A DNA stretch of 35,209 bases, taken from positions 1 through 35,209 of the forward strand of contig BLLX01000014.1 of the NCBI GenBank assembly GCA_011959405.1, written 5' to 3'. The notes beneath the pieces were generated by a model that was not told where the DNA came from, searched no databases, and worked only from the letters and a program-made list of their open reading frames with translations. Source of the stretch: Muribaculaceae bacterium. GTDB lineage: Bacteria; Bacteroidota; Bacteroidia; Bacteroidales; Muribaculaceae. Of this stretch, positions 1 through 35,209 are shown piece after piece. Numbering within the stretch: position 1 is the first letter of the stretch; every line of letters begins with the position of its first letter. Made by a program: the position numbers and the translations under genes.

Positions 1-360
1 GAGGAGAATGACTAATGCCCATCTCAAAGTTTTGCACTTCGATTTGGAATCTTCACAACCAGCATCAAAATCAAGGATAAAATTCGCCATACAAACCTTG
101 CCCAAAAAACACACATATCTTGTGCCATCAGAAATAATGCACTAACAATCACATGATTTCAAATATCATGCAATAATAATTAGTTGAATCAATATAGGAT
201 CAAAGGCTTAATTCATGAATTTTAAAGGAGGTTTGTTTTATTTGATTTCATTTTGCTCGATGGACTTTCCGATTATTTTAAACTTGGAGTGACCGGGCTT
301 TGAGAAAAATATTTAACTTTGCATTACCATATTATAGTTCAATTACATACGACAGCATGA
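1..360. other. AT-rich stretch without a gene
   Basis: I see no credible coding frame on either strand here. The only signal is a TAACTTTG box at 314-321 on the plus strand that fits the Bacteroidetes -7 element. No TTG lies at the usual 19-20 bp upstream, so it is at best half a promoter. It sits about 40 bp ahead of the degenerate coding remnant that begins near 357 and may be that gene's old promoter. Confidence 0.5.
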
Positions 361-897
361 TTGATCTCTCGTCCATTCATTGTCTGTTACATCCGTATCT
401 CTGAGCCTAATCCAAAAGAATCTTGCAAAAAATTTGCCAATAAACAAATTGGCAAATGGAATCATGCAACCTTGCGCAATTCCATATCCCGTGTTCATGA
501 ACGTCACGTGCGCGTCGAGCTTATACAGGATGGTATAGTGAAAGGATGGTCTCTATGGGTTAATGCACTTTCAAGCCGGAAGAAACAATTGACTTAGAAC
601 TGAAAGTCGATAGATGGACTTGGGCAGACGAAAGCATTACCCATGCAGGTGATTACGTCTCGTGTCTAAGCATACGCAATCCATATGGAGACATATGAAT
701 ACCAATGGGGACATGGCAAAAAAATTACAGTTTCAGATGCCGCTGCGATAGATGCGGTCAGAGTTGACGGCATTTCCCCTGATGCTATATATGACTTGCA
801 CGGACGGAAAGTAACAGATGATGTCAACACTCTATCTTCAGGAATATACATCTGACTGCATAACGGTATCGTCTCGAAAATAACACTTCCCTTCAGG
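361..897 (+). pseudogene. Frameshifted remnant of a secreted-type protein with a C-terminal 'YDLHGRKV' tail
   Basis: Coherent protein-like sequence runs along the plus strand but changes frame. One piece (361-597) ends in two stops. A second frame at about 570-705 reads FKPEETIDLELKVDRW and ends at GDI-stop. A third (683-858) carries YDLHGRKV and SGIYI followed by an in-frame TGA, after which LHNGIVSKITLPF continues to a stop near 900. The last part resembles the C-terminal tail with an IYDxxGRxV core and a GxYI end found on many secreted Bacteroidales proteins, here broken by the TGA. I do not recognise the rest of the protein. Two frame changes plus a nonsense codon argue for decay. An unannotated short gene is possible but less likely. 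Confidence 0.45.
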
Positions 898-931
898 TAG
901 AATTTTAATGGTTATCCGGCAAACCGTCGGA

Positions 932-1281
932 CTATTGTGAACGGGGGCTTAGGTCTCGACCAGAAGCTTTGTGCGGGTCAAACTGTGGCGCATCCTGCTC
1001 AAAAAGGGATGGCTGATAAGGAGTCTCTTGTATTTCTTGCTCTCCGGCGCGTATGATGTGGAAATGAGTTTCTTCAGGCCAAGTATCTGAAAATGTTGTG
1101 CAAAATAGAGGGTGAAATTGCTCCATTCCGGGTCATCACAGGGCAATAGAACAGTTTTCCCTCGGAATACATCTTGATCAAATTCGAGATAGGCGTTTAT
1201 CTCTCGCTCAATATCGTAATATTGAGTATAGAATTCATCGTTCTTGGCGGCTTTTGCCGCCGACAGGGATTCGTTGGCCAT
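932..1281 (-). pseudogene. Truncated, frameshifted EcoRI-type adenine DNA methyltransferase
   Basis: The first about 80 residues, from MANESLSAAKAAKNDEFYTQ through KTVLLPCDDPEWSNF to LISTSYAPESKKYK, look like the N-terminus of the EcoRI-methylase family (adenine-specific modification enzymes, normally several hundred residues). At about 1018-1032 the frame breaks. The family-like continuation YQPSLFEQDAPQFDPHKASG is found in another minus-strand frame and stops at 932. The catalytic region is absent, so no active enzyme can be made. The ATG at 1281 lies 3 bp after the stop of the XRE regulator gene, so both belonged to one transcript, typical of accessory or conjugative DNA. The family call is from remembered sequence features, not from a search. 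Confidence 0.75.
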
Positions 1282-1284
1282 GAT

Positions 1285-1548
1285 TCAGACTGATATTATT
1301 GATTTGCCGAAAAATGTCGACAGCATTGCAAGTGTGGACACAGTAAAATTATGCTGTCCGCTAAGCCATCGAGTTATCTCGCTCGGACGCTTTCCTAACT
1401 GGTCGGCAAGCTGCTTCTTTGAAAGTCCGCGCTCCTGCATAAGGACATCGATTTTATTGGATATTGCGAAAGAGAGACCAATCCCTTCCTTTATTTCAAG
1501 TGGCACTTGACCTACTATTTCTCGGTGTTCGTTTCTAATATCTTTCAT
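1285..1548 (-). CDS. XRE-type helix-turn-helix regulator (HigA-like antitoxin)
   Basis: This is an 87-residue protein with a clear lambda-repressor-like helix-turn-helix at about residues 30-80: NKIDVLMQERGLSKKQLADQ, then GKRPSEITRWLSGQHNFTVSTL. The domain fills most of the protein, as in small antitoxin/autorepressors. The ATG overlaps, as ATGA, the stop of a frame ending in ETDKTFNL that belongs to the decayed toxin-like gene upstream. That coupling is the usual toxin-antitoxin layout with the toxin first. It is followed after 3 bp by the truncated methylase. The reading frame itself is intact, so it may still bind DNA although its presumed partner is dead. Its role as an antitoxin is inferred from context only. 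Confidence 0.75.
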   Translation of the reverse strand: MKDIRNEHREIVGQVPLEIKEGIGLSFAISNKIDVLMQERGLSKKQLADQLGKRPSEITRWLSGQHNFTVSTLAMLSTFFGKSIISV

Positions 1549-1765
1549 AGATTAAATGTTTTGTCGGTTTCGATTATCTTGGATGTTACTGATACAGTTC
1601 CGTCGCATTGCCCTCTTTCAACAGTTCTTCAAATTTTTATAATGTCAGGACATATCCTCGTAACGAGTCATCTTACTCGTATGTCTGCGAATTTTTGACC
1701 CCTCCAACAGTGTAAATGGCACACTTGTCTGTGTCGTTGACTAAAAACAGTTCTACTTCGCGCAT
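1549..1765 (-). pseudogene. Decayed RelE/HigB-like toxin gene
   Basis: From an ATG at 1763-1765 the minus strand reads MREVELFLVNDTDKCAIYTV and runs straight on into GGVKNSQTYE-stop (TAA at 1673-1675). The beginning resembles the start of Bacteroidales RelE/HigB-like toxins of about 110-150 aa, and GGVKNSQTYE resembles a segment close to their C-terminus, so a middle section seems to have been deleted. Further down, FEELLKEG appears in a second frame and DGTVSVTSKIIETDKTFNL in a third. The last ends by an ATGA overlap with the XRE gene. An internal deletion and at least two frameshifts make this a dead gene. The family call is an inference from remembered patterns. Confidence 0.5.
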
Positions 1766-1970
1766 ATCTATGGTTCTTTTAATTAAGGCGCAAAGATACT
1801 ATATTTGACAAACATAGATGTAAAATATAGTTTTTTATCCATATGCATGCAATCAGTTCATACGTTAATACATTCCAACGCTTTCAGCCTACTTTGGGAT
1901 ATTATGCCAAACGATTACAATTAGTTAATGCCTTTGTTCTCCTATTCAATAACATATATAGGAAATAACA
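1766..1970. other. AT-rich intergenic region with a possible promoter box
   Basis: No gene is visible. A minus-strand TATCTTTG box at 1791-1798 fits the Bacteroidetes -7 element and lies 25-30 bp upstream of the ATG of the dead toxin gene, so it was probably the promoter of that cassette. No matching TTG is found at the right distance. Confidence 0.35.
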
Positions 1971-2000
1971 AGCCAGACAGAGCATAAACTCCGTCTGGCT
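1971..2000 (-). terminator. Terminator of the rplM-rpsI-rpsB-tsf operon
   Basis: A 12-bp stem with one mismatch (AGCCAGAC pairing with GTCTGGCT, then a mismatch and three more pairs) closes a 6-nt loop about 70 bp after the tsf stop codon. The minus strand continues with TTGTTATTT, a modest T-rich tail. Position and stem strength support a terminator for the ribosomal operon. Confidence 0.7.
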
Positions 2001-2068
2001 ATAATCAATATTAAAAAGTCAGCACCACCGCCTGATAAATGTCAGACGTTTTAGTAGTGGTGAAATAC

Positions 2069-3061
2069 TTAGTCCTGATTCAGGTTAACGCGCTTGAAAG
2101 AAGCAACCAGAAGTCCCTTCTGTGCTTTTTCAAGATACTGGCCGATAGTAAGAGTGGCATCTTTCACGAATTCCTGTTCCATAAGGCAAGATTCCTTGTA
2201 GAACTTATTCACACGGCCTGTAGCAATATTCTGAATCATCTGTTCGGGCAGATTGGCAGCCTTGGCTTCAGCAGTCTCCTTGATGATCACGCGTGCCTTG
2301 GCAGCATCCTCTTCTGTGATCCAGCCCTTTGTGATATTGGACTCAATGTGAGCCTCGCTATCGAAATGCGCGGGATTGAGACCGGCCTTCTTCAAAGCAA
2401 CTTCAACAGCTTTTTTAACCTGCTCTTCCTTAGTTTTCTCAATAGCTACATTACGCTCTGATTCAACCACTGCGGCAGGAACGCTTTCACGGTCAACAGC
2501 CACAGGATTCATCGATGCAACCTGCATAGCCACGTCACGGCCTACCTGATAGTCTACTCCTTCCAGAGAGAATCCTACAATTGTAGCCAGTTTATTGCCC
2601 AAGTGGTTGTAGGAAGTGGTAGAGGGAGCTTCAATACATTCGTATGCGCCGATCTCCATCTTCTCTCCTGTCTTGCCGACTTCTTCCACAATAAGAGCTT
2701 CGATAGTGCGTCCGTCGATAACGATTGCCTTGACATCCTCAATGCTCTTTGCTTTAGCGGCAACAGCAGCATCCAGAATCTGCTGTGTGAGAGCAACGAA
2801 TCCGGCATTCTTAGCCACAAAGTCAGTTTCACACTTCAAAGCGACAATCGCAGCGAAAGTTCCGTCGTTCTTGGCAAGAACGCATCCTTCGGAAGCTTCA
2901 CGGTCCTCACGCTTGGCGGCTACGGCCTGACCTTTTTTACGAAGGATCTCCACAGCGGCCTCAATATCGCCGTTAGTTTCGGCAAGGGCTTTTTTGCAGT
3001 CCATCAAGCCGGCGCTGGTAAGGTGGCGCAGCTTGGTGATTTCTGCCATAGTAACTGCCAT
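2069..3061 (-). CDS. tsf: Translation elongation factor Ts
   Basis: EF-Ts, the nucleotide exchange factor that reloads EF-Tu with GTP. The 330-residue product begins with a UBA-like N-terminal domain (AEITKLRHLTSAGLMDCKKA, with the conserved 'TGAGMMDCKKAL' pattern appearing as TSAGLMDCKKAL) and continues with the family hallmark KCETDFVAKNAGFVAL near residue 80. The C-terminal section includes the typical EQEFVKDATLTIGQYL. Length is within the range of Bacteroidales EF-Ts. The annotated ATG gives MAVTMAEITK; the second ATG four codons on is an equally plausible start. It is the last gene of the rplM-rpsI-rpsB-tsf operon, 33 bp after rpsB, followed by a hairpin terminator. Confidence 0.97.
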   Translation of the reverse strand: MAVTMAEITKLRHLTSAGLMDCKKALAETNGDIEAAVEILRKKGQAVAAKREDREASEGCVLAKNDGTFAAIVALKCETDFVAKNAGFVALTQQILDAAVAAKAKSIEDVKAIVIDGRTIEALIVEEVGKTGEKMEIGAYECIEAPSTTSYNHLGNKLATIVGFSLEGVDYQVGRDVAMQVASMNPVAVDRESVPAAVVESERNVAIEKTKEEQVKKAVEVALKKAGLNPAHFDSEAHIESNITKGWITEEDAAKARVIIKETAEAKAANLPEQMIQNIATGRVNKFYKESCLMEQEFVKDATLTIGQYLEKAQKGLLVASFKRVNLNQD

Positions 3062-3094
3062 AATATAATAGGGAGTTAGAAGGTTAAAAATTAA

Positions 3095-3934
3095 TTATTC
3101 AGCAACCTCTGCCACTTCCTCAGGAGCGGCGGTTGCAACGGGCTCACCAGCAGGAGCTGCTGCAGGGCGGGCCACACGACGGCGTTCGCGGCGGGGAGCG
3201 GCAGCTTCTGCCTCTGCTTCAGCAGCATTGCTGTCGGCTTTTTCCACCTTGCGCTCTTCAAGACCTTCGTTCATGGCTGCGACAACAGTATCGAGCACGA
3301 GTTCGATGGACTTTGATGCGTCATCGTTTGCAGGAATTACGAAATCAACGTCAGAGGGATCGGAGTTGGTGTCAACCATTGCAAATACGGGGATACCGAG
3401 ACGTACGGCTTCAGCCACTGCGATATGTTCCTTATGAACGTCTACGACAAACAGAGCGGAAGGCAGACGGCTCATGTCGGCGATAGAACCGAGGTTCTTC
3501 TCCAGTTTCGCACGCTGACGGGTGATCTGAAGCTTCTCACGCTTTGACAGATTGTCAAAAGTACCGTCTTTAGTCATTTTGTCGATAGAAGCCATCTTCT
3601 TCACAGCCTTGCGGATGGTGGGGAAGTTGGTGAGCATACCGCCGGGCCAGCGTTCAACGACAAAAGGCATATTCACAGCAGTGGCCTTGTCGGCGATAAC
3701 CTGCTTGGCCTGCTTCTTGGTAGCGACAAAAAGAACTTTCTTGCCAGCTTTTGCTATGCTCTTGAGAGCTGCGGCAGCTTCCTCAAGCTTGGCCTGAGTT
3801 TTGTAAAGGTCAATGATATGAATGCCGTTACGCTCCATGAAGATATAAGGAGCCATAGCGGGATTCCATTTACGCTTGAGGTGGCCGAAGTGGCAACCAG
3901 CTTCGAGAAGTTGTTCGAATGAGGGTGTTGACAT
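3095..3934 (-). CDS. rpsB: 30S ribosomal protein S2
   Basis: Ribosomal protein uS2 of the small subunit. Family signatures are visible at the N-terminus (FEQLLEAGCHFGHLKRKWNP, then MAPYIFMERNGIHIIDL) and further on as FVATKKQAKQV, RWPGGMLTNF and PALFVVDVHKE. The 279-residue length exceeds the bacterial core of about 240 because of an alanine- and glutamate-rich C-terminal tail (from about residue 230, AEAEAEAAAPRRERRR onward), common in Bacteroidetes S2. It lies between rpsI and tsf. The 111-bp gap upstream carries a branched RNA fold that may control it. Confidence 0.97.
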   Translation of the reverse strand: MSTPSFEQLLEAGCHFGHLKRKWNPAMAPYIFMERNGIHIIDLYKTQAKLEEAAAALKSIAKAGKKVLFVATKKQAKQVIADKATAVNMPFVVERWPGGMLTNFPTIRKAVKKMASIDKMTKDGTFDNLSKREKLQITRQRAKLEKNLGSIADMSRLPSALFVVDVHKEHIAVAEAVRLGIPVFAMVDTNSDPSDVDFVIPANDDASKSIELVLDTVVAAMNEGLEERKVEKADSNAAEAEAEAAAPRRERRRVARPAAAPAGEPVATAAPEEVAEVAE

Positions 3935-3980
3935 GTTGTAATGTTGTTAAATGTGTTTACGTTCTTCGTTTTCTGAAAGC

Positions 3981-4025
3981 AATCCCGGAGTAGGGAGCCG
4001 GAAATCGGCGTCCATCGCCGGGATT
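3981..4025 (-). promoter_or_regulatory. Candidate structured leader of rpsB-tsf
   Basis: In the rpsI-rpsB gap the transcript can fold as a compact three-way junction. An outer AATC/GATT helix encloses CGGCG-(ATGGA)-CGCCG and CCGG-(CTCCCTACT)-CCGG. Alternatively AATCCCGG pairs directly with CCGGGATT over 8 bp. It sits about 45 nt upstream of the rpsB ATG inside the operon. No T-run follows, so it is unlikely to be a plain terminator. S2-binding autoregulatory leaders are known in other bacteria; assignment here is by inference only. Confidence 0.45.
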
Positions 4026-4045
4026 TAGATGCTAAACAATAAAGA

Positions 4046-4432
4046 TTAACGCTTGGAGAACTGGAAGCGCTTGCGAGCCTTGGGCTGACCGGGCTTCTTA
4101 CGTTCAACCTCACGCGGGTCACGGGTCATGAAGCCCTGTGCACGCAGTGCGGGTTTATCTTCAGGGTTAATCTTCACAAGGGCGCGTGCGATAGCCAGGC
4201 GCAATGCTTCTGCCTGACCTTTGTAACCGCCGCCATCCAGATTAACATGGATGTCATATTTTTCTGCGCAGTTGAGGGTCAACAGGGGCTGTTTTACCAC
4301 ATACTGCAGAATCGACGAAGGGAAATAGTCGTCAAGGGAACGGTGATTGATTGTGATGGTGCCGTTACCTTCCTTAAGGATCACACGGGCAATAGCTGCT
4401 TTGCGGCGACCGACTGCATTGATATTTTCCAT
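4046..4432 (-). CDS. rpsI: 30S ribosomal protein S9
   Basis: Ribosomal protein uS9, whose C-terminal tail reaches toward the P-site tRNA in the small subunit. The 128-residue product has the normal length. It starts MENINAVGRRKAAIARVILK, contains the signature GGGYKGQAEALRLAIARALV near residues 65-85 and LRAQGFMTRDPREVERKKPG, and ends in the conserved KARKRFQFSKR. It lies 14 bp downstream of rplM, the standard L13-S9 pairing, and is followed by the rpsB leader region. Confidence 0.98.
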   Translation of the reverse strand: MENINAVGRRKAAIARVILKEGNGTITINHRSLDDYFPSSILQYVVKQPLLTLNCAEKYDIHVNLDGGGYKGQAEALRLAIARALVKINPEDKPALRAQGFMTRDPREVERKKPGQPKARKRFQFSKR

Positions 4433-4446
4433 ATTTCAGTTCGCGA

Positions 4447-4926
4447 TTATTTCAGAGTGTTGATATCGATTGCTTTAGGCTCCTGAGCTGCATGGGGATG
4501 CTCGGGTCCGTTATATACATGCATATTGGTGATCAGCTTGCGGCCAAGACGATTCTTGGGAAGCATGCCTTTGAGCACGTGTACGAACAGAGGATGAATT
4601 CCGGCTTTGATGTGCTTGTTGTACGATTTACGCATGAGCACTTCAGGAGTCAGCTCTTTCTGGCCGCCGGGATATCCGGAGAAAGTATAGAATACATGAT
4701 CTGTCATTTTTTTACCGGTCAGAACAACCTTATCGGCATTGATGATGATCACATTGTCGCCACACTCCACATTGGGAGAATAGCAGGTTTTGTATTTACC
4801 CATGAGAATTTTGGCCACCTTGGAACAAAGACGTCCGAGATGTTGGTCGGTAGCATCGATGAGAATCCATTCATGGTCGATGCTCTGGGCATTTGGAGAG
4901 AGAGTCTTGTAGCTTAAAGAATCCAC
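4447..4926 (-). CDS. rplM: 50S ribosomal protein L13
   Basis: Ribosomal protein uL13, an early assembly protein of the large subunit. The 159-residue product shows HEWILIDATDQHLGRLCSKV near residue 20, GDNVIIINADKVVLTGKK and the C-terminal MLPKNRLGRKLITNMHVYNG. The start codon is GTG: it gives MDSLSYKTLS, the usual N-terminus of this protein in Bacteroidales, and no better ATG exists nearby. It is the first gene of the operon, with a promoter about 115 bp upstream and a leader long enough to hold regulatory structure. Confidence 0.97.
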   Translation of the reverse strand: MDSLSYKTLSPNAQSIDHEWILIDATDQHLGRLCSKVAKILMGKYKTCYSPNVECGDNVIIINADKVVLTGKKMTDHVFYTFSGYPGGQKELTPEVLMRKSYNKHIKAGIHPLFVHVLKGMLPKNRLGRKLITNMHVYNGPEHPHAAQEPKAIDINTLK

Positions 4927-5033
4927 GATTAAACGGTTTATTTACAGTTCTTTACAATAGACATTTCCGCGCAGCTCCACTCGGCCAAAAGCATTGCTTG
5001 CGGCAGCGGTCCGATAATTGGTTGGATAAAATC
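4927..5033 (-). promoter_or_regulatory. Untranslated leader of rplM, possible ribosomal-protein leader RNA
   Basis: About 105 nt lie between the inferred transcription start and the rplM GTG. The leader can form a 9-bp hairpin GCCGCAAGC-AAT-GCTTTTGGC (one wobble, one mismatch), embedded in a weaker outer pairing of CCGC with GCGG. The short ORF drawn through this region lacks protein-like character. L13-operon leaders are known in several bacterial groups; I cannot match this one to a defined family by eye. Confidence 0.35.
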
Positions 5034-5039
5034 GGTCCG

Positions 5040-5069
5040 CAAAGGTAGTGATTTTCTACGGATTGGCAA
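5040..5069 (-). promoter_or_regulatory. Promoter of the rplM operon
   Basis: On the minus strand TTG (-33) is followed by 19 bp and TACCTTTG (-7), an exact match to the Bacteroidetes primary sigma-factor consensus TTG-N19-20-TAnnTTTG. The start site would fall near 5033. Confidence 0.8.
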
Positions 5070-5212
5070 TACTTTTTTCAATATTTTTTTAGCATACCCC
5101 CTAATACTATTTATCGCGAAAATATACCGACATTGTAATTTATAAAATTGACAGCAGTTCAGCATACAACCAAACCGCCGTCAACTGACATCGTCAATAA
5201 TAACTATAATTA

Positions 5213-5719
5213 CTAAAGTCTAACCAACATTTTGGCCCCATTTACAATATAAAAGCCGGAAGTTATATTATCCACCCGCCGTTCAAGCATATCGTAAATA
5301 ACAGCATCCTCGCTATCTGACATAGAGTCTGAATATACTGCTTCGATATATGACGGTATATTCTCAATATCCACCACTTTCACTTTGAACTGACATCCTG
5401 CATCAGAAGTATTTGTTCCACTGCCACAATTTATAATTTTGTACCCCATTCCGCTATTGGCCTGATGAAGCTGTATTCCGCCCTCCGCAGTACAGATATA
5501 ATATCCGTCAGTATCAGCGGCCGAAAAAGTCCAACCTTTTGCCGGACTATTGGCCGAAGTCGATAGCTGCTGGTTATTGGCGGCAGATAATGGATTGATA
5601 TACTCCCCCTTTTGCCTGTTCACAATATCGTATGTCGACACCACTTTGCGAACAACAAGTTTCCATTGGGTAATCTGGCTATTCGCATTATCAGAACCCA
5701 CCATAATACCGTCTGCCAA
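5213..5719 (-). pseudogene. 3' fragment of a secreted protein with an 'IYDMLERRV' tail
   Basis: The open frame codes for 168 residues, but the only start is a TTG directly after stop codons, and protein-like sequence (TPLRDNRYLVFWQ) continues upstream in another frame to about 5775. The end, VIYDMLERRVDNITSGFYIVNGAKMLVR, is a typical C-terminal tail of secreted Bacteroidales proteins (IYDxxGRRV, GxYIVNGxKxLV). The middle, with FSAADTDGYYICTAEGGI and MGYKIINCGSG, looks like part of a carbohydrate-binding (ricin/lectin-like) fold, but that is only an impression. The 5' part is missing: an IS256-like element begins at about 5841, so the gene was probably cut by that insertion or by recombination at it. 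Confidence 0.6.
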
Positions 5720-5840
5720 AACACAAGATATCTATTGTCACGCAAAGGAGTCATAAACGTATACCAATTATATCATATCAGCCGTGCAGGGAGTCGGCTC
5801 CTGAATAACCTTATCTGGATCTAAAAACGGAGCATCAGCC

Positions 5841-6875
5841 GACAGATCGTTGAAAATTCGGCAGGTTGGACATTTGGGGTGATAACAGAGCGGTAGTCAA
5901 TCGGTGTTGGGCGTCCTAATAGTGTCTTTTGAGATATTCATCTATGAGTTTATTTCTGTTTTCCTTGCTGATCCCCCGATGAACCCGAACCTTGGTTTTC
6001 AAATCAGAGAATACGCCCTCAATGGCATTGTTGGTATTTGGAAGCCCTGTTTCAGGATGGTCATAGAAGGTCCAAAGCAGTGGCATGTTTCGTTTTATGC
6101 TCAGATATGCACTACGTAGTTTCGGCCGCACGTATGGAGGTATGATGCGCTTGATTCTTTTATCGTGAACACGTTCATTGACAACATCCCTGTATTTCTC
6201 ATACCATTCATTGAAAGCCCCGCAAAAACTCTCCTTATCTGTTTTTGCGATGATGTTTACCAGGTTCAGCAGCTCCCGCGATGTCTCTATGTCCGGATTT
6301 TGAGTCACATACCTGCGAACAATTAATATCTGGTGGAACTGACACATCTGTACAGGTATCGGTTTCAATGCCTGTGGCAGTCACTTCATGCCGTCAATCA
6401 CAATGCCGTATATCCGGAACCCGTTGCTCTTCAACCATTCGATTCCCTCCACATATTGGGCAACTGTTTCATGACGTACATACTTGTGCCATAAGAAACT
6501 CCCCGGAGAGCATCCTTGATAACCATAAGACCAAAGTTCCTGCCCCAATATGTGGTATCCATCTGTACGGTTACATCCTTGTGCTTTGCGATCTTATGGA
6601 TATACCGCATACCTTCCAGATCCCTGCGTATGGTCTTTTCGCAGACGCCGTACTTGGACGCAAGCTGTTCCAGCGTCTGTTTGCCCTCTACATAGTCGCT
6701 GATAACCTTAGCTTTATCGCACCTTATTCCGCCATCAAAACGACGGCCGCAGTCCTTGCATTTATATCGTTGAGTACGGCCTCTCAGACCGTTCCTGACC
6801 ACATTTTTAGACCCGCAAAAAAGCATTTTTTAACCATATCAGTAATCCGCTGATCCGATATTTTGACGAATTGTC
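5841..6875 (-). mobile_element. Inactive IS256-like insertion sequence
   Basis: The element is bounded by imperfect terminal inverted repeats: 5841-5861 (starts GACAGATCGTTGAAAATTCGG) and 6855-6875, whose reverse complement starts GACAATTCGTCAAAATATCGG; 15 of 21 positions agree. Inside is one transposase gene broken by a frameshift and a nonsense codon. No convincing target-site duplication flanks the repeats, so the exact ends may be a few bases further out. Its right end lies 8-10 bp from the T-tract of the rRNA operon terminator; its left end abuts a gene fragment. Confidence 0.65.
5916..6826 (-). pseudogene. Transposase of the IS256-like (Mutator-type) element, frameshifted and with a nonsense codon
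   Basis: The N-terminal half (6431-6826) has a zinc ribbon (CGSKNVVRNGLRGRTQRYKC then KDCGRRF), an HTH-like segment (EQLASKYGVCEKTIRRDL) and the first catalytic aspartate in QMDTTYWGRNFG. Near 6466-6472 the frame is lost, compatible with a deletion of GAAA. The other frame continues VAQYVEGIEWLKSNGFRIYG and IVIDGMK, with the second aspartate. A TGA at 6381-6383 then follows, probably from GGA. The C-terminal half (5916-6368) restores the frame with LKPIPVQMCQFHQ and the glutamate region NTNNAIEGVFSDLKTKVRVH. All three acidic residues are recognisable, but the gene cannot be read through. Related ISL3/IS1249-type names are possible for the family. Confidence 0.8.
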
Positions 6876-6882
6876 TGATATG

Positions 6883-6937
6883 CAAAAAAGAAGGAGAGAG
6901 ATTCTCTCGGGATCATGTCCCTGAAGCGTCTCTCTCC
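6883..6937 (-). terminator. rRNA operon terminator
   Basis: GGAGAGAGA (6893-6901) pairs perfectly with TCTCTCTCC (6929-6937), with a further GGGA/TCCC helix inside. The minus strand then continues through CTT into a run of T. It starts only a few bases after the 5S 3' end, giving a strong intrinsic terminator for the rrn transcript. Confidence 0.85.
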
Positions 6938-6943
6938 TGTGGA

Positions 6944-7052
<109 letters not shown>

Positions 7053-7137
7053 TATCGTAAAAAAGGCAGCAGCATTATGGATCAATATATCTTACACAAA
7101 CAAGCTGTCTGTATATACAGGGGAGGGAAATCCCCCT

Positions 7138-10045
<2,908 letters not shown>

Positions 10046-10175
10046 TATTTCTTGAGATTCTGCTGACTGTAAAAAGCCAGCGCTTCTTTCTGTTGCTCGT
10101 TGTGTCTGTCTCTGATTCAATTATCAGTTACAGTCATATATTGATTCCATAATGTCAATGTGCTCCTTTTTTGTG

Positions 10176-10249
10176 TGGAGAATAACGGATTCGAACCGTT
10201 GACCCCCTGCTTGCAAAGCAGGTGCTCTAGCCAGCTGAGCTAATCCCCC
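10176..10249 (-). tRNA. tRNA-Ala (anticodon TGC)
   Basis: A 74-nt cloverleaf: acceptor GGGGGAT with ATTCTCC, D-arm TAGCTCAGCTGGCTAGAGC, anticodon loop CTTTGCAAG with TGC, T-arm GGTTCGAATCC. CCA is not encoded (the sequence continues ACACAA). It is the only tRNA in the 16S-23S spacer; the tRNA-Ile(GAT) usually paired with it in Bacteroidales operons is absent from both parts of the spacer. Confidence 0.96.
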
Positions 10250-10380
10250 CAATAGACAATAGCGAAGTAGTCCAAAAGAGGTCATCGTGTTGACAATCTC
10301 TTTTCCTTGTCTCTATTATTTCGACCGACCTCTGTAGAGTAAATCCACAAAGATCCGTCTTGCCCTCACTCGGTCTCCAG

Positions 10381-11912
<1,532 letters not shown>

Positions 11913-12136
11913 TTAGTTCTATTTATTTTATTAATAGATCTTCATTTTTGTTGTTCGACCGGCTCGGGCTTCCTGCTTCGATCATCCCCCGGAACTCGTC
12001 CGGCTAATGATCTCCTCAGAATTGACAAGGAACTCGTTTGTTCACTCGCTCTCTTGTACTACTTCTTGTCTATTGTAAGCTTTTCAATGTCCTTCGCTTT
12101 CTCGGTTGCCCTGTCGGTCATCCCCGAAAGCGAGTG

Positions 12137-12167
12137 CAAAGTTACACCACCTTTTCCATTCTACCAA
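12137..12167 (-). promoter_or_regulatory. rRNA operon promoter
   Basis: Minus strand: TTG, 20 bp, TAACTTTG, then CACTCGC at the expected start site near 12130, about 215 bp before 16S. The block TAACTTTGCACTCGC is identical to the tRNA-Arg promoter in this window, and TTTGCACTCG also occurs in the tRNA-Glu promoter. The GC-containing start region is what growth-rate-controlled promoters often show. Confidence 0.8.
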
Positions 12168-12436
12168 ATTTTTGGTTCACTATTTTTTATACGTTCTTAA
12201 ACATACTTTCACCAAAACCCTATAAACCAAACTATTAAACCCCATTTTTTATTCGTAACTTTAACACTGTTTAACATTAACCGCCGGCCAAAGCACGACA
12301 AATACAGCCAAACGCCACCAAAAATAATTCGAAAAAACTCACACCCGACAACGCCAGCCAACCGAATTTTTACCACCATTCCCGCCCTCACATCATTTAA
12401 CAAAGGAGAAATTATCCGCCGATCTTATATTTTTAC
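12168..12436. other. Intergenic region between the rrn promoter and the endonuclease gene
   Basis: An AT-rich stretch upstream of the rrn promoter on one side and of the endonuclease promoter on the other. A 64-residue minus-strand frame runs through it from a TTG start but has no protein-like features. I see no RNA gene or repeat. Confidence 0.5.
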
Positions 12437-12444
12437 TAATTTTG
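12437..12444 (+). promoter_or_regulatory. -7 element of the endonuclease I gene
   Basis: TAATTTTG on the plus strand, 30 bp before the ATG, fits TAnnTTTG. No clear TTG is seen 19-20 bp upstream, so only the -7 half is supported. Confidence 0.5.
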
Positions 12445-12473
12445 CCGACGCTAACAACCAATCAATAGATACA

Positions 12474-13529
12474 ATGAAACTAAAAACATCCATTTTCACA
12501 CTGTGGCTATCTGCCGCGGTATTTACCGCCGCCAATGCCGAAGCCCCCAAAGGATACTACAATTCCTGCGAAAACCTTGGCGGAAGAAACCTCCTGAGCG
12601 AACTCCAGGACGTGATCGACAACCATCACAATGTCGGCTACGACGGCTTGTGGGATGTCTACGCCGACTCCGACGTGCGCGACAACGGCACGATCTGGGA
12701 CATGTACTCCACCAAGCAATGGGTATTCGGTAAAAGCAAATGCGGCAACTACAAAAACGTCGGCGACTGCTACAACCGCGAACACTCCATGCCCAAAAGC
12801 TGGTTTAGCGAAGGCTCACCGATGAAAAGCGACGCATTTCACGTATACCCCACCGACGGCAAAGTCAACGGACAGCGCAGCAACTACCCTTACGGAGAAT
12901 GCGAAGGCGGCAAAAACCTTGGCACCTACAACGGAGTGACAGCCCTCGGACGTCTCGGGCGCTCCACATTCGAAGGCTACAGCGGCACAGTATTCGAACC
13001 GATCGACGAATACAAAGGCGACTTCGCGCGCACATATTTCTATATGGCGGCACGCTACAATGACAAGATCTCATCCTGGAAGAGCGACATGCTTGCCCAT
13101 AACAGCTATCCCGCCTTCTCCTCGTGGGCAGTGAAGCTTCTGCTCAAATGGCACCGCCAGGACCCCGTCAGCGAAAAGGAACGTGACCGCAATGACGCCG
13201 TCTACAAACACCAGAAAAACCGCAACCCGTTCATCGACCACCCCGAAATGGCCGAATACATCTGGGGCGACAAATCCGACCAACGCTGGTCCAGCACCAG
13301 TTCCAACCTCCCCGAGCTCAACGCTGCCGGCGAAATCAAGGTCATCCCCACCATTTCCGGAGTAGAGATCTCCGTAAGTGATGACGCCCGGATACCGGTA
13401 GCCATCTACAGCGTCGACGGCACATGCCGCTTCAACGGACATGCCGCCGGCCATACCAGCTTCAGCCTTCCCCGCGGCATCTACATCATCAATGCCAACG
13501 GCACCGCCCACCGCATCTCAGTCAAATAA
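12474..13529 (+). CDS. Secreted endonuclease I family nuclease with C-terminal sorting-like tail
   Basis: An extracellular or periplasmic DNA/RNA endonuclease of the EndA/NucM family. A signal peptide (MKLKTSIFTLWLSAAVFTAANA) gives residues 1-22. The catalytic signature follows: CYNREHSMPKSWF at about 99-111 (with the metal-site histidine) and DAFHVYPTDGKVNGQRSN at 120-137. YWARMYFY-like TYFYMAARYND comes further on. From about residue 295 a separate C-terminal segment reads GVEISVSDDARIPVAIYSVD and ends in LPRGIYIINANG, like the tails on many secreted Bacteroidales proteins; a role in export or anchoring is inferred. The gene ends 12 bp inside the 3' end of convergent recO. Likely role: breakdown of environmental nucleic acid. 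Confidence 0.9.
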   Translation: MKLKTSIFTLWLSAAVFTAANAEAPKGYYNSCENLGGRNLLSELQDVIDNHHNVGYDGLWDVYADSDVRDNGTIWDMYSTKQWVFGKSKCGNYKNVGDCYNREHSMPKSWFSEGSPMKSDAFHVYPTDGKVNGQRSNYPYGECEGGKNLGTYNGVTALGRLGRSTFEGYSGTVFEPIDEYKGDFARTYFYMAARYNDKISSWKSDMLAHNSYPAFSSWAVKLLLKWHRQDPVSEKERDRNDAVYKHQKNRNPFIDHPEMAEYIWGDKSDQRWSSTSSNLPELNAAGEIKVIPTISGVEISVSDDARIPVAIYSVDGTCRFNGHAAGHTSFSLPRGIYIINANGTAHRISVK

Positions 13530-14243
13530 ATCCCGCATCACATCGAGCGACTTCAATCCGCTCAGACCCACATGATGCAGCGACAAATACTCAAGCAATC
13601 CATCCAACACGCGCGCACGTTGTGCGCGCGTGTATTTATATAGGTGCATATTTTCCCATGTCATACGCCCCAGCGCCGCAGCTGCAGCCGTCTCGTCGGC
13701 CGTCAGATACCTCCCGTGCATCGGGGCCGACACCCTGAACACCGCATCGGCCATATCAAACAACATGCCCGGACGATAGCTCGCCACATCCGGCGCTATC
13801 CCGAGAAACACCAGCAGACGACACAAAAACACAATATGAAAATTACCCACCACCACATCCGGCGAATTCAGTCTCACGGCCGCATTCCTGACAAAATCAA
13901 ACAAAGCAGGCTCACCCTCGCTCTGGCGGAGCACATGCAGCAACACCTCGCTTAAAAACATCGCCATCGACGCCCTCAGCGGATCCGACACCACGAGCTG
14001 CATCGGCGGACACGGCTGCGGATCCCTCATGTGCAGCACCTCCTTACCCGGCACAACATCCGCCACACACACCACCGGACACATCGGCATCAGCAACGCC
14101 CGCCGCCTCCGGGCCTCCCGCCCGGCTCCAGAAGGCACCACAAACGACACCCGGCCCAGCTCACGCGAGTATGCCGACAAAATAGAATTTCGGTCGGAAT
14201 ATGGAATAACACGCAACGGAATCAGGTTTAAAGTGCGCAACAT
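13518..14243 (-). CDS. recO: DNA repair protein RecO
   Basis: RecO loads RecA onto single-stranded DNA with RecR in gap repair. The 241-residue protein has the N-terminal OB-fold pattern (TLNLIPLRVIPYSDRNSILS, then YSRELGRVSFVVPSGAGR) and a helical C-terminal part (LSEVLLHVLRQSEGEPALFDF, FHIVFLCRLLVFLGIAP). This matches Bacteroidetes RecO, which lacks the four-cysteine zinc knuckle of some homologues. The start is ATG at 14243. It is divergent from tRNA-Glu and convergent with the endonuclease gene, overlapping its end by 12 bp. Confidence 0.9.
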   Translation of the reverse strand: MLRTLNLIPLRVIPYSDRNSILSAYSRELGRVSFVVPSGAGREARRRRALLMPMCPVVCVADVVPGKEVLHMRDPQPCPPMQLVVSDPLRASMAMFLSEVLLHVLRQSEGEPALFDFVRNAAVRLNSPDVVVGNFHIVFLCRLLVFLGIAPDVASYRPGMLFDMADAVFRVSAPMHGRYLTADETAAAAALGRMTWENMHLYKYTRAQRARVLDGLLEYLSLHHVGLSGLKSLDVMRDLFD

Positions 14244-14285
14244 AAAGGGTCAAATAATTTTTTTCATGCGAATTTACCCAAAAAT

Positions 14286-14316
14286 TTGCACAATCCAAAA
14301 AATGTCCGTATATTTG
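14286..14316 (+). promoter_or_regulatory. tRNA-Glu promoter
   Basis: TTG (14286-14288), 20 bp, TATATTTG (14309-14316), then CACTCG. An exact Bacteroidetes promoter 18 bp ahead of the tRNA. The TTTGCACTCG block is shared with the rrn and tRNA-Arg promoters. Confidence 0.8.
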
Positions 14317-14334
14317 CACTCGATTTTGAGCGTT

Positions 14335-14406
14335 GGCCCATTCGTCTATCGGTTAGGACGCAAGATTTTCATTCTTGAAAGAGGAGTTCGACTCTCCTAT
14401 GGGCTA
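14335..14406 (+). tRNA. tRNA-Glu (anticodon TTC)
   Basis: A 72-nt cloverleaf: acceptor GGCCCAT with ATGGGCT and discriminator A, D-arm TCGTCTATCGGTTAGGAC, anticodon loop ATTTTCATT, T-arm GGAGTTCGACTCTCC. CCA is not encoded. Confidence 0.96.
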
Positions 14407-14452
14407 CTTACAAAAGTGAAATTACAACAAATTCCCCAAGCACACTATTGAG

Positions 14453-14490
14453 CACAAGAATCGTAGACGATACGAGTCTTGTGTTTTTTT
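14453..14490 (+). terminator. tRNA-Glu terminator
   Basis: CACAAGA pairs with TCTTGTG, then after one mismatch TCGT with ACGA. The stem is followed by a run of seven T. A strong intrinsic terminator 46 bp after the tRNA. Confidence 0.85.
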
Positions 14491-14529
14491 ATTTACAGAA
14501 ACACCATCAGGCCACACACGGCCACATGC

Positions 14530-15076
14530 TCACACACAGCGGCAATACCTCCCGGGATCATTATAATTGAGCACCCGCGCAGGCACGCCGGCCACAGTCG
14601 CATTCTCCGGCACATCATGCACAACGACCGATCCCGCCCCTATCGTCGCATTATCGCCTATTCTCACATCCTCCACCACACACACATTAGGTCCGATATA
14701 TACATTATTCCCTATCACGGCCGGAGTGCCATGATTCGTCCCTATCGACACAAACTGACTCAGATTACAGTTGTCGCCTATCACCGTCCCGCCGTTAACC
14801 ACAATCCCAACGCCATGGCCGATATACAGCCCCTCCCCAATTCGCGTCTCCACCGGAATCTGCACCCCGTATCTCCTCGACAGCCTGTAGTGCATCAGTC
14901 TCGCCACCTGTCTCAGCGGACTCGGCCCCTTGCTTGCCAGACGCAACCAGAACGAATAGGCAAAACAATGGTTCCGCGCCGTCAGCGCACACGCTAACAA
15001 CTTAAATATTACATATTTACCCCCCCCACATAATAACGGCGGTAATCAGACACGATCAGTCTGCATGCTTCTCTCA
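14530..15076 (-). CDS. Serine acetyltransferase-like left-handed beta-helix acyltransferase; 5' end frameshifted at a G8 tract
   Basis: The uninterrupted frame (14530-15000, TTG start) codes for 156 residues with hexapeptide repeats from about residue 45: IGEGLYIGHGVGIVVNGGTV, IGDNCNLSQFVSIGTNHG, VIGNNVYIGPNVCVVEDVRI and the cap AGVPARVLNY. This is CysE-like and should transfer acetyl from acetyl-CoA to serine or a sugar hydroxyl. The frame has no ATG and lacks the N-terminal helices. These appear in another frame from an ATG at 15074-15076: MREACRLIVSDYRRYYVGG, ending at a stop. The frames join at eight consecutive G (15020-15027 on plus as C8). Six or nine G would give one continuous protein of about 180 aa reading YRRYYVGGKYVIFKLLACAL. 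Phase variation, a fixed mutation or a sequencing error are all possible. Confidence 0.8.
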
Positions 15077-15108
15077 TAAGATCAACCATTAAAACTATTA
15101 GACTACGG

Positions 15109-15116
15109 CAAAAGTA
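15109..15116 (-). promoter_or_regulatory. -7 element upstream of the acetyltransferase gene
   Basis: Minus-strand TACTTTTG, about 35 bp before the ATG at 15076, fits TAnnTTTG. It supports transcription starting ahead of that ATG rather than at the internal TTG. The -33 triplet is GTG, not TTG. Confidence 0.45.
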
Positions 15117-15128
15117 CAAAATTTTCCA

Positions 15129-15136
15129 TAATTTTG
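15129..15136 (+). promoter_or_regulatory. -7 element upstream of the DUF3828-like gene
   Basis: Plus-strand TAATTTTG 20 bp before the ATG at 15156, divergent from the acetyltransferase promoter 13 bp away. No TTG at the ideal distance. Confidence 0.45.
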
Positions 15137-15155
15137 CACACGACAAAATTTTCCC

Positions 15156-15623
15156 ATGACAAAAACTTCACATATCATCAGACCGATGGCGTCCCACCGC
15201 TTCATATCCGTTCTCGTCCTCTCTATATTCTGCCTTAGCTCATTTGCCACATGCGAGCAACAGATCCGAGAGTTCTATGTCGCCTATATGCGGAATTTAG
15301 AACACAATCCCGCACAAAACGACTCCCTCTGCAACGCCTGCATGACTCCGGCGCTCATTCTGCAACTGCGGAAAGAGACACGCCGGTCCGGCGCCGACGC
15401 CATAATCCGGGCGCAGGACGTATGCGAATACGGCATACGCTCACTCTCTGTCGCTCCATTAACTGACGGATGGTATATGGTCAGATACAAATGGAACCGC
15501 GACAGCGACTACATCGAAATCCCCCTAAAAGCTGCAAACTGCGAAAGCGGCCTGAAGATACTCCACATCACCCCCACACGGCTCGGATCACGCTATGGCG
15601 ACGATCTGCTCCCACAAGACTGA
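15156..15623 (+). CDS. Small secreted protein, DUF3828-like
   Basis: A 155-residue protein with a hydrophobic export segment (HRFISVLVLSIFCLSSFA, about residues 14-31) and a mature part that reads IREFYVAYMRNLEH, then NDSLCNACMTPALILQLRKE, IIRAQDV and DGWYMVRYKWNRDSDYIEIP. This pattern matches what I recall of DUF3828 proteins, which are exported and of unknown function. Translation may also begin at MASHRF (residue 12), which would put the signal peptide at the very N-terminus. The downstream gene is convergent and only 6 bp away. Confidence 0.7.
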   Translation: MTKTSHIIRPMASHRFISVLVLSIFCLSSFATCEQQIREFYVAYMRNLEHNPAQNDSLCNACMTPALILQLRKETRRSGADAIIRAQDVCEYGIRSLSVAPLTDGWYMVRYKWNRDSDYIEIPLKAANCESGLKILHITPTRLGSRYGDDLLPQD

Positions 15624-15629
15624 AACCGG

Positions 15630-16412
15630 CTATTCCTCCGCCACAAACCACTCCGGCTCGCGACGCGCCGCACACATAGCCCTGAATATCGGGGCTATCG
15701 TTTTATATTTCAACCCCCTGAATCCTCTTGCTCCGACCGGACAAACCCAGATGCACCGTGTGCACGTCACACACTTCTGCGCGTCTGTGTCATACGGATT
15801 CTCCCTATATATCGCACCCGCCGGACACTCCCTTGCACACCGCCCGCATCCCGTACACTTCTTTCTGTCGGCCGACGGATGCAAAGGCACATAACCCGAT
15901 TGCTTATACGGCCGCTTCCCCTTCACCGACGCGGCATCCAGCACCGTACCAGCGGCCAGACACTCCCTCACCCGCTCAGCAAACTCCGCCATCCGGTCAA
16001 GATCATCCCGGTCCGGACGCCCTGCAGCCACATCCGGAAAAATACTGTGCCGGGCCACAAACGCACCGGCGGCCACAACCACAAACCCGTTTTCCGACAG
16101 AATATCGTGCAGCTCCAGCAGAGCATCCTCATAATCGCGGTTGCCATACACCACCACAGCCACACACTTCTGCCCCGCGCCCCTTATGCGCCTGAACCTC
16201 TCGGCCGCCATGGCAGGCAACCGTCCGCCATACACAGGGGCGGCAAACAGCACCACATCATCCCGGTCAGGCTCCGGCGCCGTCTCCGCCCGCATTCCCG
16301 TCAGATTGTGATGAACAACAACGGCATCATCTCCGCCGCCTATATTCCCGGCAATGGAGCGCACAATGTCCTCCGTGGTGCCTGAAGCACTGAAATAATA
16401 TGAATGTATCAT
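15630..16412 (-). CDS. Flavodoxin-ferredoxin fusion (EFR1-type)
   Basis: A cytoplasmic electron-transfer protein of 260 residues. The N-terminal about 150 residues are flavodoxin-like: IHSYYFSASGTTEDIVRSIA gives the FMN phosphate loop and VVLFAAPVYGGRLP the second FMN loop. The C-terminal part carries two 4Fe-4S motifs: CTGCGRCARECP (Cys 186, 189, 192, 196) and CVTCTRCIWVCP (Cys 214, 217, 220, 224). The domain order matches EFR1-family ferrodoxins of anaerobes. The partner enzyme is not evident; the neighbour upstream is the lysO pair on the same strand, separated by about 80 bp. Confidence 0.9.
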   Translation of the reverse strand: MIHSYYFSASGTTEDIVRSIAGNIGGGDDAVVVHHNLTGMRAETAPEPDRDDVVLFAAPVYGGRLPAMAAERFRRIRGAGQKCVAVVVYGNRDYEDALLELHDILSENGFVVVAAGAFVARHSIFPDVAAGRPDRDDLDRMAEFAERVRECLAAGTVLDAASVKGKRPYKQSGYVPLHPSADRKKCTGCGRCARECPAGAIYRENPYDTDAQKCVTCTRCIWVCPVGARGFRGLKYKTIAPIFRAMCAARREPEWFVAEE

Positions 16413-16493
16413 TCTGCTACCTGTTTATTGACTGCGCGAAATTACCAAAATATGGCGACATTGGCAAAGCCGCCCTGCCCCACAACACTCCGC

Positions 16494-17045
16494 TCAGCAG
16501 AAAATCATCAGCAATAGCGGCACAGACACCTCAAGAGCCACCCCGTGTATTATCGCCATCACCCCACGACCGCTCCTCGACACGTATGCACACAGCATCA
16601 GAGCCGCAAGCTCGCGGATAATATTGGCCAACAACGCCGTCGAAGCCAGCAAAGTGGCCGCATCCACCCCCTCCACAGGCGTCTTGAACTGCAGTATCAG
16701 CATCGACGACAACGAATAATACCCGAAACCGCTCCCCACTGCCATACAGTCCGCCATATCCACCCCAGGCAGCAACACACAACCCATCGCCGACGCAGCC
16801 ACCGTTCCCGCCACCGTAAATCCCGGCAACAGCAACGTCCTGAAACTCACCGTACGAACAATATCCGAAAAATCACCGCGCGAACCAAGTCCCATCCCCA
16901 CCTGAAACACAAGCAGCCCGAGCAACACGGTCGAAACTCCCCCCTCCGACATCCATCCGGGCACCCCACACAAAATCCCCGTGGCCATTCCCGCCACAAA
17001 CAGCGAGGGCAGAAACAGCACCCCTACCATCTCCATCAGCTTCAT
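16494..17045 (-). CDS. LysO-type lysine exporter, C-terminal half
   Basis: A 183-residue membrane protein with about five to six hydrophobic helices. GSGFGYYSLSSMLI near residue 108 and the stretch LANIIRELAALMLCAYVSR match the conserved core of LysO (YbjE, DUF340), an L-lysine efflux permease in E. coli. LysO is one protein of about 300 aa there; in many Bacteroidetes it is split into two adjacent genes, as here. Its ATG overlaps the stop of the upstream half (ATGA at 17042-17045), so the two are translationally coupled and likely form one transporter. Confidence 0.82.
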   Translation of the reverse strand: MKLMEMVGVLFLPSLFVAGMATGILCGVPGWMSEGGVSTVLLGLLVFQVGMGLGSRGDFSDIVRTVSFRTLLLPGFTVAGTVAASAMGCVLLPGVDMADCMAVGSGFGYYSLSSMLILQFKTPVEGVDAATLLASTALLANIIRELAALMLCAYVSRSGRGVMAIIHGVALEVSVPLLLMIFC

Positions 17046-17269
17046 CTCCCTCCTTCTTTCTTCCCGAACAGCCGGTCATAGCCGCAAGCTGCGACCAGAC
17101 TCCCCACGATCCCCGACACGGCAATCACCACAGCAGGAATACCTATACTGCCCAGATTATCGAGAATCATCCTGTTTGCCCCCACACCTGCCCCGAAAAT
17201 AAAGATCATGACGGCTATCGTGGCCGAAGGATACCCAACGGCAGAATCCAGAGCGCGAGATACCACCAC
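17042..17269 (-). CDS. LysO-type lysine exporter, N-terminal half (possibly short)
   Basis: A 75-residue protein with two membrane segments (ATIAVMIFIFGAGVGANRMI and IGIPAVVIAVSGIVGSLVAA) and the GVGANRMILDNLGSIG pattern of the LysO N-terminal half. The only starts are GTG codons just after an in-frame TGA at about 17279; a second TGA lies five codons further up. Homologous halves are usually a little longer, with a further N-terminal hydrophobic helix. Another frame just upstream encodes such a helix (MPELGSVWWYLALWILPLGI), so an N-terminal frameshift is possible. The transcript starts about 130 nt upstream and its leader can form a long hairpin. Confidence 0.65.
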   Translation of the reverse strand: MVVSRALDSAVGYPSATIAVMIFIFGAGVGANRMILDNLGSIGIPAVVIAVSGIVGSLVAACGYDRLFGKKEGGR

Positions 17270-17318
17270 ACGCTCCCCAATTCAGGCATTCCGCATTCAA
17301 ACAAAACCGCTGAACCAA

Positions 17319-17398
17319 TGCACAAAGACAATCCTGCACAGCCGCGATTCGGCCAGCATATTCCTGATGTCGATATTTTCTGGTCTTTGTGTCATAAT
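17319..17398 (-). promoter_or_regulatory. Structured leader of the lysO pair
   Basis: CACAAAGAC right after the inferred start site pairs perfectly over 9 bp with GTCTTTGTG about 55 nt further on, enclosing a GCCG-AATCG-CGGC hairpin. The first ATG in the leader is only a few bases from the start site, and its frame ends after 32 codons. A regulatory RNA is possible; I do not recognise a known riboswitch. Confidence 0.35.
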
Positions 17399-17404
17399 CC
17401 ACTA

Positions 17405-17435
17405 CAAAAATACAAAATCCCCCCGACCCACACAA
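17405..17435 (-). promoter_or_regulatory. Promoter of the lysO pair
   Basis: Minus strand TTG (17433-17435), 20 bp, TATTTTTG (17405-17412): an exact Bacteroidetes promoter with a start near 17398. Confidence 0.65.
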
Positions 17436-17477
17436 CTCAGAACTATCGCATCAACACAAGTCCTAACAATCAAACGC

Positions 17478-17666
17478 TTAATCCCCGTTTTCGCTCCCAA
17501 TCGCAAAAAGGACAATACATATCAGAAACGGTGTCGCTATAAAACTTAACAGAAGCCAAAGCACCGGATTTCGATTTCTTATTTGTGCCATAACAGCAAC
17601 CAACACATACATCCCCACATATACGCCAAGCACTATCAGCAAAACAACAATCATAGCTATTGACAT
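17478..17666 (-). CDS. Small two-helix membrane protein of unknown function
   Basis: About 62 residues from the ATG at 17666 (a GTG three codons earlier also fits). There are two hydrophobic segments, AMIVVLLIVLGVYVGMYVLV and VLWLLLSFIATPFLICIVL, joined by a short positive loop QIRNRNP. This loop-plus-LLS...P arrangement recurs in many small bacterial inner-membrane proteins without known function. It lies between tRNA-Arg and the lysO promoter on the same strand. The composition looks like a real membrane protein, but I cannot name a family. Confidence 0.55.
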   Translation of the reverse strand: MSIAMIVVLLIVLGVYVGMYVLVAVMAQIRNRNPVLWLLLSFIATPFLICIVLFAIGSENGD

Positions 17667-17715
17667 TACAGCCACACCGGCTGATATATCATTATTATAT
17701 ACGAAAATATATACG

Positions 17716-17752
17716 AAAAAACAAGCGGAAACCCGTGTGGACTTCCGCCTGT
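17716..17752 (-). terminator. tRNA-Arg terminator
   Basis: ACAGGCGGAA pairs with TTCCGCTTGT over 10 bp (one G-T wobble) around a 12-nt loop, followed on the minus strand by six T. It begins five bases after the tRNA. Confidence 0.85.
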
Positions 17753-17756
17753 TTTG

Positions 17757-17830
17757 TGACTCCTACAGGATTCAAACCTGTAACCTTCTGATCCGTAGTC
17801 AGATGCTCTATTCAGTTGAGCTAAGGAGCC
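17757..17830 (-). tRNA. tRNA-Arg (anticodon ACG)
   Basis: A 74-nt cloverleaf: acceptor GGCTCCT with AGGAGTC, D-arm TAGCTCAACTGAATAGAGC, anticodon loop CTACGGA giving ACG (adenosine normally edited to inosine), T-arm CAGGTTTGAATCCTG. CCA is not encoded. Confidence 0.95.
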
Positions 17831-17866
17831 ATCATTTTGAGAGATCTTATCTCCCGTTTGCGAGTG

Positions 17867-17897
17867 CAAAGTTACATCCGTTTTTTGAAATATGCAA
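17867..17897 (-). promoter_or_regulatory. tRNA-Arg promoter
   Basis: Minus strand TTG (17895-17897), 20 bp, TAACTTTG (17867-17874), then CACTCGC. The block TGTAACTTTGCACTCGC is identical over 17 bp to the rrn promoter. Confidence 0.8.
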
Positions 17898-17901
17898 ATT
17901 T

Positions 17902-18918
17902 TCACTCACTTTTTTTTCGTTTTTTTTCTTTCAGATACTCGGCGACCGTTTTTCTGATACCCTGACGCAGATCCGTGCGGGCCGTAAAGCCGAAATCACG
18001 TGCGGCCAGATCAGTAGTGCAGCACCAGTTCCGCTGCTTCATTATCTGATATTTATCGCGGTTCAGCGTCGAAGCTTTGCCACTGAAGGCGGCCACCTTC
18101 TCTGCCACGGCGCTCACTGCATACACTGCCCACATGGGCAGACGCAACGGCACTACAAATTTACCGCCAAGCTCCTCAGCCACTATCCGGCGGAACTCTG
18201 CCTGCGAATAGGCCCTCGGCTCCGAAATATTATACCGACGTCCCACAGGCGCCGACTCCAGAGCGGCAAACATGGCTTCCACCAGATCCTCCACATACAC
18301 GAACGTGATCATCTGGCGCCTGAATCCCACCCCGAAATCAAAATGACGGTCGATCGACTTGATCATCATCAGGTAATCCTTCTCATGAGGTCCATAGACC
18401 CCCGTGGGCCGGAATATGATCCACGGCAGTCCCGACGATATCTCGAGCCACTGCTCGGCCTTGATCTTCGACAGACCGTAGCGCGTGTTCGGATTCGGAC
18501 GCACATCCTCCGAAATCGGGGCATACGTGCGCTCGTCGCCTGCTCCTACGGCCGACAGCGAACTCATGTAAAGAAACTTTTCCGGCACTTTTCCGCACTC
18601 TGTGAGCACCGTGCAGAAACGACGCAGATACTCGAAGTTGATGCGGTTGAAATCAAGGAAATTCGCACATTTTGTCGCGCCGAGATTATAGATAACATAA
18701 TCCCATCCCTGCTGCTCTTGCCCTATAGCACGGAGCATGGACTCCTGCGAGTCATAGTCAAGCACCAGAAACTTCAGCGACGGATCGTCAAGATAGCGCC
18801 GAGAGGTCGACTCCCTCACGGCCACGGTGGTATCATAACCCAGTTCAAGCGCCTTGCGCGCTATAAAACCGCCTATAAAACCGCCGGCACCTACTATAAG
18901 CAATCTCTTACCTTTCAT
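17902..18918 (-). CDS. NAD-dependent epimerase/dehydratase (extended SDR)
   Basis: A 338-residue Rossmann-fold protein. The nucleotide-binding motif VGAGGFIGGFIA lies at about residues 9-20, the catalytic serine region YMSSLSAVGAG around 117-127, and the YGLSKIKAEQW (YxxxK) motif around 147. FRPTGVYGPHEKD and ITFVYVEDLVEAMFAAL are typical of sugar-nucleotide or steroid-type extended SDRs. The C-terminus resembles 3-beta-HSD/GalE relatives, but substrate cannot be told. The ATG overlaps the stop of the protease gene (ATGA at 18915-18918), so it belongs to the nptA-type/protease operon. The tail is lysine-rich (KEKKRKKSE). Confidence 0.85.
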   Translation of the reverse strand: MKGKRLLIVGAGGFIGGFIARKALELGYDTTVAVRESTSRRYLDDPSLKFLVLDYDSQESMLRAIGQEQQGWDYVIYNLGATKCANFLDFNRINFEYLRRFCTVLTECGKVPEKFLYMSSLSAVGAGDERTYAPISEDVRPNPNTRYGLSKIKAEQWLEISSGLPWIIFRPTGVYGPHEKDYLMMIKSIDRHFDFGVGFRRQMITFVYVEDLVEAMFAALESAPVGRRYNISEPRAYSQAEFRRIVAEELGGKFVVPLRLPMWAVYAVSAVAEKVAAFSGKASTLNRDKYQIMKQRNWCCTTDLAARDFGFTARTDLRQGIRKTVAEYLKEKKRKKSE

Positions 18919-21302
18919 TTCAGCAATACTTTTTGAACAGTGCCGTCAGCCGCACGCCTGAAATACAGACCGGCGCCGGGCGAGACGATCCTGCGTCCGT
19001 TCATATCAAAATACACCCCGGCATCCTCATCTTGTTGTCCTTCAGGGCCGACAACAACAGTAGCCGGAGAAACGATGGCGGAATTGACATCATCGCCAAG
19101 CACAAACCTCACCGGCGACAAAAGCTGAGCAAACCCGCCGTCCTTCATATAAAACAGCACGGCAAGATATGCACGGCCAACCTCCCCGTTGTCAAACCGG
19201 CCGGACACAGTCACCGACTGACGGCCACCCGACTCAAGATACACCGGATCCGACGAGAATCCGCACAATGACGACGACCCGTCCTGATCAAAAATATACA
19301 CATAGACCGGAGAGAAGTTATAGCCGCTTGTGCATCGCAACGAGAACGAGAACCGCAGATTGTCGCGAGCCGTATCCACCACTCTGAAAGACGAAGCGGA
19401 CAGGACAGGCGCACCGGGATTCTCTTCAACTTCAACCGGATATATGTCCGACATCACAAGCCCCCGGTCGTTTATCACGATCATATAGTAACTGCCGGGA
19501 GCCACCGACGCCGGCACATCGCAGAGCGTCCGGCACTCATAAGTATCGTCTGATGCCAACTCCGCCGGCACTCTGGACAATGTAGCCACGAGCGACAGCG
19601 AATTATCGCTGTCATCCACCGAGACCAGACAGCAGCTCACACCTCCGTAAAAATAACTGTCAGACACATTGACCATGGACAAAGTCGTAGGAAACGACGC
19701 TCCAGCATAGACAGTGCCGGGCAACTCCTGAAACTCGCACTCAAGCGTGGCATACGACGGAGTGACAAATCGTATGCGCCGGTTGGCCACAGTGGCATAA
19801 AGTTCACCGTAACCGCCTATCGGAGCGCGCACATCGAAATACTCACCCCTGGCATTTTTCACCACTGCGTTCAGCACATAAGTGCCGTCGGACAGCGATG
19901 AAGGCACTGTCACTTCGTACGATGACACACCATAATCCGTCTGCACGCCGTCATACGGTCCGGAACCGTCGGCATAGGTCACAGATCCGTCGGCTCCGGT
20001 GAATCTGATGCCGAATGTCACTTCCTGCACCTCCACAGGCGAGCAATTGTAACTACCGCCGCCAAAAGTGACGGAATTGCCCACCACCGTTCCGGCCACC
20101 GACGCCGTGAGCGCACCGGTTGCCCTGAAATCAAGCGTACCGCGATCATAAGAACCGTCATCAGGTCTCATGCCCGTGATGATATTCTGCGAAAAATTAT
20201 ATCCGGACGACGAACCGCCTATGCCCTGACTTGCGGGATCAAGCGCCGTCAGGGTGAAATATCCGTTGCTCATTCCGCCCCAACCCCAGTTCAGATGAAA
20301 GAAACCGTCCGACGAATATCCGTCGACCACAAAAGCGTGCGCCCCGGTATTGGAGCCGTTCACACCATCATAATAGACAGGATGACCGGCCTTCAGGTCG
20401 GAATAGATCATGTTTTCCCATGAAATCAGATCAAACCACTCGCGTCGCATCAGGCGCAGCGAAGGTGAATAGCCGAAATTCCGCACAAGGCCGACGGCCA
20501 GTTCCGATCCGTATGCCCCGGACATCCCGGTGCCATAGTTCATTTTTGCGCAAACGCCCACAGCATTCATCAGCGTGGCCACGGCATCCTTCTGCACTGC
20601 CGTGCCGACACTGCCGGCATAGCTGTCGATCATGGCATCCCAGTTCAGGGTCACTTCATCAAAATCGAGCGACACGTCTATTCCCGCATCATCCTGATGA
20701 TATGAAAAAGTGCCGCCCGAGCACCTGTCGGGATAACGGTAGACGCTCAGCACCTGAGCCATGGCCGTGGCCACACAGCCGGTCATGGTGGGCTGCCCGC
20801 CGATTTTGGGGCATTTGTCATTATAGGGCGCATCCTGATTCCATGCGGCCGACACAAGCGGCGCCACAGGATCACGCTGCGGCCTGACGACCGCCATATA
20901 TTTCCCCGTGTTGTCGTCGTCGCCGGCGGCACGCATGGCCGCTATCTCTTCTGCATAGAAATCGAGCCACGCCTTCATATTGGAGGGCATATCGTCCGCA
21001 TCACACGGTCCGGCGTCGGCATATCCGAGCAGTGGCCGCGCGTCATCATCGGCCGACAGCACCATATATCCCCCAGCTTTATCCCGACTGGAGAACACAT
21101 ACACCGCCGCCTGACCAGATCCGTCGGCGGCATCGACAGTCAGCATCGGCTCCACAGCCGACCCTCCGCGCAACGATGCCACCCGCGAGGGCACAGCCGC
21201 CATATCGCGGACCCTCTCCAGCGCCCGCGCCGGAGAGATCACATCCGCCGCAGCCGACAAGGCCACGACAACCGACAAACAGTATAGAACATATCTTTTC
21301 AT
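18915..21302 (-). CDS. Secreted C10-family cysteine protease (streptopain-like)
   Basis: About 795 residues from the ATG at 21302; a GTG four codons earlier is less likely because MKRYVLYCLSVVVALSAAAD is a clean signal peptide. A propeptide region (VYVFSSRDKAGGYMVLSADD) precedes the catalytic domain. Catalytic Cys176 lies in TMTGCVATAMAQ, His322 in NTGAHAFVVDGYS, and the FFHLNWGWGGMSNGYF segment completes the papain-like C10 core. Beta-sandwich-like repeats fill 390-740. The end, VYFDMNGRRIVSPGAGLYF, is the C-terminal tail of many exported Bacteroidales proteins. This domain order matches interpain/BfpA-type proteases. It lies between the Na/Pi cotransporter (22 bp upstream) and the SDR gene (4-bp overlap). 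Confidence 0.92.
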   Translation of the reverse strand: MKRYVLYCLSVVVALSAAADVISPARALERVRDMAAVPSRVASLRGGSAVEPMLTVDAADGSGQAAVYVFSSRDKAGGYMVLSADDDARPLLGYADAGPCDADDMPSNMKAWLDFYAEEIAAMRAAGDDDNTGKYMAVVRPQRDPVAPLVSAAWNQDAPYNDKCPKIGGQPTMTGCVATAMAQVLSVYRYPDRCSGGTFSYHQDDAGIDVSLDFDEVTLNWDAMIDSYAGSVGTAVQKDAVATLMNAVGVCAKMNYGTGMSGAYGSELAVGLVRNFGYSPSLRLMRREWFDLISWENMIYSDLKAGHPVYYDGVNGSNTGAHAFVVDGYSSDGFFHLNWGWGGMSNGYFTLTALDPASQGIGGSSSGYNFSQNIITGMRPDDGSYDRGTLDFRATGALTASVAGTVVGNSVTFGGGSYNCSPVEVQEVTFGIRFTGADGSVTYADGSGPYDGVQTDYGVSSYEVTVPSSLSDGTYVLNAVVKNARGEYFDVRAPIGGYGELYATVANRRIRFVTPSYATLECEFQELPGTVYAGASFPTTLSMVNVSDSYFYGGVSCCLVSVDDSDNSLSLVATLSRVPAELASDDTYECRTLCDVPASVAPGSYYMIVINDRGLVMSDIYPVEVEENPGAPVLSASSFRVVDTARDNLRFSFSLRCTSGYNFSPVYVYIFDQDGSSSLCGFSSDPVYLESGGRQSVTVSGRFDNGEVGRAYLAVLFYMKDGGFAQLLSPVRFVLGDDVNSAIVSPATVVVGPEGQQDEDAGVYFDMNGRRIVSPGAGLYFRRAADGTVQKVLLK

Positions 21303-21323
21303 ACGTCTTTCCACACGATCCGG

Positions 21324-23147
21324 TCAATGCCGGTGTTTCTTAGTCATGGAATCACGTATGGTGTCAACAACGTTGATCACATAGTCGCCGACTTTCTCCA
21401 GATCCGACACCGCGTCCATATAGAATATGCCAGCCTGATAGTCATACAGTCCGGAATTGATGTTCTGCACGTTCTCCGAGCGCAACTGATTGCGCATGTT
21501 GTTGATCTCGCGCTCTTTGTTGTAGGCAGCCATGATCACGTCATCCTTCACGTTCTCGATATTGGCGATCATGTCGATCATTCCGTTCATAGCTTCCGAC
21601 ACAAGCACAAACATGGCGTCGATATTATCACGGATAGTATCGTTGAACTCCACATTGACCTGCTGCTTTCGGGTGAGGACACGGCCGAAATTATTGCATG
21701 CATCACCGATAGACTCCACCTCGCTATTGATGTTAAACAGCGCCGCCACACGGCGTTTGCCGTCGTTCGACAGACGTCCCTGGCTTGTGCGGTTCAGAAA
21801 ATCGGCGATCTCGCGCTCCATGCGGTCTGAAATATCCTCATACTTCTCCAGACGAGAATACAGTTGATTGAACTCCTTGGTATTCGGCTTGGTGTGCAGC
21901 AACTCGTGAGCCATACCCACCATACGGTCAACACGCTGGGCAAAGACTCCGACCTCCTTCTCCACCTGAGCTATGTTAAGCTCAGAAGCACTTACCAGAG
22001 AAGCGCCGATATATTTGAGAGAGAATTCCTCTTCCTCGTTCTTCTTGGCAGGAATGATTTTCTCCACGATCTTCACATACACCCCGGTCATCCATATCAT
22101 TATGGACAGGTTGATGATATTGTAGACCGTGTGGAACAGCGACATGCCGAACGACACGCTCACCTGCATGGCGCCGATCCGCGCCATCACCTCATGGCCC
22201 GAAGGCAGCGAATTGTCAAACAGATGACTGTAAAGCGCAGGCTGTGTCTTCTCCAGTTCGGCCACATAACCGTAGAGAGCTTCCGGATTGCCCTGGCCTA
22301 TGGCTTCCGTGAGCCACGCGTTCAGCTCCACAAAAGGCACAAACATAGGCAGCACCCAGAATATGCCGAGCACGTTGAACAGCATATGACCCATGGCCGT
22401 ACGCTTGGCCGCGGCATTGCCGCTCATCGACGCCAGCAGCGGAGTGATGGTAGTGCCGATATTTGCGCCGAGCACTATGGCACATGCCAGATCAAACGAA
22501 ATCCATCCCTTGCTGCACATGATCAGGGTGATGGCAAACGTAGCCGCCGACGACTGTATGATCATCGTCAGAAGCATACCCACAGTCAGGAATATCAACA
22601 CGGAGCCGAAACCCATGTCGGTGTACTGCTGCAGGAACGCAAACATCTCCGGATTGCTCTGCAGATCGGGCACATACTTGCTGATGAGATCAAGGCCCAT
22701 GAACAGAAACGCAAAGCCAATAAAAAACTCGCCGATCGACTTATTACGCGACGACGAGGCAAACAGCAGCGGCACAGCTATGCCGATCAGCGGCAGCATA
22801 AATGACGACATATTGACTTTGAATCCGAACAGCGCTATGACCCAAGCGGTGAATGTGGTGCCCACATTGGCGCCCATGATCACGGCCATGGACTGTGTCA
22901 GGGTCATCAGACCGGCGTTGACGAAACTCACCACCATTACGGTGGATGCCGACGAAGACTGGATCAATGCTGTGATAAGAAAACCGGTCATGGTACCGGT
23001 AAGGCGATTGCGCGTCATGGCGCCGAGGATGTTTCGCAGGCGGTCGCCGGCAGCCTTTTGCAGGCCCTCGCTCATCACCTTCATTCCATACAGGAACAAG
23101 CCTACCGCGCCGAGCAGACACAGCAGGTCGAGAATGCTATAGCTCAT
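21324..23147 (-). CDS. Na/Pi cotransporter family protein with PhoU-like domain
   Basis: A 607-residue protein. The N-terminal about 370 residues are membrane-embedded, with the duplicated signature of this family: QSSSAST at 63-69 and QSSAAT at 198-203, each following a hydrophobic helix, plus GANVGTTFTAWV and GANIGTTITPLL. The C-terminal about 200 residues are soluble and helical (EKEVGVFAQRVDRMVGMAHE, DISDRMEREIADFL), like the PhoU fold. The expected role is sodium-coupled phosphate uptake or balance. The gene has its own promoter and heads an operon with the C10 protease and the SDR protein. Confidence 0.93.
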   Translation of the reverse strand: MSYSILDLLCLLGAVGLFLYGMKVMSEGLQKAAGDRLRNILGAMTRNRLTGTMTGFLITALIQSSSASTVMVVSFVNAGLMTLTQSMAVIMGANVGTTFTAWVIALFGFKVNMSSFMLPLIGIAVPLLFASSSRNKSIGEFFIGFAFLFMGLDLISKYVPDLQSNPEMFAFLQQYTDMGFGSVLIFLTVGMLLTMIIQSSAATFAITLIMCSKGWISFDLACAIVLGANIGTTITPLLASMSGNAAAKRTAMGHMLFNVLGIFWVLPMFVPFVELNAWLTEAIGQGNPEALYGYVAELEKTQPALYSHLFDNSLPSGHEVMARIGAMQVSVSFGMSLFHTVYNIINLSIMIWMTGVYVKIVEKIIPAKKNEEEEFSLKYIGASLVSASELNIAQVEKEVGVFAQRVDRMVGMAHELLHTKPNTKEFNQLYSRLEKYEDISDRMEREIADFLNRTSQGRLSNDGKRRVAALFNINSEVESIGDACNNFGRVLTRKQQVNVEFNDTIRDNIDAMFVLVSEAMNGMIDMIANIENVKDDVIMAAYNKEREINNMRNQLRSENVQNINSGLYDYQAGIFYMDAVSDLEKVGDYVINVVDTIRDSMTKKHRH

Positions 23148-23176
23148 TGTTGAGTGATAATGGTTTCAATGCGTCG

Positions 23177-23206
23177 CAAAGTTAACAAATTTTTACTGAT
23201 CCGCAA
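23177..23206 (-). promoter_or_regulatory. Promoter of the Na/Pi cotransporter operon
   Basis: Minus strand TTG (23204-23206), 19 bp, TAACTTTG (23177-23184). An exact consensus match, with a start near 23170 and a leader of about 23 nt. Confidence 0.75.
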
Positions 23207-23221
23207 AATCAGTTTGGCACT

Positions 23222-23353
23222 GGGTTTAGGGGTTAAGGTTTAGAGTTGATAGTGGATGGTTGATGGTTTGGTGATTAGTATTTGCGATGAGAAACCGGCT
23301 CCATCACCCCTAAACCCTAAACTTTAAACCATCCACTATCAACCCTAAACCTT
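23222..23353. repeat. Inverted repeats built from TTTAGGG-like units
   Basis: Two inverted pairs share this gap. GGGTTTAGGGG (23222-23232) pairs with CCCCTAAACCC (23307-23317). A 27-bp arm at 23235-23261 pairs with 23327-23353, with one mismatch. The second arm runs two bases into the stop codon of the symporter gene. The 20-mer at 23313-23332 recurs exactly at 34792-34811. Confidence 0.75.
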
Positions 23354-24497
23354 ACTCCCGGAAAATCCGGTTGACGATAAGGGCGATAGCGCCGTCGCCG
23401 GTCACGTTGCAGGCGGTGCCGAAAGAGTCCATGGCGATATAGAGGGCTATCATCAGGCCGTTGTCGGCTTCGCTGAAACCGAGCATCGACGAAAGCAGGC
23501 CAAGCGATGCCATGATAGCGCCGCCGGGCACCCCGGGAGCGGCCACAATGGTGATGCCGAGCATGGCTATGAAGCCGGCAAACATAGGCACCGACCATGG
23601 CATGCCCTGCATTATCATCAGAGCCAGCGCGCAGGCCACAATCTTGAGCGTAGAGCCCGACATGTGGATCGTGGCACAAAGCGGTATCACAAATCCGGCC
23701 ACGGCCGGACGCACTCCGGTGGCTTCGCTGCGGCGCAACGTCACCGGGATAGTGGCAGCGGAACTCTGGGTGCCCAGCGCCGTAAAATAAGCCGGCAGCA
23801 TGAGCCGCAGCATTTTCAGCGGATTCTTGCCGGCCACGGCACCCGCCACACAGAACTGTACCACAAGCAAAACCACATGCATCACAAAAATAACCCCTAT
23901 GATGCTGACAAACGTCCTCAGCACAGGTCCCACCTGCCCCGCCATGGTCATCTCCATGAATATACCGAAGATATACAGCGGCAGCAACGGGATGATCACG
24001 GTCATGATCGTGCGCGTGATGATGCCGCGAAACTCCCCGAATCCGCGGCGCAGGGCCACAGACCCGCAGAAAGCCATGCCCAACCCCATCACAAAGGCCA
24101 ACATCAGAGCCGTCATCACTCCGAATAGCGGCGGCATCTCCACCGTAAAATAAGGTTCTGGCGACATTCCGCCGGACGCGGCTACCGTCGCGGCCGACAC
24201 TGATCCGCCGGCTATGAGTTCCGGAAAAATCCACGCTCCGGTAAAGAATGAAAGCAGCCCGGAAGCAAAAGTCATCAGATATGCCAACAGGGCCGTGACG
24301 GCAAGCATCCTGCCGGCGCCACGCCCCACCTCGGCTATGGCCGGCGCCACAAAACCCACTATCAGCAACGGTATAATAAATCCGAGAAACCCGGAAAACA
24401 GCCCGTTGAATGTCGAAAACACGCTCGCCACCCACTCAGGCAGCACAAATCCGGCGCCCACGCCCAGCGCCATAGCTATCGCAATCCGGAGAATCAT
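23352..24497 (-). CDS. Dicarboxylate/amino acid:cation symporter (DAACS/SDF family)
   Basis: A 381-residue inner-membrane transporter that couples uptake of C4-dicarboxylates or acidic amino acids to sodium or protons. Family signatures occur in order: FLGFIIPLLIVGFVAPAIAE near residue 38, the first hairpin loop GTQSSAATIPVTL near 245, the helix MSGSTLKIVACAL, the second hairpin APGVPGGAIMASLG, and the C-terminal AMDSFGTACNVTGDGAIAL. The usual NMDT motif is replaced by the closely related MSGST, so substrate may differ from glutamate. The upstream side is the GTTAGGA repeat cluster, without a visible promoter box; the downstream side is the inverted repeat. Confidence 0.92.
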   Translation of the reverse strand: MILRIAIAMALGVGAGFVLPEWVASVFSTFNGLFSGFLGFIIPLLIVGFVAPAIAEVGRGAGRMLAVTALLAYLMTFASGLLSFFTGAWIFPELIAGGSVSAATVAASGGMSPEPYFTVEMPPLFGVMTALMLAFVMGLGMAFCGSVALRRGFGEFRGIITRTIMTVIIPLLPLYIFGIFMEMTMAGQVGPVLRTFVSIIGVIFVMHVVLLVVQFCVAGAVAGKNPLKMLRLMLPAYFTALGTQSSAATIPVTLRRSEATGVRPAVAGFVIPLCATIHMSGSTLKIVACALALMIMQGMPWSVPMFAGFIAMLGITIVAAPGVPGGAIMASLGLLSSMLGFSEADNGLMIALYIAMDSFGTACNVTGDGAIALIVNRIFRE

Positions 24498-24506
24498 TTC
24501 AGTTAG

Positions 24507-24562
24507 GAGTTAGGAATTAGGAGTTAGGAGTCGGGAGTTAGGAATTAGGAGTTAGGAGTCGG
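24507..24562. repeat. Perfect 28-bp tandem duplication (GTTAGGA-type repeat)
   Basis: The 28-bp unit starting GAGTTAGGAATTAGGAGTTA occurs at 24507-24534 and again at 24535-24562 without a mismatch, followed by a partial third unit (GAGTTAAG). The unit itself is made of shorter TTAGGA words. It forms the left boundary of the four-helix-bundle gene and supplies its last eight or so codons. Confidence 0.9.
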
Positions 24563-24921
24563 GAGTTAAGTTTTTCACGAAGAGTTTTTGTGATGGACGA
24601 CAGCATTTTATGCAATTCTATGGCATCGGCGTGTAATGAATCAAACTGATCACGGGATATGTACTCTCCCTCCTTTAAAAGTTCAAGCCAATATATTGTC
24701 TCTCCACACTCTTTAAATGAGATATAGGCTTTGTTCAAAAAATCCTTCTCACTACATCCACACATTGCTTCAGCAATATTCGCTCCGATACTCGTGCCGG
24801 ATCTGACTATCTGACGTGAAAGAATATACTCTTTCATATCTTCATTAAGATAGCGGCCAAGTTTCACGATCCTCACCGCAAACGACTTAGCCTTACTATA
24901 AACCACGCTCTCCCGTCTCAC
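24538..24921 (-). CDS. Four-helix-bundle protein (23S rRNA intervening-sequence / S23 family)
   Basis: A 127-residue all-helical protein with the family signature: SRQIVRSGTSIGANIAEAMC near residues 35-54 and SFKECGETIYWLELLKEGEY near 68-87. The family was first found inside intervening sequences of split 23S rRNA genes and is related to the bAvd accessory protein of diversity-generating retroelements; its usual role is unknown. The start is GTG at 24921. The last residues, SRLLTPNS, are encoded by the flanking tandem repeat, so the native C-terminus may have been lost or replaced. It lies between sufB and the symporter gene, and no rRNA or reverse transcriptase is nearby. Confidence 0.88.
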   Translation of the reverse strand: MRRESVVYSKAKSFAVRIVKLGRYLNEDMKEYILSRQIVRSGTSIGANIAEAMCGCSEKDFLNKAYISFKECGETIYWLELLKEGEYISRDQFDSLHADAIELHKMLSSITKTLREKLNSRLLTPNS

Positions 24922-24941
24922 AGCCCCACTCCTAACTCCAG

Positions 24942-24957
24942 ACTCCTAATTCCTAAC
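24942..24957. repeat. Right inverted copy of the GTTAGGA-type repeat
   Basis: ACTCCTAATTCCTAAC is the exact reverse complement of GTTAGGAATTAGGAGT, present at 24509-24524 and 24537-24552 on the other side of the four-helix-bundle gene. Adjacent ACTCCTAACTCC extends the similarity. It ends about 10 bp before the sufB stop codon. Confidence 0.85.
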
Positions 24958-24966
24958 TAATTAAGC

Positions 24967-26424
24967 CTATCCCACCGAGCCTTCGAGGGTGATCTGGAGC
25001 AGGCGCTGGGCTTCTACGGCAAATTCCATGGGGAGTTTGTTCATCACCTCCTTGGCATAGCCGTTGACTATCAGCCCCACGGCTTCCTCAGTGGGAATGC
25101 CGCGCTGGTTGCAGTAAAAGAGTTGTTCGGCCGAGATTTTAGATGTAGTGGCTTCATGCTCGACGATGGCGGTGCGGTTTTTCACGTCGATCACCGGGAA
25201 GGTATGGGCGCCGCACGTCGGCGAGAGAAGCAGCGAGTCACATTGGGTGTGGTTGCGGCATCCCTCGGCATTTGGAGCCACCGACACCAGTCCGCGGTAG
25301 GAATTCTGGCTGAAACCGGCCGAGATGCCCTTGCTGACTATGGTCGAGCGCGTGTTGGAGCCGAGATGTATCATCTTGGTGCCGGTGTCGGCCTGCTGCC
25401 GGTTGCGGGTCACGGCCACCGAGTAGAATTCGCCCACCGAGCCGTCGCCCTTGAGCACGCAGCTTGGATATTTCCACGTGATCGCCGATCCGGTCTCCAC
25501 CTGTGTCCACGAGATCTTGCTGTGGTCGCCGCGGCAGAGTCCGCGCTTGGTCACGAAGTTGTAGACACCGCCACGACCCTCGCGGTCGCCGGCATACCAG
25601 TTCTGCACTGTGGAATACTTCACTTCGGCACGCTCCTCGGCTATGATCTCCACAATAGCGGCGTGCAGCTGGTTTTCATCGCGCATGGGCGCGGTGCAGC
25701 CCTCGAGATAGCTCACATAGGCGTCGTCGTCGGCCACGATGAGCGTGCGCTCAAACTGCCCGGTGCCGACGGCGTTGATGCGGAAATAAGTGCTCAGCTC
25801 CATGGGGCAGCGCACACCCTTGGGTATATAGACAAACGATCCGTCGGAAAACACGGCCGAGTTCAGCGCCGCATAGAAATTGTCGGCATAGCCCACCACC
25901 TTGCCCAGATATTTCCTTACAAGATCGGGATAGTCCCTCACCGCTTCCGAAAACGAGCAGAACACTATGCCGAGCTGTGCCAGCTTCTCCTTGTGGGTGG
26001 TCTTGACCGACACCGAGTCCATCACGGCGTCCACAGCCATGCCGCTGAGCATCTGCTGCTCGGCAAGGGGAATGCCCAGACGGTTGAACGTGTCGAGCAC
26101 TTCGGGATCGACCTCGTCCAGACTCTTCGGACCCTCCTTCTTGCGCGGCGCCGCATAGTAGCTTATGGCCTGAAAGTCGATCTCAGGCACCTCGAGATGA
26201 GCCCATGTCGGCGGCGTCAGCGTGAGCCAGTGGCGGAAAGCCTTCAGCCGGAAGTCAAGCAGCCACTGCGGCTCACCTTTCTTGGCCGAGATCAGTCTCA
26301 CCACATCCTCGCTGAGACCAGCCGGAATTATATCTGTGTCGATGGCCGAATGGAAGCCATACTTATAGTCGTCGGCACCATCGGTTATTTCATTGAGTAT
26401 ATCGTCGTTGTCGTATTGTTCCAT
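24967..26424 (-). CDS. sufB: Fe-S cluster assembly scaffold SufB
   Basis: The 485-residue SufB subunit, which with SufC and SufD builds Fe-S clusters in the cytoplasm. Characteristic stretches are [20 protein letters not shown], the beta-helix core [40 protein letters not shown], and the C-terminal [20 protein letters not shown] with its conserved histidine and glutamate residues. The length is normal. sufC and sufD are expected next on this strand, but the stop is followed at once by the repeat-bounded four-helix-bundle cassette and a symporter gene, so they must lie elsewhere. The upstream neighbour is cvpA, 22 bp away. Confidence 0.97.
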
Positions 26425-26446
26425 AAAGCGGTGTATTCACTTATAT

Positions 26447-26902
26447 TTATATAATGCCGGCAGCGTAGCCGAAAAGCCACGGCGCCAGATCGGCCGTCGC
26501 GGTAACTATGCGCGAACCGTAAACGGGCAACCCGATGTCGGCCAACTGTGCCAGATTCAGCAGGATCGACATAAGCAGCAGCCATTTCAGAGCCCCAATG
26601 ACCAGCCCGGCCAGACGGTCCACCGCGCCGAGCATGAGCAGATTGGCGGTAAATTTCAGCACCGACGCAATCAGAGAGATGCCGATAAACACCAGTGCGA
26701 ACACCAGCGTGTAGCCTATCATGGGATTGACTCCGCCAAGCCAGTCAGCCATATCCAGGCCGAACAGTCTGGCCATCAGAAAGGCACACAGAAAAGCGGC
26801 CACTGACCCAAGCTGCCTGATGGCCCCGCGCCACATTCCATACACGCCGAAAGCCACGGCGCCACCCAAAATCACGATGTCAGCAATCTGTTGCGCACTC
26901 AT
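26447..26902 (-). CDS. CvpA family membrane protein
   Basis: A 151-residue protein with four hydrophobic helices: IADIVILGGAVAFGVYGMWR, LGSVAAFLCAFLMARLF, MIGYTLVFALVFIGISLIAS and RLAGLVIGALKWLLLMSILL. The GxxRGxxRQLGS loop after helix 1 and the DRLAGLVIGALKW segment are the CvpA hallmarks. CvpA was named for colicin V production, and its biochemical role is not settled (linked to envelope stress and bile resistance in some bacteria). It overlaps the end of the thioredoxin-like gene by 23 bp and precedes sufB. Confidence 0.85.
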   Translation of the reverse strand: MSAQQIADIVILGGAVAFGVYGMWRGAIRQLGSVAAFLCAFLMARLFGLDMADWLGGVNPMIGYTLVFALVFIGISLIASVLKFTANLLMLGAVDRLAGLVIGALKWLLLMSILLNLAQLADIGLPVYGSRIVTATADLAPWLFGYAAGII

Positions 26903-27644
26903 TCAGCAATTGTTTCGGATTATAAGTTTTCAGTTTCACTTTGCCTTCGCCATCCAGCAGATACATCGCAGGCAACGCGCGGATAATATACAGGTCCTCG
27001 GCCTGCACGTCGGTCAGATCGTAGGCTGAGATCCACCCCTGGGGCAGCCCGCCGGAGGTCTCGAGCCAACGCTCCTGAGTGCTGTCCACACACACGGCCA
27101 GCACCTTCAGTCCTCCTATGGAGTCCTTGATCTCCCTCATCACCACCCTGCAGTGATGACAGTCGGGATCATAAAAAAACAGCAACACCGGCTCCGCGCC
27201 GGCAATATCGCCAAGACGCGCCACCGTGCCGTCTGCAAGCCTGAAGGAAAAATCACACGGCCGTTCCCCGGGAGCATTGAGCGCTATGGCTCCGAGCTTC
27301 CATTCGGCAGCGGCCTTTTCGCCCAGCCCTGTCAGAGCGGAAGCGATCACTGCTCTGGCAAACGGCTCATACAGTCGCTCGTCGGCCCTATCCGACGCCG
27401 GCTCATAAAGATGGGCGTCGGCCCAATAAGCCATATTATAAAAATTACCGGGACGCGCCTGAGCGGCCTGCATCACCGAATCCACTGCCTGCACGGCCTG
27501 TGCCTGCGGCATGTCGGCAATCCCGTCGAGAAAAGCCACAAAAGCCTGCTCGGTCACGGAATCCGTGGTCGCGTCAGCCGGCGACAACGCACAGGCCATC
27601 AACGCCGGGCAAAATGCCGACAACAGACTTAAGATTCTTTTCAT
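26880..27644 (-). CDS. Exported thioredoxin-like protein with DUF5106-type N-terminal region
   Basis: A 254-residue envelope protein. The signal segment MKRILSLLSAFCPALMACAL may be a lipoprotein signal with Cys18. A helical region follows (VAFLDGIADMPQAQAVQAVD to GLGEKAAAEWKLG), as in DUF5106 proteins of Bacteroidetes. From about residue 130 there is a thioredoxin fold with the redox motif CHHC (Cys162, Cys165) in FFYDPDCHHCRVVM and the cis-proline region ALPAMYLLD. It probably acts as a periplasmic thiol-disulfide oxidoreductase. It lies 24 bp downstream of the YigZ-like gene in the cyd-to-suf gene run. Confidence 0.8.
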   Translation of the reverse strand: MKRILSLLSAFCPALMACALSPADATTDSVTEQAFVAFLDGIADMPQAQAVQAVDSVMQAAQARPGNFYNMAYWADAHLYEPASDRADERLYEPFARAVIASALTGLGEKAAAEWKLGAIALNAPGERPCDFSFRLADGTVARLGDIAGAEPVLLFFYDPDCHHCRVVMREIKDSIGGLKVLAVCVDSTQERWLETSGGLPQGWISAYDLTDVQAEDLYIIRALPAMYLLDGEGKVKLKTYNPKQLLNECATDC

Positions 27645-27668
27645 ACTGCAAATTTAAGCATTTTTTCC

Positions 27669-28256
27669 TCACTCCGCCATAGTCACGCCGTCGATTTTGC
27701 CCAGACCGGCCACAAGGGCATCCATCATGTCGCGACGGGTGCGCAGAGTCATGCGGCAAGTGTTGTCAAACTCACGGTCGGCAATCTCCACCTGCGGCAT
27801 CTTGGCAAGAGCCATCACGGAATTCATGGACTGATACGGGAAATGAAACGACACCTCTGCGAGTTCATGGCGCTCCACCGTTGCAGCAGCGTCCAGAGCA
27901 GCGCGGGCAGCCTCGCGATAGGCAGCTATCAGCCCCGGAGTACCGAGTTTGATACCGCCGAAATAGCGCACCACAACCACCACCACATTTGTGAGTTTCA
28001 GCGAATTGATCTGCCCGAGTATCGGCTTGCCGGCCGTGCCGGACGGCTCGCCGTTGTCGTTGGAATACTGCTCCGCACGGTCGGCACCCGTCACGTATGC
28101 CCAGCACACGTGACGGGCGTCGTGATACTCCTTCTGATAACGTGCCGCCACTTCTCTGGCTTCCGCGGCGTCGGCCACCGGCCACGCGAAAGCCAGAAAA
28201 CGGCTCATCTTCTCCGTTATTTTACCCTCCGCAGGTCCTTGGATCGTAAGATACAT
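27669..28256 (-). CDS. YigZ/IMPACT family protein
   Basis: A 195-residue protein of the UPF0029/IMPACT family. The signature SNDNGEPSGTAGKPILGQIN is at about residues 65-85 and VVVVVVRYFGGIKLGTPGLI follows, together the defining core. The C-terminal about 70 residues form the second ferredoxin-like domain seen in bacterial YigZ. Family members bind nucleic acid or ribosome-linked targets, but no clear enzymatic role is established. It lies 18 bp after cydB, probably within the same transcript. Confidence 0.92.
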   Translation of the reverse strand: MYLTIQGPAEGKITEKMSRFLAFAWPVADAAEAREVAARYQKEYHDARHVCWAYVTGADRAEQYSNDNGEPSGTAGKPILGQINSLKLTNVVVVVVRYFGGIKLGTPGLIAAYREAARAALDAAATVERHELAEVSFHFPYQSMNSVMALAKMPQVEIADREFDNTCRMTLRTRRDMMDALVAGLGKIDGVTMAE

Positions 28257-28274
28257 CAGCTGAGCGTCTCCCTG

Positions 28275-29417
28275 TCAATAAGCGTGGCCCTTGGTCACAT
28301 CCTCGGGAGTAAGCGGCCGGCGGTCCATGCTGCGCCACACATACACTATGTAGGCCAGGACAAACGGTATCACCAGCGACACGTAGCTCATCACCGTCAG
28401 CGTGAACTCCGACGAAGAACTGTTGCGTATGGTCAGCGACGATGCGGGATCAGACACCGAAGGATAGTAAGAAGTGCCGTTGTAGCCGAGCACCCAGAAG
28501 AGCGACATCACCACCAGCACCGTGCCGACGCCGGTAAACCACGCACCGTGGCGGAAACGGTCCGACACAAGCACGCCAAGCATGCCGCACAGCACCAGCA
28601 GCGTGCCGCCCACATAGGCGACAGCCGCCCACCAGAGCGTCATGAAATTTTCCAGATAGCCATTGTCACGCAGCACGAATTCCCCGCCGGCATCCTGCAC
28701 ATACGACGTACTCGTCAGCAGCACGGCGGTAAACGCCAGAAACAGCGCCACGAAAATGCCGCCGCTGTAAAGCACCCTGCGACGCATCATCACCTTGAAT
28801 CCGCGGTCGTGTGCCGTGGACCCGAGCATAAACACCGCCCCCTGCATACGAGCAAGAAACAGGATTGTGAATCCAAGCAGCAGATTGCGCCACGACACTA
28901 TCGCCTCAAGGCCGTGCGACCCGTTGTCCCACGTCGAGATCACCGGAGCCGCAGCATCAAGCAGGTTGCCCTTGGCCACCGAGAAATCGGCGCCCCAGAT
29001 CATGGTGCCCACAGCCACGCCAAGCAGTATGCAGCCCATGCACCCGTTGAGAAACAGAAATATATCGTACGTCAGACAACCGTACAGATTGCCGTGCTTG
29101 CGCCTGAACTCATAGCTCACAGCCTGAAGAATGAAGCTGATCAGAATCAGCATCCACAGCCAGTAGGCTCCGCCGAAACTTGTGGAGTAAAACAGCGGGA
29201 ACGAAGCGAAAAATGCTCCGCCAAACACCACTAAAGTGGTGAACGTCAACTCCCACTTGCGGCCGAGCACGTTGACCATCAGCGAGCGGTCCGTGGCATT
29301 GCGCGCCGACAGGATCATGGACTGTCCGCCCTGGACGAAAAGCACGAACACCAACAGCGCTCCGAGCACTGAAATCAGAAACCACCAGTAGTTCTGAAGA
29401 AATGTCATCGTTTCCAT
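28275..29417 (-). CDS. cydB: Cytochrome bd oxidase subunit II
   Basis: Subunit II of the cytochrome bd quinol oxidase, which supports heme assembly and proton balance in the inner membrane. The 380-residue protein has eight or nine hydrophobic helices. Typical stretches are FLQNYWWFLISVLGALLVFV at the N-terminus, MILSARNATDRSLMVNVLGR, WELTFTTLVVFGGAFFASFP, and the C-terminal LVIPFVLAYIVYVWRSMDRR. It lies 11 bp after cydA and is the Bacteroidetes-type CydB, longer loops included. Confidence 0.95.
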   Translation of the reverse strand: METMTFLQNYWWFLISVLGALLVFVLFVQGGQSMILSARNATDRSLMVNVLGRKWELTFTTLVVFGGAFFASFPLFYSTSFGGAYWLWMLILISFILQAVSYEFRRKHGNLYGCLTYDIFLFLNGCMGCILLGVAVGTMIWGADFSVAKGNLLDAAAPVISTWDNGSHGLEAIVSWRNLLLGFTILFLARMQGAVFMLGSTAHDRGFKVMMRRRVLYSGGIFVALFLAFTAVLLTSTSYVQDAGGEFVLRDNGYLENFMTLWWAAVAYVGGTLLVLCGMLGVLVSDRFRHGAWFTGVGTVLVVMSLFWVLGYNGTSYYPSVSDPASSLTIRNSSSSEFTLTVMSYVSLVIPFVLAYIVYVWRSMDRRPLTPEDVTKGHAY

Positions 29418-29428
29418 AGGTTAATCGT

Positions 29429-30985
29429 TTAATCTTCCGTCTTTTCACTATTATGGACAATCTGGCGCACCATGATCGACATTTCCGCCGCCAGAAGCAC
29501 CGTAAACACCACTGCAAACATCCAGAACGTCAGCTGCACGCTCGATGACGAGAGAGCGCTGATAGCCGCACGCGTGGGCATCAGATCCTGTATGACCCAG
29601 GGCTGACGTCCGACTTCGGCACACACCCAGCCGCTCTGGCTGCACACCCACACCACCGGAATGCTCAGCATGCACACCCACTGCATCCACCGCTTCATCA
29701 GCATACCCGGCAAGCGGTAGGCAAACAGCAGCACGGCCACATAAAGCAGCAACAGATACCCGCCGGCCAGCACCATGATGTGAAACGCATAGAATGTCAG
29801 CGCCACCGGCGGAACCAGATCGGCCGCATCGTCATAGTAGCCGTAGCCGAAATACGGATACGTGGCCCGCAGCGCCGTCAGAGCCGAATCGGCGGCCGCA
29901 TCGTTGCCCGCGGCACGTGCCGCGGAGAAATCGCGCAAGGCGCTGTGCGACTCAGCTCCGGCCTTCATCCTGTCGGCATAACTCACTGTGTTGACGCGCT
30001 TTCCTCCCGAGGTGTAGTCCACGCCCTCGACTATATCGTATATGCCGGGCACAAACGAATTGAATTCACCTCGTGCAAGAAACGACAGTCCCCCGGGAAT
30101 ACCTACTTTCAGCAGATACGGATCCTCGTCGTTGTGAAACGTCTTGGCCGGATTGAGTATGCCGAAACCTATTATCTCCTGCCCGTGAGCGCCGCGCCAC
30201 AGGCCCTCCATGGCGGCAAGTTTCATGGGCTGCGTGCGGCTCACCTCCACTGCCGATCCATGGCCGGTGGAGATCGTAAGCAATATGCCTGCCAGGCCGA
30301 CCCATCCGGCCACCTTGATCGACTTGACGGCAAAATCCGTCCGGCTCTCGCGCATCAGAAAAAAAGCGCTCACGCCGATCACAAACACGCCGGCCAGCGC
30401 CCAGCCGCTCATCACGGCATGACAGAATTTGTTGATAGCCACCGGCGAAAGAGCCACGGCCCAGAAATCTGTCATCTCGTTGCGCATCATCTCGGGATTG
30501 AAGGTCATGCCGTCGGGATACTGCATCCAGGCGTTGGCCACCAGAATCCACAATGCCGATATCGACGCCCCTATGGCCGTGAGCCATGTCGACACAAGGT
30601 GAAAACGCGGGCTCACGCGCTTCCAGCCGAAAAACATCACTGCTATGAACGTGGCCTCCATAAAGAAGGCAAACAGTCCTTCGATGGCGAGAGGAGCGCC
30701 GAATATATCGCCCACAAACCAGGAATAATTACTCCAATTCGTGCCGAACTCAAATTCGAGAATAATACCCGTGGCCACACCGCAGGCAAAATTGATGCCG
30801 AACAGCAGCATCCAGAACTTGGTGATCTTCAGCCATGCCTGACTGCGGGTACGAAAATAGATACTCTCCATCACGGCAACTATCACACCGAGTCCGAGAG
30901 TGAGCGGCACGAAAAGCCAGTGATACATCGCCGTGAGCGCAAACTGCCATCGCGACCAGTCCACCACAGAAATCAAATCATTCAT
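29429..30985 (-). CDS. cydA: Cytochrome bd oxidase subunit I
   Basis: Subunit I carries hemes b558, b595 and d and oxidises quinol to reduce O2; in gut Bacteroidales it allows growth at nanomolar oxygen. The 518-residue protein begins with VVDWSRWQFALTAMYHWLFV (heme ligand histidine) and has the core segments FGINFACGVATGIILEFEFG, STGHGSAVEVSRTQPMKLAA and GRQPWVIQDLM near residue 440. The quinol-binding loop is of the shorter kind. It follows the DUF4492 gene by 3 bp and precedes cydB by 11 bp. Confidence 0.97.
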   Translation of the reverse strand: MNDLISVVDWSRWQFALTAMYHWLFVPLTLGLGVIVAVMESIYFRTRSQAWLKITKFWMLLFGINFACGVATGIILEFEFGTNWSNYSWFVGDIFGAPLAIEGLFAFFMEATFIAVMFFGWKRVSPRFHLVSTWLTAIGASISALWILVANAWMQYPDGMTFNPEMMRNEMTDFWAVALSPVAINKFCHAVMSGWALAGVFVIGVSAFFLMRESRTDFAVKSIKVAGWVGLAGILLTISTGHGSAVEVSRTQPMKLAAMEGLWRGAHGQEIIGFGILNPAKTFHNDEDPYLLKVGIPGGLSFLARGEFNSFVPGIYDIVEGVDYTSGGKRVNTVSYADRMKAGAESHSALRDFSAARAAGNDAAADSALTALRATYPYFGYGYYDDAADLVPPVALTFYAFHIMVLAGGYLLLLYVAVLLFAYRLPGMLMKRWMQWVCMLSIPVVWVCSQSGWVCAEVGRQPWVIQDLMPTRAAISALSSSSVQLTFWMFAVVFTVLLAAEMSIMVRQIVHNSEKTED

Positions 30986-30988
30986 AGA

Positions 30989-31228
30989 TTATCGGTTAAA
31001 GGTATCGGTTAAAGGTTTTTGTTGATGTTGCTGACGCTCAAGCAACGACGACCTAACCGCTTCGGCTCTCTCGGGATCGGAACCGTAGTCCCGCTCAAGC
31101 AGATCAGGGAAAAAGAAAAGCTTGAACACGAGAAAAAGCAAAGCCACTTTAACAAGGATCAGCGCCCACAGCTGCCGCCCCACAGTCATGGAGCGGAAAC
31201 CGTCGGCGTAGAACCTCCAGATTTTCAT
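30989..31228 (-). CDS. DUF4492 small membrane protein of the cyd operon
   Basis: From the ATG at 31228 the protein has 79 residues. The start MKIWRFYADGFRSMTVGRQL is the usual N-terminus of DUF4492, found almost always in front of cydA in Bacteroidetes; one helix follows (ALILVKVALLFLVFKLFFF). A GTG five codons upstream would leave almost no leader after the TAAATTTG box at about 31250-31257. It may be a small accessory subunit or assembly factor like CydX, an inference from position only. Its last nine codons come from a perfect 13-bp tandem repeat. Confidence 0.85.
   Translation of the reverse strand: MKIWRFYADGFRSMTVGRQLWALILVKVALLFLVFKLFFFPDLLERDYGSDPERAEAVRSSLLERQQHQQKPLTDTFNR
30991..31016. 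repeat. 13-bp tandem repeat in the DUF4492-cydA junction
   Basis: ATCGGTTAAAGGT occurs twice head-to-tail (30991-31003 and 31004-31016). It encodes the end of the DUF4492 protein and finishes just before the cydA start. Confidence 0.8.
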
Positions 31229-31270
31229 TGCCAGACGTTTCACGCGGCAAATTTAAGCAAATTTTTGTTA

Positions 31271-31888
31271 TTAACGGCCTTTATGCTGATATTGTGGAAG
31301 AAGGGGCACGGGAAATTTCGAAAAAAGTTTATCCACAGCTTCGGCTATCCCTTCGAGATTGCGATACTGTCCCCGACTGCCGTCCACCACCGTGGCCACC
31401 GACGACGAATAGAGAGCCTCGCGCTTGTCGAGATCCACCATGTCCATGGTCAGCACACCCTCTTTGTAGATACCGGTGATCACTCTGGCGTCAGGATTCC
31501 AGTAATAGGGACGCGGCCAGATGAACGACGGATAGAAACCGCCCCACGGACCGAACACCGGGCCCACAGGACTGCCCGGACCGTATGCCGGTGCGGTGGC
31601 CACCTCACGGTGCACGGTCACGGCAATGTTGATCAGCAAAGGCGACGAGGCATCCTCTGTAAAACCGCGGTCAACCATCTGCTCACGTATGGCTGCAGCG
31701 ATGTTGTAGTAAGTGACCATCTGCATTCCCTTGGGCAGAGCGCCCTGATCTGGAGTGACTATGCGGAAAGTATTGTAGTCGGCCAGATCTGCATTATTGT
31801 AAGTCTCGGAACACACCAGCGTATATGGCGAGCACCCGGCCAGTATAAAAGTCGCGGCCACCGACAAAAGGGCAAGTATCTTCTTCAT
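31271..31888 (-). CDS. DUF4136-type lipoprotein
   Basis: A 205-residue lipoprotein: MKKILALLSVAATFILAGCS has a clear lipobox (LAGC, Cys19). The mature part has YNNADLADYNTFRIVTPDQG, AAIREQMVDRGFTEDASSPLL and the glycine/proline/tryptophan-rich PVFGPWGGFYPSFIWPRPYY, then GVLTMDMVDLDKREALYSSS, a layout I associate with DUF4136. These proteins are anchored to the envelope and their function is unknown. The gene stands alone on the minus strand ahead of the cyd operon, divergent from the DUF4373 gene. Confidence 0.8.
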   Translation of the reverse strand: MKKILALLSVAATFILAGCSPYTLVCSETYNNADLADYNTFRIVTPDQGALPKGMQMVTYYNIAAAIREQMVDRGFTEDASSPLLINIAVTVHREVATAPAYGPGSPVGPVFGPWGGFYPSFIWPRPYYWNPDARVITGIYKEGVLTMDMVDLDKREALYSSSVATVVDGSRGQYRNLEGIAEAVDKLFSKFPVPLLPQYQHKGR

Positions 31889-31992
31889 GTCTATACATTT
31901 ATGTTGTTTGAAATAAAACGCGCCGGCCGCCGGTTTGGTTTAAAACGACACAATGCCGACAAATTCTACTGTCGCAGGCCCTCCGGCGGGCT

Positions 31993-32000
31993 TACCTTTG
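31993..32000 (+). promoter_or_regulatory. -7 element of the DUF4373-like gene
   Basis: TACCTTTG on the plus strand, 36 bp before the ATG, fits TAnnTTTG. The upstream triplet at the right distance is CTG rather than TTG. Confidence 0.45.
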
Positions 32001-32035
32001 CAGAAACAACCATCAGACAACAGCAACATACAAAC

Positions 32036-32593
32036 ATGACATCATTCGATCCTGATTTTTTTGAAAGAGAGGAAATCACCGCCATCGGCGGCGAATTCGG
32101 TCCCCTGGGCGAGCTGGCAGCCATCAGGCTGCTGTGTGAGGTGTGCCGCCGCGGCTACTATATGCCGTGGGACACGATACGCAAAATGTCGATTATCGGC
32201 AAAATTCCCGGACTGACCCCGGATATGCTCGACGCTATAGTAGCACGCATGGCCGAATACGGCATCTTCAGCCGACGCAGGCTCAGGGACACGGACCCGG
32301 TGCTCACATCGGCCGATCTGCAGCGACGCCACATCAGGCGCATCGGTCTCGCCCGCGCACGGCGTATCACCTCATGGCCGCACCTGCTCATCGACCTCAC
32401 CGCCGAATTCGGCATAATCCCCGCCACAGTCTCCGGCGACAGCGAACCGTTCGACACGCCCTTGCCTGTCGACACCCGCCTGCCGCGCAGGATGCAACCG
32501 TATCTGAAAATACGTCTGCGCACGTCCGACCCCCGTCTCCACGTCTACCGTCGCATACGCAACCCCGACTATTGTCCCCGCCAGCCGTCATAA
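32036..32593 (+). CDS. DUF4373-type (Lin1244/Lin1753-like) protein
   Basis: 185 residues from the ATG at 32036; the much longer frame that runs in from 31019 crosses other genes and is not coding there. The start MTSFDPDFFEREEITAIGGE, followed by FGPLGELAAIRLLCEVCRRG and YYMPWDTI, is the pattern of this domain, common in phage or plasmid replication-initiator-like proteins and also encoded singly on Bacteroidales chromosomes. The remainder is arginine-rich (ADLQRRHIRRIGLARARRIT), suggesting nucleic-acid binding. No mobile genes are nearby. Function is unknown. Confidence 0.75.
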   Translation: MTSFDPDFFEREEITAIGGEFGPLGELAAIRLLCEVCRRGYYMPWDTIRKMSIIGKIPGLTPDMLDAIVARMAEYGIFSRRRLRDTDPVLTSADLQRRHIRRIGLARARRITSWPHLLIDLTAEFGIIPATVSGDSEPFDTPLPVDTRLPRRMQPYLKIRLRTSDPRLHVYRRIRNPDYCPRQPS

Positions 32594-32659
32594 GCGCCGG
32601 CGTCACACGGGTCCCGCCATTTTGATTTGTTTATTCATGGTTATTCGGGATTTTATACT

Positions 32660-32667
32660 TAATTTTG
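32660..32667 (+). promoter_or_regulatory. -7 element of the kinase-serB operon
   Basis: TAATTTTG on the plus strand, 27 bp before the kinase ATG, fits TAnnTTTG. The -33 triplet is not clear. Confidence 0.45.
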
Positions 32668-32694
32668 TGACGCACAAATATATTTATTCTTAAT

Positions 32695-33561
32695 ATGATA
32701 CTCATTGCTGATGCCGGTAGCACCAAAGTCGACTGGTGCGCCATAGGACCCGACGGTTCCCCGCGAATGTTCACATCCGAGGGCATCAACGCTTTGATGC
32801 TCAACGAAGACGAGCTTCACACACGTATTTCGACCGCATTGTCAGGAATAGGCCATATTCCACGTTCCATATACTACTACGGAGCCGGCTGTGTAGACTC
32901 CGGAGTGATCGACAAGGTACGGCGGGCTTTCCGCAGCTCCATAACCGAACTCGGCACCGAACCGGAGATGGTGGAAGTGAACTCCGACCTGCTCGGGGCA
33001 GCCCGAGCACTGTGCGGCCACAAGCCAGGACTCGTGGCCATTCTCGGCACCGGATCCAACACATGCTACTACGACGGCCAGAAAGTGGCCGACCACATTC
33101 CCTCGCTCGGATTCATCCTCGGTGACGAAGGCAGCGGCTCCGCCATAGGCAAACGCGTGATAAACGCCGCCTACAAGCGCCTGATACCCGACTCCGTGCG
33201 CAAAGAGCTGGAAACCTTCACCGGCATGACCTACGGCCAGATCGTACGCCACGTCTACCGCAGCCACGGCATCAACACATGGCTTGCATCGCTGGTGCCG
33301 TTCATCCGCAAGCAGATTCCGGTCCACCCCGAAGTCCGCGGCATCGTGGCCGACGAATTCCGTCTGTTCTTCAAACGCAACATCAAGCCATACGGCCAGC
33401 TCGCCGCCAGCTTGCCCATACACTTCACCGGAGGTGTGGCCGCTGCCTTCTCCGACGTACTCAGCCAGACGGCAGCCATGCTCGGATTCACCAACATGGG
33501 CATGATCGAAGCCAAACCGATGGACGGACTGATCAGATTCCACACCTCATCGCTGAAATGA
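32695..33561 (+). CDS. BadF/BadG-type ATPase, probable N-acetylglucosamine kinase-like
   Basis: A 288-residue protein of the actin-like ATPase superfamily. MILIADAGSTKVDWCAIGPD forms phosphate loop 1, AILGTGSNTCYYDGQ loop 2, and GFILGDEGSGSAIGKRVINA the adenosine side. The set matches the BadF/BadG/BcrA family including eukaryotic-type GlcNAc kinases, and the size fits these small stand-alone kinases. The sugar substrate is an inference. Its stop overlaps the serB start as ATGA (33558-33561), so the two are translationally coupled. Confidence 0.88.
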   Translation: MILIADAGSTKVDWCAIGPDGSPRMFTSEGINALMLNEDELHTRISTALSGIGHIPRSIYYYGAGCVDSGVIDKVRRAFRSSITELGTEPEMVEVNSDLLGAARALCGHKPGLVAILGTGSNTCYYDGQKVADHIPSLGFILGDEGSGSAIGKRVINAAYKRLIPDSVRKELETFTGMTYGQIVRHVYRSHGINTWLASLVPFIRKQIPVHPEVRGIVADEFRLFFKRNIKPYGQLAASLPIHFTGGVAAAFSDVLSQTAAMLGFTNMGMIEAKPMDGLIRFHTSSLK

Positions 33562-34793
33562 CATCCATGCCTACCGCAATACCGGAACTCATCCTCATAA
33601 ATATCACCGGGCCCGACAGGCCCGGCGTGACCTCGGCTCTGACCGAGATCCTCGGACGCCACAAGGCTACCATACTCGACATTGGCCAGAGCACCATCCA
33701 CCACTACCTGTCGCTCGGTTTTCTCATCAAGACCGACGCGGCGGCAAGCGGCGAAATCCTGAAAGAACTGCTGTTCAAGGCTTCGGACCTGAACCTCAAC
33801 ATCCGGTTCACCCCCACCACCGTGGACGACTACGAGGAATGGGTGGCAATGCAGGGCAAAAGCCGCTGGATCATCACCCTGCTCGGACGCAGACTCAACG
33901 CAGGCCACATAGCCGACGTGACACGCGAGGTCTCGGCCCAGGGACTCAACATCGAGAACATCAAGCGCCTGACCGGACGCGTACCCGTCAACTCCGAACC
34001 TTCTCCCCTTAGCAAAACCTGCATAGAGATGGCCGTGCGCGGCAATCCGGCCGACCGCAACGAACTTCAGCGCCGCTTTCTGGAAATATCGTCAGCTCAG
34101 GAGGTTGACATATCCTTTCAGGAAGACAACATATTCCGCAGATCAAGGCGCCTGATCTGCTTCGACATGGACTCGACTCTCATCGAGACCGAAGTGATCG
34201 ACGAACTGGCCGTCAGAGCCGGAGTGGGCGATCAGGTCAAAGCCATAACCGACAGGGCCATGCGCGGAGAAATAGACTTCTGCGAAAGTTTCCGCGAACG
34301 GGTGGCTCTGCTCAAAGGACTCGACGTGAGCGTCATGCAGGACATTGCCGAACACCTCCCCATCACCGAAGGGCTCGAGCGGATGATGACCGTGCTCAAA
34401 CGCGCCGGCTACAAGACCGCAATCCTTTCCGGCGGATTCACATATTTCGGCAACTACCTCAAGCAGAAATACGGTTTCGACTATGTCTATGCCAACGATC
34501 TCGAAGTGCAGGACGGCAGACTCACCGGACGTCACCTCGGCGACATCGTGGACGGACGGCGCAAGGCCGAACTCCTGCGGCTGCTCGCACAGGTGGAAAA
34601 CGTGGACATAGCCCAGACCATAGCGGTGGGCGACGGAGCCAACGACCTGCCCATGCTCGCCACAGCCGGTCTCGGCATAGCCTTCCACGCCAAGCCCAAA
34701 GTCAAGCAGACGGCCGAACAGAGCCTGTCTACCATAGGACTCGACGGCGTGCTCTACTTCCTCGGCTTCAAAGACTCCTTCATGGAACAATAA
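33558..34793 (+). CDS. serB: Phosphoserine phosphatase with two ACT domains
   Basis: SerB hydrolyses O-phosphoserine, the last step of serine synthesis. The 411-residue protein starts at the ATG that overlaps the kinase stop. Two ACT-type domains come first (about 9-85, LILINITGPDRPGVTSALTE, and 100-185). The HAD phosphatase domain follows: nucleophile Asp203 and Asp205 in CFDMDSTLIETEVIDELA, ILSGGFTYFGNYL as motif II, the RKAEL lysine, and GDGANDLPML as motif IV. The N-terminal ACT pair is normal for Bacteroidetes SerB and suggests serine feedback. The kinase coupling is a chance or metabolic link; I cannot tell which. Confidence 0.95.
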   Translation: MTSMPTAIPELILINITGPDRPGVTSALTEILGRHKATILDIGQSTIHHYLSLGFLIKTDAAASGEILKELLFKASDLNLNIRFTPTTVDDYEEWVAMQGKSRWIITLLGRRLNAGHIADVTREVSAQGLNIENIKRLTGRVPVNSEPSPLSKTCIEMAVRGNPADRNELQRRFLEISSAQEVDISFQEDNIFRRSRRLICFDMDSTLIETEVIDELAVRAGVGDQVKAITDRAMRGEIDFCESFRERVALLKGLDVSVMQDIAEHLPITEGLERMMTVLKRAGYKTAILSGGFTYFGNYLKQKYGFDYVYANDLEVQDGRLTGRHLGDIVDGRRKAELLRLLAQVENVDIAQTIAVGDGANDLPMLATAGLGIAFHAKPKVKQTAEQSLSTIGLDGVLYFLGFKDSFMEQ

Positions 34794-34836
34794 CCCTAAA
34801 CTTTAAACCATAAACTATAACCCATAAACTCCAAAA
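34792..34836. repeat. CCCTAAA-type repeat copy between serB and mscL
   Basis: The first 20 bases (AACCCTAAACTTTAAACCAT) are identical to 23313-23332, 11 kb away in a different intergenic gap. The rest (TAAACTATAACCCATAAACT) is built from similar words. The serB stop lies within the copy. Confidence 0.7.
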
Positions 34837-35209
34837 ATGTCATTCATCTCCGACTTCAAGCAATTTGCCATGAAAGGCAACATCATTGACATGGCTGTCG
34901 GTGTGATCGTGGGCGGCGCATTCGGCAAAATCGTCAGCTCGCTTGTCAATGATATCATCATGCCCGTGATCTCCATAGTCACCGGCGGAGACGGTCTCGC
35001 CAACTTCAAATACGTGATCACCCCCGGACGTCCGGCCGACGGAGACCTCGCCGAGATCAAGGAAGTGGCCGTGAACTACGGCGTGTTCATCCAGAACATA
35101 GTCGACTTCCTGATCATCGCCTTCAGCATATTCGTGGCTCTGCGCGTGATCATGAAATTCAAAAAACAGGAACAGGCCGCACCGGCTCCCGCGCCGGCTC
35201 CTTCGAAAG
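34837..35209 (+). CDS. mscL: Large-conductance mechanosensitive channel (partial)
   Basis: The first 124 codons of MscL, the membrane-tension valve that opens on hypo-osmotic shock. The start MSFISDFKQFAMKGNIIDMA and the first helix VGVIVGGAFGKIVSSLVNDI, followed by IMPVIS, are the family signature. The second helix is VDFLIIAFSIFVALRVIMKF, followed by the cytoplasmic part QEQAAPAPAPAP. The frame is open to the window edge, so the last residues are missing. It follows the serB stop and repeat by about 43 bp, and no promoter box is visible in that gap. Confidence 0.95.
   Translation, partial: MSFISDFKQFAMKGNIIDMAVGVIVGGAFGKIVSSLVNDIIMPVISIVTGGDGLANFKYVITPGRPADGDLAEIKEVAVNYGVFIQNIVDFLIIAFSIFVALRVIMKFKKQEQAAPAPAPAPSK

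What the first reader, a model, noticed from the sequence alone, without database searches (positions are those of the whole stretch)
24501..24961. Repeat-bounded four-helix-bundle cassette outside rRNA
A gene of the 23S intervening-sequence protein family is bracketed by a perfect 28-bp tandem repeat on one side and an exact 16-bp inverted copy on the other. The protein's C-terminus is encoded by the repeat. In known cases this family lives inside split 23S genes, within a stem-forming insert. Here the 23S gene is intact and the cassette is intergenic, so it may be a small mobile or repeat-propagated unit of its own.
Basis: partly seen in the sequence, partly recalled or inferred. Interest (0 to 1): 0.72.

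Follow-up and report, generated by a model that had tools for sequence, protein, structure and literature searches.

The report
Mobile gene between matching heptamer repeats
A small bacterial gene of unknown function sits between two mirror-image runs of a seven-letter DNA repeat; relatives of this gene in at least six bacterial phyla are built the same way, and the closer two of the proteins are the more likely they share the same repeat, so this looks like a widespread, previously unrecognised kind of tiny mobile element that may explain long-puzzling heptamer repeats in bacterial genomes.

Summary
Confirmed and much broader than proposed. The window's S23/IVP-family gene (PF05635/TIGR02436; 24538-24921, minus strand) lies between inverted arrays of a 7-bp unit, (G/A)TTAGGA. 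Seven congeneric genomes have sufB overlapping or abutting the symporter gene, with no gene and no arrays, so about 465 bp were gained as one piece. Of 67 IVP genes from related genomes, 60 have inverted arms above the 99th percentile of sham windows; 471 control genes do so in 1.7%. The same holds for 14 of 14 plasmid-borne genes from five phyla. The unit differs between loci but matches between the two arms of one locus, and it follows the protein: 16 of the window protein's 19 nearest relatives (13 sites) carry its unit, against about 5% for shuffled pairs. Two Nostoc plasmids share a cassette at different sites, with homology starting and ending in the arrays. dN/dS is 0.05-0.20. Gene-less arrays of the same unit are dispersed in carrier genomes, as REPs are around RAYT genes. 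Best explanation: a minimal mobile cassette whose four-helix-bundle protein acts on its own heptamer arms. How it moves is unknown, and a test for selection on a sense-RNA stem was negative. I found no published description of the link.

The parts
24538..24921 (-). Four-helix-bundle S23/IVP-family gene (127 aa, GTG start); C-terminal NSRLLTPNS is encoded by the array
   Evidence: PF05635 7.3e-29, TIGR02436 4e-32; closest solved structure 2rld, 113.8 bits
24924..24958 (-). 5' arm (gene sense): tandem heptamers GTTAGGA/ATTAGGA/GTCTGGA, between the sufB stop and the gene start
   Evidence: TRF 24928-24958 period 7; inverted repeat I3, 86% complementary to the other arm
24501..24570 (+). 3' arm: about 9.7 heptamers GTTAGGA/ATTAGGA/GTCGGGA in inverted orientation to the 5' arm, overlapping the 3' end of the gene
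   Evidence: TRF 24501-24568 period 7, 24506-24568 period 28 at 100%
24502..24966 (.). Whole inserted cassette (array-gene-array, about 465 bp); in congeners the site is the ATGA overlap or direct abutment of sufB and the symporter gene
   Evidence: Empty sites L157, L158, L159, L162, L163, L164, L169; limits +/- a few bp
24967..26424 (-). sufB, upstream co-directional neighbour; its stop codon (TAG) is at the cassette junction
   Evidence: TIGR01980 1.9e-189
23352..24497 (-). Sodium:dicarboxylate symporter-family gene, downstream co-directional neighbour
   Evidence: PF00375 3.1e-84

Best explanation
The feature is a minimal mobile cassette: one four-helix-bundle (S23/IVP) gene whose ends are inverted tandem arrays of a 7-bp (sometimes 8-bp) unit. 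The cassette inserts as a piece at gene ends, almost always downstream of a co-directional gene. SHOWN: inverted arms matching within a locus, clean empty sites, cassette-limited homology at two different sites, purifying selection on the protein, protein lineage predicting the unit, and dispersed gene-less arrays of the same unit in carrier genomes. INFERRED: the protein (by homology an oligomeric, Avd-like nucleic-acid-associated four-helix bundle) recognises its own heptamer arms, probably as a folded hairpin, and together with a host or trans-acting polymerase or nuclease promotes copying or insertion of the unit and of gene-less arrays, in the way RAYT proteins relate to REP sequences. 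The 23S rRNA intervening sequences would be the special case in which such a cassette landed in an rRNA helix. NOT KNOWN: the DNA-breaking or copying enzyme, and whether the intermediate is DNA or RNA.
For: Arms: 60/67 related IVP genes above the sham 99th percentile, median 24.5 vs 8.5; direct orientation 9.5; arms swapped between loci 4%. Control genes in the same regions 1.7% of 471. 14/14 plasmid genes from Bacillota, Cyanobacteriota, Bacteroidota, Spirochaetota and Chloroflexota; same in Clostridia and Verrucomicrobia MAGs; 15/30 in a phylum-wide set vs 2% cross. Mobility: 7 congeners empty; about 20 empty relatives at the L129 site, a decayed remnant in L203, copy-number change in L202; L191/L192 share 88% identity only from array to array, at different sites. 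Protein-unit link: pairs at >=65% identity and different sites share the unit in 67%, <45% identity 3-4%; nearest neighbour 33% vs 5% shuffled, 0/2000; of the window protein's 19 nearest relatives 16 share its unit, 13 sites. dN/dS 0.05-0.20. Dispersed gene-less arrays: 4/4 and 3/3 genomes with an IVP of unit TTAGGAR or AATTAGT also hold other arrays of it, vs 15/114 and 6/115 without. Orientation: 67/73 co-directional with the upstream gene vs 68% of control genes, p=2e-6.
Against: Several genomes (G023, G034, G074) hold many TTAGGAR arrays but no detectable IVP gene, so arrays need not depend on a resident gene. 7/67 and 15/30 genes miss the strict threshold, though several of these show degenerate units on both sides. 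No nuclease, transposase or reverse transcriptase lies in the cassette. Many gene-less arrays are single, not inverted pairs. No direct binding or movement has been observed. No target-site duplication was seen.
Confidence: 0.62

Rival explanations
1. RNA-level intervening sequence: the arms exist so that the transcript folds into a long stem that RNase III trims out of polycistronic mRNA, as in the 23S IVS. Mobility is incidental and the arms are kept for RNA processing.
For: Cassette RNA joins both arms (56 pairs, -160 kcal/mol); 67/73 co-directional with the upstream gene; Coxiella's 23S IVS has inverted termini cleaved by RNase III and heptamer repeats next to its S23 ORF (PMC4990558).
Against: If the sense RNA stem were selected, arm mismatches should favour G-U-compatible changes; the opposite was seen (126 compatible, 178 incompatible transitions). 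It does not explain why the unit follows the protein lineage or the dispersed single arrays.
Confidence: 0.2
2. Landing-pad hypothesis: heptamer arrays arise and spread on their own (slippage, template switching) and IVP genes merely insert into or survive inside pre-existing inverted arrays.
For: Gene-less single and inverted arrays exist, also in genomes without any IVP; heptamer repeats described without any gene in Xanthomonas, Nostoc and Beggiatoaceae (PMC4692102, PMC4679880).
Against: The empty sites have no arrays; insertion into a single array would give direct, not inverted arms; protein lineage predicts the unit across 13 sites and phyla.
Confidence: 0.1
3. Host-useful regulatory module: arms act as terminators or translation-coupling elements (many units contain stop codons) and the gene is a domesticated regulator.
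For: 73% of units hold a stop codon on the inward strand, vs 64% for shuffled units; cassettes sit at stop/start junctions inside operons; strong purifying selection.
Against: The stop-codon excess is small; sites are mostly not conserved between species; the single-gene cassette recurs next to unrelated genes.
Confidence: 0.06

Closest known systems
23S rRNA intervening sequence (IVS) with S23/IVP ORF (Leptospira, Coxiella)
   Same: Same protein family; ORF between terminal inverted repeats; Coxiella's IVS has tandem heptamers (GACAGAT) upstream of its ORF, copy number varying between strains (PMC4990558).
   Different: Here the 23S gene is intact and the cassette lies between protein genes; arms are long heptamer arrays with locus-specific units.
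REP sequences / REPINs with RAYT genes (PMC3116915, seen; details from memory)
   Same: A gene bracketed by inverted copies of a short repeat that is also dispersed without the gene; repeat type follows protein type.
   Different: The RAYT is a Y1/HUH tyrosine transposase recognising REP hairpins; this protein is an unrelated four-helix bundle, and the repeat is a tandem 7-mer array.
Cyanobacterial STRR heptamers, TAACTGA repeats of Beggiatoaceae (PMC4679880), GGGNATC repeats of Xanthomonas/Nostoc (PMC4692102)
   Same: Intergenic tandem heptamers, often at gene ends between aligned ORFs; Xanthomonas has 70-75 convergent inverted pairs; TCAGTTA, the complement of TAACTGA, occurs in the arms of IVP locus L095.
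   Different: Described as repeats alone; neither paper links them to S23/IVP genes.
Avd accessory protein of diversity-generating retroelements
   Same: Related four-helix-bundle fold (PMC10053308).
   Different: No reverse transcriptase, template repeat or variable repeat recognised near this gene.
Foldback elements and MITEs (from memory)
   Same: Terminal inverted repeats; foldback arms are made of short tandem repeats; gene-less derivatives.
   Different: No transposase, no target duplication seen, and the unit is specific to each locus.

Membership tests
S23/IVP protein family (PF05635/TIGR02436) | Profile match over the curated cut-off along the whole domain | tested here: met
   100.6 bits (cut-off 33.8) and 110.7 bits (cut-off 24)
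23S rRNA intervening sequence | Located inside a 23S rRNA gene | tested here: not met
   23S at 7136-10045 is unbroken; cassette at about 24502-24966
23S rRNA intervening sequence | ORF between terminal inverted repeats able to form a stem | tested here: met
23S rRNA intervening sequence | Excised from the transcript by RNase III | not testable with these tools
   Needs RNA data; indirect G-U test was negative
REP/RAYT system | Y1/HUH transposase gene | tested here: not met
   Only PF05635 matches
REP/RAYT system | Gene flanked by inverted copies of a repeat that is dispersed in the same genome | tested here: met
Diversity-generating retroelement (Avd) | Neighbouring reverse transcriptase with template and variable repeats | tested here: inconclusive
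   Neighbours are sufB and a symporter gene; no reverse transcriptase recognised in the window ORF list, which was not fully profile-scanned
Insertion sequence / MITE | Transposase with target-site duplication | tested here: not met
   No transposase in the cassette; junction GGA/TGAAA shows no duplication of 4 bp or more (by eye)
Heptamer repeat families (STRR, TAACTGA, GGGNATC) | Tandem 7-bp units, intergenic, dispersed | tested here: met
   Period 7 in 67 of 75 loci with a callable unit, period 8 in 8
Anti-phage defence gene | Match to a PADLOC model | tested here: not met
   No family up to E=1

The most novel reading that the evidence does not exclude
S23/IVP genes and heptamer arrays together form a distinct, phylum-crossing class of mobile element. 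The four-helix-bundle protein reads a protein-specific 7-bp code at its own arms, spreads both gene-bearing cassettes and gene-less arrays, and is the source of the long-unexplained heptamer repeats of cyanobacteria, Beggiatoaceae, Xanthomonas and Bacteroidota, with the 23S rRNA IVS as one special landing site.
Probability: 0.5. Interest if true: 0.93.

Novelty: new variant of a known kind. Interest (0 to 1): 0.85.

Why it matters
S23/IVP proteins are very common unexplained small proteins of Bacteroidota (153 of 198 phylum-wide genomes, up to 16 copies each), and their function has been open since the 23S IVS was found. Intergenic heptamer arrays have been reported separately in several groups with no mechanism. 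The link gives both a partner and a simple prediction: each protein should recognise its own heptamer. If confirmed it defines a very small class of mobile element (one 120-codon gene plus repeats) and a natural set of protein/7-mer pairs. It also warns that S23 genes found inside CRISPR-Cas or restriction operons (L185, L195, L196) may be insertions and not parts of the system.

Tried and rejected
Single-protein scan of genome contigs gave only 6 loci, so family searches over whole genomes were used instead. Accidental association: rejected by sham, control-gene and cross-locus tests. Pre-existing array at this site: no array in the seven empty congeners. Selection for a sense-RNA stem through G-U pairs: not supported. 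Stop codons as the purpose of the unit: only a slight excess. Defence or phage gene: no PADLOC or PHROG family. IVP remnants inside gene-less arrays: one clear case in 20 loci (L270, a 47-residue fragment), the rest have none, so most gene-less arrays are not shown to be deletion derivatives. The first identity matrix, from MAFFT, seemed to under-align distant pairs and was repeated with BLASTP. Target-derived origin of the unit (unit copied from target sequence): not resolved with the few filled/empty pairs.

Full report
OBSERVATION. The finding is real. At 24538-24921 (minus strand) is a 127-aa gene of the S23/23S-intervening-sequence-protein family. Upstream of its start (24924-24958) and over its 3' end (24501-24570) are tandem arrays of a 7-bp unit, (G/A)TTAGGA with variants, in inverted orientation. 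The 28-bp period is four heptamers. The protein's last residues are read from the array. The 23S gene in the same window is unbroken.

THE SITE WAS EMPTY IN RELATIVES. In seven congeneric genomes (L157, L158, L159, L162, L163, L164, L169) the sufB stop is followed directly by the symporter gene; in the four with a verified junction the two overlap as GGATGAAA. None has the gene or any heptamer array there. In the window the same junction reads GGA-TAG-GCTTAATTAG-[arrays, gene, arrays]-CTAAC-TGAA-ATG. So gene and arrays were gained together, about 465 bp, or at least no relative keeps one without the other. No target duplication is visible.

ANATOMY IS GENERAL. I collected 60 regions of up to 19 kb around other family members (genomes of the same taxonomic family) and ten congeneric loci. 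The local similarity of the 5' flank to the reverse complement of the 3' flank had a median of 24.5, against 8.5 for sham windows of the same regions, 9.5 for the direct orientation and 9.0 for flanks swapped between loci; 60 of 67 exceed the sham 99th percentile of 13.5. Of 471 other genes in the same regions 1.7% do. With that threshold fixed, three further sets were scored: 14 of 14 plasmid-borne genes from five phyla, 15 of 30 from a phylum-wide draw (several of the rest show degenerate units), and 16 of 19 nearest relatives of the window protein. Clostridia and Verrucomicrobia MAGs show the same by eye. The period is 7 in 67 of 75 loci with a callable unit and 8 in the other eight; the inward strand is C-poor (8%).

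THE UNIT DIFFERS BETWEEN LOCI BUT FOLLOWS THE PROTEIN. About 60 different consensus units were called, yet the two arms of a locus match. Among 120 loci, pairs at different sites with >=65% protein identity share the unit in 67%, 60-65% in 31%, under 45% in 3-4%; the nearest neighbour at another site shares it in 33% against 5% in shuffles (0 of 2000). As a fresh test I searched 397 genomes for the nearest relatives of the window protein: 19 loci at 13 sites, 51-64% identical; 16 carry a unit similar to the window's. At such protein distances synonymous sites are near or beyond saturation, so an unselected 7-mer array should be unrecognisable. Either the pair is maintained together or the array is regenerated to a protein-specific pattern.

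MOBILITY. Two Nostoc plasmids (L191, L192) share the cassette with 88% identity at unrelated sites; identity falls to background in the left and the right array. In L191 both arms carry the same extra stretch of about 30 nt, so the arms change in concert. At the L129 site about 20 relatives are empty; at the L127 site one relative has more repeat copies (L202) and another (L203) only decayed remnants. Annotated plasmid cases sit between hsdS and hsdR (L185), cas2 and cas1 (L195), csx2 and cas1 (L196), helicase and methylase genes (L193, L197).

SELECTION AND ORIENTATION. In eleven orthologue pairs with unsaturated synonymous sites dN/dS is 0.05-0.20: the protein is used. 67 of 73 genes point the same way as their upstream neighbour, against 68% of control genes.

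GENE-LESS ARRAYS. The window genome has five further TTAGGAR places. Among 118 genomes, 4 of 4 with an IVP of that unit carry other arrays of it, against 15 of 114 without; for AATTAGT 3 of 3 against 6 of 115 (p=5e-4 and 3e-4). Some carriers (G023, G034, G074) have no IVP gene at all, which is evidence against strict dependence. Fetched examples are single arrays or inverted pairs with spacers up to about 240 bp; one locus holds a truncated IVP gene (L270).

MECHANISM. Shown: gain with its arrays, concerted arms, selection on the protein, protein-unit link. Inferred: the protein recognises its arms and takes part in their copying. The fold is the one shared with Avd, the accessory protein of a retroelement (PMC10053308). 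The catalytic partner is unknown. The transcript would fold arm to arm, as in the 23S IVS, but arm mismatches do not favour G-U pairs in the sense RNA, so I do not claim an RNA role.

KNOWN WORK. Coxiella's 23S IVS has tandem heptamers next to its S23 ORF and inverted termini cut by RNase III (PMC4990558). Heptamer repeats without a proposed source are described in Beggiatoaceae, cyanobacteria and Bacteroidetes (PMC4679880) and in Xanthomonas and Nostoc, with 70-75 inverted pairs per Xanthomonas genome (PMC4692102). REPIN/RAYT is the closest working analogy (PMC3116915). Full-text searches found no paper joining S23/IVP genes to heptamer arrays; most subscription papers and all preprints are outside that library, so priority is not proven.

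LIMITS.

Noticed in passing
window 23224-23350: A second, gene-less inverted pair of heptamer-like arrays (GGTTTAGGGGTTAAGGTTTAGAGTTGATAGTGGATGGTT / roughly its reverse complement) about 1 kb from the cassette, between the symporter gene and the next gene, with a different unit.
   Followed up: partly
window 34792-34830: A single heptamer array (AACCATAAACTATA, period 7/14) just after the stop of the gene ending at 34793.
   Followed up: no
window 5916-6826: Two minus-strand ORFs (131 and 150 aa) that look like the halves of a broken zinc-ribbon/HTH transposase next to the rRNA operon.
   Followed up: no
window 10046-10380: The 16S-23S spacer holds only tRNA-Ala(TGC); no tRNA-Ile was found there.
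   Followed up: no
L195, L196, L185: S23/IVP cassettes inserted between cas2 and cas1, csx2 and cas1, and hsdS and hsdR on plasmids; may explain why this family appears among CRISPR-linked candidates in PMC10910872.
   Followed up: partly
L065, L066, L067: A 2.2-kb segment, apparently prophage genes with an S23/IVP gene, 96-99% identical in genomes of three different genera.
   Followed up: partly
L191, both arms of the cassette at 1501-1872: Both arms carry the same extra stretch (CGCAATGGACTAACGTCCCGCTCCGCTAACGC), a direct sign that the two arms are homogenised.
   Followed up: partly
L064:3606-3738: Three copies of a 31-bp heptamer array spaced 51 bp apart downstream of the S23/IVP gene.
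   Followed up: no
genomes, weak matches of about 30 bits in 180-270 aa frames: A second, larger protein group matches part of TIGR02436 in many genomes of the family; not identified.
   Followed up: no
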